Positions 1-64,000 of a stretch of 64,000 nt of DNA are shown here, piece by piece. The DNA is from Flavobacteriaceae bacterium UJ101 (lineage in GTDB: Bacteria; Bacteroidota; Bacteroidia; Flavobacteriales; UJ101). The translations under genes and the position numbers were made by a program. The DNA lies in NCBI GenBank assembly GCA_001880285.1, contig CP016269.1:2986501-3050500 (forward strand), read 5' to 3'. The notes beneath the pieces are model-generated. The model saw only the letters and a list, made by a program, of their open reading frames with translations. It did no database searches and was not told where the DNA came from. Each line of letters begins with the position of its first letter. Position 1 is the stretch's first letter.

Positions 1-731
1 ACAAAAATGTTTTGGTTGTAGGAGGAGGGCATTCGGCAATTAATGTTCTTTTAGATTTAGCAGATGTTCAAAAAGAGTATCCTAAAACACAGATTAATTG
101 GGTTCTGAGAAAAAAAGACCTTGCCACAGTTTACGGTGGTAAAGAAGATGATGCATTGGAGGCAAGAGGTACATTAGGTATCCGAATTGAAAAATTAGTT
201 AACAGTGGAAAATTAAATGTTTATACACCCTTCCATATTTTAAAATTATTTAAAAATGATCAAGGAATTCAAATAGAAGGAACTTTGAATGGAAAAATAG
301 AGCATATCCAAAATATTGATGAAATTATCAGTAATACGGGTTCAAGACCTAATTTGGAGATGATACGGGAAATTCGAATTGATTTAGATGCATCACTAGA
401 AGCTGTTTTTGATTTGGCAGAATTGATTGATCCCAATATTCATAGTTGTGGAACTGTTAGACCTCATGGAGAAAAAGAATTAAGACACCCTGAAAAAGAT
501 TTTTACATTGTTGGCTCTAAAAGTTATGGAAGAGCACCTACATTTTTAATGGCTACAGGTTATGAACAAGTACGTTCCATTGTTGCCTATATGGATGGTG
601 ATATTGAAGCAGCAGAAAGAGTTGAATTAAACTTACCTCAAACAGGTGTATGTAGTTCCAATATTGGAAGTGAGCTTAATGATTGCTGTTCAACAGAAAA
701 AGAAAATACTACTATAACAAGTTGTTGCTAA
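1..731 (+). CDS. FAD/NAD(P)-dependent flavoprotein, ars-type, 5' end missing
   Basis: C-terminal part of a pyridine-nucleotide-binding flavoprotein. The frame is open to base 1, so the true start lies upstream. The visible part opens with the second Rossmann motif (VVGGGHSA), followed by the ARGTLG and SYGRAPTFLMATGYEQVRS blocks that I associate with a flavoprotein family often found in arsenic operons. That family link is from memory. The last residues are unusual: after the conserved LPQTGVCSS the protein ends with an NDCCSTEK segment and a terminal TSCC, so two vicinal Cys pairs sit on a flexible tail. It is followed by Cys-Cys micropeptides and precedes sigZ and arsO, which supports an arsenic or thiol-metal role. 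The substrate is unknown. Confidence 0.75.
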   Translation, partial: KNVLVVGGGHSAINVLLDLADVQKEYPKTQINWVLRKKDLATVYGGKEDDALEARGTLGIRIEKLVNSGKLNVYTPFHILKLFKNDQGIQIEGTLNGKIEHIQNIDEIISNTGSRPNLEMIREIRIDLDASLEAVFDLAELIDPNIHSCGTVRPHGEKELRHPEKDFYIVGSKSYGRAPTFLMATGYEQVRSIVAYMDGDIEAAERVELNLPQTGVCSSNIGSELNDCCSTEKENTTITSCC

Positions 732-746
732 AATTTTTAAATATTC

Positions 747-782
747 TGCATCATTTTAAAAAACAAACGTCTTAGTAAATAG
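747..782 (+). promoter_or_regulatory. Putative SigZ-type ECF promoter (copy A)
   Basis: TGCATCATTTTAAA (747-760), 7 nt, then CGTCT (768-772) and TAAATAG (776-782). The first block and CGTCT recur with the same 7-nt gap at 1779-1804. A CGTC-type -10 about 15 nt after a conserved -35 is the usual layout of ECF sigma promoters. The start codon of the next gene lies 38 nt downstream. Assignment to the neighbouring sigma factor is inference. Confidence 0.65.
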
Positions 783-810
783 AAAAACAAAATATAAAAA
801 ATATCAAATT

Positions 811-966
811 ATGAAAACGAATAAAAGAAATTCTCAAGAAACAGTAAAACAACAAGGAGGAGGATGCTGTGCCTCAGTTCCTGAAGTAAAAATAACAACA
901 CCAATATCATGTTGTGGAAATGAAAAGAGAGAAGAAGAAAATATTCAAGAAAATAAGTGTTGTTAA
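811..966 (+). CDS. Cys-Cys-rich micropeptide, 51 residues
   Basis: Small ORF starting at ATG 811 and ending with TAA at 964-966. The product has a Lys/Gln-rich start, GGGCC at about residue 20, ISCCG near the middle, an acidic segment (KREEEN) and a C-terminal NKCC. There are three vicinal Cys pairs and no other Cys. There is no signal peptide or membrane segment. It sits 38 nt behind putative SigZ promoter A and 43 nt ahead of a second, shorter Cys-Cys peptide gene. Vicinal thiols bind As(III), Cd or Zn well, so a metalloid-binding or buffering role is plausible but unproven. I know of no named family. A ribosomally made precursor peptide is an alternative. Confidence 0.7.
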   Translation: MKTNKRNSQETVKQQGGGCCASVPEVKITTPISCCGNEKREEENIQENKCC

Positions 967-1009
967 AAACAACAAACAAATCAAATATTAATCATTAAAA
1001 CATATCATT

Positions 1010-1090
1010 ATGAAAACAAAAGAAATAATAGTAAAAGGTAGAAACAATTGTTGTGATTCTGGATGTTGTGGTGGGTCAGGATGCTGCTAA
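1010..1090 (+). CDS. Cys-Cys-rich micropeptide, 26 residues
   Basis: Tiny ORF with ATG at 1010 and TAA at 1088-1090. The 26-residue product has a charged, Lys-rich first half and a Gly/Cys-rich second half (NNCCDSGCC, then GGSGCC at the terminus), giving six cysteines as three pairs. It lies 43 nt after the 51-residue peptide gene and just before a strong hairpin terminator, so the two form a short operon. The same terminal Cys pair occurs in the 51-residue peptide and in the upstream flavoprotein. It could be a metalloid-binding peptide or a short precursor peptide. No homologue is recognised. Confidence 0.65.
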   Translation: MKTKEIIVKGRNNCCDSGCCGGSGCC

Positions 1091-1117
1091 ACACTCAGAC
1101 AATAATATCAGACTTAA

Positions 1118-1143
1118 AAAGCTCTCTAAAAATAGAGAGCTTT
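1118..1143 (+). terminator. Intrinsic terminator after micropeptide operon
   Basis: Perfect 10-bp stem AAAGCTCTCT / AGAGAGCTTT with a 6-nt loop, followed by an AT-rich stretch. It lies 27 nt after the stop of the 26-residue peptide and separates that operon from sigZ. Confidence 0.75.
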
Positions 1144-1219
1144 ATCCATTATATTTTATGTGATTTTTTATTTTTAAATAAGGTTTCATACTCATTATTT
1201 ATTAATTTTATCATTAAAA

Positions 1220-1759
1220 ATGCAAAATCAAATAGAACAACTATATAAACCTCTTTTCTTTTACATCAGAAAAAGAATTAATAATCAGGAGGATGCTGAA
1301 GACTTAACCCAAGAAGTTTTTTATAAACTAGCTAAGTCTAATCAAGAAGAGGTGGAGAACTTAAAAAGTTGGGTGTATGCTATTGCCAAGAATACTATAA
1401 CTGATTATTATCGAAAGAAGAAAATGATCACACAAGAAGTGGAGGATATTTCTTTTCCTGAAGATCACGAAGATCATGAAGCATCAAAAGAATTAAGTCA
1501 ATGCGTTACGTCATTTGTTAATGCTCTTCCTGAGGAGGATAGAGCTATTATGACACTTTCTGAATTAGAAAATGTTTCTCAAAAAGAAATTGCAGCACAA
1601 TTGGATATGAATTATGTAACGGTTCGCTCAAAAATTCAACGTGGTAGAAAAAAATTAAAAGAATTATTTTCAGATTGTTGTGTGATACTTCAAGGAGGAA
1701 AAGGAAGTATTTTGGATTACGAACAAAAAGAAGATTGTAAAGGAAAAACTTCATGTTAA
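1220..1759 (+). CDS. sigZ: ECF RNA polymerase sigma factor, SigZ-like
   Basis: 179-residue sigma-70 family factor of extracytoplasmic-function size. Region 2 is visible at residues 5-65 (QEDAEDLTQEVFYKL, then the YAIAKNTITDYYRKKK helix). Region 4 with its helix-turn-helix is at about 100-148 (LPEEDRAIM, QKEIAAQLDMNYVTVRSKIQRGRKKLKELF). Unlike a minimal ECF it has a 30-residue C-terminal tail carrying Cys153, Cys154, Cys173 and the terminal Cys179. No anti-sigma gene lies beside it. It is flanked on both sides by genes carrying the same CGTCT-type promoter, so it probably drives them. The Cys tail could sense thiol-reactive metal(loid)s directly, which is inference. Confidence 0.85.
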   Translation: MQNQIEQLYKPLFFYIRKRINNQEDAEDLTQEVFYKLAKSNQEEVENLKSWVYAIAKNTITDYYRKKKMITQEVEDISFPEDHEDHEASKELSQCVTSFVNALPEEDRAIMTLSELENVSQKEIAAQLDMNYVTVRSKIQRGRKKLKELFSDCCVILQGGKGSILDYEQKEDCKGKTSC

Positions 1760-1778
1760 AAAATATATTTGGCTCTAA

Positions 1779-1815
1779 TGCATCATTTTAAATTTTTATC
1801 GTCTACTTTAAATAG
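1779..1815 (+). promoter_or_regulatory. Putative SigZ-type ECF promoter (copy B)
   Basis: TGCATCATTTTAAA (1779-1792), 7 nt, CGTCT (1800-1804), then TTAAATAG (1808-1815). The 14-nt and 5-nt blocks are identical to those at 747-772 with the same gap, while the 7 nt between them differ. The start codon of the PLP enzyme is 29 nt downstream of CGTCT. The match between two otherwise unrelated intergenic regions argues for a shared sigma factor. Confidence 0.65.
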
Positions 1816-1833
1816 AACTATAAAATAAAAAAA

Positions 1834-3009
1834 ATGAACCAGTTTGATCAAATTAATAAAAATTTTGAGCACAAATTTGCTAAAGAAAATCCTAGAATGC
1901 TTCATTACTTATTTGAAACACAAGATGTTTTGCCATTTTGGATTGCAGATATGGATTTTACGGTTGCAGAGCCTATAACAAAAGAGTTAAAAAGACTTGT
2001 TGATCGTAGTATTTATGCGTATGAGTTTGATGCTCAATCTATTTTTAAAGCAATAGTAGAATGGAATAAGAATAGGCATAATTTATTTTTAGATTATAAA
2101 AACTTTATTCAAATACCAGGAGTTTTAACAGGTATTGCCTTGTTGATTCGGGAACTTACAGAGCTAGGCGATGGTATTTTAATTCAAACACCTGTTTATC
2201 ATCAATTTGCCCAAGTTATTAAGAAATCAGGTAGAAAAATTATACAAAATCCTTTGCAAATTGTTGATGGTGAATATAAAATAGATTTTATAGATTTAGA
2301 GCAAAAACTACAATCTGGAAAAGTAAAAATGATTTTGTTATGTAATCCTCATAATCCAATTGGACGTGTTTGGAAACTAGAAGAATTACAAAAAGTTGTT
2401 GATTTAGCAAATCAATATAATGTAAGAATTATTAGTGATGAAATTCATTCTGATATTATTTATTCAGGCCATCAATTTACTAGTATTCTTTCTTTTAATG
2501 ATTCAAAACATATTGCTTTGTTAGGATCGCCTGCTAAAACGTTTGGAATGCAAAGTATTTCAAATGGGTATTTGTATATTTCAGATGATGAGACTAGAGA
2601 ACAATTAAAGCATACAGTAGAATCAATGCATTTGAATCATGGAAATGCTTTCACTACTTTTGCCACTATTGCGGCTTATCAAAAAGGAGGTCCATGGTTA
2701 GATGATTTAATTTCATATTTAGAAGAAACACTTTCTTGGATTAAAGAGTATCTTAAAAAAGAATTACCTTTGATAACAATGTATCCAGCAGAAGGAACGT
2801 ATCAAATCTGGCTGGATTTTACAAAATTGAATTTATCAGATGATGAATTAAAAGATTTTTTAGTTAAAAAAGCAAAACTAGGTTTTGCTCCAGGGAGTTG
2901 GTTTGATCAAAATTATGGACAATTTATGCGAATGAATATAGCATCTCCCTTAATTAAAATTCAAAATGCTTTTAAACGATTAAAAACTGTGTACGATGAA
3001 AATTTATGA
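1834..3009 (+). CDS. PLP-dependent aminotransferase / C-S lyase, MalY-PatB type
   Basis: 391-residue fold-type I PLP enzyme of the MalY/PatB group, whose known members are cystathionine beta-lyases that release ammonia, pyruvate and a thiol. Visible features are the N-terminal LPFWIADMDF block, CNPHNPIGRVW, SDEIHSDIIY (PLP-binding Asp) and the Schiff-base lysine at about residue 235 in GSPAKTFGMQS. Length is normal for the group. The gene follows putative SigZ promoter B and overlaps the arsO-like gene by 14 nt, so the two are translationally linked. In this setting it could supply or release thiols during metalloid stress. That role is inferred. Confidence 0.85.
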   Translation: MNQFDQINKNFEHKFAKENPRMLHYLFETQDVLPFWIADMDFTVAEPITKELKRLVDRSIYAYEFDAQSIFKAIVEWNKNRHNLFLDYKNFIQIPGVLTGIALLIRELTELGDGILIQTPVYHQFAQVIKKSGRKIIQNPLQIVDGEYKIDFIDLEQKLQSGKVKMILLCNPHNPIGRVWKLEELQKVVDLANQYNVRIISDEIHSDIIYSGHQFTSILSFNDSKHIALLGSPAKTFGMQSISNGYLYISDDETREQLKHTVESMHLNHGNAFTTFATIAAYQKGGPWLDDLISYLEETLSWIKEYLKKELPLITMYPAEGTYQIWLDFTKLNLSDDELKDFLVKKAKLGFAPGSWFDQNYGQFMRMNIASPLIKIQNAFKRLKTVYDENL

Positions 3010-4033
3010 TACAATTGTATTGGGAGGAGGACAAGCAGGGTTGTCTGTGGCGTATTTTTTACGAAGAACCAAGCTAGATTATGTGATTTTAGATGATCAA
3101 AAGCAATCAGGTGGAGCTTGGAATCAAACTTGGGATAGTTTACGATTATTTTCTCCAGTTGAATTCAGTTCTTTATCAGGTTGGATGATGCCTAAAGGGG
3201 AGGAGGAATACCCTTCAAAAGAGCATTTTTTGTATTACTTAAAAGAATATGAAAAGCGATACGACTTTCCTATTATAAGAAATACAAGAGTTCATGAAGT
3301 GAAAAAGGAAGGGGAATTATTTAAAGTAATAAGCCAAGATGAAGTTTTTTATTCTAAAACGTTGGTAAGTGCTACGGGAACGGCTCAAAATCCTTTCATA
3401 CCTTATTATCCTAACCAATCCGTTTTTTTAGGGAAGCAATTTCATTCAATCAATTATAAAAATACTAATGAATTAGAAGGAAAAAAGGTTTTGGTTGTTG
3501 GAGGAGGAAATTCAGGAGCTCAAATTTTAGCAGAAGTATCAAAAGTAGCTAAAACGCAATGGGTAACATTAGAAGAGCCTTTTTTTTTGCCAGAAGAAAT
3601 TGATGGACGTTATTTATTTGAGGAAGCAACACGTAAATTTTATGGTAAAGCTTCTAAGAATGATAAAGTCTCATTGAATAATATTGTGCAAATTCAAACA
3701 GTAAGAGAAGCGCGCTCTCGAAATGTTTTGAATGCTGTTCGTCCCTTTGAATCGTTTTATGAAGAAGGTGTTATATGGAAAGATGGTACACGTGAACATT
3801 TTGATGTCGTGATTTGGTGTACAGGTTTTAAAGCTAATCTTGAACATTTGAATTCTTTAGGTATTATAGAAAATGGTAAAATAGAAACGCGGAATACACG
3901 ATCTGTTAAAGAACCGGGGGTATGGTTAGTAGGATATGGTTCATGGACAGGGTTTGCTTCAGCAACCATTTATGGAGTAGGAAAAACAGCTCGTCAAACG
4001 GTTGATGAAATAATTGAAATAATTAATTTATAG
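2996..4033 (+). CDS. arsO: ArsO-like NAD(P)H-dependent flavin monooxygenase
   Basis: 345-residue single-chain flavoprotein monooxygenase. It has the FAD motif GGGQAG at residue 9, then the GGAWNQTWDSLRLFSP block and GWMMP, which I recognise from the ArsO family. The second dinucleotide-binding motif VVGGGNSGAQ lies near residue 165, and a YGSWTGFASATIYGVG segment sits near the C terminus. ArsO-type genes are usually found in arsenic resistance clusters, but their reaction is not well defined. It overlaps the MalY-type gene by 14 nt and ends the operon. It gives the best link between the sigma-factor regulon and arsenic. Confidence 0.8.
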   Translation: MKIYDTIVLGGGQAGLSVAYFLRRTKLDYVILDDQKQSGGAWNQTWDSLRLFSPVEFSSLSGWMMPKGEEEYPSKEHFLYYLKEYEKRYDFPIIRNTRVHEVKKEGELFKVISQDEVFYSKTLVSATGTAQNPFIPYYPNQSVFLGKQFHSINYKNTNELEGKKVLVVGGGNSGAQILAEVSKVAKTQWVTLEEPFFLPEEIDGRYLFEEATRKFYGKASKNDKVSLNNIVQIQTVREARSRNVLNAVRPFESFYEEGVIWKDGTREHFDVVIWCTGFKANLEHLNSLGIIENGKIETRNTRSVKEPGVWLVGYGSWTGFASATIYGVGKTARQTVDEIIEIINL

Positions 4034-4041
4034 CACCTTAT

Positions 4042-4065
4042 AAGGTTTATTTAAATAAAAACTTA
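4042..4065. terminator. Weak AT-only bidirectional hairpin
   Basis: AAGGTTTATTT followed by AAATAAAAACTT forms an imperfect AT-rich inverted repeat between the convergent arsO-like and methyltransferase genes. Its position fits a bidirectional terminator, but the stem has no GC core. Confidence 0.3.
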
Positions 4066-5274
4066 TCAAGAAAATCGTTCGCATAAAAGCGCTATTTTTT
4101 TGGATTTGATTTGTGTAAAAATGATAAAATCAACACCTCCTTCTAGTAATTTATATTTCTTTTTAATTTCAGCAACTTTTAAAGGATAATTGCGTGAAAT
4201 GATATTATAATGTGTTTGATTTAGAGCTTTTTTTAATGTTTTCGTTTGAGGATTTAAAAGAGTATTAACTTTATAGATTTTTCCAGGAAAATCTTTTACA
4301 ACTACGTCAGAAGTATATAAATGGGAATTTTGAGCTAATTTTTTTAAGTCAAATTGTGTTGCAATTAAATTAAAAGCTCCTGATTTATAGATAGCAGCAT
4401 TAGGTTCGTATAGAAAAGAAGCTACTTCTGAAGCGTAATGTATTGTGGATGATAGGGTATTTATAGAATAGGTAAATGTAGGTTGAGATGTTTCTAAATT
4501 TTCACAAACAATAGTGGTTTCTTGTTTATAATCTTTTTCTAACTCTACTAAAAGCTCTTTAACCTCATTTTTTATTGCTATGATATAAATGGTTTTGATT
4601 CCTTTTAGTTTTCGTGTTAACTCTTTAATATCAAATAGAGGAGAGAGTTTGATAAGAATACGATGGCTTTTTTCAAATAATAAAGATTGAAGTTCTATTA
4701 TGTTAGGCATGCAATCTTCTAATAAAAAGACTTTTTGTTCCTCATTTCTTCTAGCAGGATCTACATAAATTAAATCAATAGGGTTTTGAATACTTTTTAA
4801 ATATTCAATACTGTTTCCTTCGTAAAATGAAGCATTTGAAACATCTAACTGTTGATAATTGTGTTTTACTTTCTCTAATAAAGAGTTGTTACGTTCGCAT
4901 AAAGTAATGTGTTGAAATTGTTTAGAAAAATAATAAGCATCTACACCAAAACCACTGGTTAGGTCAATCATGGATTCCCCAGAAAATAATTGAGCTTTAT
5001 AATGAGCTGTAATTTCAGAAGAAGTTTGTTCTATATTGATTTTCTTATGATAGAGTATATTGGGGGTTTCAAACCAAGTAGGCAATTTCTTTTTAGATTT
5101 CTTTTTACATTCTATTTGTTTAACAATTTCTTTGATAGAAACGTGTTCAATCTTTTTATTTGATAATAATAATTTTTGAACATCGTTTTGTAGATTTTCA
5201 TTAATGAATCGTTGTATGGTAGGGTGTAAGAGTTGTGAATTCACTAGATATTCTTCGTAATGGATTGTACCCAT
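4066..5274 (-). CDS. Class I SAM-dependent methyltransferase with THUMP-like C terminus
   Basis: 402 residues. An N-terminal helical segment of about 90 residues is followed by a Rossmann methyltransferase core: DLTSGFGVDAYYFS is motif I (SAM binding), CERN is motif II, and IYVDPARR is motif IV. The C-terminal third (DFPGKIYKVN through NYPLKVAEIKKKYK) resembles the THUMP-like domain of this family. DPAR is typical of base-methylating enzymes, so RNA or another nucleic acid is a likely substrate, but none is established. Its first 31 nt overlap the end of the permease gene upstream, which indicates co-expression. Confidence 0.75.
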   Translation of the reverse strand: MGTIHYEEYLVNSQLLHPTIQRFINENLQNDVQKLLLSNKKIEHVSIKEIVKQIECKKKSKKKLPTWFETPNILYHKKINIEQTSSEITAHYKAQLFSGESMIDLTSGFGVDAYYFSKQFQHITLCERNNSLLEKVKHNYQQLDVSNASFYEGNSIEYLKSIQNPIDLIYVDPARRNEEQKVFLLEDCMPNIIELQSLLFEKSHRILIKLSPLFDIKELTRKLKGIKTIYIIAIKNEVKELLVELEKDYKQETTIVCENLETSQPTFTYSINTLSSTIHYASEVASFLYEPNAAIYKSGAFNLIATQFDLKKLAQNSHLYTSDVVVKDFPGKIYKVNTLLNPQTKTLKKALNQTHYNIISRNYPLKVAEIKKKYKLLEGGVDFIIFTQIKSKKIALLCERFS

Positions 5275-6344
5275 TTAAATTGTCCAAAAAATTCTTTTAA
5301 AACAACTCTAAGGGCAGTATAAGCCGGAACTGCAATAATCATTCCTACAACACCAAATAAAGTTCCACCAATAATAATCACAATAAATATTTCTAGAGGG
5401 TGTGATTTAACACTGTTTGAAAATATTAAAGGTTGATTAATAAAGTTATCGATCATTTGAGCTGCTAAATAGGCTATAAGTACATAACCTGTATTGGGAA
5501 GAACACCTGTATTAAAAGGAAGACCTTCTCCGATATAATGACTCATAGTTAAAAAAGAAATGATAATAGCTCCAACTAAAGGACCTATATAAGGAATAAG
5601 GTTCATTAAGGCACATACAAAAGCAATAATAAGGGCATTATTAATTCCAAATGATAGTAAAATAATGATGTATAAGGTAAACATAACCAAAACTTGGATG
5701 ATCAATCCGATAAAGTATCGAGAAAGCAAATCATTAGTTTTGTCTAATACATTTTCTAAATGGCTTTCTTCTTTGTCAGGTACAACACTAAAGAGCATAT
5801 TTTTTAATAAACTTCGATCTTTCAATAAAAAGAATGATATGAATAATACAGAGAAAATCCCCATAATTAAAGAACTCACAATGCCCAATACACTATTTAA
5901 AAAATCAGGAAGAAAATTACTGATTTCATCCATAATGTTTTCAATATTTAGAAAATTATTGGATAGATCAATTTTATATTTTTCTAAGTATTCTATAATT
6001 TGATAAATCTGTAATTCCAAATTGGTTCTAAAACTATCTTGATTTAATAGTGATAAGTTATCTGCTTGTTGTGTAATTAGTGGGACAAACAAGCTCACAA
6101 AACCAGTAAGTATTATAAGAAATAAAAACATAGTAAGAATAGCTGAAATCGCATTGGGTACACGTAGTTTTTCATTTAGAAAAAGAACTAAAGGTCTCCC
6201 AATAATAGCAATAACGGCTGCTATACCAAGATAAACAAAAACAATTTGTATTTGATATAGGAAATATAACAATAAAGCGAGCCCTACTAATCCTAAAACT
6301 GCTTTAACAATTCCTCTTGCTATTTTATTATCTATACTACTCAT
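5244..6344 (-). CDS. AI-2E family transporter (PerM-like membrane protein)
   Basis: About 366 residues with eight or so hydrophobic segments in the order typical of the AI-2E/PerM family: two N-terminal helices, a long polar loop (residues about 65-150), then the conserved ALMNLIPYIGPLVGAIIISFL block and the C-terminal GTLFGVVGMIIAVPAYTALRVV block. An in-frame ATG exists 24 codons upstream (6416), but the start at 6344 (MSSIDNK) fits the family and lies 7 nt behind a TATATTTG box, so the longer form would contain its own promoter. The exported substrate is unknown. Confidence 0.82.
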   Translation of the reverse strand: MSSIDNKIARGIVKAVLGLVGLALLLYFLYQIQIVFVYLGIAAVIAIIGRPLVLFLNEKLRVPNAISAILTMFLFLIILTGFVSLFVPLITQQADNLSLLNQDSFRTNLELQIYQIIEYLEKYKIDLSNNFLNIENIMDEISNFLPDFLNSVLGIVSSLIMGIFSVLFISFFLLKDRSLLKNMLFSVVPDKEESHLENVLDKTNDLLSRYFIGLIIQVLVMFTLYIIILLSFGINNALIIAFVCALMNLIPYIGPLVGAIIISFLTMSHYIGEGLPFNTGVLPNTGYVLIAYLAAQMIDNFINQPLIFSNSVKSHPLEIFIVIIIGGTLFGVVGMIIAVPAYTALRVVLKEFFGQFKWVQSITKNI

Positions 6345-6351
6345 ACTTTTG

Positions 6352-6359
6352 CAAATATA
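6352..6359 (-). promoter_or_regulatory. Bacteroidota -7 box (TATATTTG)
   Basis: TATATTTG on the minus strand matches TAnnTTTG and ends 7 nt before the ATG at 6344. It would give a nearly leaderless transcript and supports the shorter start of the permease. Confidence 0.5.
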
Positions 6360-6369
6360 CGGATTCGAT

Positions 6370-7692
6370 TTATAAGTTGAATGGAGGTAATTCAGATTTA
6401 TAGAGCCACAATTCAAAAAGTGGTGTTAAATCTTTTTTAGATTCTTTTTCTACAAAATTCTTAAAATCATTAGAGTCAACATTTTTAAATTTAAACTCTT
6501 GATAAAACTCACGAATAATTTTCCAAAATAAATCTTCGCCTATTTCTTTTTGTAATGTATGTAAAAACCAGGCTCCCTTTTGATAAGAATAGGGGTTAAG
6601 CATTAAATTAGGATCTTCAATCTTAGAAGGAACCATAATAAACTTTGGAAAGCGGTAATGAAATTTAATAATACTATTTTGTGCTTCTAGCATGGCTTTT
6701 TCATAAGCTACAATACCTTTTGTATCTTTTAGGTACTGATTTTCTAAGAAAGTGGCAAAACCTTCACTTAACCATAAGTCAGTAAAACTTTTTTCTGTAA
6801 CCGAATTTCCAAACCATTGATGAGCTATTTCATGAGCAATAAGTTGTTCAGAATTTGATAGTACTGATTTTTCATTATAAAAAATACATCCTGCATTTTC
6901 CATCCCACCATAACGCGTTTTAGATTGAACATTAGCCAATTTTTGAAAAGGGTAGGATGCTATTTTATTTTCAAACCATTTTAAAATTTCAGTAGATTTA
7001 TGATAATGATGAACATCACCATCAAACGTATAACCAGAAACTTTTATGGGTCTTTTTTGGTAAATTTCAGATTTAAATTTAGCTACACCTACTGCCATAA
7101 CTTTGGTAGGAATATCATAATTTGTTTCCCAATTGAAATAACTGAATTTATCAAAATGCTGTTGTTGTTTTAGCGCCCCATTAGATACTACTTGATACCC
7201 TTTAGGTGCATAAACTTTAAATTCAACTTTTACTTTATCTAAAGGAGAATCTATTGAAGCCAACCAATACCGTGCTCTATTAGGCCAATGGTCAGAAAAA
7301 TAGGTTTTATTTTGGTTTGATAAAGTAGAAATAATCAAACCGTCTTTTGGTTTTCCTTTATATTTAATTCCTATTGAAAATTTTTCATGTTGAGCTGCTA
7401 TAGGAATCGATATAGTATCTTGATAATGTCTAAAATTATCAGTTTTAATACCGTTTAGTTGTAATTCCGTTATTTTCATTCCTGTTGAAGATTGAGGAAT
7501 TTGTTGAACTAAATTTAATTTTAAAAACTCTTTTTCTTTACTAAGTTTTTTAAAGTCTAGATTTGCATAAACTCTGATTTCATCACTTTTTTCATTAAGC
7601 ATAACAGAATAAGTATATTTTTGAGCATCAAACGATTGACTGAAAAAATAATGAGAAATGAATAAGATAGGTAAGAAAAATAGATGCTTCAT
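6370..7692 (-). CDS. M1 family zinc metallopeptidase, secreted
   Basis: 440 residues with a signal peptide (MKHLFFLPILFISHYFFSQ). The gluzincin site is intact: HEIAH at residues 287-291, with the third zinc ligand Glu310 in WLSEGFATF. The exopeptidase motif GGMENAG lies near residue 262. It lacks the long C-terminal helical domain of full aminopeptidase N, ending after LPPFNL, so it is a short M1 form similar to those common in Bacteroidota. It probably trims peptides in the periplasm or outside the cell. The permease gene follows 25 nt downstream. Confidence 0.88.
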   Translation of the reverse strand: MKHLFFLPILFISHYFFSQSFDAQKYTYSVMLNEKSDEIRVYANLDFKKLSKEKEFLKLNLVQQIPQSSTGMKITELQLNGIKTDNFRHYQDTISIPIAAQHEKFSIGIKYKGKPKDGLIISTLSNQNKTYFSDHWPNRARYWLASIDSPLDKVKVEFKVYAPKGYQVVSNGALKQQQHFDKFSYFNWETNYDIPTKVMAVGVAKFKSEIYQKRPIKVSGYTFDGDVHHYHKSTEILKWFENKIASYPFQKLANVQSKTRYGGMENAGCIFYNEKSVLSNSEQLIAHEIAHQWFGNSVTEKSFTDLWLSEGFATFLENQYLKDTKGIVAYEKAMLEAQNSIIKFHYRFPKFIMVPSKIEDPNLMLNPYSYQKGAWFLHTLQKEIGEDLFWKIIREFYQEFKFKNVDSNDFKNFVEKESKKDLTPLFELWLYKSELPPFNL

Positions 7693-7722
7693 GACTTTAC
7701 TGTAGCTTTTTATATTTCAAAA

Positions 7723-8070
7723 TTAAGCATTATATACTTTAAAAGTACCATTTTTATAAAAAAAGACAATTTTTTCAAGATCATAATTTTCTTCATTTGG
7801 TACAGTTGGAGTAGGAGGGGTGTTTTTTGAAGAGAGTGTGAAAGGTTCAATAGAAGTATTTTCTATTGTTCCTTCTCCTAATAAAATCCAATTTAAAGAA
7901 ACATTAGGAAACGCTTTTTTTACTTTTAAAATAAAGTCAATACTAGGTCGGTTTCTTCCCGAAAAGATATGGGAAAGAGAGGAGGGTTGTACATTAATTT
8001 TGTCTGAAAATTCTGAATTACTTAATCCAAAATGTTCTTTTAATAACTCAATTCTATTGTTAATATCCAT
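7723..8070 (-). CDS. XRE-family helix-turn-helix regulator
   Basis: 115 residues. Residues 1-62 form a Cro/C1-type HTH (RIELLKEHFGLSNSEFSDKI, then VQPSSLSHIFSGRNRPS). A Pro/Thr-rich linker follows (KNTPPTPTVPNEEN), and the last 22 residues (LEKIVFFYKNGTFKVYNA) form a short tail common in flavobacterial regulators of this type. It is transcribed away from the M14 carboxypeptidase gene. The 231-bp space between them holds a perfect 17-bp inverted repeat with a -7 box in each arm, a likely operator. Target genes are not known. Confidence 0.8.
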   Translation of the reverse strand: MDINNRIELLKEHFGLSNSEFSDKINVQPSSLSHIFSGRNRPSIDFILKVKKAFPNVSLNWILLGEGTIENTSIEPFTLSSKNTPPTPTVPNEENYDLEKIVFFYKNGTFKVYNA

Positions 8071-8219
8071 ATGTTACGATTGTAAAAAATTAGTTTGTGT
8101 AAATTTAAAATTATTAATATCATTTTAAAGTAAAATTAAAGTATTAATTCATATTAAAACATTTAATTCGTTGAAAAATAATTATTTATATATTTTAATT
8201 GAATATATGATAAATTCAT

Positions 8220-8256
8220 TATTTACATTTGTAAAACTGTTTTACAAATGTAAATA
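8220..8256. promoter_or_regulatory. Perfect 17-bp inverted repeat with two opposed -7 boxes
   Basis: TATTTACATTTGTAAAA (8220-8236), loop CTG, then its exact complement (8240-8256). Each arm contains TACATTTG, a TAnnTTTG box: at 8224-8231 on plus and 8252-8245 on minus, so transcripts would leave in both directions from about 8238. A TTG at 8199-8201 sits about where a plus-strand -33 element would be. Probably an operator-promoter for the M14 gene and possibly for the XRE gene. Confidence 0.55.
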
Positions 8257-8301
8257 TTTATTCTTAAATATAAATTAGGTAACTTGCAAAAAATAGTTAA
8301 A

Positions 8302-9420
8302 ATGAAATTTAGCATAAAAAATTATTCAAAATATAAAGAAGAGAAAATTCATAATAGACTGATAGATTATAAACTACTTTGTAAATTATTAGTAAATAGA
8401 AATTACTTAATTATTGGCCAATCAGTAGAAGGAAGAAATATTCATATGTTTGAATTTGGAAAAGGAGAAAAGAAGGTTATGCTTTGGACTCAAATGCACG
8501 GGAATGAAGCCACTGGAACTAATGCCATTTTTGATTTAATTAATTTATTAGAGGATCAAGAAAATCCATATGCAAAAAAAATATTAGAAAGATTAACACT
8601 CCAAATTATTCCAATGGTAAATCCAGATGGAACAGAATTGATTCAACGAAGGAATGCTATGCATATTGATATAAATCGTGATTTTATAAAAAAACAAGCT
8701 CCTGAAACACAAGTTTTACAAAAAGCTATTGATAATTTTAATCCTCTTGTTTGCTTTAATTTACATGATCAAAGAACTATTTTTAATGTAGAAGGCACTT
8801 CAAACCCTGCTACAATTTCCTTTTTAGCACCTTCAGAAGATAAAGAAAGAACAGTAACGAATAAACGTAAGCAAACTATGGGTATTATTTCAGCAATGAA
8901 TAAAGAGCTTCAAGAGTATGCTTATGACCATGTAGGTCGTTATACAGATGAATTTTATCCAAATGCATTTGGAGATAATCTACAAAAAAAAGGTTATTGT
9001 ACTGTTTTAATCGAAGCTGGAGGTTCAAAAAATGATTTAGAAAGGCAACATACTCGTTATTTAAATTGGATTTCATTAATTGCAGGATTGGATTTTATCA
9101 GTAAAACAGATGATCTTTCAGAAGGTTATGAAGAGTATAATCAAATTCCTCAAAATGATCAAAAGATGTTAGATGTGGTTTATCGAAATGTAAAAATTAA
9201 GAAAGATACTACCGAATCTATAGTTGATTTAGGGATCATGTTAAATGAAAAATTAAATAATCAACAAAGGGAATTGGTTAAAAATCCTAGAATAGAACAA
9301 ATAGGAGATCTAGATGCTTATTTTGGTTATGAAGAGATTGATGCTGAAGGAAAAATGTTCTCTGTACAAGAAAGGCATTATCCTATTTTGAATGAATCTG
9401 CTGATTTTGAATTGATTTAA
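8302..9420 (+). CDS. M14 family zinc carboxypeptidase
   Basis: 372 residues from ATG 8302 (an in-frame TTG at 8284 would add six residues and is less likely). The zinc motif is HGNEATG near residue 64, then NPDGTELIQRRNAMHIDINRDF (substrate-binding Asn/Arg block) and NLHDQRT with the third zinc ligand His. TVLIEAGG carries a Glu in the position of the catalytic base. There is no signal peptide, so it acts in the cytoplasm, like other M14 proteins of the succinylglutamate desuccinylase-like group. It is followed directly by the DUF6155 gene. Confidence 0.8.
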   Translation: MKFSIKNYSKYKEEKIHNRLIDYKLLCKLLVNRNYLIIGQSVEGRNIHMFEFGKGEKKVMLWTQMHGNEATGTNAIFDLINLLEDQENPYAKKILERLTLQIIPMVNPDGTELIQRRNAMHIDINRDFIKKQAPETQVLQKAIDNFNPLVCFNLHDQRTIFNVEGTSNPATISFLAPSEDKERTVTNKRKQTMGIISAMNKELQEYAYDHVGRYTDEFYPNAFGDNLQKKGYCTVLIEAGGSKNDLERQHTRYLNWISLIAGLDFISKTDDLSEGYEEYNQIPQNDQKMLDVVYRNVKIKKDTTESIVDLGIMLNEKLNNQQRELVKNPRIEQIGDLDAYFGYEEIDAEGKMFSVQERHYPILNESADFELI

Positions 9421-9933
9421 ATGAGTAAAAGAGCTTTAAAGAAATATCTTTCAGAATTAGAGAAAGATCAATTGCAAGAGCAAATTATGGATTTGTATGA
9501 GCGTTTTAAGGAAGTGAAAACGTTTTATGATTTTGTATTCAATCCTAAGGAGGATAAGTTAATAGATGATTGTAAAGCCAAAATTGCAAAAGAGTATTTC
9601 CCGACAAATGGTAGAAAGCCTAAAATGCGTCGTTCAGTAGCCCAAAAACATATTAAACATTTTATTCAGATTGGTGTTGAACCTAGATTAATTGCAGATA
9701 TTATGCTTTATAATATTGAAATAGCACAGACTTTTTCTGAAGAAAAGAGACCTAAACAAGAAGCTTTTTATAAAAGTATGCATAAATCTTTTCATGAATC
9801 GATTGGTTTTATCAGTCATCATGGACTACTGGAAGAGTTTAAATCACGAATTATCACTATTTTTGAAAATGTAGAAAATCAAAATTGGTATAATGTATAT
9901 GCTTTTGAAAAAACATTAGATCAAATTGATTAG
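9421..9933 (+). CDS. DUF6155 family protein
   Basis: 170 residues, starting at the base immediately after the M14 stop codon. The start MSKRALKKYLSELEKDQLQEQI and the FVFNPKEDKLIDDCKAKIAKEYFP block match the uncharacterised DUF6155 family as I remember it. It is predicted mostly helical and cytoplasmic, with no signal or membrane segment and no catalytic motif that I can see. Zero spacing to the carboxypeptidase gene implies co-translation. Function is unknown. Confidence 0.7.
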   Translation: MSKRALKKYLSELEKDQLQEQIMDLYERFKEVKTFYDFVFNPKEDKLIDDCKAKIAKEYFPTNGRKPKMRRSVAQKHIKHFIQIGVEPRLIADIMLYNIEIAQTFSEEKRPKQEAFYKSMHKSFHESIGFISHHGLLEEFKSRIITIFENVENQNWYNVYAFEKTLDQID

Positions 9934-9952
9934 GCTATAAAATAAAAAGAAT

Positions 9953-10456
9953 ATGAAAAAATCTGTATTACAGGTAGATGCAAAAATCAAACAAGAATTA
10001 ATTCAAATAAAAAAACCTTTGGAGTATTTGTTGAATTTATCAAGCATTTATTATCAAGCTATTGTACAGTCAGGTGATATGCGAATTATGAATGAATTTT
10101 CTGATGAACAGAAAACAATTTATAGTTATACGCATATTTATGCTCAAGTTTCTCAAGGAGGTTTCGTACAATTATTAGAAAATAAATACGGTCAGTTTTT
10201 GGCACATCCTGTTTTTTTGAAGACCCTTGCAAGGTTGGAGTGTAATGAAATGGTAGTGGTTTTAAGTAAGGTTTTAGATGTCTATATAAAAAATAAAACC
10301 TTATTTGATCAAGAAAAATCCGTAGATGATTTTGCTAAATTGTATCAAAAATTTCCTCAACTAGATGTTTTTGAAACAGAATATAAAGCCGTTTTAGGAG
10401 AAACAAATAGGGTTTTATATGATTATATTCAGAATCATTTAGTTCAGTTTGTTTAA
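9953..10456 (+). CDS. DMP19/DUF4375-like protein
   Basis: 167 residues, helical and cytoplasmic. The segment FSDEQKTIYSYTHIYAQVSQGGF at residues 43-65 resembles the DMP19 (DUF4375) signature, in which an acidic helix is followed by an NGGF-like turn. Here the Asn is replaced by Gln. The rest is divergent. It follows the DUF6155 gene by 19 nt and precedes a strong bidirectional terminator, so it closes the M14 operon. Function is unknown, and the family assignment is tentative. Confidence 0.55.
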   Translation: MKKSVLQVDAKIKQELIQIKKPLEYLLNLSSIYYQAIVQSGDMRIMNEFSDEQKTIYSYTHIYAQVSQGGFVQLLENKYGQFLAHPVFLKTLARLECNEMVVVLSKVLDVYIKNKTLFDQEKSVDDFAKLYQKFPQLDVFETEYKAVLGETNRVLYDYIQNHLVQFV

Positions 10457-10485
10457 AAGTTTAAAGTTTCTTTCTACTTATAAAA

Positions 10486-10522
10486 TAAAAAACCATTCCG
10501 AAATACATTCGAAATGGTTTTT
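10486..10522. terminator. Bidirectional intrinsic terminator
   Basis: AAAAAACCATTCCGAA pairs with TTCGAAATGGTTTTT (one mismatch, short loop). A-run on the left and T-run on the right let it serve both convergent genes (DMP19-like and the 95-residue protein). Confidence 0.8.
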
Positions 10523-10546
10523 AATTATCATAAACTGATGAATATG

Positions 10547-10834
10547 TTACTCATCGTCTGCTAAGAAACTATCATTTTCTTCAACAATTGTATTGGCTAC
10601 CTCAATAACTCTATCAAAAGATTGAACTCCACGAATTGTGGACCCCTTTACTTTAATACCAAAGGTTTGTTTATCTAATTGTTCATCGAAAAATGTGAAA
10701 ATAGTCATTTTAATACCATTTTTAGGATTTCTATAAACAGCAGAAAACATTTTATTTCCTTTGTAAGAGAAACTTGTCGTAATGCTATCGAACATAAAAC
10801 GACCGATTATTTTGGGTAATTGCATATTTGTCAT
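10547..10834 (-). CDS. Conserved small protein of unknown function, 95 residues
   Basis: Compact soluble protein without signal or membrane segments. It has alternating hydrophobic strands (IGRFMFDSITTSFSYKG, GIKMTIFTFFDEQ) and ends in an acidic tail (EENDSFLADDE). The start at 10834 gives MTNMQLPK, and the Met three codons later is an alternative. It lies 24 nt downstream of the symporter gene, probably in the same transcript. I do not recognise the family. Confidence 0.55.
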   Translation of the reverse strand: MTNMQLPKIIGRFMFDSITTSFSYKGNKMFSAVYRNPKNGIKMTIFTFFDEQLDKQTFGIKVKGSTIRGVQSFDRVIEVANTIVEENDSFLADDE

Positions 10835-10858
10835 AATATTAAATTTTTAGATTAATAA

Positions 10859-12163
10859 TTATTCTACTGTTACGGTTCCATCTAATTCACCATCCAAATG
10901 GTCTTTCTCAGAATGATTGATTACATAAGATGCAGTACCATCACCCCAAACATTAATAGCTGTACGGAATTGATCTAATAAGGCATCCACAGCTAAAATA
11001 ATTCCTATGGCATCTAATGGCATTCCTACTGCTGATAAAACAATACCCATGGTAACTAATCCGGCACCAGGAATTGCAGCAGCTCCCATTGCAGCCAACG
11101 AAGCGGTAATAAAGATAACTATTTGATCTCCAAATGATAAATCAATACCTAAAATACCTGCAATAAAAATTACGGCAATTGATTCGTATAATGCCGTACC
11201 GTCCATATTGATAGTTGCACCCAAAGGTAATACAAAATTAGAGACTTTAGGATTAACGCCAACTTCTTCTTCTAAAGTTCTCATAGTAACAGGTAAGGTT
11301 GCTGCAGAAGATGCCGTTGCCCAGGCTGTTAAAAGAGGAGTAGTCATTTGTCTTAATAATTTGTATGGATTTGTTTTTGTAAAAATCCATACTAATAAAG
11401 GTAATGTTACAAATCCATGTAATCCTAATCCGATTAATACAGTACCTGCATATTTAAGTAAAGGAGCTAAAGCATCCATACCTACTTTCATGAAGATTCC
11501 TCCAACTAAGAAGAATAAGAAGAAAGGGGCAATTTTCATGATAAACCCAACACCTTTTTGCATGATGGCATCAACTGAGCTTACCATATCTGCGAAAGCT
11601 TTTGATTTTACAGGAATGTTTACGGATACTAATGCTATAAATATTGCAAAAAAGATAACTTGTAATACTTCTGTATTAGCTAATGCGCTAATAGGGTTTT
11701 TAGGAATCATTCCAACAATAGTATCAACCACAATTTCCACAGAATTTTTTTCACCTACACTTGCTTTTGCAACTTTTGCAGGAATATCCATGGCAGCTTT
11801 CAATTTCTCAACAGTTTGAGCATCAACATTTCCTGGTTGAATAATGTTTACTACTACAATCCCCATTCCAACGGCTAAAGCTGTTGTTAAGAAATAATAA
11901 CCTATGGTTTTTTTACCTATTTTTCCAATTTCAGCAATATTTTCTAAATTTACAATGGCCATGTAAATTGAGGCAAATACTAAAGGTACTACCATCATTT
12001 TTAATAAGCGAACAAAAATTTCTCCCATATAAGAGAAAAAGGTTTTTATACCGTATAGAAATCCACTATCCATTTGTCCTCCGGTGGCAAAATTCATACC
12101 TAAACCGAAAATTAATCCTGCTACAATCCCAATAAGGATTCTCCAGTGCAATGCTATTTTCAT
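10859..12163 (-). CDS. Dicarboxylate/amino acid:cation symporter (DAACS family)
   Basis: 434-residue inner-membrane carrier of the GltP/DctA type. It shows about eight membrane helices, the serine-rich re-entrant loop TAWATASSAATLPVTMRTLEEE (HP1) near residues 283-304, the NMDGTALYE motif of TM7, and a C-terminal VDALLDQFRTAINVWGD block with the Asp, Arg and Asn that bind substrate in family members. It probably imports glutamate, aspartate or C4-dicarboxylates with Na+ or H+. The exact substrate cannot be told. The porin-like gene lies 81 nt upstream on the same strand, so a joint uptake unit is possible. Confidence 0.9.
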   Translation of the reverse strand: MKIALHWRILIGIVAGLIFGLGMNFATGGQMDSGFLYGIKTFFSYMGEIFVRLLKMMVVPLVFASIYMAIVNLENIAEIGKIGKKTIGYYFLTTALAVGMGIVVVNIIQPGNVDAQTVEKLKAAMDIPAKVAKASVGEKNSVEIVVDTIVGMIPKNPISALANTEVLQVIFFAIFIALVSVNIPVKSKAFADMVSSVDAIMQKGVGFIMKIAPFFLFFLVGGIFMKVGMDALAPLLKYAGTVLIGLGLHGFVTLPLLVWIFTKTNPYKLLRQMTTPLLTAWATASSAATLPVTMRTLEEEVGVNPKVSNFVLPLGATINMDGTALYESIAVIFIAGILGIDLSFGDQIVIFITASLAAMGAAAIPGAGLVTMGIVLSAVGMPLDAIGIILAVDALLDQFRTAINVWGDGTASYVINHSEKDHLDGELDGTVTVE

Positions 12164-12244
12164 ATATTATAAGTTTTAATGTTAAACAAAATTTTGTAAA
12201 GCATAATAGCTTTTCATTTTTTAAAAGGGTAAATAATTATAGAA

Positions 12245-13729
12245 TTAGAAATTAAAGTTTAAATCTAAACGGAAACGATTTCCTGAGCGAGTGTAACTTG
12301 GATCTGCTCCTTGTAAACCTTTAATTTCTTCAGTTAAGAATAAACGTCCTTGCATTTTCATGAATTTGTTAATTCTATATCCAGCTTTAAATTCAGGACC
12401 TTTAATGTTTGAAGAAGCCCATCTAGCATAATCATATTGAGCAAAATAGTCCATAGCGGCATATTTCTCCATGTATAGGTACGATATTCCTAAATACCAA
12501 TCTTTTGGTTTTGACATTCCTCCAACAGATACGGTTCCTACAAATCCATTTTTTTGATCTGTAAAATCAGGAGCTGTTGAAGCATCGTAAGCAACTTCTT
12601 GTGTAGCACCATTTGCATCAACATAAGTAGCACCATCAAAAGTATTAACTCCATTAGCATCAAAAATTAAATCGGAAACAGGGTTAGTGTCGTAATTTTT
12701 AAAGTTATGATAATAGTCTGCTTGGAAAGTTAAGTTTTTCAATTTTTTGAATGTTAATTTTCCTCCAGAAGTAAAAATTGAATAATCTGCAGCTAAATCA
12801 CCATCATGATATTTTACACCACTGGTATCATCTGCGTTATTTTGATAACGAGTAGGTAAGTGGTTTGCAAAAATCCATCCTTGATGTAATCCAAAAGAAG
12901 TTCTTTCTCCACCTCCTTTTAAATTTAATTCATAACCGTACATCTTTCCATGTTTCTCTAAAGAGGTGTTGTTTCGGTAATATTCATCATAATAAGCACC
13001 TTCAATATCAAAATTCAAATTACTTCCTAAGTCATAATTTGCTCCAACGGTAATACCATCATGAGTTGGAATATCAAATTGGGAACCTTTTTGATTGTTC
13101 CAAATAGCACCTTGTCTACCAATTTTAGAGCGGTAATTACCTTTTTTGATATCTAAATAAAATTGATCTAACATTATTCCAAAACGTTCTTGGGTTTGAC
13201 CTCCGAATGTTACGAAAGAATATTGTTTGTGCCCAGTTCTTATACGAGAATGTAAGGCAAACATTTCATTAAACTTAACATCTATATTTAAATAGAAGTT
13301 ATAACGACTCCAATAACGATCTGGATCAGTAGTTCGTTGGGTTCCGTAAATATTTCCATTGGTATCTCTTGGAGCATTTACTCCATCGGTTGTTACGGGG
13401 TTGCCGCTAGCATCTAAATAACTTAAACGTCTTTGATTCCAGTCTTGTTCATATAGACGTAATAATCCTTTACCACTTAATTTTACTCTGCTTGAAATTA
13501 AATCTTTTGCTCTGGATAGGAAATCTTCTTTAGAAATACTCGCTTTTGCTTCTTTTATTAAGTCTTCTCTTAATTCGGCTTCTAACTCTGCGCGCAATTC
13601 ATTTTTCAACTCTTCTTTGACTTCATTTTTTATCTCATCGCGAAGCTCTTGCGATGTAATAGATGTCTTCTCTTGAGAGAACACCATCGTACTACTTAGA
13701 GCAAGTAGTGTAAATACAACTTTTTTCAT
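12245..13729 (-). CDS. Outer-membrane porin-like beta-barrel with N-terminal coiled coil
   Basis: 494 residues. A signal peptide (MKKVVFTLLALSSTMVFSQ) is followed at residues 25-70 by a strongly charged heptad-like stretch (ELRDEIKNEVKEELKNELRAE), probably a trimer coiled coil or periplasmic spacer. The remainder has repeated amphipathic strands with aromatic girdles, such as WSRYNFYLNIDVKFN and GYRINKFMKMQGRLFL, and ends with Phe (LDLNFNF), the usual barrel-assembly signal. It resembles alginate-export-like or general porins, but specificity is unknown. It precedes the dicarboxylate symporter on the same strand. Confidence 0.7.
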   Translation of the reverse strand: MKKVVFTLLALSSTMVFSQEKTSITSQELRDEIKNEVKEELKNELRAELEAELREDLIKEAKASISKEDFLSRAKDLISSRVKLSGKGLLRLYEQDWNQRRLSYLDASGNPVTTDGVNAPRDTNGNIYGTQRTTDPDRYWSRYNFYLNIDVKFNEMFALHSRIRTGHKQYSFVTFGGQTQERFGIMLDQFYLDIKKGNYRSKIGRQGAIWNNQKGSQFDIPTHDGITVGANYDLGSNLNFDIEGAYYDEYYRNNTSLEKHGKMYGYELNLKGGGERTSFGLHQGWIFANHLPTRYQNNADDTSGVKYHDGDLAADYSIFTSGGKLTFKKLKNLTFQADYYHNFKNYDTNPVSDLIFDANGVNTFDGATYVDANGATQEVAYDASTAPDFTDQKNGFVGTVSVGGMSKPKDWYLGISYLYMEKYAAMDYFAQYDYARWASSNIKGPEFKAGYRINKFMKMQGRLFLTEEIKGLQGADPSYTRSGNRFRLDLNFNF

Positions 13730-13944
13730 GTTACAATTTTTTCTGCGTCCAATTTACAATTTTTTTAATACGAAACAAGTGTAATTGATACTTTATTTTA
13801 TGTTTCACTATGTAAAAAGGTAATAAAATAAAGGATTTTTTATCATTTTCGCAATAGTGTATTGAGTACATCAGTGAGTTTTAAACTGTGCTAGGTTCAA
13901 TATTTTTAAGAAAAAATGATCCTATAAAGTAGTTTTGGCTTTTA

Positions 13945-15939
13945 TTACGAATTTAATTTTTCTTTAAGCCACTTTATTTCGTCACGAATAGATGCCGCTA
14001 GAATAAATTCTAAATTTTTGGCAGCCTGTTCCATTTCTTTTTGTTTTGTTTTTATTTTTTGTTCTATTTGTGGTCTTGTAAGATATTCATTTTCGTTTTC
14101 AGCAGCTTTGGTAACTTCTAGAGTGAAATCTTTTTTCTGATATGGATTATTGACTAAATCGTTATCTAAGGATTTATTTAAAGCCTTTGGTTGAATGTTA
14201 TTTTTAACATTATAAGCTATTTGTTTTTCACGACGACGATTGGTTTCATCGATAGTAATTTTCATACTATTGGTTATTTTATCTCCATACATGATAGCCA
14301 TTCCGTTTAAATTACGTGCAGCACGTCCTACAGTCTGCGTTAAAGATCTATGGGAACGTAAGAAGCCTTCTTTGTCAGCGTCCATAATAGCAACCAATGA
14401 AACTTCGGGTAAATCCAATCCTTCACGTAATAAATTGACTCCTACTAATACATCAAAACGACCAGCACGTAAATCTTGCATAATTTCAACACGTTCTAAG
14501 GTATCCACATCAGAATGAATATAACGCGTACGTATTTGAAGTTTAGTGAAATATTTCGTTACTTCTTCGGCCATACGCTTTGTTAGGGTGGTAACTAAAA
14601 TACGTTCATCTTCTTCGACACGTTTTTGAATCTCTTCAATTAAATCATCTATTTGATTTTCAGTGGGGCGTACTTCTATAATAGGGTCTAATAAACCAGT
14701 TGGACGAATCACTTGTTCAACAAAAACACCATCTGATTTTTCTAATTCATAATCAGCGGGTGTAGCACTTATATAAAGAACTTGATTTTGTAATTGCGTA
14801 AATTCTTCAAATTTTAAGGGTCTATTGTCCATAGCAGAAGGTAGTCGGAAACCATATTCTACTAAGTTTTGTTTTCGAGAATGGTCTCCTCCATACATAG
14901 CATGGACTTGTGGAACGGTAACATGGCTCTCATCAATAACCATAAGGTAATCATCTGGAAAATAATCAAGTAAACAGAAAGGGCGTGAACCGGGGTTCCT
15001 TCCATCTAAGTACCGAGAATAATTTTCAATACCAGAACAATATCCTAATTCCCGAATCATTTCTAAATCAAATTCGGTTCGTTCTAAAATACGTTTAGCC
15101 TCAAGGTTTTTTCCTTGTTCTTTGAAAAAATCAACTTGCTTTAATAGATCATCTTGAATATTTTTTATGGCATTTTGTAAGATGTCCTGTGAAGTCACAA
15201 ATAGGTTTGCAGGATAAATATTGATTTCAGAATAATTTTCTATTATAGTTCCTGTTGGAACATCAAATGTTTCAATTTGCTCAATTTCATCATCAAAAAA
15301 ATGAATGCGTACAGCATAGTCTGAATAAGCAGGGAAAATGTCAATTACATCTCCTCGAACTCGAAAATTTCCTCTTAGAAAATCGGCATCAGAACGAGAA
15401 TATAAACTAGTGACAAATTGGTTTAATAAATTATTACGTGTTATGGTTTGCCCTTCTTGAATGTGAATGACACTTTTATTAAACTCTACAGGGTTCCCTA
15501 TACCATATAGACATGAAACAGATGCTACCACTAAAACATCCCGACGTCCCGAAAGGAGGGAAGAAGTAGCACTTAAACGTAGTTTTTCTATTTCATCATT
15601 AATAGATAAGTCTTTTTCGATATAGGTATTTGAATGTGCTATATACGCTTCAGGTTGGTAATAATCATAATAGGATACAAAGTATTCTACTGCATTTTCA
15701 GGAAAGAAATTTTTAAACTCATTGTATAATTGAGCAGCTAATGTTTTATTATGGGCAAGAACTAACGTAGGACGTTGCACTTTTTCAATAACATTGGCTA
15801 CTGTAAATGTTTTACCAGAACCGGTAACACCTAGTAAAACTTGATCTTCATCACCATTTTCAATACCTGTTACTAATTGCTTAATTGCTTCAGGTTGATC
15901 ACCAGTAGGTTGAAATTCTGAGTGGAGTTTAAATTTCAT
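13945..15939 (-). CDS. uvrB: UvrABC system protein B
   Basis: 664-residue excision-repair helicase, full length for UvrB. Walker [14 protein letters not shown] is at residues 38-50, followed by the beta-hairpin segment [14 protein letters not shown]-type sequence (here [18 protein letters not shown]), the DEAD-type VIDESH box, the SATPADYE motif, the [19 protein letters not shown] block and [13 protein letters not shown] motif (coiled-coil for UvrC/UvrA contact) ends the protein ([20 protein letters not shown]). It loads on damaged DNA with UvrA and recruits UvrC. The dbpA gene lies 16 nt upstream on the same strand. Confidence 0.97.
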
Positions 15940-15955
15940 CTAAATATAAAATTGA

Positions 15956-17278
15956 TTATTTCGCAACATCAAATTTAGCTTTTTTATTTTTAATTTTTTT
16001 ATTACGAATTTGCTTTAAAGTATTTTTCATTTTAGAACGGGTAATCGCAACATAAGAAAAATAATCACGAACATCGATTTGGCCAATATCATTTTTATCT
16101 AAATCGGTTTGATGACTAAGAAAACCTAAAATATCACCTTTATTGACTTTGTCTTTTTTCCCCTTCCCAATGTATAGCGTTTCAAAATGAGGGTTTGTAA
16201 TGAATTCGATATTTTTTGCAGGATGATATAAAGTAATGTTTTCTTTAATATATTCAGGAAGTGTATCATCCGGGTTTAAAAGTAAGAAAATAGTTCCTGT
16301 TTCATTTACTCGAGCTGTTCGACCATTACGGTGAATAAAAGCATCTTCTGATACAGGAAGATGATAATGTATGATATTTTGAATCATGGAAATATCAATT
16401 CCTCTAGCAGCTAAGTCAGTTGTAATTAAAAGATTACAGCTTTTATTTCGATATTTAATTAAAGTACGTTCTCTTTCTTTTTGATCTAAACCTCCATGGA
16501 AGATATCATGAACAATACCTTCTTTTTTTAGCATATAACTAATGCGTTCGACAGGTTCACGATGGTTGCAAAAAACAAGTGTTGGTTCGTTACCTAAATC
16601 ATATAGAAGTTGTTTTAAGTCAACTAATTTATCACGATCTTCAATAACAACTTTTTTGAATTGCAACCTTTTTTCTAGGGTTGTACTTTCTAAAAAATTA
16701 ATTTCATGTTTCTTGTTAAATTGAATGAAATTAGGAAATTCAATAGCTTGTGTAGCCGAAGTAAAAAGTTGTTTCTTATTTTTAGGTAATTGATTTAAAA
16801 TGAATTGAATATCTTTCTCAAAACCAAATTCTAATGTTTTATCGAATTCATCTAAAACTACGTTTTTTACATGCTTTAAATTGAGACGATTATGTTCGAT
16901 ATGATCAACAATTCTTCCTGGAGTACCAATTAATAGGGAAGGTTGAACACTTAAATCATTTCTCTCAATCCATATTTTATGTCCTCCGTAAACACAATTG
17001 GTTTTAAAACCTGTTTTCATTGTTTTAACAACCGATTCTATTTGTAATGCTAATTCACGAGTAGGAGCAATAATCAGAGTTTGAATTCCTTTTAAGGCTG
17101 GATCTAGATCTAAAACAAGCGGTAGTAAAAAACTAAGTGTTTTCCCTGATCCAGTTGGTGATAAGATGACAAAATCAGTATATGAATCATAGCAATCTAA
17201 AACAGCTTGTTGAAGAGGATTTAACTCTTTAATTTCTAGATTTAGAAGGAATGATGTTATTTTTTGTTGATTTGACAT
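15956..17278 (-). CDS. dbpA: DEAD-box RNA helicase, DbpA-like
   Basis: About 440 residues. It carries Q-motif sequence near the start, motif I SPTGSGKT, Ia PTRELA, Ib TPGRI, motif II DEFD (a DEAD variant), motif III SAT, and motif VI HRNGRTAR. The C terminus (TLYIGKGKKDKVNKGDILGFL through DVRDYFSYVAI) matches the DbpA RNA-binding fold that in E. coli recognises 23S rRNA helix 92, so a role in 50S assembly is likely. Start 17278 (MSNQQK) leaves a 7-nt gap to the upstream gene. Met codons at 17296 and 17302 would overlap it and are alternatives. Confidence 0.85.
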   Translation of the reverse strand: MSNQQKITSFLLNLEIKELNPLQQAVLDCYDSYTDFVILSPTGSGKTLSFLLPLVLDLDPALKGIQTLIIAPTRELALQIESVVKTMKTGFKTNCVYGGHKIWIERNDLSVQPSLLIGTPGRIVDHIEHNRLNLKHVKNVVLDEFDKTLEFGFEKDIQFILNQLPKNKKQLFTSATQAIEFPNFIQFNKKHEINFLESTTLEKRLQFKKVVIEDRDKLVDLKQLLYDLGNEPTLVFCNHREPVERISYMLKKEGIVHDIFHGGLDQKERERTLIKYRNKSCNLLITTDLAARGIDISMIQNIIHYHLPVSEDAFIHRNGRTARVNETGTIFLLLNPDDTLPEYIKENITLYHPAKNIEFITNPHFETLYIGKGKKDKVNKGDILGFLSHQTDLDKNDIGQIDVRDYFSYVAITRSKMKNTLKQIRNKKIKNKKAKFDVAK

Positions 17279-17285
17279 AGTGATT

Positions 17286-18794
17286 TCATTCTTCATCCCC
17301 AAAATCGTGCTTTCGTATCATAGTACGAAGATTCTTTTTATAATCTTCTTCTAACCATTCTAAAAAGTTACGTGTACTTTTACTAATACAATAAGAGTAT
17401 TGTTTAATTCGATCTTTTATATCATCATCTAATAACTTTGCTAAATGGATAGCATCGTACATATCTTCACTATTTTCAATACAAATTTTAGTGTGTTGCT
17501 CTAATGATTGTTTTAAAACCAAATTTGATTTTAAATGTTTTGCAGCAACTTCTTTATAGGCTGTTTTTATATCAAATGATACATCTTCAGAATTTTTGAA
17601 TTGTTCACGAATTTCATCAGGCATTTGGTATCGAAACTGTCGTTCTATGGCTTCGTCACTGGTTAGATTTTCTAAGAAATAATTAGGAGATCTGAAAATT
17701 TTATACCAGTTAATAGGGTTACTCCATAAACCAAAACGAGCAGCATTGTTCCCTAAATCAATTACATTAAATTCTTTTTTATTCCCCATAATTCGAGATC
17801 CACGACCAATCATTTGAAAATAGAGTGTCAATGATTTTGTAGCGCGGTTAATAATAATCGTTTCAACAGTAGGTTCGTCAAATCCTGTTGTCAAAATACT
17901 TACAGAAGTTAAAATAGCATTGGGAGTATTTTTAAACCAAGTTAATATTTCTTTACGTTCTTGAGCAGTATTCGTATTATCTAAATGTCGAATATCATAT
18001 CCAGCATCTCGAAAAGTATGATAAACATAAATGGACGTATTAATTCCATTATTAAAAATTAATGTTTTTTTACCTTTTGATTTTGCTTCATAAGCATGCA
18101 GTAATTTTTCTTGCATGGTATGATTGGTATATAAAGCTTCTGAAGATTTCACTGTATAATCACCATTAATTCCAACCTGTAATGATCCTAATCCTACATT
18201 AAAAGAATACGTAGTGGCTTTTGCTAAGAAACCTTTTTCAATTAAAGTTGCTATATCTTCTCCTACAATTAATTCTTTGTAATTTTCATTCATAGGAAGT
18301 TTAATGTTAGAACTCAAAGGGGTAGCGGTAACACCTAAAATAAAACAATCTTCAAAATATTTAAAAAGTTTGGTAAAAGAATTATAATGTGCTTCATCAA
18401 TAATGACTAAACCAATATTTTCTAAGTCTAATAAATCATCGCTTAATCGATTATTTAATGTTTCAACCATCGCTACAAAACAGTTGTAATGGCCCTGATC
18501 TTCTAATTGTTTAACATCACTATTAATAATTTTATTGGTTACACCAAACTCCGATAACATTTTTGAAGTTTGTCCACATAATTCAATTCGATGTGTTAAA
18601 ATCAATACTTTCTTAGTGTTTTTTTCTAGATATCGACGAACAATTTCTGAAAAAATAACCGTTTTCCCTCCACCAGTTGGTAGTTGAAATAATAAGTTAT
18701 AGCGTTCTTTATACTGATCTAAGCGCTCAAAAATTTCTTCAATCGCTTTTTCTTGATAGTCATAAAGTGTTTTTCTTGATGTAATAGTTGACAA
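17286..18794 (-). CDS. DEAD/DEAH-box superfamily 2 helicase
   Basis: 502 residues. The helicase core has Walker A LPTGGGKTVIFSE (about residues 39-51), the DEAH box VIIDEAHYN, SATP-like GVTATPLS, and motifs V/VI (TTGFDEPTVE, QMIGRGSR). It resembles the SSL2/type III restriction-like group (COG1061) that includes genome-maintenance helicases. The C-terminal 110 residues are helical and family-specific. No nuclease or methylase partner lies nearby, so it is not obviously part of a restriction system. It sits between the DUF3820 gene (2-nt gap) and dbpA. Confidence 0.8.
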   Translation of the reverse strand: MSTITSRKTLYDYQEKAIEEIFERLDQYKERYNLLFQLPTGGGKTVIFSEIVRRYLEKNTKKVLILTHRIELCGQTSKMLSEFGVTNKIINSDVKQLEDQGHYNCFVAMVETLNNRLSDDLLDLENIGLVIIDEAHYNSFTKLFKYFEDCFILGVTATPLSSNIKLPMNENYKELIVGEDIATLIEKGFLAKATTYSFNVGLGSLQVGINGDYTVKSSEALYTNHTMQEKLLHAYEAKSKGKKTLIFNNGINTSIYVYHTFRDAGYDIRHLDNTNTAQERKEILTWFKNTPNAILTSVSILTTGFDEPTVETIIINRATKSLTLYFQMIGRGSRIMGNKKEFNVIDLGNNAARFGLWSNPINWYKIFRSPNYFLENLTSDEAIERQFRYQMPDEIREQFKNSEDVSFDIKTAYKEVAAKHLKSNLVLKQSLEQHTKICIENSEDMYDAIHLAKLLDDDIKDRIKQYSYCISKSTRNFLEWLEEDYKKNLRTMIRKHDFGDEE

Positions 18795-18796
18795 TG

Positions 18797-19033
18797 TTAC
18801 TCTATTTTTTTTAATTTTTTTACAGGATCTAATAAGGTTTCTAACCCATTTAATCGAATTTCATACATCGTTGCCATTAAATTACCTAATTTCCCTTTTG
18901 GGAAACCTTTAGAATGATACCAAACTAAATAATGCTCAGGTAAATCACAAATTAGAGTCCCCTTATATTTACCAAAAGGCATTTTATATGTTACCAATTC
19001 TTTTAAGTATTCCTGGTAATTTAATCGATGCAT
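18797..19033 (-). CDS. DUF3820 family protein
   Basis: 78 residues. The core MPFGKYKGTLICDLPEHYLVWY (residues 18-39) followed by KGFPKGKLGNLMATMYEIRLNGL is the signature of the DUF3820 family, a small putative nucleotide- or quorum-linked domain with no settled function. It starts the helicase-dbpA-uvrB string, 2 nt ahead of the helicase start. It is divergent from the gene at 19131 across a 97-bp promoter region. Confidence 0.8.
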   Translation of the reverse strand: MHRLNYQEYLKELVTYKMPFGKYKGTLICDLPEHYLVWYHSKGFPKGKLGNLMATMYEIRLNGLETLLDPVKKLKKIE

Positions 19034-19101
19034 CTTACAAAAATAGTAATTTTCTACCTTTATAAAGAATCTTTTACGCTATAATATTCAATTTTATAGA
19101 T

Positions 19102-19109
19102 TATCTTTG
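19102..19109 (+). promoter_or_regulatory. Bacteroidota -7 box (TATCTTTG)
   Basis: TATCTTTG matches TAnnTTTG, 21 nt ahead of the ATG at 19131. No clear -33 TTG was seen at standard spacing. Confidence 0.45.
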
Positions 19110-19130
19110 TTTAAATTAAAGAAAAATTAA

Positions 19131-19367
19131 ATGAATTTACCTAAATTTTTATTAGCTGACAATGCTGCATTAAAAGATGATATTTTTGTTTTGCATACAG
19201 ATTATCCTCGATTTTTAATCAATTTAGCTACTGATGAAGTAGAATGGTTTGATGATTTAGAAGGAGAGGAAGAAGATTTAACAGTAGAAGTTTCTTCTTT
19301 ATTAGATCAAGCAGGAGAATTTTATGAAAAAGAAATGGAAGCTTATGCTGAAGATGAAAATTTTTAA
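19131..19367 (+). CDS. Small acidic conserved protein, 78 residues
   Basis: Soluble and strongly acidic protein. Residues 20-50 contain YPRFLINLATDEVEWFDDLEGEEEDL and the last 25 are rich in Glu (EFYEKEMEAYAEDENF). There is no signal or membrane segment. It has a clear -7 box and start, and is followed 59 nt later by a small membrane protein gene. I recall similar small acidic proteins as common in Flavobacteriia, but no function is known. Confidence 0.65.
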   Translation: MNLPKFLLADNAALKDDIFVLHTDYPRFLINLATDEVEWFDDLEGEEEDLTVEVSSLLDQAGEFYEKEMEAYAEDENF

Positions 19368-19426
19368 TAAAAGTTTTCATTAACGTGAATTTATTCAATA
19401 TATTTGAAATCTAAATAAGAAATACA

Positions 19427-19621
19427 ATGGAAAAATTTTTCGGATTTATGTTATTTTTAACCATGGCTATGTGTGGTTTTTGGTTATTAACTTTTTTAGT
19501 TAGCTTTTTACCTGCATGGTTAACAGGTCAAGTTGGAGAACGATTTGATAAACTAAATAAAGGGAAAAGAGCAGAAGCTTATCAAGAACCTTTAGAAGTA
19601 TTGTATAAAAAAGAGAATTAA
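19427..19621 (+). CDS. Small single-pass membrane protein, 64 residues
   Basis: Residues 4-34 form one long hydrophobic segment (FGFMLFLTMAMCGFWLLTFL) with a short PAW-containing extension, followed by a positively charged cytoplasmic tail (DKLNKGKRAEAYQEPLE). It is probably an inner-membrane protein with its tail in the cytosol. It lies 59 nt after the acidic 78-residue gene and 25 nt before a strong terminator, so the two likely form an operon. Function is unknown. Confidence 0.6.
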   Translation: MEKFFGFMLFLTMAMCGFWLLTFLVSFLPAWLTGQVGERFDKLNKGKRAEAYQEPLEVLYKKEN

Positions 19622-19646
19622 ATTTTATATTATATAATGTAAATTA

Positions 19647-19677
19647 AACGTCCCGAAATGAATTCGGGACGTTTTTT
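19647..19677 (+). terminator. Intrinsic terminator
   Basis: Perfect 11-bp GC-containing stem AACGTCCCGAA / TTCGGGACGTT, loop 5 nt, followed by TTTT. It ends the two-gene operon at 19131-19621. Confidence 0.85.
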
Positions 19678-19732
19678 GTATCAATCAATTAAAAAATAGT
19701 GACAAATGTCGTTTTTTTAACGATATATTTCG

Positions 19733-19740
19733 TATATTTG
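19733..19740 (+). promoter_or_regulatory. Promoter/operator of toxin-antitoxin operon
   Basis: TATATTTG (-7 type), 24 nt before the antitoxin ATG. Just upstream are short dyads (GACAAATGTC at 19701-19710 and ACGATATATTTCGT at 19720-19733) that could be the autoregulatory operator of the Xre antitoxin. Confidence 0.45.
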
Positions 19741-19764
19741 TAAATAATAATAAGAAGAGAAAGG

Positions 19765-20193
19765 ATGAGGAACTTAAAATTGAATGATACAATTATTAAC
19801 TATAGTGCGATTGATGATCGAGATATTTTGACATTAGTTGATGCTGTTCGTGCAGGTCTAAAATATTCTTTTTTTGATTCTTTAATCCAAAATTTTCCTT
19901 TTTCATTAAACGAATGGAGTCATTATTTACATCTTTCACCTCGTTCTATGCAACGTTATAAAAAAGATAAAAAAGCATTTGACCCTATTCATTCTGAAAA
20001 AATATTACAAATAACATTACTTTATAAAAAAGGAGAAGATGTTTTTGGTTCGAAAGAAGCTTTTAATACATGGTTGGAATTAGAAAATGTAGCTTTAGGA
20101 GGAAGAAAACCTAAAAATCTTTTAGACAATACATTTGGGATACAATTATTAAAAGATGAGTTAACTCGTATAGAATACGGAGTATTGGTTTAA
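19765..20193 (+). CDS. Xre/MbcA/ParS-type antitoxin (DUF2384)
   Basis: 142 residues. The N-terminal half is an HTH-like domain (FPFSLNEWSHYLHLSPRSMQRYKKDKKAF), and the C-terminal half is the toxin-binding module of the MbcA/ParS/Xre family (ALFKKGEDVFGS-like sequence, here LLYKKGEDVFGSKEAFNTWL, and GGRKPKNLLDNTFG). Its stop codon TAA is directly followed by the ATG of the RES toxin, the normal antitoxin-first order. It should bind and inhibit the toxin and repress the operon. Confidence 0.88.
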   Translation: MRNLKLNDTIINYSAIDDRDILTLVDAVRAGLKYSFFDSLIQNFPFSLNEWSHYLHLSPRSMQRYKKDKKAFDPIHSEKILQITLLYKKGEDVFGSKEAFNTWLELENVALGGRKPKNLLDNTFGIQLLKDELTRIEYGVLV

Positions 20194-20649
20194 ATGGAAG
20201 TCTTTCGATTAAGCAAAAAACAATTTGCAAGAGATTTAAGTGGTAGAGGAGCAGAATTAGCCGGAGGACGTTGGAATAGTAAAGGTGTTCCTGTTTTGTA
20301 TACTGCTCAGTCTAGAGCGCTTTGTACAGCTGAATTAGCAGTGCATTTACCTTTACAAATTGTTCCTAAAGATTATCAATTAATTACTATCACTATTCCA
20401 GATGATACTCCTTTTTTTCAACCTAAAAGACTTCCAAGAGATTGGAATAGCTTACCGCATTCAGATTCAACACAAAAAATAGGAGATCAATTTATTACTA
20501 AAAATCAATTTTTAATGATGAAAGTTCCTTCAGTAGTAGTACAGGGAGACTTTAATTATGTAATTAATCCGTTTCACTCGTTATTTTCAAACGTGAAAAT
20601 TAAAAAAGTAGAATCATATCGATTTGATAAAAGATTTTTTATAAAATAA
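20194..20649 (+). CDS. RES-domain toxin, NAD+ phosphorylase family
   Basis: 151 residues. The conserved Arg is in GGRWNSKG (residue about 28), the Glu in LCTAELAVHL, and the Ser near the C terminus in NPFHSLFS. These three residues give the RES domain its name. Characterised members degrade NAD+ and stop growth until the partner antitoxin is restored. The length is normal and all key residues are present, so the toxin looks active. It starts at the base after the antitoxin stop. No mobile-element marks are seen around the pair. Confidence 0.88.
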   Translation: MEVFRLSKKQFARDLSGRGAELAGGRWNSKGVPVLYTAQSRALCTAELAVHLPLQIVPKDYQLITITIPDDTPFFQPKRLPRDWNSLPHSDSTQKIGDQFITKNQFLMMKVPSVVVQGDFNYVINPFHSLFSNVKIKKVESYRFDKRFFIK

Positions 20650-20685
20650 GTTATTGAATCAAATAAATGTTTACATTTACCAATA

Positions 20686-20835
20686 AATCAATAGATATAA
20701 TGTTACAAAACAACGTCTATATTACGAAGTCGAATAAGCAGATTAAATTAATCCGCTGGTATTTCTATTGATGTGTATTGAATAAAATTAAAATAGAATA
20801 TAAAGTCCAGTTGTTTTACAACTGGACTTTTTTTA
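20686..20835 (+). ncRNA. Candidate structured small RNA
   Basis: A near-consensus -7 box TACATTTA (20672-20679) places a start near 20686. ATCAATAGA (20687-20695) pairs perfectly with TCTATTGAT (20764-20772), enclosing an inner hairpin AGCAGATTAA / TTAATCCGCT (20737-20757, one mismatch). A strong terminator follows at 20802-20835. The 216-bp space holds no ORF. It could be a free sRNA or a leader of the MFS gene. No known family is recognised. Confidence 0.3.
20802..20835 (+). terminator. Intrinsic terminator ahead of MFS gene
   Basis: Perfect 13-bp stem AAAGTCCAGTTGT / ACAACTGGACTTT, 3-nt loop, then a T-run. It lies 31 nt before the MFS start, so it ends the RES operon or the candidate RNA, or acts as an attenuator. 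Confidence 0.85.
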
Positions 20836-20865
20836 TGATGAAATTTCACTTTTTAATAATTAAAG

Positions 20866-22074
20866 ATGATTAGATTATTAACCGATTATAAAAAATCCTT
20901 TTCAGGGTTATCTAGAGAAGTATGGTGGTTAGCATTTATTACTTTTATTAACCGTGCAGGAACGATGGTAATACCTTTTTTATCACTGTATTTAACGAAT
21001 GATTTGAATTATACGTTAGATGAAGTAGGATGGATTATGGTATGCTTTGGAATAGGAGCCTCTTGTGGTGCTTGGTTAGGAGGTAAATTAACCGATTTAT
21101 TTGGTTTTTATAGTGTTATGTTTGGTAGTTTATTTTTATCAGGCTTTATTTTTATTGGATTACAATTTTTAGAGGAATTTTGGGAATTATGCTTTGGTTT
21201 TTTCTTTTTAACTGTTGTAGCTGATATGTTTAGACCTGCAACATTTGTAGCTTTATCAACTTATAGTAAACCTGAAAATAGAACACGTTCTCTAACTTTG
21301 GTTCGGTTAGCTATTAATTTAGGATTTTCAATGGGACCTGCTCTTGGAGGAATTATAATAGCAGGATTGGATTATACAGGTTTATTTTGGGTGGATGGAA
21401 TAACATGTATTTTGGCTAGTTTTCTTTTGATTTATTTATTAGATCGAAGGAGAGCTAAAAAATCCCATTTAGAAGAAAAAAATAGGTCAGGAGTTAAAGT
21501 ATCTGCATATAAAGATCCTTTGTATTTATTATTTTTAACAGCCATTTTTTTAGTAAGTTTTGTTTTTATGCAATATTTTTCAACTATGCCTTTGTTTTAT
21601 AAAAATGTAGCAGGATTATCAGAAAAGGAGATAGGATATATATTAGGGCTAAATGGTTTTTTAATTTTTGTATTAGAAATGCCTTTAATTAAATATTTTG
21701 AACAAGACCGCTTTAGTAAAATAAAAATCATAATAGTGAGTGCTTTAGCTATAGGTTTTAGTGTGTTAATTGTCTCTTTTTCCAGTTGGATAGGTGTTTT
21801 ATTAATAGGGATGATTTTAATGTCAGTAGGAGAGATGTTAAACTTTCCTTTTTCAAATTCACTTGCTATGAATCGTTCAAAAAGAGGAAAGCAAGGAGAA
21901 TATATGGGATTGTATACCTTAGCTTATTCATTATCGCATATTTTTAGTCATAAAGTAGGAATGACTATGATAGAAAAATTAGGCTATAATATAACATGGT
22001 ATACTATGTTTGGTATTATTTTAATAGCATGTTTATTATTTTATAGAGTTTTGGTCTTAGCAAAAAGAACATAA
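20866..22074 (+). CDS. Major facilitator superfamily transporter
   Basis: 402-residue inner-membrane protein with twelve predicted helices. MFS marks are GAWLGGKLTDLFG (loop 2-3, motif A) near residue 68, and RLAINLGFSMGPALGGII (TM5, motif C-like GPALGG) near residue 145. The central loop with a basic cluster (DRRRAKKSH) separates the two halves. It looks like a drug/multidrug exporter (DHA1-like), but the substrate cannot be deduced. A convergent terminator separates it from the DegQ gene. Confidence 0.85.
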   Translation: MIRLLTDYKKSFSGLSREVWWLAFITFINRAGTMVIPFLSLYLTNDLNYTLDEVGWIMVCFGIGASCGAWLGGKLTDLFGFYSVMFGSLFLSGFIFIGLQFLEEFWELCFGFFFLTVVADMFRPATFVALSTYSKPENRTRSLTLVRLAINLGFSMGPALGGIIIAGLDYTGLFWVDGITCILASFLLIYLLDRRRAKKSHLEEKNRSGVKVSAYKDPLYLLFLTAIFLVSFVFMQYFSTMPLFYKNVAGLSEKEIGYILGLNGFLIFVLEMPLIKYFEQDRFSKIKIIIVSALAIGFSVLIVSFSSWIGVLLIGMILMSVGEMLNFPFSNSLAMNRSKRGKQGEYMGLYTLAYSLSHIFSHKVGMTMIEKLGYNITWYTMFGIILIACLLFYRVLVLAKRT

Positions 22075-22106
22075 AAAAAGTCCCGAAATAGTTCGGGACT
22101 TTTTTG
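22073..22106. terminator. Bidirectional intrinsic terminator
   Basis: AAAAAAGTCCCGAA pairs with TTCGGGACTTTTTT with a 4-nt loop. It overlaps the MFS stop codon, has A- and T-runs on the two sides, and serves both convergent genes. Confidence 0.85.
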
Positions 22107-22120
22107 TATATCGAAAATGT

Positions 22121-23617
22121 TTAATCCATTTCAAATCCTCCGTAGATTTTTCTACCATATTTGTCTAGGAAAACTAAACTTACTTCTCCTTTATAACCTT
22201 TTAGTATTTTGTCAACATCTTTTGGAGTAGATACTTTTTTCTGATTGATAGCTAAAATAACACATCCTGTTGTTAAACCTTGAACTTGATTAATTTTACC
22301 ATTATTCAATTTTGTAACTTGAACACCAAAGTCAATTCCGTAACGTTTTCTGAATTTTTCAGGAGCTTCTGCTAGTTCAGCACCTAAAACTTCTGATACC
22401 GTTAACTCATCTTTACTTCTTAGTTTGGCTACTCCATGCTTATCTCTTAAAACAACATTGTATACTTTTTCTTTACCATCACGATCGATTGTAATTTTTA
22501 CAGTATCACCAGGATGTTTTGAATTTAAATATCCTATTAAAGAAGCATTGTTTGTTATTTTTTGATTATCAATTTGTTTAATAATATCACCTTTTTCTAA
22601 TCCAGCTTCAATTGCAGCACCATTTTCATCCATATTATAGATTAAAACACCTTTTTGAACTTCAATATTTTTATTTTCTGCTTTGTTATATTTCTTTACA
22701 AGATTTTCATCAGAAAGATCTACTGGGTTAATACCAATTAAACCACGTTGGACAAAACCATACTTTTTAATATCTTCTACAATTTTTTTAACCATATTGG
22801 TTGGAACTGCAAAACCATAACCAATATAACTTCCTGTACGAGAACTAATAGCAGAGTTAATTCCAACTAAATCTCCATCAGTATTTACTAATGCACCTCC
22901 TGAATTTCCAGGATTGATAGCTGCATCTGTTTGAATAAAAGACTCAACTGGGTTTAAATTTAAACTACGTCCTACAGCACTTACAATACCTGCTGTAACA
23001 GTTGAATTTAAACTATAAGGATTCCCTACTGCTAATACCCATTCACCAACTTTTAAATTATCTGAGTTTGAGAAAGGTAAAAACGGTAAAGCTTTTTCAT
23101 CGATTTTTAATAAAGCAATATCTGAGCTTGGATCTGTTCCTACCAAAGTAGCATCATAAGATCGTTGATCATTTAATGTAACTTCAATTCGATCTGCTTT
23201 ATCGATCACGTGATTATTGGTAACAATATAACCATCAGCTGAGATGATAACTCCTGAACCATGTCCCATTTTAGTAGGTTCACCACTTTGTGGTTGCTGT
23301 TGTTGACGACCTCCTCCAAAGAAAAAGTCAAAAGGATCCATATATTGTTGTTTCTGCCTATTGGAATAATTCTTTACGTTCACTACAGCATTAACTGTTT
23401 TTGCTGCTGCTTTAGTAAAATCTGAAGGATTATTTGAAGTAGTGGGAGCACCAAAGATGTTAGGTAAATCATAACTTGCATTGGTTGTAACAAGCTCGGT
23501 CTCCGTTTTTTCAATAGACTGATTTTGGGGTTGTTCTTCTAAGAAACCTTTATAAGCTCCAAGTGTAATTCCGGCACTTAAAACTCCTACTGCTGTGTAT
23601 CCTAGTATTTTTTTCAT
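22121..23617 (-). CDS. DegQ/HtrA-family periplasmic serine protease-chaperone
   Basis: 498 residues. The N-terminal hydrophobic segment (YTAVGVLSAGITLGAYKGF) is a signal or anchor. The catalytic triad is visible: His in VTNNHVIDKA, Asp in DPSSDIALLK, and Ser in AINPGNSGGALVN. Two PDZ domains follow (GVLIYNMDENGAAIEAGLEKGDII and the C-terminal GCVILAINQKKV region). A Gln/Gly-rich loop (FFFGGGRQQQQPQ) near residue 100 is a flexible LA loop. It degrades or refolds misfolded envelope proteins. It is divergent from dapF. Confidence 0.92.
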   Translation of the reverse strand: MKKILGYTAVGVLSAGITLGAYKGFLEEQPQNQSIEKTETELVTTNASYDLPNIFGAPTTSNNPSDFTKAAAKTVNAVVNVKNYSNRQKQQYMDPFDFFFGGGRQQQQPQSGEPTKMGHGSGVIISADGYIVTNNHVIDKADRIEVTLNDQRSYDATLVGTDPSSDIALLKIDEKALPFLPFSNSDNLKVGEWVLAVGNPYSLNSTVTAGIVSAVGRSLNLNPVESFIQTDAAINPGNSGGALVNTDGDLVGINSAISSRTGSYIGYGFAVPTNMVKKIVEDIKKYGFVQRGLIGINPVDLSDENLVKKYNKAENKNIEVQKGVLIYNMDENGAAIEAGLEKGDIIKQIDNQKITNNASLIGYLNSKHPGDTVKITIDRDGKEKVYNVVLRDKHGVAKLRSKDELTVSEVLGAELAEAPEKFRKRYGIDFGVQVTKLNNGKINQVQGLTTGCVILAINQKKVSTPKDVDKILKGYKGEVSLVFLDKYGRKIYGGFEMD

Positions 23618-23750
23618 TTATCTATGATTCTTTTAATTTACATTTTAACATTTAGTATAAAAACAAAAACAATGCCCAAATATTGCATCAATTTTTCGTT
23701 TAACCCGTTTTTAACATTTTTTAAGAATATGTTAAAACTATTTATTGACG

Positions 23751-23758
23751 TATATTTG
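23751..23758 (+). promoter_or_regulatory. Bacteroidota -7 box of dapF (TATATTTG)
   Basis: TATATTTG, 31 nt before the GTG start of dapF. It lies in the 172-bp divergent region between dapF and the DegQ gene. Confidence 0.5.
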
Positions 23759-23789
23759 CGATATAAAATTAAGATAAAGTATCCATAAA

Positions 23790-24581
23790 GTGAAATTTTC
23801 TATTTATAAATATCAAGGAACAGGGAATGATTTTGTGATCATAGATGATCGAAAGAAAAATTTTCCCGTTGATAAAAAGTTAATTGAAAACCTTTGCAAT
23901 AGACGTTTTGGAATAGGAGCAGATGGTTTGATGCTCTTACAAGATGATGAAAAATCAGATTTTCATATGTACTATTTTAATTCAGATGGAAATGAAAGTA
24001 CGATGTGTGGAAATGGGGGTAGGAGTTTAGTACGTTTTGCTCATGATTTGAACGTAATTTCAAATAAAACTTCTTTTAATGCGATTGATGGATTGCATGA
24101 CGCAACCATTTTTCCTGACAAAATTGCATTAGGAATGACACAAGTTGAAAAAATAGAAGAATTTGAGGATCATTATTTTCTTAATACTGGATCTCCTCAT
24201 CATGTAGAGTTTGTCAAAAATGTAGAAACATTTGATGTTTTTAACAAAGGTAAACAGATTCGTAATGGGGCTCCTTATTTTAAAGAAGGGACTAATGTTA
24301 ATTTTATTGAGAAAATAGCCGAGGACACTTTATTTGTCAGAACCTATGAGCGAGGAGTAGAGGATGAAACTTATTCTTGTGGAACTGGAGTTACCGCAGC
24401 CGCCATTGCTGCATACAGAAAGGGAATTACAAATAATCATGTCCATATAAAAACTTTAGGAGGGAATTTAGAAGTGTCTTTTAATGAAAAAGATACAGGA
24501 ATCATAGCTGATATACAATTGATAGGACCTGCAAAATTTGTATTCAAAGGAGAAATAGATACGGATGACTTTAATTTCTAA
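23790..24581 (+). CDS. dapF: Diaminopimelate epimerase
   Basis: 263 residues. It converts LL- to meso-diaminopimelate for lysine and peptidoglycan synthesis. The two catalytic cysteines are in STMCGNGGRSLVRF and TYSCGTGVTAAAIAAY, each in its usual glycine-rich setting. The N terminus KFSIYKYQGTGNDFVIID fits the family, so the start is the GTG at 23790. There is no nearer ATG. The GNAT gene overlaps the last 17 nt and mltG follows, suggesting an envelope-related operon. Confidence 0.95.
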   Translation: MKFSIYKYQGTGNDFVIIDDRKKNFPVDKKLIENLCNRRFGIGADGLMLLQDDEKSDFHMYYFNSDGNESTMCGNGGRSLVRFAHDLNVISNKTSFNAIDGLHDATIFPDKIALGMTQVEKIEEFEDHYFLNTGSPHHVEFVKNVETFDVFNKGKQIRNGAPYFKEGTNVNFIEKIAEDTLFVRTYERGVEDETYSCGTGVTAAAIAAYRKGITNNHVHIKTLGGNLEVSFNEKDTGIIADIQLIGPAKFVFKGEIDTDDFNF

Positions 24582-25098
24582 AAATATTGAACTACGAGCT
24601 TTAGAGCCTGAAGATATTTCGATTCTGTACGAATGGGAAAATCAAACAAATTATTGGTTAGATTCTCAAACATTACATCCTTATTCTAAACATTTGTTAA
24701 ATCAGTATTTAGAAAATGTATCACGTGATATTTTTGAAATGAAACAATTACGATTTGTTATTGTTTTAAAAGAAAAAAATGAAGCGATTGGTTTTGTAGA
24801 TCTATTTGATTTAGACGTAAAAAACAGTCGAGCTGCGATTGGAATTTTAATAGGAGAGAGTCAAAATAAAAATAAAGGATATGCCTCAGAAGCTATTCAA
24901 TTAATTGTTGATTATGCCTTTAAAATACTTAATTTAAATCAATTGTATGCTGATGTTATTGAGAGTAATACGATTTCAAAACGTTTATTTGAAAAAAATG
25001 GATTTATCAAAACAATGGTTAAAAAGAATTGGGTACAGTTAAACCGTCAATTTTTAGATGTGAGTTTATACCAACTATTTAATAATGATGAAATGTAG
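24565..25098 (+). CDS. GNAT family N-acetyltransferase
   Basis: 177 residues. A RimJ/RimL-type acetyltransferase: N-terminal ISKNIELRALEPEDISILYEWEN, the acetyl-CoA loop region GESQNKNKGYASEAIQL (residues about 97-113) and the C-terminal SNTISKRLFEKNGF motif. The sequence pattern fits spermidine or ribosomal-protein acetyltransferases. The acceptor is unknown. Its start overlaps the dapF end by 17 nt, so it is likely translated from the same mRNA. Confidence 0.85.
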   Translation: MTLISKNIELRALEPEDISILYEWENQTNYWLDSQTLHPYSKHLLNQYLENVSRDIFEMKQLRFVIVLKEKNEAIGFVDLFDLDVKNSRAAIGILIGESQNKNKGYASEAIQLIVDYAFKILNLNQLYADVIESNTISKRLFEKNGFIKTMVKKNWVQLNRQFLDVSLYQLFNNDEM

Positions 25099-25164
25099 TT
25101 AGCATTAGTCCAAAATGATAATGGCAAACTCTATTTAATCTTAAAAATAATGAAATAATTAAAA

Positions 25165-26187
25165 ATGAAAAAAGTAATAGGAATAGGAATTTTAGTAATA
25201 TTGATTGTAGGAGGTGTTTTTGGATATCAATATGCTAAAAAAATATTTTTAGAAAGAACACAAAAAGAAGGCTTTATTTATATTTCATCAAAGGCTTCTT
25301 TTAATGATGTAAAAGACCAAATTGCTCCTTTTGTTGAAAATATAGAAGATTTTGAATGGGTCGCAAAACAGAAAAATTATCCGAATGTTATAAAAGGAGG
25401 AAAATATAAAATAGAAAAAGGATGGAATAATAATGATTTAGTGAATCATTTACGTTCGGGAAAGCAAGAAGAAGTTAAGGTGCAATTTAATAATGTTGAA
25501 ACCATTAATGAATTAGCAGGAAAAGTGGCTAAACAGATTGAAACAGATTCAACAGCTATCTTAGATTATATTTCTCAAGCTAATTTTTTGAAAAGTAATG
25601 ATTTAACAAAGGAAAATGTAAAACAACTATTCTTACCTAATACTTATAATTTTTATTGGAATACTTCTGCTAAACAATTTGTAGATCGTATGGCAAAAGA
25701 ATATCAAAAATTCTGGACTTCTGAGCGAAAAGCAAAAGCAGATCAAATAGGAATGACTCCTTTACAAATAACATCATTAGCAGCCATTGTAGAAAAAGAA
25801 ACAGCCAAAAGAGATGAACGTCCAAAGGTGGCAGGGTTGTATTTAAATCGTTTACGAGATAACTGGAAATTACAATCCGATCCAACTGTAATTTATGCTG
25901 TTAAACAACGTGTTGGATTTGATACCATAATAAAACGTGTTCTTTTCAAACATTTACGAGAACCATCACCTTATAACACTTACTTAAATTATGGCGTACC
26001 TCCAGCTCCCATTAATATTCCTGAACCTAGTTCAATTGATGCTGTTTTAAATGCATCGAAACACGATTATATGTACATGTGTGCGAGTGTTGAAAACTGG
26101 GGCTATCATGAGTTTGCTAATTCACTTGCTGCTCATGAAGTAAATCGCAAAAAGTATATTAAATGGTTGAATGAAAACCAGAAATAA
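25165..26187 (+). CDS. mltG: Endolytic transglycosylase MltG
   Basis: 340 residues. One N-terminal membrane helix (IGIGILVILIVGGVFGYQYA) is followed by a LysM-like region and the YceG/MltG catalytic domain: AAIVEKETAKRDERPKVAGLYLNRL (catalytic Glu), LQSDPTVIYAV, and SPYNTYLNYGVPPAPINIPEP. MltG cleaves nascent peptidoglycan strands at the inner membrane and sets their length. It follows the dapF-GNAT pair by 66 nt, which fits a cell-wall theme. Confidence 0.93.
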   Translation: MKKVIGIGILVILIVGGVFGYQYAKKIFLERTQKEGFIYISSKASFNDVKDQIAPFVENIEDFEWVAKQKNYPNVIKGGKYKIEKGWNNNDLVNHLRSGKQEEVKVQFNNVETINELAGKVAKQIETDSTAILDYISQANFLKSNDLTKENVKQLFLPNTYNFYWNTSAKQFVDRMAKEYQKFWTSERKAKADQIGMTPLQITSLAAIVEKETAKRDERPKVAGLYLNRLRDNWKLQSDPTVIYAVKQRVGFDTIIKRVLFKHLREPSPYNTYLNYGVPPAPINIPEPSSIDAVLNASKHDYMYMCASVENWGYHEFANSLAAHEVNRKKYIKWLNENQK

Positions 26188-26218
26188 AAGAATGTAAATA
26201 ATTAAATTAATAAGTAAT

Positions 26219-26647
26219 TTATTTAATATTGAAGTATTTTTTAGCTATTAATAGTCCTATAAAAGGAGGTATAGCCATACCAAGGTGAACTAATTCAGCT
26301 GTTAAGTGTGGTGCTGCTAATTGTGGAACAAAAGGAGTACCTATCCAAAAAGGGGCATAGTAGCCTATTAAAAGAATAAAACTTATCCACCAAGTAATAG
26401 GGGTTCTCCATGATTTCTTTCCAAAGAATAGAATCAAAATGATTGTCATAACCGACAAATCGCCTATTGCTTCTCTAAAAGCATGATACCAAGCATGGTA
26501 TTTTCCTTTTGTGAATTCTGGTATTAGTGTATAGGATTCATCGTTAATATGAGAGATTGTTTGCCACCAACTTTTTAGCCCTATAATAAACCCGATTACA
26601 ATTAACACCCTTGCAATATTTAAGCTTGTATCTTTAATTTTATTCAT
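26219..26647 (-). CDS. Four-helix integral membrane protein of unknown function
   Basis: 142 residues with four predicted membrane helices (residues 10-27, about 60-78, 88-106 and 118-137), separated by short polar loops. A His-containing periplasmic-type loop (KGKYHAWYHAFREA) lies between helices 1 and 2. There is no catalytic motif or recognised family. It is convergent with mltG and divergent from ypdA, and stands alone. Confidence 0.6.
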   Translation of the reverse strand: MNKIKDTSLNIARVLIVIGFIIGLKSWWQTISHINDESYTLIPEFTKGKYHAWYHAFREAIGDLSVMTIILILFFGKKSWRTPITWWISFILLIGYYAPFWIGTPFVPQLAAPHLTAELVHLGMAIPPFIGLLIAKKYFNIK

Positions 26648-26778
26648 TTTGATTCATCTGAAAGTAACAAACATACAAAAATTATGATTGTAAGAATTTA
26701 TGAAAGATTAAAAAAATAATAGGTTGTGTTTTTGATAACGATATTAACCTTTGTACTTTTATATCAAATTATAAAAAT

Positions 26779-27750
26779 ATGTTAGACGTATTAATCATTG
26801 GAGGAGGACCAATAGGAATGGCTTGCGGGATTGAAGCTAAAAAAGCCAAATTGAGTTACAAAATTATTGAAAAAGGAGCATTAGTTAATTCTTTATATAA
26901 TTATCCAGTGAATATGACATTTTTTTCCAGTTCTGAAAAATTAGAAATTGGAAATGTACCTTTTATGTCTGTAAACAATCGTCCAACTCGTAACGAGTCA
27001 TTAGAATATTTTCGAAGAGTTCAACAACGTTGGGATTTGAATATTCATCTGTTTGAAAAAGTAGAAAAAGTTATTAAAAAAGAAGATGAAACTTTTATAA
27101 TTCAAACTTCAAAAGATACATATCAGGCTAAAAATATTGTGATTGCTACCGGCTTTTACGATCGTCCTCATTTATTAAATGTTCCAGGAGAAGATTTAGC
27201 TAAAGTGAAACACTATTATGATGATCCCCATTTCTATATTAATCAAAAAGTTGCAGTTATAGGTGCTTCAAATTCAGCTATTGATGCCGCTTTGGAAACC
27301 TACCGCAAAGGAGCTGATGTGACTTTAATTATTCGAGAAAAAGAAGTGAGTCATCGTGTAAAATATTGGGTAAGACCTGATATTATTAACCGAATAGAAG
27401 AAGGAAGTATTAAGGCTTATTATCAATCTGAAGTAGAAAAAATTACATTAAGAAATATTATCATTAATACCCCTCAAGGAAAAAAAGAATTAGAAAATGA
27501 TTGGGTATTAGCTATGACAGGTTATGAACCCGATTTTGAGCTTTTAAAAAGTGTAGGTATTCATTTACAAGATGATGGATTAAAAACACCACAATATGAT
27601 TCTGAAACACAAGAATCAAATGTAAAAGGAATCTTTTTGGCAGGTGTAATCTGTGGTGGGCTTAGAACAAATACATGGTTTATTGAAAATTCTAGAATTC
27701 ATGCCAATCAAATTATGGGAACTATAAAAGGAGAAAAACTGCAAGTTTAA
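26779..27750 (+). CDS. ypdA: YpdA-type bacillithiol disulfide reductase
   Basis: 323 residues, a single-domain FAD/NADPH oxidoreductase. The FAD motif GGGPIGMACG is at residue 8, the NADPH motif VIGASNSAIDAALE near residue 152, and a GVICGGLRTNTWFIENSRIHA block near the C terminus. Known YpdA enzymes reduce bacillithiol disulfide with NADPH, so the cell probably makes bacillithiol, as many Flavobacteriia do. The redox role fits with defence against thiol stress, but it lies far from the arsenic-linked block. It is monocistronic. Confidence 0.9.
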   Translation: MLDVLIIGGGPIGMACGIEAKKAKLSYKIIEKGALVNSLYNYPVNMTFFSSSEKLEIGNVPFMSVNNRPTRNESLEYFRRVQQRWDLNIHLFEKVEKVIKKEDETFIIQTSKDTYQAKNIVIATGFYDRPHLLNVPGEDLAKVKHYYDDPHFYINQKVAVIGASNSAIDAALETYRKGADVTLIIREKEVSHRVKYWVRPDIINRIEEGSIKAYYQSEVEKITLRNIIINTPQGKKELENDWVLAMTGYEPDFELLKSVGIHLQDDGLKTPQYDSETQESNVKGIFLAGVICGGLRTNTWFIENSRIHANQIMGTIKGEKLQV

Positions 27751-27867
27751 ATTTTTATTCAAAAATCTTTTGTACATAAATCTAATAGTAAATGATGGAT
27801 AAGTTATCATTTTAACTTGTCCCCAACCATTTAAATAGTTTTTTTTTGGGCTATAAAAATAGATCAA

Positions 27868-30800
27868 ATGAAAAATTATTATGCTGTGGCTTTATGTGTG
27901 ATTGCATCTATAGCCATAAATGGACAATTTAGAAACGAACGCTCCTTTAAAATTAACAATGGTAAAAATGATATTGAAGAAAGGACTGAAACAGGTAAAA
28001 TATCAACTAGTAGTAGTGATTTAGAGATTAGTGGAATTGATGGTTCGAAACTTCAAAAAGTAGGCTTACGATTTGATAGAATTGATTTACCTAATGATAC
28101 TGAAATAGTAGAAGCGTATATCCAATTTACATCAGATGATACATCAGATGAACAAGAATTAATAAAAATAAAAATTGAGAAGGGAAAATCAGCACCTTTT
28201 CAGTCTAGTCCTTATAATTTGACCCAAAGAAGCTTTTTTGAAGAAACTGTATTATGGGATATTCCTCCAATAGATAAAAAAGACCAACGAACTCGTATTG
28301 AACGAACTCCCAATATTGCTTCTTTATTACAGCAAGCAATTCAAGACAATGATTATAATAATGCTTTTGTTTTTATCATTGATGGAGATAAAAAAGAATC
28401 AATTACGATGAAGAGTAGCGATTCAGGTCAAAAGAATGCTCCAGAATTAATAATTATCTATAATAGTAATATGGTATCAAATAGTTATTATATTGAAGAT
28501 GAAGACAATGATGCTGAAGAAGAGATAGAATCAGGTTCTGTAGATTTATCAAGTAGTGATCTAGAGTTAGGAGGGATTGATGATGACACTTCTCAAATAG
28601 TAGGACTAAGATTTAAAAATGTAAAAATTCCAGCAAATGCTAATGTTAAGGAAGCTTATATACAATTTACTTCTAAAAAAGAATCTGAAGAAGGAGCTGT
28701 GAAGCTATATACTGAGATAGGAGATGGGAAAAAATTTACTGAAGAAGATTATTCTATTTCTACAAGACAAAAATCTTCATTATCTGTAAATTGGAAATTT
28801 AAACTTTTCGATGAAGATCATCATACTTTAAATGAACGAACGCCTAACCTTAGAGAGATTATTAATGAAACGAGGTTAAGAGGATGGGAAAATGAAGATG
28901 ACTTAGTTTTTATTATTGAAGGAAATCAACAAAATGCTTTAAATATGTATAGTGGAGGGCACGATAGTCATAAAGTGCCTGAGCTTATCATTATATATGA
29001 TGAAGATCAAACAACCCCTTGGATTGAAGGAATAGAAAGTGAACTTTCAAAAATTGAAAAGTTATATATTAATGAAGTAGCTGCAAATGAAACAAAATTA
29101 ATCAATAGTGATTGGATAGAACTTTATAATGCTCATGATTACCCTATTTTAATAAAAGAAGGTATTTTCCTTTCAAATACAAAAAAACAATTAGAACAAT
29201 TTGAATTAAAAAATATTTTTATTCCTGCTAAAAGTTTTGAAATTTTATATGCAGATAATGATCCTGAAAAAGGAAATCATCATCTTAATTTTAAATTAAA
29301 GAAAAGTGGTGGAGATTTATATTTGACAAAAAATAATAATACAGATAAATTAAATGAATTAAGCTCTATAGAATACGGCTACACATCATATAATCAAACT
29401 TATGGAAATAAAAATAATGTTTCGGGTATAGTTGAAACTTATTTAGAAGGAGGAACACCCTATGAGTCAAATGAAGAAAGTATTCGTAAATTATCTTTAA
29501 GTGCTTCAAAAGTTAGAGGAATTTATAATAGCCCTTTTGAATTAATATTAAAAACATCACAAGAAAATAAAATAATATATACTTTAGATGGTAGTTACCC
29601 TTCTAATGAAAACGGGCATATATATTCAGAACCCTTATTAATTGATCAAACTACAGTTGTAAAAGCCTTAGCAATAACAAACGATGGTAAGTCAGAACTA
29701 TTAACTCATACTTATATTATTTCTAAAAATAATGAAGAATTTAAATATGAAGAATTATTTAATAATAGATATTATTTAGAGGCTTTAAATGAACTTCCAA
29801 TTGTTTCAATATCTAAAGATAATGATGATTTGGAAGGTGATGAAGAACCTACAACATTTGAATATTTTAATGGAGAAGAAATGGATGATGGTATTTCAAT
29901 AGAAGCAGGAATAAAGAAATTTGGAGCATTTTCATACCATTATGATAAGAACAATATACGGTTCTATTTTAGAAAAAAGTATGCAGGAAAGCTTAATTAT
30001 GATATTTTTAAAGAATATAAATCTGCGCACAAACCAACTAAAAAATTTAGTCGTTTAGAACTAAAAATAGGGGAAGATGGAGTTTTAAACAATGATTTTG
30101 ATTTTGGCTGGTTACGCTTTTCTGACTATTTATTACATAATGCTATGTTGGATATGGGACATCAAGATGTAAAAACACAATTTGTTCATGTATTTATTAA
30201 TGGAAAATATTATGGTATAGAAACGTTACGTGAAACTTTTGATGAAAATTTTGCTGAATCTTATATAGGTGGAGATGAAGATGATTATGTTCGACTAGAT
30301 AATAGAGATAGTAAATGGAGAAGTGGAGAGGTAGAAAAATCTCAATATGAAGAACAATGGGAGGAAATAAAGGATGATCCAATTCGTTACGATTATCAAG
30401 CAATTAAAGAGCGTGTAGATATGCCGCGTTATATCGATATGATGTTATTGTATTTAAGCACTGATATTGAATATGAAGCTAGAGGATTAATGAATATCTA
30501 TGAACAAGAAACCATTAAATTTAATTTAAATGATAGTGATGGTTTATTATGGCATGATAATGGTTGGAAATATGAATCTCATTGGGGAAGCCGTTTAGAA
30601 GGACCTGGATATATTTTTGGTAATATGAAAGATTCTGAAAATTTAGAATTTTATACTCATGTTAAAGATGCAGTTTATAAACATTTAAGAAAAGAGGATG
30701 GTATTTTAACTACCGACTATTTTGAACAAATGATTCGAAAAGCTGAAAGTAAATTAAGTAATTCGTATATATTAGATGTTGCACGCTGGGGTTTTAGAGA

Positions 30801-31479
30801 AGATTTGACTGATAAATGGCATGAGGAGATTAATCGAATTATTAGATTTCTACCAACCCGATTTGATGATGTAATTAATCGGTTTGATGAAATTAGAATG
30901 AATCATACATTAAATGAAGTTATTATATCAAAAAATAATCAAAATGATAATATTATTATTTTAGAAAATAATGATCCTTCTTCTAAAATTTATTTTACTT
31001 TAGATGGAACAGATCCTATGGGAAATGATGGTGTTATTCGAGAAGAAGCAATTGAATATAATTCAGATTTAAATAGGTACAAAATTGATCAATCTGGAAG
31101 TTATACTGTTTTTGCACGATCATATAAACCAAATAATTGGGGTCCCATTGCTATAGAAAGTATAGATATATATCAGGAGAAGAAAAAAGATAATTATAGT
31201 TTAGATTTTAGTTCATCAAAAATTGAAATAAATAATAAGGTTTATCCTAATCCATTTAATGATGAAGTACATATATTATTTAAAGAAGAAGTATATAACG
31301 ATCCTATAGTCATTCAAATAATTAATATGAAAGGAAGAACGGTATATAGCAAATCATTACATAAAATTAAAAAGAATGAATCCATAAGGATTAATACAGC
31401 TCATTTAATATCAGGTTACTATTTCATCAAAATAGCAACTTCAAAAGGTTACACAACCCAAAAGATTAACAAACTATAA
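27868..31479 (+). CDS. Secreted multidomain CotH-like protein with T9SS sorting domain
   Basis: 1203 residues. A signal peptide (1-19) is followed by two tandem modules (about 25-198 and 200-378) each with a SSDLE-(I/L)-(S/G)G-IDG/D start and an APELIIIY-type end, resembling carbohydrate-binding beta-sandwiches. Then come a lamin-tail domain (about 397-492), a chitobiase-C-terminal-like module (544-620, YTLDGSYPS), a CotH kinase-like domain (640-995), a second YFTLDGTDP module (1019-1099), and a Por sorting domain (1125-1203, YPNPF start). In the CotH region GKYYGIETLRETF is visible, but the usual N-x-D-R-type loop is replaced by DIEYEARGLMNIY. It is probably anchored at or released from the cell surface. 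Protein-kinase activity is uncertain. Confidence 0.85.
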   Translation: MKNYYAVALCVIASIAINGQFRNERSFKINNGKNDIEERTETGKISTSSSDLEISGIDGSKLQKVGLRFDRIDLPNDTEIVEAYIQFTSDDTSDEQELIKIKIEKGKSAPFQSSPYNLTQRSFFEETVLWDIPPIDKKDQRTRIERTPNIASLLQQAIQDNDYNNAFVFIIDGDKKESITMKSSDSGQKNAPELIIIYNSNMVSNSYYIEDEDNDAEEEIESGSVDLSSSDLELGGIDDDTSQIVGLRFKNVKIPANANVKEAYIQFTSKKESEEGAVKLYTEIGDGKKFTEEDYSISTRQKSSLSVNWKFKLFDEDHHTLNERTPNLREIINETRLRGWENEDDLVFIIEGNQQNALNMYSGGHDSHKVPELIIIYDEDQTTPWIEGIESELSKIEKLYINEVAANETKLINSDWIELYNAHDYPILIKEGIFLSNTKKQLEQFELKNIFIPAKSFEILYADNDPEKGNHHLNFKLKKSGGDLYLTKNNNTDKLNELSSIEYGYTSYNQTYGNKNNVSGIVETYLEGGTPYESNEESIRKLSLSASKVRGIYNSPFELILKTSQENKIIYTLDGSYPSNENGHIYSEPLLIDQTTVVKALAITNDGKSELLTHTYIISKNNEEFKYEELFNNRYYLEALNELPIVSISKDNDDLEGDEEPTTFEYFNGEEMDDGISIEAGIKKFGAFSYHYDKNNIRFYFRKKYAGKLNYDIFKEYKSAHKPTKKFSRLELKIGEDGVLNNDFDFGWLRFSDYLLHNAMLDMGHQDVKTQFVHVFINGKYYGIETLRETFDENFAESYIGGDEDDYVRLDNRDSKWRSGEVEKSQYEEQWEEIKDDPIRYDYQAIKERVDMPRYIDMMLLYLSTDIEYEARGLMNIYEQETIKFNLNDSDGLLWHDNGWKYESHWGSRLEGPGYIFGNMKDSENLEFYTHVKDAVYKHLRKEDGILTTDYFEQMIRKAESKLSNSYILDVARWGFREDLTDKWHEEINRIIRFLPTRFDDVINRFDEIRMNHTLNEVIISKNNQNDNIIILENNDPSSKIYFTLDGTDPMGNDGVIREEAIEYNSDLNRYKIDQSGSYTVFARSYKPNNWGPIAIESIDIYQEKKKDNYSLDFSSSKIEINNKVYPNPFNDEVHILFKEEVYNDPIVIQIINMKGRTVYSKSLHKIKKNESIRINTAHLISGYYFIKIATSKGYTTQKINKL

Positions 31480-31507
31480 ATGGGGGGAGAAGCTAAAATC
31501 TAAAAAG

Positions 31508-31530
31508 TCTTATAATATTTTGTTATAAGA
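31508..31530 (+). terminator. AT-rich hairpin after CotH-like gene
   Basis: Perfect 8-bp stem TCTTATAA / TTATAAGA with a 7-nt loop, 28 nt after the stop. It lacks a T-run immediately after the stem, so termination is uncertain. Confidence 0.35.
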
Positions 31531-31569
31531 TATAAACATTTTGTATTTTAATAAGTTATAAGTAGGTCT

Positions 31570-31577
31570 TAATTTTG
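31570..31577 (+). promoter_or_regulatory. Bacteroidota -7 box (TAATTTTG)
   Basis: TAATTTTG matches TAnnTTTG, 27 nt before the start of the universal-stress-type gene. Confidence 0.4.
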
Positions 31578-31604
31578 AATGTTATTTTAATTTAAAACCA
31601 AATA

Positions 31605-32009
31605 ATGATGAAAAAAATATTAATGCCTGTTGATTTTAGTATTAGTCTTGATATAGACTTTTTAAAAGTTTTTTTTAGTGAAAACGTGAAATTTTACTTT
31701 CTTCACGTAAATGATTTAGAAATGGTTGATCATGATTATGTTAAGGAATCTAGTGAAAATGAGTTTAAGAAATTAATTGAACCCTTTTCAAAATTAAGTA
31801 TTCCTTACGAGTCAGAAGTAATAGATAGAAAAGAGTCTACTGTCTCTAAAACGATTTTAGTGAAAGCAAAAGAATTAGGTGTTGATATGGTACTTATTAA
31901 TTCTCACGGACATGGTGTATTTTATGAAGCTATAGTGGGAAGCGTTACTCATGATGTCTTAAAGGAATCAAACATTCCCGTATTAATTATGCCAGATACG
32001 AGAAAATAA
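31605..32009 (+). CDS. Universal stress protein (UspA-like)
   Basis: 134 residues, one Usp domain. It has the N-terminal KKILMPVDFSISLDIDF strand-loop and the C-terminal nucleotide-binding pattern SHGHGVFYEAIVGSVTHDVLKESNIPVLIM (G-x2-G-x9-G-S). It is cytoplasmic. Such proteins bind ATP or AMP and help survival in stationary phase or under stress. The exact role varies. There are two adjacent Met codons at the start. It is bounded by its own -7 box and terminator, so monocistronic. Confidence 0.82.
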   Translation: MMKKILMPVDFSISLDIDFLKVFFSENVKFYFLHVNDLEMVDHDYVKESSENEFKKLIEPFSKLSIPYESEVIDRKESTVSKTILVKAKELGVDMVLINSHGHGVFYEAIVGSVTHDVLKESNIPVLIMPDTRK

Positions 32010-32014
32010 AAAGG

Positions 32015-32045
32015 ACAGCTAGTAAATATTATATTTATTAGCTGT
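32015..32045. terminator. Hairpin terminator between convergent genes
   Basis: ACAGCTAGTAAATA pairs with TATTTATTAGCTGT (one G-T wobble), 3-nt loop. It separates the Usp gene from the TIGR02117-type gene on the other strand. Confidence 0.65.
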
Positions 32046-32068
32046 TTATGTACTTAGATCATTTAATT

Positions 32069-32776
32069 CTACTGATTATATAAATTCATTATAGTAAATG
32101 GGAAAGGAGTCCAAAATGTATGTTTTAATTGAGCTTCTTTCATTATACGGTTTGTCCAAGAGTTACAAGTGTTGAATGCATGATAATTACCTTTTGCTCG
32201 GTAAAAATTATCATAAGTCGAATAGCCTTTATTTCTATAAATAATAGGCTTATTTTCTTCCAATTGAAAAGAGTTTTTAATATTTTTAACTAATAATTGA
32301 TAGCTTAAGTTAGATAGCATAATTTTTTTTGTATTTTCATCTTCAAGAGGTTTAGATATAAAAGTAACATGCATAGCAGAATTAGTAGGTAATAGGGTTG
32401 AAGCTATAGCCACTTTTAAGGTTAAGTCTTTCCATTCAGGTACATTCATATAAAAATCTTCATCTCCCCAGCCTATCATAATAAATTTTTGATTCTTATA
32501 ATCTTTAAAATCTTTAATGTTAATAAAATCATTAAATTCTTTATAAGGAATAATAAAAGAAGTATGGACTCCATTTGAAGTTATATAAATCTCATGAAAA
32601 GGTTTTTGAGGAGAATTATGAATGATTTTCTCAGAATAAACAATTTGAGAACAAATAAACGCGATAATAAGGTAAACTACAATAATACTGAAAAGTAATA
32701 TTACTCCTTTATAAAGTGTTTTTAAAAACCTTTTTATAAAATATTTAAAAGTATATTTATTATTAGAATCCACCAT
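32069..32776 (-). CDS. TIGR02117/DUF2459 family membrane-anchored protein
   Basis: 235 residues. One membrane helix (KGVILLFSIIVVYLIIAFICSQ) near residues 20-41, then an extracytoplasmic domain with the family blocks NGVHTSFIIP, IGWGDEDFYMNVPEW and FNTCNSWTNRIMKEA. The conserved His, Asp and Cys-x-x-W/T residues suggest a papain-like or lipoyl-protease-like fold, but the activity is unproven. Its start overlaps the end of lptD by 14 nt, so it is co-translated with it. Confidence 0.8.
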   Translation of the reverse strand: MVDSNNKYTFKYFIKRFLKTLYKGVILLFSIIVVYLIIAFICSQIVYSEKIIHNSPQKPFHEIYITSNGVHTSFIIPYKEFNDFINIKDFKDYKNQKFIMIGWGDEDFYMNVPEWKDLTLKVAIASTLLPTNSAMHVTFISKPLEDENTKKIMLSNLSYQLLVKNIKNSFQLEENKPIIYRNKGYSTYDNFYRAKGNYHAFNTCNSWTNRIMKEAQLKHTFWTPFPFTIMNLYNQ

Positions 32777-35408
32777 TAGACTGATTTAAAATCAGTGGGT
32801 TATCATCTTCATATTTAATATCTTGAAGCATATTAGCCTTTAAACCAATAAATAAATTCCATGTTTGATTGGTTCCCGTAGGTACCCAACCAAATGTCAT
32901 ATTGAAACTTCTTAAATCTCGTGTTAGATTTAAACGTAATGCTGCAAATTCTCCTGAAGTAAAATCATAACTTGTATTGTAACCAATTTTCCAATATGGA
33001 GCAGGTTCAATAGAACCGTTTATATTAACCGAAGTAAAATTTTGAGTAGTTAAAAATTGTCGTGTAGTTCGATGACTAAAACTTAGTCCTAATGACCATG
33101 GAATTGTAAAACGAGCATAGCCGTCTTTATCATATTCGTAAACATCATAACGAACAGCTCCACGATAAGGGTAATCGGATTTTTTATTTTTAGAATTTCG
33201 TTCAGATTTTGACTTAAAGGTATCGTTATTAAACGTATATTGGGTTGCAATACCCCAGTTTACTAAACGAGGACTTATTTTGTCGATAACATGATAACTA
33301 CCATTAAAATCTCCATTTGAATCTAATGTCGGAGCAAAATCATAAGGATCCCAAGTAGCATTAAAATTAACACTAACCTTATCGTTAAATAATTTTGTAG
33401 ATCCAGTCATAGTTAAATCAGACCATTGAAGAGAGTCAGCTGCCATATTGTAACTGGTTGACATATTGACATAATCAAATATTTTAATTTTTCTATAGCC
33501 TACAGAATCATTTTTATTATCACGAACTTTTGCTTCTAAATTATGTCGTAAACTTAAACCAACCGAACTACTGAGTCCTCTTCCTGGTGCTCCATAAATA
33601 CCTCCATCAAAAGGAGAATAAATATTTAAATTACCATTTTCATCACGATAGGTGTCATAATAACCCCATGAAGGTGCTGAAAAATCAGGTGTAAAAGAGT
33701 AGGAAATACTTGGTGTCATAACGTGGCGGATAGCCTTGATCATCGGATCGTCATTATTTTTATCAAAACGAAATGTTTTGTATAAATTAGTTGATACACT
33801 AGAAGAAAAATTAAAAGTTCTATACGTTTTGAAACCATTCACTGTAGTATCTTCAACAGCATCTGTATCTGGATTATAGGCTCGATTAATCGTTTCCAAA
33901 TACCAAACATCTCTATAACTACCTGATAAGTTAAAATTAAAATATTTAGCCAAAGTAACACCTGTATTGGCTGATAATTGATGTTGAAAACCATTTTGTA
34001 GACTATCCCACATTTCTTGTTTAAATAAATTATCATCTAATACTTGTACTTTATTTTCAAAATCAAAAGAGTAATCAACCCCTATGTTTTGTAATAATCC
34101 TTTTTTACTACCTACTTTGGGTGCAAATGGGTATTGACGATCCATTTGAACATTAAATCTAGGTAAAGTCAAATTCACTAAATTGGTTTGTGAGTTTTGA
34201 GAGTGTGCTGCTGATAAAGACATCGTAAAAGGAAGCTTATCAAAAGTTTTAGTTAAGTTTATAGATGATGATATTGTGTTTGTTAAATTATTTCCATTAA
34301 TATAATTTCCCGAGTTTAGGGTTGTATTAAAATAATTAGTAGAAGCATAATTTACATTGGCTGATAAACGTAAATTAGGATTTGATTTAGGGTCTTGTGT
34401 GTGACGCCAATTTATTCGAATTAAATTTTGTTCAGAATAATCACTTAGTCCCTTTGTACCTTCTTTTCGTATCTCATAATCAAAGCCAAAACCACCACTA
34501 AATTTATAACGTTTTTTATAATTTGATAAGATATGCGTACTCCAACTTCCTTTTGTATATACGTCAAAAGTTGTTTTTAAGTCAACGTAATCTCCAAAAG
34601 GAACATAAAATCCCATATTCTCTAAATAGAATCCCTGATTACTATTTTCTCCAAATGAAGGAATTATAAGTCCTGCACGTGATTTCTCTCCACCAATAGG
34701 AAAAATCCCCCATGGTAAAATTAAAGGGGTAGGAACCCCATGAATATATGCTTGAGCAGGAGATGTTACAACTATTTTTTCATTTTTAAATTTTGCTTTA
34801 TTGGCAACAATATAAAAATCAGGATCATCTGTTTTTCCTCCAGTAAATTCGGGGTCAGGGGTATAAAAAATACCACCTGCATATAAAACGGAATCATTAA
34901 TTTTCTTTACTTTATCAGCGACCATCATTCCATCTGGTATACCATCTTCAATACGTACATTAGTTGCTATTCCGACACCTGTTTTAATATTGTATTGAAA
35001 AGTTTCATATTGCATTTCTTGATTAGCTTGTTTGAAAATGGTTTTATTTTTACATTTCCCTAAACTATCACGCTTACATTGAGCAGAAATGATTTCCGTA
35101 TTCCAGTCAATTTCAATGTAATCAGCTGTTAATTCAATATCTGTATATTTAACAACGGCATCATCAATTAAATAAGACTTTTTTTCCTTTAATTTAGAAA
35201 TTTGATCTTTAGAATCATAGTACAAAAAATCTTCTAATTTACCTTTCGGTCTTTTTACTGTTACGGTATCTATTTGAATAGTATCCTGAATTGTGGTATC
35301 ATTTTTGGGATCTAGATAAATAGTATCATTTTCTTGAGTATAGAATATACTTATAAAAGAAAAAGTAAAAATTAATGTTAATATATATTTTGTGTAACTT
35401 AAAATCAA
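32763..35408 (-). CDS. lptD: LPS-assembly outer-membrane protein LptD
   Basis: 881 residues. It has a signal peptide and a short acidic linker, then an OstA/LptA-like periplasmic domain (about 60-240: VVKYTDIELTADYIEIDW, FYTPDPEFTGG, HGVPTPLILPWGIFPIGG). A large beta-barrel of about 26 strands follows, ending near the C terminus with the LRSFNMTFGWVPTGTNQTWNLFIGLKANMLQDIKY block. It places LPS in the outer leaflet. Annotators often call flavobacterial homologues simply a putative LPS assembly protein. It is divergent from the amidase gene. Confidence 0.88.
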   Translation of the reverse strand: MILSYTKYILTLIFTFSFISIFYTQENDTIYLDPKNDTTIQDTIQIDTVTVKRPKGKLEDFLYYDSKDQISKLKEKKSYLIDDAVVKYTDIELTADYIEIDWNTEIISAQCKRDSLGKCKNKTIFKQANQEMQYETFQYNIKTGVGIATNVRIEDGIPDGMMVADKVKKINDSVLYAGGIFYTPDPEFTGGKTDDPDFYIVANKAKFKNEKIVVTSPAQAYIHGVPTPLILPWGIFPIGGEKSRAGLIIPSFGENSNQGFYLENMGFYVPFGDYVDLKTTFDVYTKGSWSTHILSNYKKRYKFSGGFGFDYEIRKEGTKGLSDYSEQNLIRINWRHTQDPKSNPNLRLSANVNYASTNYFNTTLNSGNYINGNNLTNTISSSINLTKTFDKLPFTMSLSAAHSQNSQTNLVNLTLPRFNVQMDRQYPFAPKVGSKKGLLQNIGVDYSFDFENKVQVLDDNLFKQEMWDSLQNGFQHQLSANTGVTLAKYFNFNLSGSYRDVWYLETINRAYNPDTDAVEDTTVNGFKTYRTFNFSSSVSTNLYKTFRFDKNNDDPMIKAIRHVMTPSISYSFTPDFSAPSWGYYDTYRDENGNLNIYSPFDGGIYGAPGRGLSSSVGLSLRHNLEAKVRDNKNDSVGYRKIKIFDYVNMSTSYNMAADSLQWSDLTMTGSTKLFNDKVSVNFNATWDPYDFAPTLDSNGDFNGSYHVIDKISPRLVNWGIATQYTFNNDTFKSKSERNSKNKKSDYPYRGAVRYDVYEYDKDGYARFTIPWSLGLSFSHRTTRQFLTTQNFTSVNINGSIEPAPYWKIGYNTSYDFTSGEFAALRLNLTRDLRSFNMTFGWVPTGTNQTWNLFIGLKANMLQDIKYEDDNPLILNQSNGGF

Positions 35409-35494
35409 ATTCTAGTTATTATTTTTGTTGGGTAAAAAATTATGCCAAAAATAAACAAAAAATATTCTGAACTATCATTTTAACGCGAATTATC

Positions 35495-36583
35495 ATGAGA
35501 AAATTGTCCTTTTTAACCTTTTTTATTATTTTGTTTAGCCTTTCGTTTGCTCAGATTAAACCTTTTGTAGTGGTTATTGATGCAGGGCATGGAGGGCATG
35601 ATAAAGGGGCTATTGGAAGTACTAAGTATGCGATTTATGAAAAAAACATCACATTAGATGTCTCTAAACGACTAGGGAAATTAATTAAAGATCGTTATGG
35701 AAGTAATGTAAAGGTGATCTATACTAGAACATCCGATAAGTTTATTACACTAAAAGGACGTGCTAATATTGCCAATCGTAATCATGCCGATTTGTTTATT
35801 TCTATACATTGTAATTCTAATGCTAAAACATCACCTTATGGTTCTGAGACCTATGTTTTAGGGTTACATCGATCAGCGGATAACTTTGAAGTGGCTAAAC
35901 GTGAAAATTCCGTGATTTTATTAGAAGAAGATTATAAAGTAACATACGAAGGTTTTGATCCTAATTCTCCTGAATCTGTTATTGGATTAACTTTAATGCA
36001 AGATGCCCATTTAGATCAAAGTATTGAGTTTGCAGATGATGTTCAGAAACATTTCACAAATATTGGAAGAAAAAATAGAGGAGTGAAACAGGCTGGTTTT
36101 TTAGTATTACGTGAAACAGCAATGCCTTCTGTTTTGATTGAAATAGGTTTTGTTTCAAATGCTGCTGAACGTCAATTTATTAATTCCTCTAAAGGGAAAA
36201 GCAAGATAGCCAAATCTATTTTTCAATCGTTTGATTCTTATAAAAAGGAATTTGATAAAAAGAATGGTGTTGTTATAGCTTCATCTTCAACTAATACAGC
36301 AAATAATAACACTCAAGTCACTTCAAAAGAAGGTATTGTGTATAAAGTTCAGTTAATGTCAAGTAAAAAATGGATTAATAAAAAATCCAGTAATTTTAAA
36401 GGGTTACAAGACATTGAGCGTGTACAAAATGATAACGGTATTTACATCTATACCTATGGTAAAACATCAAGTTATTCAGCTATCAAGAAAAAGCAAAAAG
36501 AGGCAAGAGGAAAAGGGTATAAGGATTGCTTTATTATTGCATTAAAAAATGGAGAAAGAGTTTCTGTAAAAAGTACGTTATAA
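35495..36583 (+). CDS. N-acetylmuramoyl-L-alanine amidase (Amidase_3)
   Basis: 362 residues. The signal peptide is residues 1-19. The zinc amidase domain (about 23-240) has VVIDAGHGGHDKGAIG (first His), a conserved Glu in YEKNITLD, SIHCNSNA (second His), and the catalytic Glu in VLIEIGFVSNAAE. A Ser/Thr/Asn-rich linker leads to a C-terminal SPOR-like segment (YKVQLMSSKKWI through KKKQKEARGKGYKDCFIIAL) that may bind septal peptidoglycan. It cleaves the bond between MurNAc and the stem peptide in cell separation. The MCE gene follows in the same direction. Confidence 0.92.
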   Translation: MRKLSFLTFFIILFSLSFAQIKPFVVVIDAGHGGHDKGAIGSTKYAIYEKNITLDVSKRLGKLIKDRYGSNVKVIYTRTSDKFITLKGRANIANRNHADLFISIHCNSNAKTSPYGSETYVLGLHRSADNFEVAKRENSVILLEEDYKVTYEGFDPNSPESVIGLTLMQDAHLDQSIEFADDVQKHFTNIGRKNRGVKQAGFLVLRETAMPSVLIEIGFVSNAAERQFINSSKGKSKIAKSIFQSFDSYKKEFDKKNGVVIASSSTNTANNNTQVTSKEGIVYKVQLMSSKKWINKKSSNFKGLQDIERVQNDNGIYIYTYGKTSSYSAIKKKQKEARGKGYKDCFIIALKNGERVSVKSTL

Positions 36584-36644
36584 AATGAGTTAATGAAAAT
36601 TAACATTTTTACACTAAATTTACCACTTTAAACGTTTTATATTT

Positions 36645-37661
36645 ATGTCAAAAAATTTAAAAGCAGGGATTATTGCGTTAGTTGCTATAGGATCATTTAT
36701 TCTTTTAATTAATTTTTTAAAAGGAGAAAATGTATTCAATAGAGGTACAGTTTTATACGCAGTTTATGATGATGTTCATGGATTACAAGAAACAAAGCCT
36801 GTAACAATTAATGGAATGAAAGTAGGGCATGTAGATGATATTGATTTTACAGATGATGATACAGGAAACCTTTTGGTACAAATGACCATCAATACTGATT
36901 TTGAATTTGATAAAAATACAAAGGCCATTATTCATGAACCTGGTTTGATGTCTGGAGCTGAAATCAAGCTGGAAATGTCACGTAAAGGAACACCTGTAAA
37001 AGATGGGGATTATATTATAGGAACAGCTGAATCGGGTATGATGTCTGTCTTAGCTAAAGAAGTAACTCCATTAAAGCAAAAATTAGAGAACGTTTTAGGA
37101 AGTGTTGATTCAACTTTAATTATGGTAAGAGGTTTGGCAACACCTGAAAATAAAAAAAGTATTGCCAATTTGGTTACAAACTTAGATAAAACCATTATTT
37201 CATTTAATCAAATGGCTCAATCCGTTAACAAAACTGTTTCTAAATTTGATAATACGGCTCAAAGTTTTGATGGGTTAGCCCTTGAAGCAAAGGGTTTAGT
37301 TGCAGAAAATCGAACAAAATTAGCCTCAACTTTACATAATTTAGATGCTACTATGAGTAATTTCAACCATGTAGCAGAAGACTTAGACCAAGCAGATTTG
37401 GATAAAACTATTGCTAAATTAGACCAATCATTAACTGGTTTGAATGATATTATGGCGGGTATTCAAAAAGGAGAAGGGAGTCTTGGTAAGTTGATGAAAG
37501 ACGAAGCTGTTTACAATAATTTAGATCATGCAACCAAAGAATTAGAACTACTTTTGCGTGATATGAAAGAGAATCCGAAACGCTACGTACATTTCTCTAT
37601 TTTTGGTAAGAAGAATAAACCTTACGTTAATGAAGAAATTAAGAATGATTCTAAAGAATAA
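36645..37661 (+). CDS. MlaD/MCE family lipid-transport substrate-binding protein
   Basis: 338 residues. One N-terminal membrane helix (KAGIIALVAIGSFILLINFL) is followed by the MCE domain (about 35-115: LYAVYDDVHGLQETKPVTINGMKVGHVDDI). A long helical coiled-coil region (about 130-310) then has repeated Asn/Asp-rich heptads. It is anchored in the inner membrane with its bulk in the periplasm, and acts with a permease and ATPase (not in this window) to move lipids across the periplasm. It lies 61 nt downstream of the amidase gene. Confidence 0.88.
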   Translation: MSKNLKAGIIALVAIGSFILLINFLKGENVFNRGTVLYAVYDDVHGLQETKPVTINGMKVGHVDDIDFTDDDTGNLLVQMTINTDFEFDKNTKAIIHEPGLMSGAEIKLEMSRKGTPVKDGDYIIGTAESGMMSVLAKEVTPLKQKLENVLGSVDSTLIMVRGLATPENKKSIANLVTNLDKTIISFNQMAQSVNKTVSKFDNTAQSFDGLALEAKGLVAENRTKLASTLHNLDATMSNFNHVAEDLDQADLDKTIAKLDQSLTGLNDIMAGIQKGEGSLGKLMKDEAVYNNLDHATKELELLLRDMKENPKRYVHFSIFGKKNKPYVNEEIKNDSKE

Positions 37662-37728
37662 ATTTATTATTCACGCATAACATATTTTTCAAAAAATCTT
37701 TATATATTGAGTCAAATTTTGAATTGAT

Positions 37729-39048
37729 ATGAAGATTTTCTCTAGTGTATTATTTATTGCGTTATTAATAATAGGTTTTGGTTTCTTTGCTAAAAACATA
37801 AAAAAATTAATACGTAACATTCAGTTAGGTAGAGATGTAGATCGTACAGATAATGCTTCTGAACGATGGATGACAATGGCTCGTGTAGCATTAGGTCAAG
37901 GTAAAATGACGGTTAGACCTATAGCAGGAATTCTTCATATCATTGTCTACTTAGGTTTTATTATCATTAACATAGAATTACTTGAAATTATCATTGATGG
38001 AATTTTTGGAACTCATCGTGTTTTTTCTTTTATGGGAGGTTTTTATGATTTTTTAATTGCTTCTTTTGAATTATTAGCCTTTTTAGTTATTGTTTCCGTT
38101 GTCGTTTTCTGGATTCGTAGAAATATTGTAAGAATCAAACGTTTTTGGAATCCTGAGATGGAAGGTTTTCCAAAGAATGATGCCAATTATATATTATATA
38201 TTGAATTTGTATTGATGGTTTTATTTTTAACCATGAATGCTGCTGATTATAAATTACAATTAATGGGAGAATATCATCAAGCGGGTAGTTTTCCCATCTC
38301 ACAATATATAGCTCATTTACTTCCTGAAAATAGTACTGTGCTAGTTATTATAGAAAAAGCAGCTTGGTGGTTACATATTGCAGGTATTTTATTTTTCATG
38401 AATTATTTATACTATTCTAAACACTTGCATATTTTATTAGCATTTCCGAATACCTATTTCTCAAAATTAGAACCTAAAGGACAATTAACTAACTTAGAAT
38501 CGGTAACAAAAGAAGTTAAAATGATGATGGACCCTAACGCAGATCCATTTGCCGCAGCTCCTGCAGGAGAAGAGGGAAGTGTACCTGAGAAATTTGGTGC
38601 AAGTGATGCTACCGATTTAAATTGGGTACAATTGATGAATGCTTATACTTGTACCGAATGTGGACGTTGTACATCAGTTTGTCCAGCCAATATTACAGGA
38701 AAAAAATTATCTCCTCGTAAAATCATGATGGATACACGTGATCGTATTGAAGAAATTGGGAAAAACGTTGATCAAAATGGAGAATTTAAGCCAGATAATA
38801 AACAATTATTAGGAGATTATATCTCCCACGAAGAATTATGGGCTTGTACTTCATGTAATGCTTGTGTTGATGCTTGTCCAGTTTTAATTGATCCTTTATC
38901 TATTATTGTAGATTTAAGACGATTCCTAGTAATGGAACAATCAGCAGCTCCACAAGAGTTAAATATTATGATGACTAATATTGAAAATAATAGTGCTCCT
39001 TGGCAATTTGGACAAGCAGATCGCCTAAATTGGAAGGATGAAGCCTAA
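37729..39048 (+). CDS. HdrD-like membrane-bound iron-sulfur protein
   Basis: 439 residues. The N-terminal half has several membrane helices with His residues suited to heme b, resembling the NarI/HdrE cytochrome subunit. The C-terminal half has two classic 4Fe-4S motifs, CTECGRCTSVCP at about residue 307 and CTSCNACVDACP at about 372. It would carry electrons between the quinone pool and a cytosolic partner. The natural partner is the CCG-type protein encoded two genes downstream, as in heterodisulfide reductase-like complexes. Its physiological donor and acceptor are unknown. Confidence 0.85.
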   Translation: MKIFSSVLFIALLIIGFGFFAKNIKKLIRNIQLGRDVDRTDNASERWMTMARVALGQGKMTVRPIAGILHIIVYLGFIIINIELLEIIIDGIFGTHRVFSFMGGFYDFLIASFELLAFLVIVSVVVFWIRRNIVRIKRFWNPEMEGFPKNDANYILYIEFVLMVLFLTMNAADYKLQLMGEYHQAGSFPISQYIAHLLPENSTVLVIIEKAAWWLHIAGILFFMNYLYYSKHLHILLAFPNTYFSKLEPKGQLTNLESVTKEVKMMMDPNADPFAAAPAGEEGSVPEKFGASDATDLNWVQLMNAYTCTECGRCTSVCPANITGKKLSPRKIMMDTRDRIEEIGKNVDQNGEFKPDNKQLLGDYISHEELWACTSCNACVDACPVLIDPLSIIVDLRRFLVMEQSAAPQELNIMMTNIENNSAPWQFGQADRLNWKDEA

Positions 39049-39155
39049 AGCATATAAAATTGATAATATAAAAGAGGTTTTATTATAAATTAGATAAAAA
39101 TAGACTTTTAAAGTGTATTTAAAACACAAAAGTTAACCAAATATGATTATTTAGA

Positions 39156-39163
39156 TAAATTTG
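39156..39163 (+). promoter_or_regulatory. Bacteroidota -7 box (TAAATTTG)
   Basis: TAAATTTG, 33 nt ahead of the HAD-type gene, in a 148-bp gap. It could give that gene and the CCG-type gene their own promoter. Confidence 0.35.
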
Positions 39164-39196
39164 AACTCATAAATAATCATCATAAAGTCATAAAAA

Positions 39197-39646
39197 ATGG
39201 ACACAAACGAAACGGGAAGAGACCTGTTAAAAAGTAAATCAGAAGATGGACAAAACATTAGCCCAGTCTTATCAGAAGGAGTTAAAAATTATTTAATTGA
39301 TATTGATGGGACCATTGGAGATGACATTCCAAATGAAGAACCAGAACGTATGGCTACGGCTAATTACTATCCTGATGCATTAGAAATTGTAAATAATTGG
39401 TATGCAGAAGGACATCAAATCTGTTTTTTTACATCTAGAACAGAAGAACATCGTGATGTTACAGAAAAATGGTTAGCAAAATGTGGATTTAAATATCACA
39501 GCCTTTTAATGGGAAAACCAAGAGGCGGAAATTATCACTGGATTGATAATCATATTGTTAAAGCGACACGTTTTCACGGAAAATTCACCAATTTAGTAGA
39601 GAAAGAAGTGAAAATCGAAGTCTTTGATGATGGAAGACATGATTAA
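39197..39646 (+). CDS. HAD-superfamily phosphatase-like protein
   Basis: 149 residues. The nucleophile motif is NYLIDIDGTIGDDI (DxDGT, residues about 32-45), with the second motif CFFTSRTEEH and later GKPRGGNYHWIDNHIVKATRF, giving most of a minimal HAD fold. The N-terminal 25 residues are polar. It is often annotated as a phosphoheptose isomerase in related genomes, which the DxDGT motif does not support. It is inserted between two iron-sulfur protein genes that form one functional pair. Substrate is unknown. Confidence 0.72.
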   Translation: MDTNETGRDLLKSKSEDGQNISPVLSEGVKNYLIDIDGTIGDDIPNEEPERMATANYYPDALEIVNNWYAEGHQICFFTSRTEEHRDVTEKWLAKCGFKYHSLLMGKPRGGNYHWIDNHIVKATRFHGKFTNLVEKEVKIEVFDDGRHD

Positions 39647-39703
39647 AAAATAAAAATGAAAATCATGATTTGATTTTCATTGAATAATATAAAATAAACT
39701 TAT

Positions 39704-40492
39704 ATGAGTAACTTAAATGTTCCAACAATGGCAGAATATATGACGCAAGGAAAATCGCCAGAAGTTCTATTTTGGGTAGGATGTGCAGGAAGTTTTGATG
39801 ATCGAGCTAAAAAAATCACCAAAGCCTTTGTGAAAATTCTAAATAAAGCTAACGTAGAATTTGCCGTTCTAGGAACAGAAGAAGGATGTACAGGTGATCC
39901 CGCAAAACGTGCTGGGAATGAATTTTTATTTCAAATGCAAGCTATGATGAATATTGAAGTCATGAATGCTTATGAAGTTAAAAAAATTGTTACTGCATGT
40001 CCACATTGTTTTAATACGATTAAAAATGAATATCCTTCGTTAGGTGGAAAATATGAAGTTATGCATCATACACAATTTATAAACGGGTTATTAAATGACG
40101 GTCGTTTGAAAATTGAAGGTGGAAGTTTTAAAGGAAAACGTATTGTATTTCATGATCCTTGTTATTTAGGTCGTGCTAACGATGAATATGAAGCTCCTCG
40201 TATCTTAATTCAGAAATTAGATGCTGAATTAGTAGAAATGAAACGATGTAAGTCTAAAGGTCTTTGTTGTGGAGCAGGAGGAGCACAGATGTTCAAAGAA
40301 CCTGAAAAAGGAGATAAGGATATCAATGTTGAGCGTACAGAAGAAGCTTTAGAACAAAAACCCGGTATTATCGCTACAGGATGCCCATTTTGTAATACCA
40401 TGATGACAGATGGTGTAAAAGCCAAAGAAAAAGAAAAAGATGTTTCTGTTTTAGATTTAGCTGAACTAATTGCTACAGCGGAAGATTTATAA
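39704..40492 (+). CDS. CCG-domain iron-sulfur protein (HdrD/B-like)
   Basis: 262 residues, soluble. Two CCG-type cysteine clusters are visible: EEGCTGD and ACPHCFNTI in the first half, then HDPCYLGR, CKSKGLCCGAGGAQM and GCPFCNTMM in the second. These bind the noncubane or [4Fe-4S] clusters of heterodisulfide reductase-like enzymes. It likely forms a complex with the membrane protein at 37729-39048. It is separated from the HAD gene by 57 nt and followed by a terminator. Confidence 0.85.
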   Translation: MSNLNVPTMAEYMTQGKSPEVLFWVGCAGSFDDRAKKITKAFVKILNKANVEFAVLGTEEGCTGDPAKRAGNEFLFQMQAMMNIEVMNAYEVKKIVTACPHCFNTIKNEYPSLGGKYEVMHHTQFINGLLNDGRLKIEGGSFKGKRIVFHDPCYLGRANDEYEAPRILIQKLDAELVEMKRCKSKGLCCGAGGAQMFKEPEKGDKDINVERTEEALEQKPGIIATGCPFCNTMMTDGVKAKEKEKDVSVLDLAELIATAEDL

Positions 40493-40518
40493 AATAGAAT
40501 TAAAAAAAGATAAAAAAG

Positions 40519-40554
40519 AGGCTCTTATGACTTTTATCATAAAAGCCTTTTTTT
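40519..40554 (+). terminator. Intrinsic terminator
   Basis: AGGCTCTTATGA pairs with TCATAAAAGCCT (one mismatch), loop CTTTTA, followed by seven T. It ends the iron-sulfur gene group. Confidence 0.8.
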
Positions 40555-40566
40555 GTATATTTACAT

Positions 40567-41835
40567 ATGGAAAAAAAAGTATATATACCTGAAAGTAAAT
40601 ATCCTCGAATAGTGGTTGTTGGAGCTGGATTTGCTGGAATTCATTTTATAAAGAAACTTAAAAATAAACCCTATCAAATTGTTTTATTAGATGAAAATAA
40701 TTTTCATCAATTTCCACCACTTTTTTATCAAGTAGCAACCAGTGGGTTAGAACCTGATTCTATTGTTTTTTCCATTAGAAAAGTTTTTCAGAATTATAAA
40801 AACTTTGTTTTTAGAATGGCCAAAGTGAAGCAAATTGTTCAAGAACAAAATTGTTTACACACAGATATTGGGATTATTGATTATGACCATTTAGTTATAG
40901 CAACAGGAAGTACCAATAACTTTTATGGTATGAGTGATGTTGAAGAAAATAGTATCGGTTTAAAAACGATTCAAGAGTCATTGGATATTAGAAGTCATAT
41001 TCTACAAAATTTAGAAAAAGCCGTTAATACAAGTGATTTAGAAGAAAAACAACAGCATTCTACGATTATAATAGTAGGAGGAGGGCCTGCTGGAGTAGAA
41101 ATGGCCGGTTCAATAGCAGAATTTCATCGCTTTATCTATAAAAAAGATTATCCTGATTTGCATTTAAACCCTTTAAAAATATATTTAATAGAAGCAGGAG
41201 GTAAGCTATTATCAGCTATGACGGATAAATCTTCTAAAGATACTTTAAAAGATTTAGAGAAGTTAGATGTGAAGGTACTATTGAATACAGCAGTTGAAAG
41301 TTACGATGGAGAAAGGGTAGTACTTTCTGATAAGCAAAATTTTAAAAGTTCTACACTAATTTGGACTGCAGGAGTTAAAGGTCAATTTCCTGAAGGAATA
41401 CAACCTGATATTGTACAGCGTGGAAATCGTTTAAAAGTAAATGGTTTTAATCGTATAGAAAATACCAAAAATATCTATGCAATTGGAGATGTGGCTTATA
41501 TGGAAACTGAAACATATCCTAATGGACATCCCATGGTTGCTCCAGCAGCTATTCAACAGGGAGAGCATCTTGCAGACAATTTTTTAAATAATTTTAAGAA
41601 AGAATTTAAGTATTTTGATAAAGGTTCTTTAGCTACAATTGGAAAGAAAAAAGCAGTTGCCGATTTAAAGAATATGCACTTTAATGGTTTTTTCGCATGG
41701 CTTATATGGTCAACGGTTCATTTAATGTCCATTAGTGGATTTAAAAATAAGTTACGTGTTGGTTTAAATTGGATGAATAGCTATTTTTCTTATGATAAAA
41801 ATAACCGTTTGATTATTCGTAAATATAAGCGCTAA
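40567..41835 (+). CDS. Type II NADH dehydrogenase-like flavoprotein (NDH-2)
   Basis: 422 residues. The FAD motif VVGAGFAGIHFIKKL is near residue 18. NNFHQFPPLFYQVATSGLEP is the conserved NDH-2 segment near residue 45. The NADH motif IIVGGGPAGVEMAGSIAEF is near residue 168, TLIWTAGVKG near 260, and IYAIGDVAYME near 300. The C-terminal FFAWLIWSTVHLMSISGFKNKLRVGLNWM helix docks the enzyme to the inner membrane. It would pass electrons from NADH to quinone without pumping protons. It has a short leader behind the preceding terminator. Confidence 0.88.
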   Translation: MEKKVYIPESKYPRIVVVGAGFAGIHFIKKLKNKPYQIVLLDENNFHQFPPLFYQVATSGLEPDSIVFSIRKVFQNYKNFVFRMAKVKQIVQEQNCLHTDIGIIDYDHLVIATGSTNNFYGMSDVEENSIGLKTIQESLDIRSHILQNLEKAVNTSDLEEKQQHSTIIIVGGGPAGVEMAGSIAEFHRFIYKKDYPDLHLNPLKIYLIEAGGKLLSAMTDKSSKDTLKDLEKLDVKVLLNTAVESYDGERVVLSDKQNFKSSTLIWTAGVKGQFPEGIQPDIVQRGNRLKVNGFNRIENTKNIYAIGDVAYMETETYPNGHPMVAPAAIQQGEHLADNFLNNFKKEFKYFDKGSLATIGKKKAVADLKNMHFNGFFAWLIWSTVHLMSISGFKNKLRVGLNWMNSYFSYDKNNRLIIRKYKR

Positions 41836-41980
41836 ATAGAGCTTAGTTTCAAAAACATAACATATATCATATAATTGGAAAAATGTATCAATATATTTTT
41901 CCTCTATATTATTCTTCTTTTATATTTGTCATTATTTTTATTTAATCTAAATAAATTGTAAATTAAAATAAAACATTATT

Positions 41981-42877
41981 ATGAGGAAAATAATTTATTT
42001 CTTTTTGATCGTAACTTTAACTTTTTCATGTAACAAAAATACTTCAGAAAAGGAGGGAAGCACTGAAAAAAAGATAGGAGTATTACTTGTAAATCATGGT
42101 TCCGTTTCTAAAAATTGGAGAGAAATGTTGTTAAAAATGGAAACGCAAGTAAAAGATGAAATCTTAGCTAATCCCAAAATAAGCAAGGTAACAACCGCAT
42201 TTATGGAGTATACAGAACCTTCCATTGCAACTAGAATGAAAGAGTTTGATAAAGAAGGATTTGATGAAGTCATTGTGGTTCCGATCTTTTTAACCGTTAG
42301 TTCTCACTATAATCATGATATTCCGGTAATATTGGGTATTAGTGCAGATCCAAAAGCAAAAGATTATATGATCGATAAAGAAAAGATTGAGGTATATAAA
42401 GCCAAAGCAAGAGTTAGTATCGCACCACCTTTAGATTATTCTACTATCTTAAAAAAGAATGTTGAAAGAAGGGTTAAAGCCTTAAGTAAAGAAGCAGAAA
42501 ACGAAGGAGTTTTATTAGTAGCGTATGGTGATAAGCAATACAATCAACAGTGGGAAGAAATGGTAGATGAAATAGGAAAATATTTAAAGATTAAAACAGG
42601 GCACGAAAGTATTGCTTATTCATGGTGTGGTCATTTGGTTGGTTATTCTACAGAACCTACTGTAAAAGGAATTGAAGAACTGTTAAAACTAGAAGATAAT
42701 GTTATTGTAATACCTATTTTAGTAGCCAATGATCCTTATTTTCAAAAAGATATTATTCAAAAAGCAGTAGATGAAATTTCAGGAAATGTTCTGTATAAGC
42801 AAGATGCTATTTTACCAGATGAAAATTTAAACAAATGGGTAGTCGATATTACAAATAAAACAGTTGAAAGTTTATAA
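41981..42877 (+). CDS. CbiX/CbiK-like chelatase-family lipoprotein
   Basis: 298 residues. Lipobox TFSC places the lipid Cys at residue 17, so the mature protein is envelope-bound. The rest is a two-lobed class II chelatase fold: GVLLVNHGSVSKNWREMLL (metal-site His) and a second lobe VLLVAYGDKQYNQQWEEM with later YSWCGHLVGY. Cytosolic relatives insert Co or Fe into tetrapyrroles, but a secreted lipoprotein form (like IhtB of Porphyromonas) has been proposed to act on heme. The stop codon overlaps the next ATG (TAATG), so it is coupled to the FMN/iron-sulfur protein. Confidence 0.75.
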   Translation: MRKIIYFFLIVTLTFSCNKNTSEKEGSTEKKIGVLLVNHGSVSKNWREMLLKMETQVKDEILANPKISKVTTAFMEYTEPSIATRMKEFDKEGFDEVIVVPIFLTVSSHYNHDIPVILGISADPKAKDYMIDKEKIEVYKAKARVSIAPPLDYSTILKKNVERRVKALSKEAENEGVLLVAYGDKQYNQQWEEMVDEIGKYLKIKTGHESIAYSWCGHLVGYSTEPTVKGIEELLKLEDNVIVIPILVANDPYFQKDIIQKAVDEISGNVLYKQDAILPDENLNKWVVDITNKTVESL

Positions 42878-44307
42878 TGAATACGTACCTTTCTTTTATA
42901 AGAAACGAGAAAATAAAAATTATAGCAACTTGTATTGTTGCTATAATTTTCACTTATTTTTGGATCAATGGGCCACTTCTTCATACCATAGAAATACTCA
43001 GTTTAGAATCCATTGAAACAGAATACTCTAAACCCATAATGGTCGGAAAAGATGGGGTGGATAATAAAACACAATTAACTTCTTTTAATACGATTAAATT
43101 AGCTGATAATGAAGTATTTGGGCATGGTTTAATTTTAGATAAAGAAAAAACTCATGGTAATTGGGGATTTACTGCCGATGAGCAAAGTAACCCTGGATTA
43201 TCTGAAAAACTTCAAAAAGATATAGAAAAACATGCGCTTCTTTTTTCAAGTGAAAATGAATTGGTAAAAATTCATCCGTCAATGTCTATGTATTATGCCG
43301 TTATTTCGAGTAAACAAACACATAACAAACAACTATATTTAGAAAGTACCGATATTATTCATAATGTAAGAGGATATGCTGGAGATATTAATGTCGGAGT
43401 AATTATCGGAGAAGATGGTTTGATTAAAAGAGTAGAACATATTGCTTCTAAAGAAACGAAAAGTTACTTATCTGATATCAAAAAATCAGGATTTTATGAG
43501 CAATTTAAAGAGGTTTCCATTATGAATGGGGCTCAAGAAATAGACGCCGTTTCAGGAGCAACACTTACTTCAGAAGCAATTGCAACTACTGTTTCTAAAC
43601 TAGTCAAAGAAGGAATTCCAGATCCTATTTCTAACTATACGAATACAAACGAAGTCAATTTTTTCAATTTAAAAGCTAGTTTAAATAATTACTGGATTTT
43701 TCATATCATTGTTATCTTTTTGATGTTTGTATTTAGTATACAGAAATGGACAAAAAAATCAAAAAAATCAATTATTTTATTAAGTCTATTGTCCGTATTA
43801 TATCTAGGTTTTTTCTTAAATAATTCATTTACTTATATATCATTTATTCATCCATTTTTAGGAACTTCAGTATCATCATTTGTAGGACTATATTCCTTAT
43901 TTGTTTTATTAGGAGCCATTTGGGGTAAAAATACCTATTGTAAATATATTTGTCCGTTTGGGAATATTCAACGTTTAATCATTTATGCAAACCCCGTAAA
44001 AACCAGTCGTAAATTTTTTATATCTAACAAATGGATAAAACGAATTAGAGCAGCAATCGCTATAATAATATTGACAGGAATTTTATTAGGCTTACGAAAT
44101 TGGAGTAATTTTGAATTGTTTCCTGATTTATTTGGTTTAAGTATTTTGAGTGTTTGGTTTATAATAGCTGTTATCACAGTTTTAACAACTATAATTTATC
44201 CTATGATTTGGTGTCGATTACTATGCCCAACAGGATCTATATTAGATGGTATTACAGATAGTATCAAAATAATAGAAAATAAAACTCGAAAATATAAATT
44301 AAAATAA
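42877..44307 (+). CDS. FMN-binding and 4Fe-4S polytopic membrane protein (NosR/NapH-like)
   Basis: 476 residues. One N-terminal helix is followed by an extracytoplasmic FMN-binding domain with DAVSGATLTSEAIATT near residue 225; the Thr is the likely covalent FMN site. The C-terminal half has five or so helices and two Cys-rich half motifs, CKYICPFGNIQRL (about 354) and CRLLCPTGSILD (about 446), as in NosR/NapH. It probably moves electrons across the membrane to the periplasmic side. Translational coupling to the chelatase-like lipoprotein suggests it feeds that protein or its substrate with electrons. This pairing role is inferred. Confidence 0.78.
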   Translation: MNTYLSFIRNEKIKIIATCIVAIIFTYFWINGPLLHTIEILSLESIETEYSKPIMVGKDGVDNKTQLTSFNTIKLADNEVFGHGLILDKEKTHGNWGFTADEQSNPGLSEKLQKDIEKHALLFSSENELVKIHPSMSMYYAVISSKQTHNKQLYLESTDIIHNVRGYAGDINVGVIIGEDGLIKRVEHIASKETKSYLSDIKKSGFYEQFKEVSIMNGAQEIDAVSGATLTSEAIATTVSKLVKEGIPDPISNYTNTNEVNFFNLKASLNNYWIFHIIVIFLMFVFSIQKWTKKSKKSIILLSLLSVLYLGFFLNNSFTYISFIHPFLGTSVSSFVGLYSLFVLLGAIWGKNTYCKYICPFGNIQRLIIYANPVKTSRKFFISNKWIKRIRAAIAIIILTGILLGLRNWSNFELFPDLFGLSILSVWFIIAVITVLTTIIYPMIWCRLLCPTGSILDGITDSIKIIENKTRKYKLK

Positions 44308-44403
44308 AATTATAATTTATATTATGTTAAATAGAAAATATTATACTCCAATTCTATTATATTTTTTAATTCAAATAAATATATCAATTCTCTGATTTTT
44401 AAG

Positions 44404-44513
44404 TTATTGATTATAACGATCTAGTTTTAAGTCATGGAAATCAAAGCTAAAATCTATATTTTCGGAAATTCCTTTCATTACAATGCTTTGGGCTATTCCA
44501 TTTTTACCTATAG
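44404..44513 (-). pseudogene. 3' fragment of serine hydrolase gene, cut off by transposon
   Basis: On the minus strand, 44513-44404 encodes the missing C-terminal end (GKNGIAQSIVMKG then NIDFSFDFHDLKLDRYNQ and TAA) of the serine hydrolase whose 5' part is at 53445-54978. It resembles the normal DUF3471-type end of such proteins. Joining 53451-54978, one CTATAG and 44404-44507 gives 1638 nt, exactly 546 codons including the stop. It is therefore a displaced gene end, not a separate gene. Confidence 0.85.
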
Positions 44514-44549
44514 GGCCTCAAGCCAAAAATGGGAGAAAATTTATAATAA
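44514..44549 (+). repeat. Left terminal inverted repeat of Tn3-family element
   Basis: 36 bp starting GGCCTCAAGCCAAAAATGGG at the outer end. The reverse complement is identical to 53409-53444. Adjacent outward is the target duplicate CTATAG. Confidence 0.9.
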
Positions 44550-44581
44550 AACATTTAATTGATTGAAATTCAATGTTTTAA
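44548..44581. terminator. Hairpin just beyond tnpA stop
   Basis: TAAAACATTTAATTG pairs with AAATTCAATGTTTTA with two mismatches. It lies between the tnpA stop and the left inverted repeat and probably ends tnpA transcription. Confidence 0.5.
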
Positions 44582-44587
44582 TATTAT

Positions 44588-47500
44588 TTATTCAAGTTTT
44601 AACTTTTGTATCTTGTTTAGATTAAATTGTAATTTATTACTAACTTTAAAATTATACTCTCCGTAAAGGTTTATATGATACCAAGTCATTACTGAACTTT
44701 GTTTTATTTGTTCTAAAGTAGTTTCGTATTCTTCTTTTTCTTTGATTTCAGAAAGTTTTTCAGATAAAAATAAATAGTTATAAAGTATAATAGAATTTTG
44801 AATGAGATGCCTACACCCTAATGCTAACTCCTGTTCTTCTTTTGTTCCGACCTTAAACTCTTGATTATTTCCAAAGAAAATAGCCTTGGCAAACTGATGG
44901 GATAATTCTACTTTATTAAGTTGTTTTTCTATCGATTGCCTTAATTCTACTTCTGAATAATACCGTAAAATAAAAATGGTTTTGTATATCTTTCCTAACT
45001 CTTTTAATCCTTTGTACAGAGGATTTTGTTTTGAATAGGAATTAAGTCTTCTTAAAATATCTGAAGCCTTGGAGTATTTTAACTTGATAGAACACAGTAC
45101 ACGTAGTATATTTTCCCATTGCTGTTCTAATAATTTGATATTAATATAACTGTCTACTTTTGAAGGAAGAATCTTATACTCCCTTTTTTCATAGTATTTT
45201 CGATTGTTTTCTTTAAAAGTGTACCGTTTTTGAGTATGCATCGTTTTAATTCGAGGAGCGAATAATATATCTAAAGCATTACAAATACCAAAAATCACTT
45301 CTGTATAGCCATGTGTATCTGAAGAATGAATGGTACTTTCAATATCTTCGTTATGCATTAATCCATCAAGTATAGAGCTTGCTTCCCTTTCAGAAGCAGT
45401 AATAACAGTGTTGTAAAACAATCTGTTTTTCTCATCTATAAAACTATAAGCCGTTACCCCTTTTCCATGACCAAAGTATTTGTAGGAGTATCGTGCATGA
45501 AGTGAAGGTACACTTACTCCAAACTTTTGACCATCACTTGAAGTGTGTAGTTCGTTTTCTCTTTCTATAAATAATTTAGAAAGTTCAAGTTCATCAGTCA
45601 TATCAATAATATTCTTATTAGCCTGGTCTAAATTTTCTTTGCTAAAGTACCATCTTACAGCATAATCTAATTTATCTTCTGTAATTCCTTTGGATATTTT
45701 ACCCATTTTTCTCACTCCAATATTGCATCCTAACCCAATAATAGAAGCAAATAACACATCGTTAGGAAGTTCTTGTTTGGAAGTCTTTCTACTGAAATGA
45801 GTAAAACAATCTGCTATATTTGTAAGAGGATGAAGCTGTGATAAAACATCGGTCAAAGATAAATACTGATCTTTGCCGTATAAATCAATTGGATTTACAA
45901 GTTCATTTTCTTTTGATTTTGGAGTACTAACCTTTGGTTTTCCGTCTTTATCAAATTTGATATGAGAATTCTCCTTTAATTTAATATTGGAACTTGTATA
46001 GTGATCCTCAAGCTCTTGTTTCATTTGAAGGATGAAAGCATTATAATCACCCAACTTTTCTAAATTAGCTCTATAAAGGTAGTTTTCTCTATGGGTATTG
46101 AAATCTTCTATATCAATCAAATACTCATCAATGAATTTATATTTCTCTGAGCTTATTAGATTTAAAGAACCCGCTTTTATATGCCTACATATTTCCTTTA
46201 CAAGGATTACTTTATATAAATGCATACCATGTTCTTTCATATCTTCTTTGACGGATTTTCTATCATTTCCATCAGATATAAAGTCCATAGGTGCATAATC
46301 ATTTAATTTACCGTTATGTTTTTTATAGAAATTAATGGCTTCCATAATCTTAGGATCAGAAGTAACTTCATTAAATTCAAGGTTTTTAATTATGGAGCTT
46401 ACTTTCTTTTGTAGTTTTAAGTAGCTTTTAGAAAGTTCTTTATAAATAAGCTTATTTTTAATGGTTAAAATATTAATAGGCTCTATTTTATTAAGTTCTC
46501 TTAGTAATAATGTCTCTAATGATTCAGATTCCATTGGAAATATTTCTTTGAGATGTATGATTTGTTCCGATTGATTATAGGATGATTTATACAAAATAGT
46601 ACGCGCTTGTTTACCTTCATCTCTAGAAGAACGAACTATGTTTTTAATATTGTTGAAGTTTTTCTTCTGATTGGAATATTTCTGGTTCGTCTGTTGTTCT
46701 ATTAGGTTGTTATTAGCATTTTGCTCGGCTTTGTTATAAAAGCTTTGATAGGAGGTTAAAAGAGTATCGATAAAATAGTCTTGTCTTAATCGGTACTGAT
46801 ACATAATAAAACAAATCAAATAGAGTCGTTTTAAGGAAGGATTTCGAATGGAATCGAACTGAATATGTTCGGCTTTGATAACCCAACTAGCATAATAGTT
46901 TAATAGCTCTTCGGATAATCCCATTTGATGAAGAGTGCTACCATAGCTTTGATAGAGGTCTTTTACAATTAAGAATTCTTTCATACTGGCTTGTATTTTT
47001 TTAGTGGCTTTACTTTGGATGGGTTTCTTGAGCTTGGTAATTAGATAGGGATTTTTAGCTGTTATTTTCTCATCTGTAGAAACAGGTAATGCAATAAGAT
47101 CATCTAGGGTTTTCTTTTTATCCTCGGTTAGAATTTCATCCAATTGATTTGTTAAATTCACCTCAAAAGCATTTAAAGCTTTACTGATGGTTTCAGCAAA
47201 AACATAATAACGAGGTTGTTCAACTTTATGTTCTTCAAGAAAATCAATTAATGAATAGAAAATGGCTTTGGGTTTTAATGAGGTTTTAACCAAAGCTTCT
47301 GCTTCTTTTTCAAAAGTAGGTTTAAAACTATTAAAATCACGATAGCCTAATATATCAAGGATTTTTTTGCGATGATTATATAATATTGTTCCATATTTAA
47401 AAATATTAATTTTATTATCAATATCTAACAATTTCGATACATGTTTAATATCTTCTTCATAGAATTGTTCTATATTAAAAAATTTCTTATTGGACTTAAA

Positions 47501-47671
47501 ATATCCGAGTTGTAAAATAAATCCTATTTGGGAAATCTTTTTTCTGAAATTCAACTTTTCAAAATCAGCACTTTTAAATAGAAAAAATGAATCTTTTTCT
47601 TTATCAGTTAATTTTATTGGATTTTCAAATTCTGAAATTTCACTTTCTTTAAGTAAATTTATTAATGGCAT
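44588..47671 (-). CDS. tnpA: Tn3-family transposase
   Basis: 1027 residues, near the usual 950-1030 of the family. The N-terminal DUF4158-like region is followed by the large catalytic DDE domain. The first Asp lies in TSSDGQKFGVSVPSLHARYSYKYFG near residue 715 and the second in HSSDTHGYTEVIFGICNALDILFAPRIK near 770. The Glu is expected in the helical region after RLNSYSKQNPLYKGLKELGK. HLIQNSIILYNYLFLSEKL near the end is typical. It should carry out replicative transposition through a cointegrate that TnpR resolves. Its start lies 157 bp from tnpR on the other strand. Confidence 0.95.
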   Translation of the reverse strand: MPLINLLKESEISEFENPIKLTDKEKDSFFLFKSADFEKLNFRKKISQIGFILQLGYFKSNKKFFNIEQFYEEDIKHVSKLLDIDNKINIFKYGTILYNHRKKILDILGYRDFNSFKPTFEKEAEALVKTSLKPKAIFYSLIDFLEEHKVEQPRYYVFAETISKALNAFEVNLTNQLDEILTEDKKKTLDDLIALPVSTDEKITAKNPYLITKLKKPIQSKATKKIQASMKEFLIVKDLYQSYGSTLHQMGLSEELLNYYASWVIKAEHIQFDSIRNPSLKRLYLICFIMYQYRLRQDYFIDTLLTSYQSFYNKAEQNANNNLIEQQTNQKYSNQKKNFNNIKNIVRSSRDEGKQARTILYKSSYNQSEQIIHLKEIFPMESESLETLLLRELNKIEPINILTIKNKLIYKELSKSYLKLQKKVSSIIKNLEFNEVTSDPKIMEAINFYKKHNGKLNDYAPMDFISDGNDRKSVKEDMKEHGMHLYKVILVKEICRHIKAGSLNLISSEKYKFIDEYLIDIEDFNTHRENYLYRANLEKLGDYNAFILQMKQELEDHYTSSNIKLKENSHIKFDKDGKPKVSTPKSKENELVNPIDLYGKDQYLSLTDVLSQLHPLTNIADCFTHFSRKTSKQELPNDVLFASIIGLGCNIGVRKMGKISKGITEDKLDYAVRWYFSKENLDQANKNIIDMTDELELSKLFIERENELHTSSDGQKFGVSVPSLHARYSYKYFGHGKGVTAYSFIDEKNRLFYNTVITASEREASSILDGLMHNEDIESTIHSSDTHGYTEVIFGICNALDILFAPRIKTMHTQKRYTFKENNRKYYEKREYKILPSKVDSYINIKLLEQQWENILRVLCSIKLKYSKASDILRRLNSYSKQNPLYKGLKELGKIYKTIFILRYYSEVELRQSIEKQLNKVELSHQFAKAIFFGNNQEFKVGTKEEQELALGCRHLIQNSIILYNYLFLSEKLSEIKEKEEYETTLEQIKQSSVMTWYHINLYGEYNFKVSNKLQFNLNKIQKLKLE

Positions 47672-47689
47672 TAATTAAGTCTTTATATT

Positions 47690-47828
47690 AATTAAAAAAA
47701 CAGTATATTTGGTATACGATGTTTAAATTACGATTTAATATACATTTTCTAGTAAAATATGTACATTATTTTAATTGTCACTTAAACGGTCGTTTAAATG
47801 ACATGATAATTGAAAAAATAAAAACTCA
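47690..47828. promoter_or_regulatory. Putative res site between tnpA and tnpR
   Basis: Two dyads of resolvase-binding size: TGTCACTTAAACG-GT-CGTTTAAATGACA (47776-47803, one mismatch) and a looser one with GTATAC and ATATAC ends at 47712-47743. The 157-bp divergent space is the normal place of res and of both promoters. Confidence 0.5.
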
Positions 47829-48452
47829 ATGAAAATTGGATACGCTAGGGTTTCAAAATCAGACGGAAGTCAACTTTTAGATTTGCAAATAGATGCATTA
47901 AAAAATGAAGGAGTAAATGAAGATTATATTTATCACGATACTACTTCTGGAACAAAAAGCAATCGAGAAGGATTAGATGCCTGTTTAAAATCCTTACGTG
48001 AAGGTGATGTTTTAGTGGTATGGAAATTAGATCGTCTGGGTAGAAATTTAAAGCACCTGGTTAATATCATTTATGATTTATCTGATAAAGGAATTGGATT
48101 TAAAGTTCTTTCAGGAAAAGGAGCAACTATTGATACAACAACATCTTCAGGCAAACTCATCTTTGGTATTTTTGCTTCACTAGCTGAGTTTGAAAGAGAA
48201 TTAATCAGGGAACGAACCATTGCAGGCCTTCGATCAGCTCGTGCGAGAGGAAGAAAAGGTGGAAGAAAGTTTAAATTAACCAAAGCTCAAGTTCGTATGG
48301 CACAAGCTGCTATGAAAAATAGAGATACCATGGTCAATGAATTAGCTCAAGAACTCGGAATTAAAAGACAAGCCTTGTATCGATATGTAGGCCCGAATGG
48401 AGAACTTAGAGAACATGGGCAAAAAGTATTAAATACTTCCAATCATTTTTAA
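47829..48452 (+). CDS. tnpR: Serine resolvase
   Basis: 207 residues. The catalytic serine is Ser9 in KIGYARVSKSDGSQ. WKLDRLGRNLKHLV, AEFERELIRERTIAGL and RKGGRKFKL are the standard small serine-recombinase blocks. The C-terminal HTH is MVNELAQELGIKRQALYRYV. It resolves the cointegrates of the Tn3-family element at the res site just upstream. Unusually, its stop codon is only 2 nt from the start of a histidine-kinase gene, so cargo expression may be tied to resolvase expression. Confidence 0.95.
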   Translation: MKIGYARVSKSDGSQLLDLQIDALKNEGVNEDYIYHDTTSGTKSNREGLDACLKSLREGDVLVVWKLDRLGRNLKHLVNIIYDLSDKGIGFKVLSGKGATIDTTTSSGKLIFGIFASLAEFERELIRERTIAGLRSARARGRKGGRKFKLTKAQVRMAQAAMKNRDTMVNELAQELGIKRQALYRYVGPNGELREHGQKVLNTSNHF

Positions 48453-48454
48453 AT

Positions 48455-49462
48455 TTGCGACAAATAATAAAAAATAGAAGACAGTTTTTGATTCATATAT
48501 TTATATGGGCAATATTGTATTCAGTTGTCCTGTTTTTTGTGTATTCAGAAGGTAATGAAATTACACTTAAAATTTGTTTGAGAATTACGTTTGGAGCTGT
48601 AGTTTTCTATACTAATTATAGTTTATTAGTGCCACATTTATTACTTAAGAAGAAGAAAACGCCTTATCTATTATCTATTATTGTTCTTTTAATAGTAACC
48701 TATTTGATCATTTCAAATGTATTCTATTTTGACTTTTATAGGAATCAAAATCTGTTAGATAAACGACCTTCAAAATTTATAATAATTATATTTTTCAATA
48801 CAGTGATAATTATTATAGGAACCATAATTAGAGTGTACGAACAATGGATAAAAAACGATAGGATTAAAACAGAAATTGAAGTTCAAAAAAATAAAACAGA
48901 ATTAGAAGTTCTTAAAAATCAACTAAATCCTCATTTTTTATTTAACTCTTTAAATAGTATTTATTCTTTAACCGTTAAAAAATCTAATGATGCACCAGAA
49001 GCCGTTATTATGCTTTCTGAATTAATGAGATATATGTTATATAAAGCGAATGAAAATAAAGTTTTACTTAAAGAAGATTTGCAATACATTGAGAATTATA
49101 TAAGGCTTCAATATATTAGAATAGCAAAAAATGAAAATGTGAAAATGAATATCAGCGGTGCGATTTCCATTCAAAAAATTAGTCCTTTATTATTTATATC
49201 CTATATAGAAAATGCTTTTAAATATGGAACAGACTTTAATGGTAATACTGAGATCAAAATAGATATTAGTGTTAAAGACGACGAATTGCAATTTAAGTGT
49301 ATTAACATAATAGGAAATAGGACTAAAAATAAGGAGAGCTCTGGTATTGGAATGCAAAATGCCAAAAATCGTTTAGAGTTATTATATCCTGATAAACATT
49401 GGTTAACAACAGTGGAAAAGGATAATAAATTTATGGTCAATTTAAAATTAAAATTAGATTAA
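48455..49462 (+). CDS. LytS-type sensor histidine kinase, transposon cargo
   Basis: 335 residues from a TTG start (48455). There is no ATG in this frame before the kinase domain, and the N-terminal residues RRQFLIHIFIWAILYS fit the family, so a rare TTG start is likely. Four membrane helices (about 12-128) are followed by a coiled linker and the His-kinase domain of the LytS/YehU type, with the phospho-acceptor His in NQLNPHFLFNSLNSIYSL and an N-box ATPase (SYIENAFKYGTD, GIGMQNAKNRLELLY). It has no extracellular sensor domain of note. It should phosphorylate the LytTR regulator encoded 1 nt downstream. Confidence 0.88.
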   Translation: MRQIIKNRRQFLIHIFIWAILYSVVLFFVYSEGNEITLKICLRITFGAVVFYTNYSLLVPHLLLKKKKTPYLLSIIVLLIVTYLIISNVFYFDFYRNQNLLDKRPSKFIIIIFFNTVIIIIGTIIRVYEQWIKNDRIKTEIEVQKNKTELEVLKNQLNPHFLFNSLNSIYSLTVKKSNDAPEAVIMLSELMRYMLYKANENKVLLKEDLQYIENYIRLQYIRIAKNENVKMNISGAISIQKISPLLFISYIENAFKYGTDFNGNTEIKIDISVKDDELQFKCINIIGNRTKNKESSGIGMQNAKNRLELLYPDKHWLTTVEKDNKFMVNLKLKLD

Positions 49463-49463
49463 A

Positions 49464-50177
49464 ATGCAGTGTGTAATTATAGATGATGAGCCATTGGCAG
49501 TAGATGTTTTAGAAACCTATATCAATCAAATAGAAGGTCTGAAAATTGTTGCCAAATGTAATAATCCATTAGATGCCATAACATTATTAAATAAACATCA
49601 AGTAGATTTAGTGTTTTTAGATATAGAAATGCCTAATTTAACAGGATTAGATTTGATAAAAACAGTTGACAATATTCCACAATTTATCTTTACAACAGCT
49701 TATCCACAGTACGCTTTAGAAGGCTTTGAATTAAATGCAACTGATTATTTGGTAAAACCTATTCCGTTTCAACGCTTTTTAAAAGCAGTTTATCGAGCTA
49801 AAGAGAAATATGAATTAGAACAGTCTATTACAACACAATCAAATACTTCTTCTGAAAAACCGAATAACGACTTTATTTTTGTGAAATCTGAATATGAAAA
49901 CATTAAGGTTAACTTACAAGATATAGAATACATTGAGGGATTAAAAGATTATATAAAAATTCATCTTAAAGATCAAGCAAAACCTTTATTAACATTATCA
50001 AGTTTTAAAGCAATCTTAGAAAAACTACCTTTAAATTTTATTCGAACACACCGTTCTTATATTGTTAATATTGATTGTATTAGGGCTTTGCAAAAATCTA
50101 ATGTTGTTATTAATAATATTCGTATTCCTATTGGAGAAACCTATAAAGAAGAAGTTTTAAAACGATTGGGTTTGTAA
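49464..50177 (+). CDS. LytTR-family response regulator, transposon cargo
   Basis: 237 residues. The receiver domain (1-120) has the acidic pocket DDEP, the phosphorylated Asp in VDLVFLDIEMPNLTGLDL and the Lys in DYLVKPIPF. The C-terminal LytTR DNA-binding domain (about 140-237) has NDFIFVKSEYENIKVNLQDIEYIEGL and FIRTHRSYIVNI. Its start is 1 nt after the kinase stop. It may control the cargo surface-protein genes at 50314-53204. Binding sites could not be identified with confidence. Confidence 0.92.
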   Translation: MQCVIIDDEPLAVDVLETYINQIEGLKIVAKCNNPLDAITLLNKHQVDLVFLDIEMPNLTGLDLIKTVDNIPQFIFTTAYPQYALEGFELNATDYLVKPIPFQRFLKAVYRAKEKYELEQSITTQSNTSSEKPNNDFIFVKSEYENIKVNLQDIEYIEGLKDYIKIHLKDQAKPLLTLSSFKAILEKLPLNFIRTHRSYIVNIDCIRALQKSNVVINNIRIPIGETYKEEVLKRLGL

Positions 50178-50313
50178 ATATATTTTCAACCTATTAGAAA
50201 AGTATCGATACATATTCCTTGTTTGTCGATACTTTTTTTTTGTAGGTATATCTTTTTTTTCTCTGTTTTAAATTGCCCATACATTTGATATTAAATATTA
50301 AAAATATACAACT

Positions 50314-51924
50314 ATGTTAACAGCATTGAATTCGAAAATAATATTAATAATAGGGACATTAGCTCTTTTATTAAGTTGCTCTGATGATGACGATAATACC
50401 GCAAACAACACAGCACCTAAAATCGAAAATCAAACATTTTCAATAACCAACGATGCATCTATTGGCACATCCGTGGGCACGTTAATTGCCTCAGATGTTG
50501 ATGGAGATACTTTAGCATACACCATAACTGGAGGAAATGACGATAACCTTTTTGCAATAGACAGTGCAACGGGAATCATTACCGTTTCAGGAGCACTAAA
50601 TCCAACCACAACATATACGTTAACTGTGCAGGCTAGTGATGGACAAAGCAATACGGATGCTACGATTACCATTAACTTGGTTGAAATAACAGTTACTTTA
50701 CCGCAAGGACCTTTGTCTCTTTTTTATGATGGAACTCTAATTGGAGCTGACTATTGGTCAGAAACCCCAGAAATTCTTTCAGCATCATATGGTTTTGGAG
50801 ATATTATTGGAGTGCCTGGTGCAGAAATCACTCAACAACTGGTTGAACAAGCAGGAGGTGCTTGGCTGTCTGATGTTAGTTGTGCTAACGGTAATACAGC
50901 ATCCTTAACTTCCACTGTAACGCAACAGCAATTAGCTAATGGGTATATATTAAAAACGCCTTATCAGCAGTTTTTAAAAGACGGTGCTTTGGGTTTAGAT
51001 GGCATACCTATTGTGTTCAGTTGGCCTGTATTAACCAATACAGTAGATATAAATGATGTTCAAGTTACATTAAACACAGGAGAAGTGGTTTCGCCAATGG
51101 CAATTGGTATGCTACCTAATTTTGAAAATAATGAACGTAACTGTATCGTAGTTTTTGGTGAATTTGGTAACCGACTGCCTAGTACAGACCCAGATGCACG
51201 TTTTTCTGTAAAAGTAGAAATCGTAACAGGTAACACGCCGTTAATGTTGGCTGGACCAAATAACCAGATGGTAAGCGCTGTGGGGCTATCTTGGGAAACC
51301 ACTACAAGCCCATACGATCCCAATAATGGCCCAAGATTGGTGGGCGCTAAACTGAACCACGTAGGAACACAAGCAATTGGTGAAGGTGTTAGCAATCCTA
51401 TTGTAAATTCACAATTGCCACAAAACGACGAATTTGATTTATATGATGGTGGCGATTTCCGACTTCGTGTACTAACTTCAGGTGGTTTTTCACCAGATGG
51501 AGTTCGTGGAGTGCTACCTACAGATTATGAACGTTTTTTTAGAATTCATGCTACAGATACAGACGGTTCAATAGTTTTAATCGAAGATGTCGGTGTGGAT
51601 TATCAAGTTGAAGGTGGTACCCTAAAAGTGTTGGGCTTATCAGATTTAGGAAACGTAGAAGGTTTGAATGGCACAGTATATGGAGATTGCTATATGGAAG
51701 ATAGAGACAATTACATAGACATTATCATTGAAGGTGATGAGGATGCAGCAAGAAACATTACATTCGTAGAAATTCCAAGTTTAGAAGGTGGTTATGATGC
51801 TTTTTATAACCCAGGCGGACCAGGAACAACACCATTTTCAAACGTAAACTACACACAACCAGGTCCAAGGGATTTAGAACCTGTAATTATAGCATTAGAT
51901 AATCCGATGCGTGTAACAAACTAA
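50314..51924 (+). CDS. Surface lipoprotein with cadherin-like repeat and unrecognised domain
   Basis: 536 residues. Signal peptide with lipid Cys22 (LALLLSC), followed at once by SDDDDN. An acidic run here is the Bacteroidota signal for export of lipoproteins to the cell surface. Residues 30-125 form one cadherin-like repeat (VGTLIASDVDGDTLAYTITGGND, FAIDSATGIITV, YTLTVQASDGQ). The following 400 residues (from LSLFYDGTLIGADYW) are a domain I do not recognise, with two Cys near residues 190 and 272. The coding sequence is visibly richer in G and C than the flanking genes, suggesting a different origin. Confidence 0.8.
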   Translation: MLTALNSKIILIIGTLALLLSCSDDDDNTANNTAPKIENQTFSITNDASIGTSVGTLIASDVDGDTLAYTITGGNDDNLFAIDSATGIITVSGALNPTTTYTLTVQASDGQSNTDATITINLVEITVTLPQGPLSLFYDGTLIGADYWSETPEILSASYGFGDIIGVPGAEITQQLVEQAGGAWLSDVSCANGNTASLTSTVTQQQLANGYILKTPYQQFLKDGALGLDGIPIVFSWPVLTNTVDINDVQVTLNTGEVVSPMAIGMLPNFENNERNCIVVFGEFGNRLPSTDPDARFSVKVEIVTGNTPLMLAGPNNQMVSAVGLSWETTTSPYDPNNGPRLVGAKLNHVGTQAIGEGVSNPIVNSQLPQNDEFDLYDGGDFRLRVLTSGGFSPDGVRGVLPTDYERFFRIHATDTDGSIVLIEDVGVDYQVEGGTLKVLGLSDLGNVEGLNGTVYGDCYMEDRDNYIDIIIEGDEDAARNITFVEIPSLEGGYDAFYNPGGPGTTPFSNVNYTQPGPRDLEPVIIALDNPMRVTN

Positions 51925-52345
51925 AAATAGTAACAATAACTGCACCTAACACGGTGTATAAACAATAGCGGTTTGAGTGAAAACTTAAACTGCTATTGCG
52001 TTTATTTAAGATGACCAGCAGACGCTAAACTCGTACTCTTTTTTAAATGCAAAAATCTCTATTATAGAAAAAAGACAGTAAGTGGGAATACAGGTTAGGG
52101 GTAAGAACATTTTGTAGCCCCAATTCCATAAATCAAAATAATTATAACGAAGCTTTTTTCTATCATATCGGATTATTATGCACAATCACGTTATGTTTTT
52201 TTAACTGTTAAATATGATTTGTAATAATATTGATAGGTACATTCATCTTTTTCATCTATACATTTTAAGTCTCTGTATAGTAAATTTTAATAGACTTGTC
52301 TTTTATAATACTTTTGACGGGTAGTGTAAAAGTAAAACAATAAAA
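51925..52345. other. 421-bp gene-free stretch inside transposon
   Basis: It begins with a 12-bp hairpin, CAATAGCGGTTT / AAACTGCTATTG (51963-51998, one G-T wobble), a likely terminator for the lipoprotein gene. The rest has no ORF worth reporting. Near its end is a TACTTTTG box (52309-52316, TAnnTTTG type), 30 nt ahead of the next start codon, and AT-rich sequence. This region could hold the LytTR operator. Confidence 0.5.
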
Positions 52346-52777
52346 ATGAAATCAATTAAAATAATAACCATACTAAGTATTATAGGAATGCTTTTTATAA
52401 TACAGACATTAAATGCTCAAAGAAGAGTAGTAGTAAAAACACCTCATAAAACGGTTGTAAGAACAACAAGTCCTAGAGTTGTTTATAAAAGACCTACCCC
52501 TGTTGTAAGAGCAGTAAGAACATTACCTGCTACAGCAGTCGTTGTAAAATATAATGGCGTTAGATATCACTATCACAATGGTCTTTATTATAGGTATAAT
52601 AGTGGACGATATGTTGTAGTTACAGCGCCAAAAGGCGTAAGAGTTAGTGTTTTGCCTGTTGGCTATAACAGAATTGTAATAGGAGGAAAACCCTACTTTT
52701 ATTTTAGAGGAGTCTATTATGTATCAGTCAACAATGGTTATAAAGTAGTAGAAGCGCCAGATAACATCATAGTTTGA
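52346..52777 (+). CDS. DUF6515-like secreted protein, transposon cargo
   Basis: 143 residues. A signal peptide (residues 1-25, ending in LNAQ) is followed by a basic Val/Arg-rich segment (RRVVVKTPHKTVVRTT) and a Tyr/Gly/Val-rich region (YNGVRYHYHNGLYYRYNSGRY, KPYFYFRGVYYVSVNNGYKV). Two related aromatic repeats are visible. I recall such proteins as DUF6515. Function is unknown, but the export signal and strand-rich repeats suggest an envelope or matrix role. It is followed 64 nt later by the Spy/CpxP-like gene, probably co-transcribed. Confidence 0.7.
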   Translation: MKSIKIITILSIIGMLFIIQTLNAQRRVVVKTPHKTVVRTTSPRVVYKRPTPVVRAVRTLPATAVVVKYNGVRYHYHNGLYYRYNSGRYVVVTAPKGVRVSVLPVGYNRIVIGGKPYFYFRGVYYVSVNNGYKVVEAPDNIIV

Positions 52778-52841
52778 AAAACAATTAAAAATAAAACTAT
52801 TATTTTAGAGTAACAATTAGATAATAATAAAAAATAGAAAA

Positions 52842-53204
52842 ATGAAATTATTAAAAAGTAGTATTGTAGTAGTGTTATTGTCATTTAGCACAATAGCTTT
52901 TGCACAAGATAGAAAACTTACAGAAGAACAAAAAGAGCAAATTAAAGAACAGTATTTTGAAAAATTGTCTTTATCCGAAGAGCAGAAACCACAATTTGAA
53001 GAAATTACAAATAAGTATGCACTTCAAATGAAAAAATTAAAAACTAGTGGTAAAAGTAAATTTGCCAAGTACAAGGAATTTAAATCAATAAAAAGTTCTA
53101 AAGACAAGGAGGTGAAAACATTACTTTCTTCTGATCAATACAAGATCTATGAAGAAACTCAAAAAGAAATACAAAAGAAAATGAAAGAAAAACGTAAAAA
53201 TTAA
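52842..53204 (+). CDS. Spy/CpxP-like periplasmic protein, transposon cargo
   Basis: 120 residues. A signal peptide (1-21, ending AFAQ) is followed by a helical, Lys/Glu-rich body with LTEEQKEQIKEQYFEKLSLSEEQK at residues 26-48, which resembles the LTxxQ helix pairs of Spy and CpxP chaperones. The C terminus is strongly basic (EIQKKMKEKRKN). It has no Cys or catalytic motif. It may be a periplasmic stress chaperone under the control of the element-borne two-component system. That link is inferred. Confidence 0.7.
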   Translation: MKLLKSSIVVVLLSFSTIAFAQDRKLTEEQKEQIKEQYFEKLSLSEEQKPQFEEITNKYALQMKKLKTSGKSKFAKYKEFKSIKSSKDKEVKTLLSSDQYKIYEETQKEIQKKMKEKRKN

Positions 53205-53268
53205 AATTTAAAACATAACACAGTTTTTTATTACCTCTAAACAACAATCGATAAATTGATACTTGATT

Positions 53269-53294
53269 AAAAACTCCTTTTCAGGAGTTTTTTT
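53269..53294 (+). terminator. Intrinsic terminator of cargo operon
   Basis: AAAAACTCCT / AGGAGTTTTT stem, loop TTTC, then a T-run. It ends the DUF6515/Spy-like transcript 65 nt after its last stop codon. Confidence 0.85.
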
Positions 53295-53329
53295 ATTGAT
53301 CCTATAAATTTTGGTTAAATAATAGGCTA

Positions 53330-53380
53330 ATGAAGAAACTATATTTAGTTATTTTAATTTCATTAATATTAAAAAATTAA
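53330..53380 (+). pseudogene. Signal-peptide-like stub near transposon end
   Basis: ATG at 53330 followed by a 16-codon frame coding for a typical signal-peptide start (MKKLYLVILISLIL) and then TAA. It sits 28 bp inside the right inverted repeat. It looks like the leftover start of a secreted-protein gene, but a chance ORF cannot be excluded. Confidence 0.3.
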
Positions 53381-53391
53381 AATATTGATTT

Positions 53392-54978
53392 TCATGTAAT
53401 TACAGGTCTTATTATAAATTTTCTCCCATTTTTGGCTTGAGGCCCTATAGAGAATGTAGCGAATGCATCAGCATTCATGTCACGATATTCCCATTTTATG
53501 GCAAAAGTATCTCTATCATATAAATACATTCTACCATTAAGTTTAGGTGATCGATACGATTTAAACCACAAATCACCTTTTCTATTATAGATTTCGATTT
53601 TCCCAAACCAAGGATCTTTATAAATACCTATATAGCTTTCTTTAGCAAAAGATTTGAATTTATTTTTCTCAACTTTTTCCCATACTTCCTTGGTAAAGGA
53701 ATCTTCTTTTTTAACTCTATTTTGAATATCTTTAGCTTTTTTAAGATAATCATATTTTTCTACATTAAGAAACGTATCTATGAGGGTTCTTGATACCACC
53801 GCATTTAACAAGTATGATTTCATTGAATTACTCATAACCACAATGCCTAATTCGATATCGGGAATCATAATAACTTCAGAAACCATTCCAGGTCCTAATC
53901 CACTATGGTTTACTTTTAAATTTCCCATAACATCAGATAAATACCATCCTAATCCATATCCCGAAAAGTGATTTTTATATCTGGAGTTTGATTTTTTTTT
54001 AATTGGAGTGTAAATGTGCCACATCTCATCCTGTTGTTCTTTAGAAAAAAGCTGTTTTTTTAAATCGTTACCATATTTTCCTTCATTTAGATGAGCTAGC
54101 ATCCAAATGCACATGTCTGAAGCACTAGATAAAATAGAACCATCCGCTCCGTTAACTCCAGAATTAATTTGAGTATGATTTATTGGTACTAAAGAATCTT
54201 GAAAAGAATGTGGTCTGGCCAATTTATCTAAATTTATTACTTCGCCTATCTCACTATATGTGTTTTTCATTTTTAATGGATTAATAATCTCCTTATGTAC
54301 AAACGATTTCCAACTTTGTTTACTTACTCTTGCAATAATTTCACCTGCAACCAAGTATAATAAATTATCATAATCATATTGAGTTCTAAAATCAGATGAA
54401 GGTTCAAAGTATTGAAAGCAAGTTAAAACATCTTTCATGGTGAAATCTGATCCATCAGGAAAAAACATAAGATCGCCAGCTCCTAAGCCTAGTCCACTTC
54501 TATGTGTTAAAAGATCCACTATAGTAAAATTATTGGTAACATAATCATTGTACATTTTAAACTCAGGAATAAACTTGACCACTTTATCTGTCCATTTAAT
54601 TTTCTTACGATCTACAAGAATGGCTAATGATGCAGTAGTAAAAGCTTTAGTATTTGAAGCTATGGCAAAAGGAGTGTCTTTAGTTACTTTTTCGTTTGTA
54701 TTCACAGATTTAATGCCATAACCTTTAGCATGTAGTACTTTACCATCTTTAACAACCCCAACCGCAAAACCCACTACTCCTTCCAAATCACCTATTGCTA
54801 TTTTCACTATACTATCGATTTGATTAGAGTTTATCTGCTTAATATCATCTTTATTGCTTACAAGTATTTTTTTATCTTGACTTTCTTGTTCAATGTATGT
54901 TGATGATATCTTATCATTTGTGTTCTTGCAAGAAATTAGACAAGCTAGACATATGGTCGTAATTAGTATTTCTTTCAT
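53392..54978 (-). CDS. Serine hydrolase lipoprotein (beta-lactamase-like), 3' end replaced by transposon
   Basis: The present frame is 528 residues. It has a lipoprotein signal (LACLISC) and a class C beta-lactamase-like domain with the SxxK motif in AIASNTKAFTTAS, a YxN motif in QYDYDNLLYLVAGE and an HSGLGPGM block, followed by a DUF3471-type C-terminal domain starting near FAKESYIGIYKDPW. The last 17 residues (from PQAKNGRKF) are encoded by the transposon end, and the true 34-residue C terminus lies 8.9 kb away at 44404-44507. It may still fold, because the catalytic part is intact. It overlaps the MarR gene by 4 nt (ATGA). Confidence 0.85.
   Translation of the reverse strand: MKEILITTICLACLISCKNTNDKISSTYIEQESQDKKILVSNKDDIKQINSNQIDSIVKIAIGDLEGVVGFAVGVVKDGKVLHAKGYGIKSVNTNEKVTKDTPFAIASNTKAFTTASLAILVDRKKIKWTDKVVKFIPEFKMYNDYVTNNFTIVDLLTHRSGLGLGAGDLMFFPDGSDFTMKDVLTCFQYFEPSSDFRTQYDYDNLLYLVAGEIIARVSKQSWKSFVHKEIINPLKMKNTYSEIGEVINLDKLARPHSFQDSLVPINHTQINSGVNGADGSILSSASDMCIWMLAHLNEGKYGNDLKKQLFSKEQQDEMWHIYTPIKKKSNSRYKNHFSGYGLGWYLSDVMGNLKVNHSGLGPGMVSEVIMIPDIELGIVVMSNSMKSYLLNAVVSRTLIDTFLNVEKYDYLKKAKDIQNRVKKEDSFTKEVWEKVEKNKFKSFAKESYIGIYKDPWFGKIEIYNRKGDLWFKSYRSPKLNGRMYLYDRDTFAIKWEYRDMNADAFATFSIGPQAKNGRKFIIRPVIT
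53409..53444 (-). repeat. Right terminal inverted repeat of Tn3-family element
   Basis: Reverse complement of 44514-44549 with no mismatch; on minus it starts GGCCTCAAGCC at 53444. It is followed outward by the second CTATAG (53445-53450). It forms the foreign 3' end of the hydrolase reading frame. Confidence 0.9.
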
Positions 54979-55412
54979 TTTGCTGTATTTATGATTATTT
55001 TATTTAATAGATCAAAAAGTACCTCCATCTCATTTTCGGTTATATTATTTTGGGCAATTTTTCTGTTTTCAATAATTATAGGAATTGCTAAATCCAATAA
55101 TTGTTTTCCTTTTGGGGTGATTTTTAAGTCTTTTTTTCTGCGATCATTTTTATTTTCTTCTCTTTTTATAAAATCTTCTTTAACTAATAGTTCTGTCATT
55201 CTTGTGATTGATGCAACGTCTTTAAACAATAATTTTGCTAATTCTATTTGACTTATTTCAGAGTTCCTTTCAATTTGTATCATTAGCATAATTTGATTTA
55301 TCGTTATTTTATATCCGAGTTTGTTTAAGTTTCCTTGTGCCATTACTCGGTATTGCTTTATTGCTTTTTCTATTTGGTAGAAGATTGTTTCCGAAGGGTT
55401 TTTAAATTCCAT
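54975..55412 (-). CDS. MarR-family transcriptional regulator
   Basis: 145 residues, winged HTH. The core is YKITINQIMLMIQIERNSEISQIELAKLLFKDVASITRMTELLVKEDFIKREENKNDRRKKDLKITPKG, which includes recognition helix and wing. It overlaps the serine hydrolase start by 4 nt, so it forms an operon with the transposon-split gene. An 18-bp perfect palindrome just upstream, overlapping its -7 box, is the likely autoregulatory operator. The ligand is unknown. Confidence 0.9.
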   Translation of the reverse strand: MEFKNPSETIFYQIEKAIKQYRVMAQGNLNKLGYKITINQIMLMIQIERNSEISQIELAKLLFKDVASITRMTELLVKEDFIKREENKNDRRKKDLKITPKGKQLLDLAIPIIIENRKIAQNNITENEMEVLFDLLNKIIINTAK

Positions 55413-55429
55413 TATATTATTTTATTGAT

Positions 55430-55453
55430 ACAAATATAATTGATATATCAATT
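55430..55453 (-). promoter_or_regulatory. MarR promoter and palindromic operator
   Basis: TAATTGATATATCAATTA (55436-55453) is a perfect 18-bp palindrome. It overlaps the minus-strand -7 box TATATTTG (55437-55430), 17 nt before the MarR ATG. Binding here would block transcription. Confidence 0.65.
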
Positions 55454-55608
55454 AATATAACAAATTTATCATTTTTTATTCATTATGTTTGACATAATTA
55501 TATATACATTTCTTTTCCTGTCAACTTGGTTGTTCAAAATCGGGACATATAGTAGGTGTTAATTTGGATTTCATTCTATTTTTGAATTGGAAACCTATGA
55601 AATAATAA

Positions 55609-55636
55609 AAAGCCTAGTCATGCATAACTAGGCTTT
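55609..55636. terminator. Intrinsic terminator after SDR gene
   Basis: Perfect 10-bp stem AAAGCCTAGT / ACTAGGCTTT with an 8-nt loop, 35 nt beyond the SDR stop on the minus strand. Confidence 0.75.
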
Positions 55637-55670
55637 AATCGTCTTATAAGTTTAGAAGGTACCTTAATAT

Positions 55671-56531
55671 TTATAAAAAACTACCTTTTATTTGCTCAAC
55701 TACTTTTGTTCCATCTGGATCAGATTCTGTTTTTATTTTACAAAAAGCTTCTGCCCAGCTAGAAGTACGAACTCTAAGTGGCGCTTTATCTGCTTTTGTA
55801 ACTTCAAGAATAACTTCCGCTACTTGAAGTCCTGTTTGATATATAGGCTCTGTACTCTCACTAGCTCGTTTTTGACTACCAGCCATATATCGTTCAAAAA
55901 TAGGCAAATACTCCCCTGTCGCTAAACCTTCTGTTGTTGTAGTCTTTTGAATAGCAGAAGTCATAAATTCCGTTGAAATTCCACCTGGTTCAACACATGA
56001 AATCTTAATATTGAAAGCATCTGAGACATAAGTTGCGAGTGCTTCCATATAGCCTTCTACCGCAAATTTTGCTCCACAATACAATTCATTAAATGGTTGT
56101 CCAATTAAACCTCCCACCGAAGTTACACTAATAATTTCACCTGATTTTTGTTTTCTCATATAAGGTAAAACGGCCTGTGTACAGAAAACGACACCGTGAT
56201 AATTAACATCCGTAACCCATTTTATTTCCTCCTCAGAAGCATGCTCTGTTGTTTTTGCAAAACCGGCTCCAGCGTTATTTAATAAAACATCTATCTTCCC
56301 CTCTTGCTCTATAACGGTACTAACTGCTTGATTAATAGATTCAAGGTCTGTGACATCCAAAGATAATATTTCAATATCTAAGTTTTCTTCTGCAATTTTT
56401 GCTTTAAGAGCATCTGCCTTTTTAAGATTTCGCATAGTTGCATATACCCTATAGTTATTTTTTGCAAATAAAATAGCACTTTCAAACCCAACACCTGTTG
56501 AAGTTCCTGTAATTAAAATATTTTTTTTCAT
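55671..56531 (-). CDS. Short-chain dehydrogenase/reductase (SDR)
   Basis: 286 residues, classical SDR. The cofactor motif is TGTSTGVGFES near residue 8, then LLNNAGAG, the catalytic Ser in ISVTSVGG and the YxxxK motif in YCGAKFAVEGY. An NADP(H) preference is likely but not certain. Substrate is unknown. It lies downstream of a TetR regulator on the same strand, separated by 49 nt that contain an operator-like palindrome, so it is probably induced by the ligand of that regulator. Confidence 0.9.
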   Translation of the reverse strand: MKKNILITGTSTGVGFESAILFAKNNYRVYATMRNLKKADALKAKIAEENLDIEILSLDVTDLESINQAVSTVIEQEGKIDVLLNNAGAGFAKTTEHASEEEIKWVTDVNYHGVVFCTQAVLPYMRKQKSGEIISVTSVGGLIGQPFNELYCGAKFAVEGYMEALATYVSDAFNIKISCVEPGGISTEFMTSAIQKTTTTEGLATGEYLPIFERYMAGSQKRASESTEPIYQTGLQVAEVILEVTKADKAPLRVRTSSWAEAFCKIKTESDPDGTKVVEQIKGSFL

Positions 56532-56545
56532 AATTATTTTTTATA

Positions 56546-56562
56546 GAATGAATGTTCATTCC
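56546..56562 (-). promoter_or_regulatory. TetR operator upstream of SDR gene
   Basis: Minus strand GGAATGAACATTCATTC, a dyad with GAATGAA arms. It shares the half-site GGAATGA..ATTC with the site at 57151-57166 ahead of the TetR gene. Confidence 0.5.
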
Positions 56563-56580
56563 AAATTAATGATAAATTTT

Positions 56581-57132
56581 TTATTCTTTAATCGCATCCC
56601 AAACCAAATTCATTTGATTTTTAAGCGATGTATTATTCGTTTTCATTTCATTAAAATACCATCTCAAATAAGATAATATTGAACCACTTATAAATATTAA
56701 CAATTCACTTGATTCTATATTTTTAATAATTCGTTGTTCCTTTCCTGTATTGAGTAATTCAATAACAGGTGAAATTAATTTTTTTCCTGCTTCTCTACTT
56801 TCTTCAGTAATAATTGGTGAGGCTTGTAATTGCTCCATAAATTTAAAATACAATGGGTTTTGTATAAAAAATTCAATTATTGATGTAAAATATAACTCAA
56901 ATTGGGTTCTGATTGGCTTACTTTTGTCAAAATCTATAAAAATAGACATTTCTTTAGCTTTTATACTAACATAAATCTCATTAATTAATAATTCCTTGTT
57001 AGGAAAATAATTATAAATGGTCCCCATTCCAGTACCCGCTACTTTTGCGATTGCAGACATAGGAGTATTATGGATTCCTGTTTCTGTAAGAAGTTGAAGT
57101 GCTGAAGCTAATATGGTTTCTTTCTTATTCAC
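56581..57132 (-). CDS. TetR/AcrR-family transcriptional regulator
   Basis: 183 residues. The N-terminal HTH is visible (KKETILASALQLLTETGIHNTPMSAIAKVAGTGMGTIYNYFPNKELLINEIY), followed by a divergent ligand-binding domain. The start codon is GTG at 57132, with a TATATTTG box (57144-57137) close ahead, so the mRNA may be leaderless. It is followed by the SDR gene, and both promoters carry related palindromes. Confidence 0.88.
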   Translation of the reverse strand: MNKKETILASALQLLTETGIHNTPMSAIAKVAGTGMGTIYNYFPNKELLINEIYVSIKAKEMSIFIDFDKSKPIRTQFELYFTSIIEFFIQNPLYFKFMEQLQASPIITEESREAGKKLISPVIELLNTGKEQRIIKNIESSELLIFISGSILSYLRWYFNEMKTNNTSLKNQMNLVWDAIKE

Positions 57133-57136
57133 TTGG

Positions 57137-57166
57137 CAAATATAAAAAAATGGAATGATTATTCCA
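57137..57166 (-). promoter_or_regulatory. TetR promoter and operator
   Basis: TGGAATGATTATTCCA (57151-57166) is an operator-like dyad next to the minus-strand -7 box TATATTTG (57144-57137). It is similar to the dyad upstream of the SDR gene. Confidence 0.5.
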
Positions 57167-57339
57167 AAATATTTATTAAAGACTTATAATTGTTAGTATA
57201 AATTTTCTCTTATTTTATATTGTGACTTATTATAATTTATTACTTGTATTTTTTTCATAATGCTTTAACTTAATTTAAAACACTCATCGAAAAATTATTG
57301 GTTCTATTAAATCATTTTTATTATATTCGTCCTGATATA

Positions 57340-57424
57340 AACTTTAGGGGTGTTCTAATTTTTTAGAACTGAGAAATTACCCTTTGAACCTGATACTGTT
57401 TGTACAGTCGTAGGAAAAAGTTGA
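57340..57424 (+). ncRNA. TPP riboswitch (thi-box)
   Basis: The conserved core is readable: GGGGTGTTC, then GAACTGAGAAATTACCC, TTTGAACCTGATACTG, and the closing TCGTAGGAAAAAGTT. P1 is formed by AACTTT (57340-57345) and AAAGTT. It lies about 100 nt upstream of thiS in a 391-bp non-coding stretch and should reduce expression of the whole thiamine operon when thiamine pyrophosphate is high. Between it and thiS no clear Shine-Dalgarno is visible. The rest of the 57133-57339 region shows no further gene. Confidence 0.93.
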
Positions 57425-57523
57425 TTTCATTCGAAATTCTCCTTTTAATTAGTCTAATTCCTTAGATTAATTTCAATAAAGTTTATGGTATTAAAATTTT
57501 AGAAATCTGAAAATTGATTTAAA

Positions 57524-57727
57524 ATGATATCAATAAACGTAAATAAAACTCCAAAAAGAGTTGAAAAGAACATATCTGTAAAAAGGCTTCTTTTCACTTT
57601 ACAGCAACCTTCAGAAGGTATTGCAGTAGCCGTTAATCATCATGTAATTATTCAAGACAAATGGGAAACAACGTTTCTTCAAGAAAATGATTCTATTTTG
57701 ATTATTCAGGCAGCTCAAGGAGGTTAG
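57524..57727 (+). CDS. thiS: Thiamine sulfur-carrier protein ThiS
   Basis: 67 residues with a ubiquitin-like fold and the obligatory C-terminal Gly-Gly (IIQAAQGG). It carries the sulfur for thiazole synthesis as a thiocarboxylate and delivers it to ThiG. It is the first gene of the riboswitch-controlled operon. It needs adenylation by ThiF, which is not encoded in this cluster. Confidence 0.93.
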   Translation: MISINVNKTPKRVEKNISVKRLLFTLQQPSEGIAVAVNHHVIIQDKWETTFLQENDSILIIQAAQGG

Positions 57728-57771
57728 ACCATTTTACTCCATTTATTTTATTAAAGAATTTAAAAAATTAA

Positions 57772-59631
<1,860 letters not shown>

Positions 59632-59637
59632 AACGAT

Positions 59638-60243
59638 ATGCTAATTGTTATTTCACAAGAAGAAAATAGTACAAATGAAATGATGGTTTTACAACAATTA
59701 TTTGAACTCGGTTTAACTACATTTCATCTTAGAAAACCTTTTCAAACTATTGAAGAAACACGTCACTATTTGAATAAAATTCCAAGTAAATATCATTCAA
59801 ATATTGTACTACATCAATATCATGAACTTGTTGATGAATATAATGTAAAAGGTATTCATTTAAAGGAAAATGATCGAGTAAAAAGGGCTTTTGAACTTGA
59901 AGATGATATACTATTTTTTAAGAAAAAGTATAATAAAACCGTAAGTTCATCCTTTCACGCCTTAAAGGGAATAGTAAACTCCCCTATTCTTTTTGATTAT
60001 GTATTTCTAAGTCCTGTTTTTCATTCTATTTCAAAGAAAAATTATAGTGGGAAACAATTTGATGTACACTCTATTCATCAAAAGACCATTGCTTTAGGAG
60101 GTATTTCTTTTACAACGATTCCAAAAGCAATAAAATTAGGATACGATGGTGTTGCCGTTATGGGAAGTATTTGGAAAAATAAAAATCCAATAGTTGAATT
60201 TAAAAAAATACAATCATGTCTCTATCCCGCCCCATCGCATTAA
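59638..60243 (+). CDS. TenI/ThiE-like protein
   Basis: 201 residues with a TIM-barrel of the thiamine phosphate synthase family (GLTTFHLRKP, KGIHLKENDR, DYVFLSPVFHSISKKNYSG, IALGGIS, DGVAVMGSIW). It is more divergent than the ThiE encoded further on: the usual NDR-type pyrophosphate residues are replaced. It may be a TenI-type thiazole tautomerase rather than a second ThiE. It overlaps thiD by 28 nt. The TenI assignment is inference. Confidence 0.8.
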   Translation: MLIVISQEENSTNEMMVLQQLFELGLTTFHLRKPFQTIEETRHYLNKIPSKYHSNIVLHQYHELVDEYNVKGIHLKENDRVKRAFELEDDILFFKKKYNKTVSSSFHALKGIVNSPILFDYVFLSPVFHSISKKNYSGKQFDVHSIHQKTIALGGISFTTIPKAIKLGYDGVAVMGSIWKNKNPIVEFKKIQSCLYPAPSH

Positions 60244-60965
60244 CTATATCAGGTTTAGATCCTTCAGCAGGTGCTGGAATGTTAGCTGATATCAAAACAT
60301 TTGAAAACTTGAAATGTTATGGTCTTGGAGTTTGTTCAGCCAATACAATTCAAAATGAAAAGCAATTTACAGCTTGTTTCTGGACACCAAAAGAGCATAT
60401 TTTAAAACAGCTGGATACTGTATTGAGTAATTATTCCATTGAATATATAAAAATTGGAATCATTGAAGATTGGAATTATTTATTGGAAATAATTCAATGT
60501 ATAAAAGCTCAAAATAAAGCTGTAAAAATTATACTAGATCCTGTAATACAATCTAGTACAGGTTTTTACTTCCATGAAAATGAACGTATTATGATAGATA
60601 TTTTAAAACACCTCTATCTTATTACACCCAATTATAAAGAAATTCAACAATTTTTTCCTGATCAATCCATTCTTGAGAGTATACAAATATTGCAATCACA
60701 ATGTAATGTATTGCTGAAAGGAGGTCATCGTGAAAGTCAAAAAGGATTAGACGAATTATTTCTTACCAATGGAAATGTAATTCAATATACATCACAACAA
60801 CTATCGAAATACGAAAAACATGGTAGCGGTTGTGTTTTTTCTTCTGCTATTACGGCTTATTTAGCTTTAGGAAACTCATTAGTTGTAGCATGTCAAAAAG
60901 CAAAATTATATATCGAACAATTTTTAAATTCAAATCCTACTCTATTAGGATATCATACATTATAA
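60216..60965 (+). CDS. thiD: Hydroxymethylpyrimidine/phosphomethylpyrimidine kinase
   Basis: 249 residues. Ribokinase-like fold: SGLDPSAGAGMLADIKTFE at residues 13-31 and the C-terminal ATP/anion-hole block KHGSGCVFSSAITAYLALG. It phosphorylates HMP and HMP-P to give the pyrimidine half of thiamine. Its start overlaps the end of the TenI-like gene by 28 nt. Confidence 0.93.
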   Translation: MSLSRPIALTISGLDPSAGAGMLADIKTFENLKCYGLGVCSANTIQNEKQFTACFWTPKEHILKQLDTVLSNYSIEYIKIGIIEDWNYLLEIIQCIKAQNKAVKIILDPVIQSSTGFYFHENERIMIDILKHLYLITPNYKEIQQFFPDQSILESIQILQSQCNVLLKGGHRESQKGLDELFLTNGNVIQYTSQQLSKYEKHGSGCVFSSAITAYLALGNSLVVACQKAKLYIEQFLNSNPTLLGYHTL

Positions 60966-60967
60966 AG

Positions 60968-61576
60968 ATGAAGTCATTATTATATTATATTTCACAAGGT
61001 GAAACCCCTGCAGATCATTTAAAGAATATTGAAAATGTATGTAGAGCAGGTATTTCATGGATTCAATTACGTATGAAAAACACGTCCGAATCTATTGTAT
61101 TAAAAACAGCTCAAAAAGCAAAAATTATCTGTGATCAGTATCATGCTAAATTGATTATTAACGATCATCCTTCAGTAGCTCAAAAAGTTAATGCTTATGG
61201 ATTACATTTAGGCTTAAACGATTTAACACCCGACGAAGCTAGAAAAATTTTTAAAAAGGGTCTTATAGGAGGTACAGCCAATACATTAGATGATTGTTTA
61301 TTACGAATTGAACAACAAGTAGATTATATTGGTTTAGGTCCTTTTCGATATACTCAAACAAAAGAAAAATTAAGTCCTATTTTAGGTATTGAAGGATATC
61401 AAACTATTTTGAAACATTTAAAAAAGCAAAACTATTCTATTCCTATTGTTGCTATAGGAGGTATAAAATCACCTGATTTTGAGCCGCTATTAGAAACCGG
61501 AATTCATAAAATTGCCGTTTCAGGAATTCTTTCAAATCAAAGTAGTGAAACCATACATTCTATTTTCAAACCATAA
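60968..61576 (+). CDS. thiE: Thiamine phosphate synthase
   Basis: 202 residues from ATG 60968, 2 nt after the thiD stop. A longer frame from 60830 would run inside thiD and is rejected. It joins HMP-PP and thiazole phosphate. Visible blocks are [43 protein letters not shown], and PIVAIGGI. The Gln/Arg and Asn-Asp residues that bind the pyrophosphate are present, so this is probably the real ThiE of the operon. Confidence 0.92.
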
Positions 61577-61587
61577 TTTCTCTTAAA

Positions 61588-62370
61588 ATGAATAAAGATC
61601 TATTACGAATAGCTGATAAAACATTTTCATCACGATTGTTTACAGGAACAGGAAAATTCAGTACTCCGAATTTAATGAAAGAAGCGATTTCTATTTCTGA
61701 TAGTGAATTGGTAACCGTCGCTTTAAAACGTGTGGATATAGAAAAAGAAAACGATCACCTTCTCTCCTATTTAAATGATGAAAAAATTAATTTATTACCC
61801 AATACCTCTGGTGTACGAAATGCTGAAGAAGCTATTTTTGCAGCAAAATTAGCACGAGAAGCGTTTCAAACCAATTGGATTAAATTAGAAATTCATCCAG
61901 ATCCAAAATATTTACTCCCCGACCCCATTGAAACGTTAAAAGCAGCTGAAAAATTAGTCAAATTAGGTTTTGTGGTAATGCCTTACATTCATGCTGATCC
62001 CGTATTGTGTAAACGATTGGAAGATGTTGGAATACAAAGTGTGATGCCTCTGGGTTCTCCTATTGGTAGTAATCAAGGAATTAAAACCAAAGAATTTTTA
62101 GAAATCATTATAGAGCAAAGTAATGTTCCGGTTATTGTAGATGCCGGTATTGGAGCTCCTTCTCATGCAGCTTATGCAATGGAATTAGGTGCAGATGCAG
62201 TCCTTATCAATACAGCCATTTCCGTTTCTCCAAATCCTATTGAAATGGCCAAAGCTTTTAAACTAGCCGTACAAGCTGGTAGGACAGCTTATCAGGCAAA
62301 ATTAGCGCCACAAGATCAAAAAGCACATGCAAGTTCACCTCTAACCTCCTTTTTAAATGACTCATTTTAA
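61588..62370 (+). CDS. thiG: Thiazole synthase ThiG
   Basis: 260 residues. TIM barrel with the Schiff-base lysine in [11 protein letters not shown] near residue 97 and the phosphate-binding [28 protein letters not shown]. It forms the thiazole ring from deoxyxylulose phosphate, dehydroglycine and ThiS-thiocarboxylate. It overlaps thiH by 14 nt. Confidence 0.96.
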
Positions 62371-63466
62371 AACCCTACTAAATCAATACAATTGGGATGC
62401 AATACATGAAAATATTCAACAAAAAACAACCCAAGATGTTTTAAATGCTTTGCAAAAAAACAAACGAAATTTAGAAGATTTCAAAGCACTCATATCGCCT
62501 GCTGCAAAACCGTTTTTAGAACAGATGGCACAAATGAGTAAATCATTGACACAAAAAAGGTTTGGTCATACTATGCAAATGTACGTTCCACTTTATTTGA
62601 GTAATGAATGTCAGAATATTTGTACGTATTGTGGATTTAGTTTTACCAATAAAATTCCAAGACGTACGTTAACACATAATGAAATTTTAAAAGAGGTTAC
62701 CTACCTAAAAGATAAAGGATACGATCATATTTTATTGGTCACAGGGGAAGCCAATCAAATAGTAAATGCCAATTACATTAAAAGTGTTATTCAATTGATT
62801 CAAGACTCTTTTTCTAATATAACCATCGAAGTTCAACCTTTAGATCAAGAAGAATATGAAGAATTGATAAAAGAAGGACTTTATGCAGTTTTGGTTTATC
62901 AAGAAACCTATAATCAAACAACGTATAAAAAACATCATCCTAAGGGGAAAAAATCTAACTTTAATTACCGTCTTGAAACTCCAGATCGTTTAGGAAAAGC
63001 AGGAATTCATAAAATTGGATTAGGAACTTTATTAGGTCTGGAAGATTGGAGAACAGATAGTTTTTTTACAGCATTGCATTTACAGTATTTACAAAAAACG
63101 TATTGGAAAACACAGTATTCCATTTCTTTTCCACGACTTCGCCCTTTTTCAGGAGGAATTCAACCTAAAGTAAATATGTCCGATGCAGATTTGGTTCAAC
63201 TCATTTGTGCTTATCGTTTATTAGATGAAGAAATAGAATTATCTATTTCAACTCGTGAGCACCCTGTTTTTCGAGATCATATTGTATCACTAGGAATTAC
63301 CTCTATGAGTGCTGAATCAAAAACAAATCCCGGAGGGTATACAGTTGAAAAACAATCTTTAAAACAATTTGAAATTTCAGATGAGCGTACTACAGAACAA
63401 ATGGTTGGTGTTCTAAAAAAACAAGGAATTGAAGCTGTTTGGAAGGATTGGGAATATTTTAAATAG
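62357..63466 (+). CDS. thiH: 2-iminoacetate (tyrosine lyase) synthase ThiH
   Basis: 369 residues. The radical SAM cluster motif [10 protein letters not shown] is near residue 84. ThiH cleaves tyrosine to give dehydroglycine for ThiG, and there is no glycine oxidase (thiO) here, which fits an anaerobe-compatible route. RLRPFSGG and [12 protein letters not shown] are typical later blocks. It is the last gene of the operon. Confidence 0.96.
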
Positions 63467-63564
63467 TGTAAATATTTGTAAGAAAAGAAAAAAGAATAAT
63501 GATTGATTTTTATTTTTTTAAATTTTATCATTCGTTAATCGATATTCTAAAATTAAAATAATAT

Positions 63565-63595
63565 AAAAAGAGAAGATTGTTTATCTTCTCTTTTT
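63565..63595. terminator. Bidirectional intrinsic terminator
   Basis: AAAAAGAGAAGAT / ATCTTCTCTTTTT, perfect 13-bp stem, loop 5 nt. It ends the thiamine operon and the convergent gene from the right. Confidence 0.85.
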
Positions 63596-63611
63596 ATATA
63601 TAACTATTTTA

Positions 63612-64000
63612 TCACTCAATTATTTTCTTTATTTTATTTTGAATAAACAGTTTATGAGCTTTACTTAAATCATCCCCCTTTTTATTTTTAGACATTTTAT
63701 TAATTTTATATAATTGTCCAAAAACGGCTGATTTCTCAACAGAACTCAATGTATTGTTTTTTAATAACTCAATTAATTTATCTAAATATTCTATTTGTAA
63801 GTTTTGTCTTCTAGGTGTTACAGTAGATTTTATATCCTCCTTATAAATACTTTCTGTTAGATCATCTAAAAATTCAGTAATGGTATATTCATTCCCATAA
63901 GCTTCTGAATTGACTATTCTATTTAAGGTATTAGGGTGTACTAAATGATCTAGTATTCTTTTTTGATTTTTTAGAACCACTTCATTTATTTTAGGATCTT
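63612..64000 (-). CDS. C-terminal part of a zinc-dependent metalloprotease-like protein, 5' end missing
   Basis: The frame stays open to the window edge on the minus strand, so at least 128 residues are C-terminal only and a GTG at 63980 is not a true start. The segment HPNTLNRIVNSEAYGNEYTITEFLDDLTESIY and RRQNLQIEYLDKLIELL resembles the end of the large Bacteroidota zinc-dependent metalloproteases (DUF4953/DUF5117 type). The catalytic HExxH would lie outside the window. The identity is from memory of that family's ending. Confidence 0.55.
   Translation of the reverse strand, partial: DPKINEVVLKNQKRILDHLVHPNTLNRIVNSEAYGNEYTITEFLDDLTESIYKEDIKSTVTPRRQNLQIEYLDKLIELLKNNTLSSVEKSAVFGQLYKINKMSKNKKGDDLSKAHKLFIQNKIKKIIE

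Follow-up and report, generated by a model that had tools for sequence, protein, structure and literature searches.

A Tn3-family transposon of a Flavobacteriales host carries a probably reduced kinase–LytTR–lipoprotein locus

A complete Tn3-family unit transposon in Flavobacteriaceae bacterium UJ101

We analyzed a 64,000-nucleotide stretch of contig CP016269.1 from Flavobacteriaceae bacterium UJ101 (the window), a member of the Flavobacteriales. Positions 44513–53445 of the window are a complete, genuine Tn3-family unit transposon of 8,933 bp, which interrupts a hydrolase gene at its 3′ end and carries sensing and surface-protein genes that are homologous to a larger locus outside any Tn3 element in the genome G438, and also to one in G285. 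It is quite probable, in our judgment, that the element captured an ordinary Flavobacteriales chromosomal locus of this kind before it entered the hydrolase gene, and that the kinase and regulator are now read from the tnpR promoter, with the regulator acting on the surface genes. With its two termini, its site of insertion and a locus of parental type all documented, the case illustrates how a Tn3 element can acquire a chromosomal sensing locus, trim it and place it downstream of the resolvase gene of the element.

Between the ends, tnpA lies on the minus strand and tnpR diverges from it on the plus strand, with the cargo extending from tnpR to the right repeat. The features of the transposon backbone are as follows.

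44513–44550, plus strand: left terminal inverted repeat (GGGCCTCAAGCCAAAAATGGGAGAAAATTTATAATAA...), its outer ~38 nt identical to the right repeat
44588–47671, minus strand: tnpA, encoding a 1027-aa Tn3-family DDE transposase with a DUF4158 N-terminus (PF01526, 5.6e-118, Pfam)
47672–47828, no strand: tnpA–tnpR intergenic region, a candidate res site by its position
47829–48452, plus strand: tnpR, encoding a 207-aa serine resolvase (PF00239, 1.1e-43, Pfam)
53408–53445, minus strand: right terminal inverted repeat, which gives the interrupted hydrolase ORF its last codons

A repeat search returned arms of 78 nt each (44508–44585 and 53373–53450) that are 88% complementary and form a single pair, with no other copies in the 3.07-Mb genome; tnpA is likewise present once. 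Terminal repeats of 38–40 bp or longer are a criterion for the Tn3 family (PMC7157771), and the ends found here are of that kind. The transposase aligns over its full length (span 5–1019, 1.7e-73) with the Tn4430 TnpA structure 7qd8, and the SSDG and D-T-GYT motifs of the two proteins line up. Recombinases encoded on plasmids reach 75% identity to TnpR, and the tnpA–tnpR intergenic region contains a perfect palindrome, TTAAACG-GT-CGTTTAA, at 47782–47797.

Signaling and surface-protein genes occupy the region behind tnpR

The region between tnpR and the right repeat holds five cargo genes together with the remnant of a sixth and several putative regulatory elements.

48455–49462, plus strand: sensor histidine kinase gene with a TTG start (His_kinase PF06580, 2e-23, Pfam), product 83% identical to the G285 and G438 homologues
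49464–50177, plus strand: LytTR-family response regulator (Response_reg and LytTR PF04397, 1.2e-16, Pfam), 86–88% identical to the G285 and G438 homologues
50196–50238, plus strand: strong intrinsic terminator 3′ of the regulator gene (z = −5.2), kept in G285 and G438
50279–50311, plus strand: conserved ATACATTTGATATTAAATA promoter-region motif with a putative regulatory role
50314–51924, plus strand: lipoprotein with one cadherin domain (PF00028, 2.8e-11, Pfam) and a ~410-aa domain, 90% identical to the G285 homologue
51963–51998, plus strand: terminator-like hairpin 3′ of the lipoprotein gene (z = −5.6)
about 52010–52223, plus strand: decayed 3′ part, with a frameshift, of the parental cluster's gene for a TonB-type outer-membrane protein (sequence comparison)
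52346–52777, plus strand: DUF6515 protein (9.6e-21, Pfam), truncated to 143 aa from the 187 aa of its relatives
52842–53204, plus strand: small secreted protein, 71–75% identical to its homologues

The kinase gene starts 2 nt past the tnpR stop codon and adjoins the gene for the receiver–LytTR regulator, as in LytS/LytTR two-component systems. PF06580 is the sole Pfam match of the kinase, which has no 5TMR-LYT sensor domain, and its likeness to LytS is confined to the kinase domain. In the lipoprotein, the lipobox LLSC-SDDDD places the cysteine directly before SDDDD, the sequence known as a surface export signal of B. fragilis lipoproteins (PMC5080379). From this motif, the lipoprotein is predicted to be exposed at the cell surface. 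Its ~410-aa domain has no match in Pfam or, by sequence search, in the PDB, and structure prediction from the one sequence gave a pLDDT of 30. The small secreted protein matches no family in Pfam and nothing relevant in NCBIfam, and its G285 homologue likewise has no Pfam match, to the Spy/CpxP (LTXXQ) family or to any other.

A first-pass annotation made from the DNA alone had described these genes as a LytS/LytTR signaling system with surface proteins, carried by a Tn3 element in place of resistance genes. The ORFs do lie between tnpR and the right repeat, Pfam confirms the kinase, the LytTR regulator, the cadherin lipoprotein and the DUF6515 protein, and the set is Tn3 passenger DNA in which Pfam and NCBIfam recognize no resistance family, van genes included, and no catabolic gene. 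Some of the labels require correction, as the name LytS fits the pairing of a PF06580 kinase with a receiver–LytTR regulator but not the missing 5TMR-LYT domain, and the DUF6515 protein is a shortened one. The proposed ‘Spy-like’ protein finds no support in either database.

A larger locus of the same genes in two genomes of another family

A larger cargo-like locus with outer-membrane and GLPGLI genes is present in G285 and G438, two genomes of one genus that belongs to another family. In G438, the order of the products is kinase, LytTR regulator, a lipoprotein, GLPGLI protein, an outer-membrane protein of 901 aa that has a carboxypeptidase-like domain, DUF6515 protein, small secreted protein and cadherin lipoprotein. 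There is no tnpA or tnpR within 28 kb of this locus, and its flanks are of housekeeping type (agmatinase/arginine-decarboxylase-like and helicase genes, with names read from the sequence by eye). The G285 locus additionally includes genes for a TonB-dependent receptor (TBDR) and DUF4249; a literature search for LytTR regulators with DUF4249 or GLPGLI found nothing direct. The G285 cluster is flanked by direct repeats (near L026 4511 and 17730) that might be taken for the ends of a mobile unit, but they are imperfect, and sequence like that of the flanks is present at other places in G438.

The window cargo shares its genes with these loci at 71–90% protein identity. In contrast to the cargo, the G438 and G285 loci are larger, differ in gene order and keep their native promoter. 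The order in the window is kinase–LytTR, lipoprotein, outer-membrane gene remnant, DUF6515 and small protein, and DNA identity to the homologous locus is 84% for kinase–LytTR, 91% for the lipoprotein and 80% for DUF6515 plus small protein. The TonB/GLPGLI genes are absent from the window copy, and a search of the genome, run without a positive control, returned no full homologue of the outer-membrane gene. Homology to both relatives begins at the kinase start, while the sequence upstream of it is common to G285 and G438, so the native kinase promoter is gone from the window copy.

The lipoprotein ORF of the window begins where the next cluster gene begins in G438, and the ATACATTTGATATTAAATA motif that precedes it stands before that next cluster gene in the relatives. 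An octamer, ATACATTT, has three coding-strand copies in the G285 cluster, located 5′ of the kinase gene, of the gene that directly follows the regulator and of the DUF6515 gene; the two downstream copies are kept in the window. That ATACATTT might be the binding site of the regulator is a post hoc guess.

Taken together, we infer that the cargo is probably a reduced remnant, or deletion derivative, of an ordinary chromosomal kinase–LytTR–outer-membrane cluster. The direction of pruning, from a large native cluster to a smaller transposon copy, is suggested by the outer-membrane gene remnant and the truncated DUF6515 gene. Just upstream of the G285 cluster lies a broken DUF4158 transposase fragment, and just downstream an intact, different Tn3 element; these Tn3 pieces offer a possible route for the capture.

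Selection and history of the cargo

Relative to G285 and G438, dN/dS is 0.13–0.29 for all five cargo genes, values that show long-term purifying selection, although the ratios cover the whole divergence and a very recent loss of function would not be visible in them. Silent divergence is uneven, with dS at 0.41–0.57 for four of the genes and 0.22 for the lipoprotein gene. Within the latter, pS is 0.32 in the N-terminal 130 codons and 0.14 in the rest, and this lower silent divergence suggests a later exchange of the C-terminal part. Because the lipoprotein gene also moved position, the cargo may be a mosaic that was not captured in one step.

A stronger form of this idea, which is possible though we do not favor it, is that all or most of the lipoprotein gene came by exchange with a G285-like lineage, once the remaining cluster had been captured. 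The changed position of the gene fits such an exchange, as does its low dS, given that between G285 and G438 the kinase and lipoprotein genes have dS values close to each other (0.05 and 0.07). On the other hand, pS in the N-terminal codons is near that of the other genes, so that partial gene conversion would be enough, and the lipoprotein gene is a member of the cluster in G438 and G285 alike.

It is rather unlikely that the cargo is a functionless relic, picked up by chance and now eroding. In favor of this reading are the apparent losses, which include the outer-membrane and GLPGLI genes, the full length of DUF6515 and the native kinase promoter, with a remnant of the outer-membrane gene left behind. 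Against this, intact ORFs encode the kinase, the regulator and the lipoprotein, with dN/dS of 0.13–0.27 (a range in which very recent loss cannot be seen), and the terminators are conserved.

Related elements carry other kinase–regulator pairs

A scan of a genome collection with TnpA alone returned no relatives, and an alignment to which a fragment from G196 had been added returned 21. Ends that match the terminal repeat GGGCCTCAAGCCAAAAATGGGAGAAAATTT also delimit Tn3 elements of Epilithonimonas bovis DSM 19482, Chryseobacterium sp. Bi04 and G1053, whose TnpA proteins are 50–60% identical to that of the window; among intact relatives, the closest ones identified (E. bovis and G1053) reach only 50%. 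Because these elements share their ends and a related transposase, the repeats in the window are the true ends of its element. All three also enclose a sensor kinase and a response regulator, but their regulators are of OmpR type and their resolvase is a different one, 30% identical to the window TnpR.

The E. bovis element (L032; 10.6 kb) carries its OmpR-type pair with DUF2231, rubrerythrin, VIT1 and bestrophin genes. In the Bi04 element (L028/L040, on the same contig as G196; 9.9 kb), tnpA is reduced to a fragment and the pair beside tnpR is accompanied by DUF347, PepSY-like and TonB genes. The G1053 element, of about 19.5 kb, has the pair beside tnpR, followed by genes for DgkA, a sulfatase, PAP2 and RND efflux. 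Between Bi04 and G1053 the transposition proteins are 99% identical, the kinase 73% and the regulator 91%. Other relatives have mer-like genes near tnpA (Marivirga atlantica and a Bacteroidetes MAG) or an RND system (M. sericea), in each case read from the sequence at loci whose ends were not found, and L047 is without cargo.

Thus, in a small sample, each of the four elements that combine cargo with defined ends contains a kinase–regulator pair, which directly adjoins tnpR in the window, Bi04 and G1053. One may ask if the pair is a functional, selected part of the design of this Tn3 clade, kept beside tnpR while distal genes are exchanged. We doubt that it is, as the pairs are of three distinct kinds (LytTR/PF06580 in the window and two OmpR/HisKA types in the others), and Bi04 and G1053 share a homologous pair and do not count as independent cases. 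Moreover, other relatives bear apparent mercury or RND metal genes (the Marivirga loci) or nothing (L047), the elements number only four, and two-component systems are common beside metal and envelope loci. More doubtful still is the broader proposal that this Flavobacteriales clade habitually carries a pair joined to tnpR, differing in kind and constant in arrangement, whose arrival would rewire envelope gene expression in the host. If such pairs do recur across the clade, Tn3 elements would spread regulatory circuits besides resistance.

Searches for the cargo itself gave little more. Viral contigs contained no relatives of the lipoprotein, the sole plasmid homologue of the lipoprotein was from Legionella adelaidensis (42%), plasmid matches to the kinase were limited to the generic kinase domain, and the C-terminal domain of the lipoprotein was found, in a phylum-wide sample, in the window only.

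The element interrupts a hydrolase gene

The right repeat overlaps the insertion target.

53392–54978, minus strand: PF00144/DUF3471 serine hydrolase ORF with its C-terminus replaced by the repeat (Pfam and flank joining)

The missing end of the hydrolase lies left of 44513, also on the minus strand. When the flanks outside the repeats are joined, they read in frame to ...FATFSIGKNGIAQSIVMKGISENIDFSFDFHDLKLDRYNQ*, which restores the end of the hydrolase with a near-complete DUF3471; the match to this domain grows from 13–82/103 (43 bits) in the present ORF to 13–102/103 (64 bits). The reconstructed reading frame therefore shows that the element jumped into the 3′ end of the hydrolase gene. CTATAG is found on both flanks and, being palindromic, allows the target duplication, which in the Tn3 family is expected to be 5 bp, to be called as 4, 5 or 6 bp depending on the repeat start chosen. 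In G1053, the related element is flanked by an exact duplication of 5 bp, ATTTG.

There is a negligible chance that two hydrolase genes end in these repeats and enclose a chromosomal region by accident: the right repeat does fall within the hydrolase ORF, whose last codons it provides, but nothing hydrolase-like precedes the left copy, the same repeat is found at the ends of other Tn3 elements, and the joined flanks match DUF3471 better than the present ORF, so that flank joining and the homologous ends led us to reject it. The first-pass annotation had paired this accident with a chromosomal origin of the genes as grounds against its own reading; in G438 the genes are indeed of chromosomal type, while in the window their position between the repeats is no accident.

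A proposed route from capture to regulation

In the explanation we prefer, capture of the chromosomal locus would have removed the native kinase promoter and set the kinase gene behind tnpR, where kinase and regulator would be transcribed from the tnpR promoter. The kinase would then sense an envelope signal and phosphorylate the LytTR protein, which may act at the conserved ATACATTT-type promoter regions now 5′ of the lipoprotein and DUF6515 genes and so change the cell surface. The passenger would spread with the transposon through replicative transposition and TnpR resolution.

Comparison with known systems

The window element resembles other Tn3-family unit transposons in its DDE TnpA of ~1000 aa, its serine resolvase, its related ends of ~38 bp and its divergent tnpA and tnpR. 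The passenger occupies the region between tnpR and the distal end, placed as bla is in Tn3, and is a kinase–LytTR–lipoprotein locus where the typical Tn3-like layout has resistance. Tn3 elements carry a very wide range of passengers (PMC7157771). A search of the literature on Bacteroidota gave no direct account of a Tn3 element that carries a two-component system.

Tn1546 is a Tn3-family member and, like the window element, carries a two-component system. This is vanRS, found with the vanA cluster (PMC9484755). Unlike the pair described here, vanRS governs glycopeptide resistance genes and belongs to other kinase and regulator families. TnXax1, a Tn3-family element of Xanthomonas, is similar to the window element in having an envelope-acting passenger rather than resistance, namely mlt, a lytic transglycosylase; it differs in its TnpS/TnpT resolution and effector genes, and the portion of the account drawn on here reports no two-component passenger (PMC6304161).

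With mlt in TnXax1 and vanRS on Tn1546, there are Tn3 precedents for both ideas, and the novelty that had been claimed for a mobile envelope-remodeling and signaling cassette is too strong. Its mobility stands; the purpose was overstated, as the cargo appears to be what is left of an ordinary cluster. The cargo is somewhat unusual for a Tn3 element, yet it is neither a new kind of system nor a purpose-built mobile cassette.

Homologues of the cargo genes outside the transposon

The native cluster, a kinase–LytTR–outer-membrane–DUF6515–lipoprotein locus found in two genomes of one genus (G285 and G438), does not diverge evenly at silent sites. Between these genomes (L026 and L083), dS is 0.50 for the LytTR gene versus 0.05 for the adjacent kinase gene, a contrast that points to recombination within the cluster.

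In G285, the gene pair upstream of the cluster (L026:11-1839, where the edge of the locus is the start of the PtuA half) matches PtuA and PtuB of the Septu anti-phage defence system. The cluster is also adjoined by a different Tn3-type element, which is intact and holds genes that look like a sugar-uptake and catabolism set between tnpA and tnpR:

L027:5836-17151, Tn3-type element of G285; cargo of ROK kinase, DeoR regulator, Gfo/Idh and SSS transporter

Other genomes of the G285 family (L085, L086, L088, L089, and L090) possess a kinase–LytTR pair that is 50–57% identical; ahead of it lies a group of genes for lipoproteins and small membrane proteins that looks conserved. Tn3 genes are absent around the pairs at these loci.

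In its C-terminal domain, the lipoprotein of the window is 42% identical to a Legionella adelaidensis plasmid protein (L030:3425-5014) annotated as a ‘phospholipase’, a label that is doubtful because this protein has no Pfam match.

Transposition module and cargo in related Tn3 elements

Between tnpA and tnpR of the window transposon lies a candidate resolvase crossover site:

47782-47797, perfect palindrome TTAAACG-GT-CGTTTAA

A sensor kinase and response regulator are enclosed by homologous ends in three other Tn3-type elements, those of Epilithonimonas bovis DSM 19482 (L032), Chryseobacterium sp. Bi04 (L028/L040), and the genome G1053 (L103 and L106). In the G1053 element the 5-bp duplication, ATTTG, is perfect, and the cargo includes DgkA, sulfatase, PAP2, and RND efflux genes. 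While the Bi04 and G1053 elements (L028 and L103) share 99% identity in their transposition proteins, identity is 73% for the kinase and 91% for the regulator, so transposition module and cargo have had separate histories.
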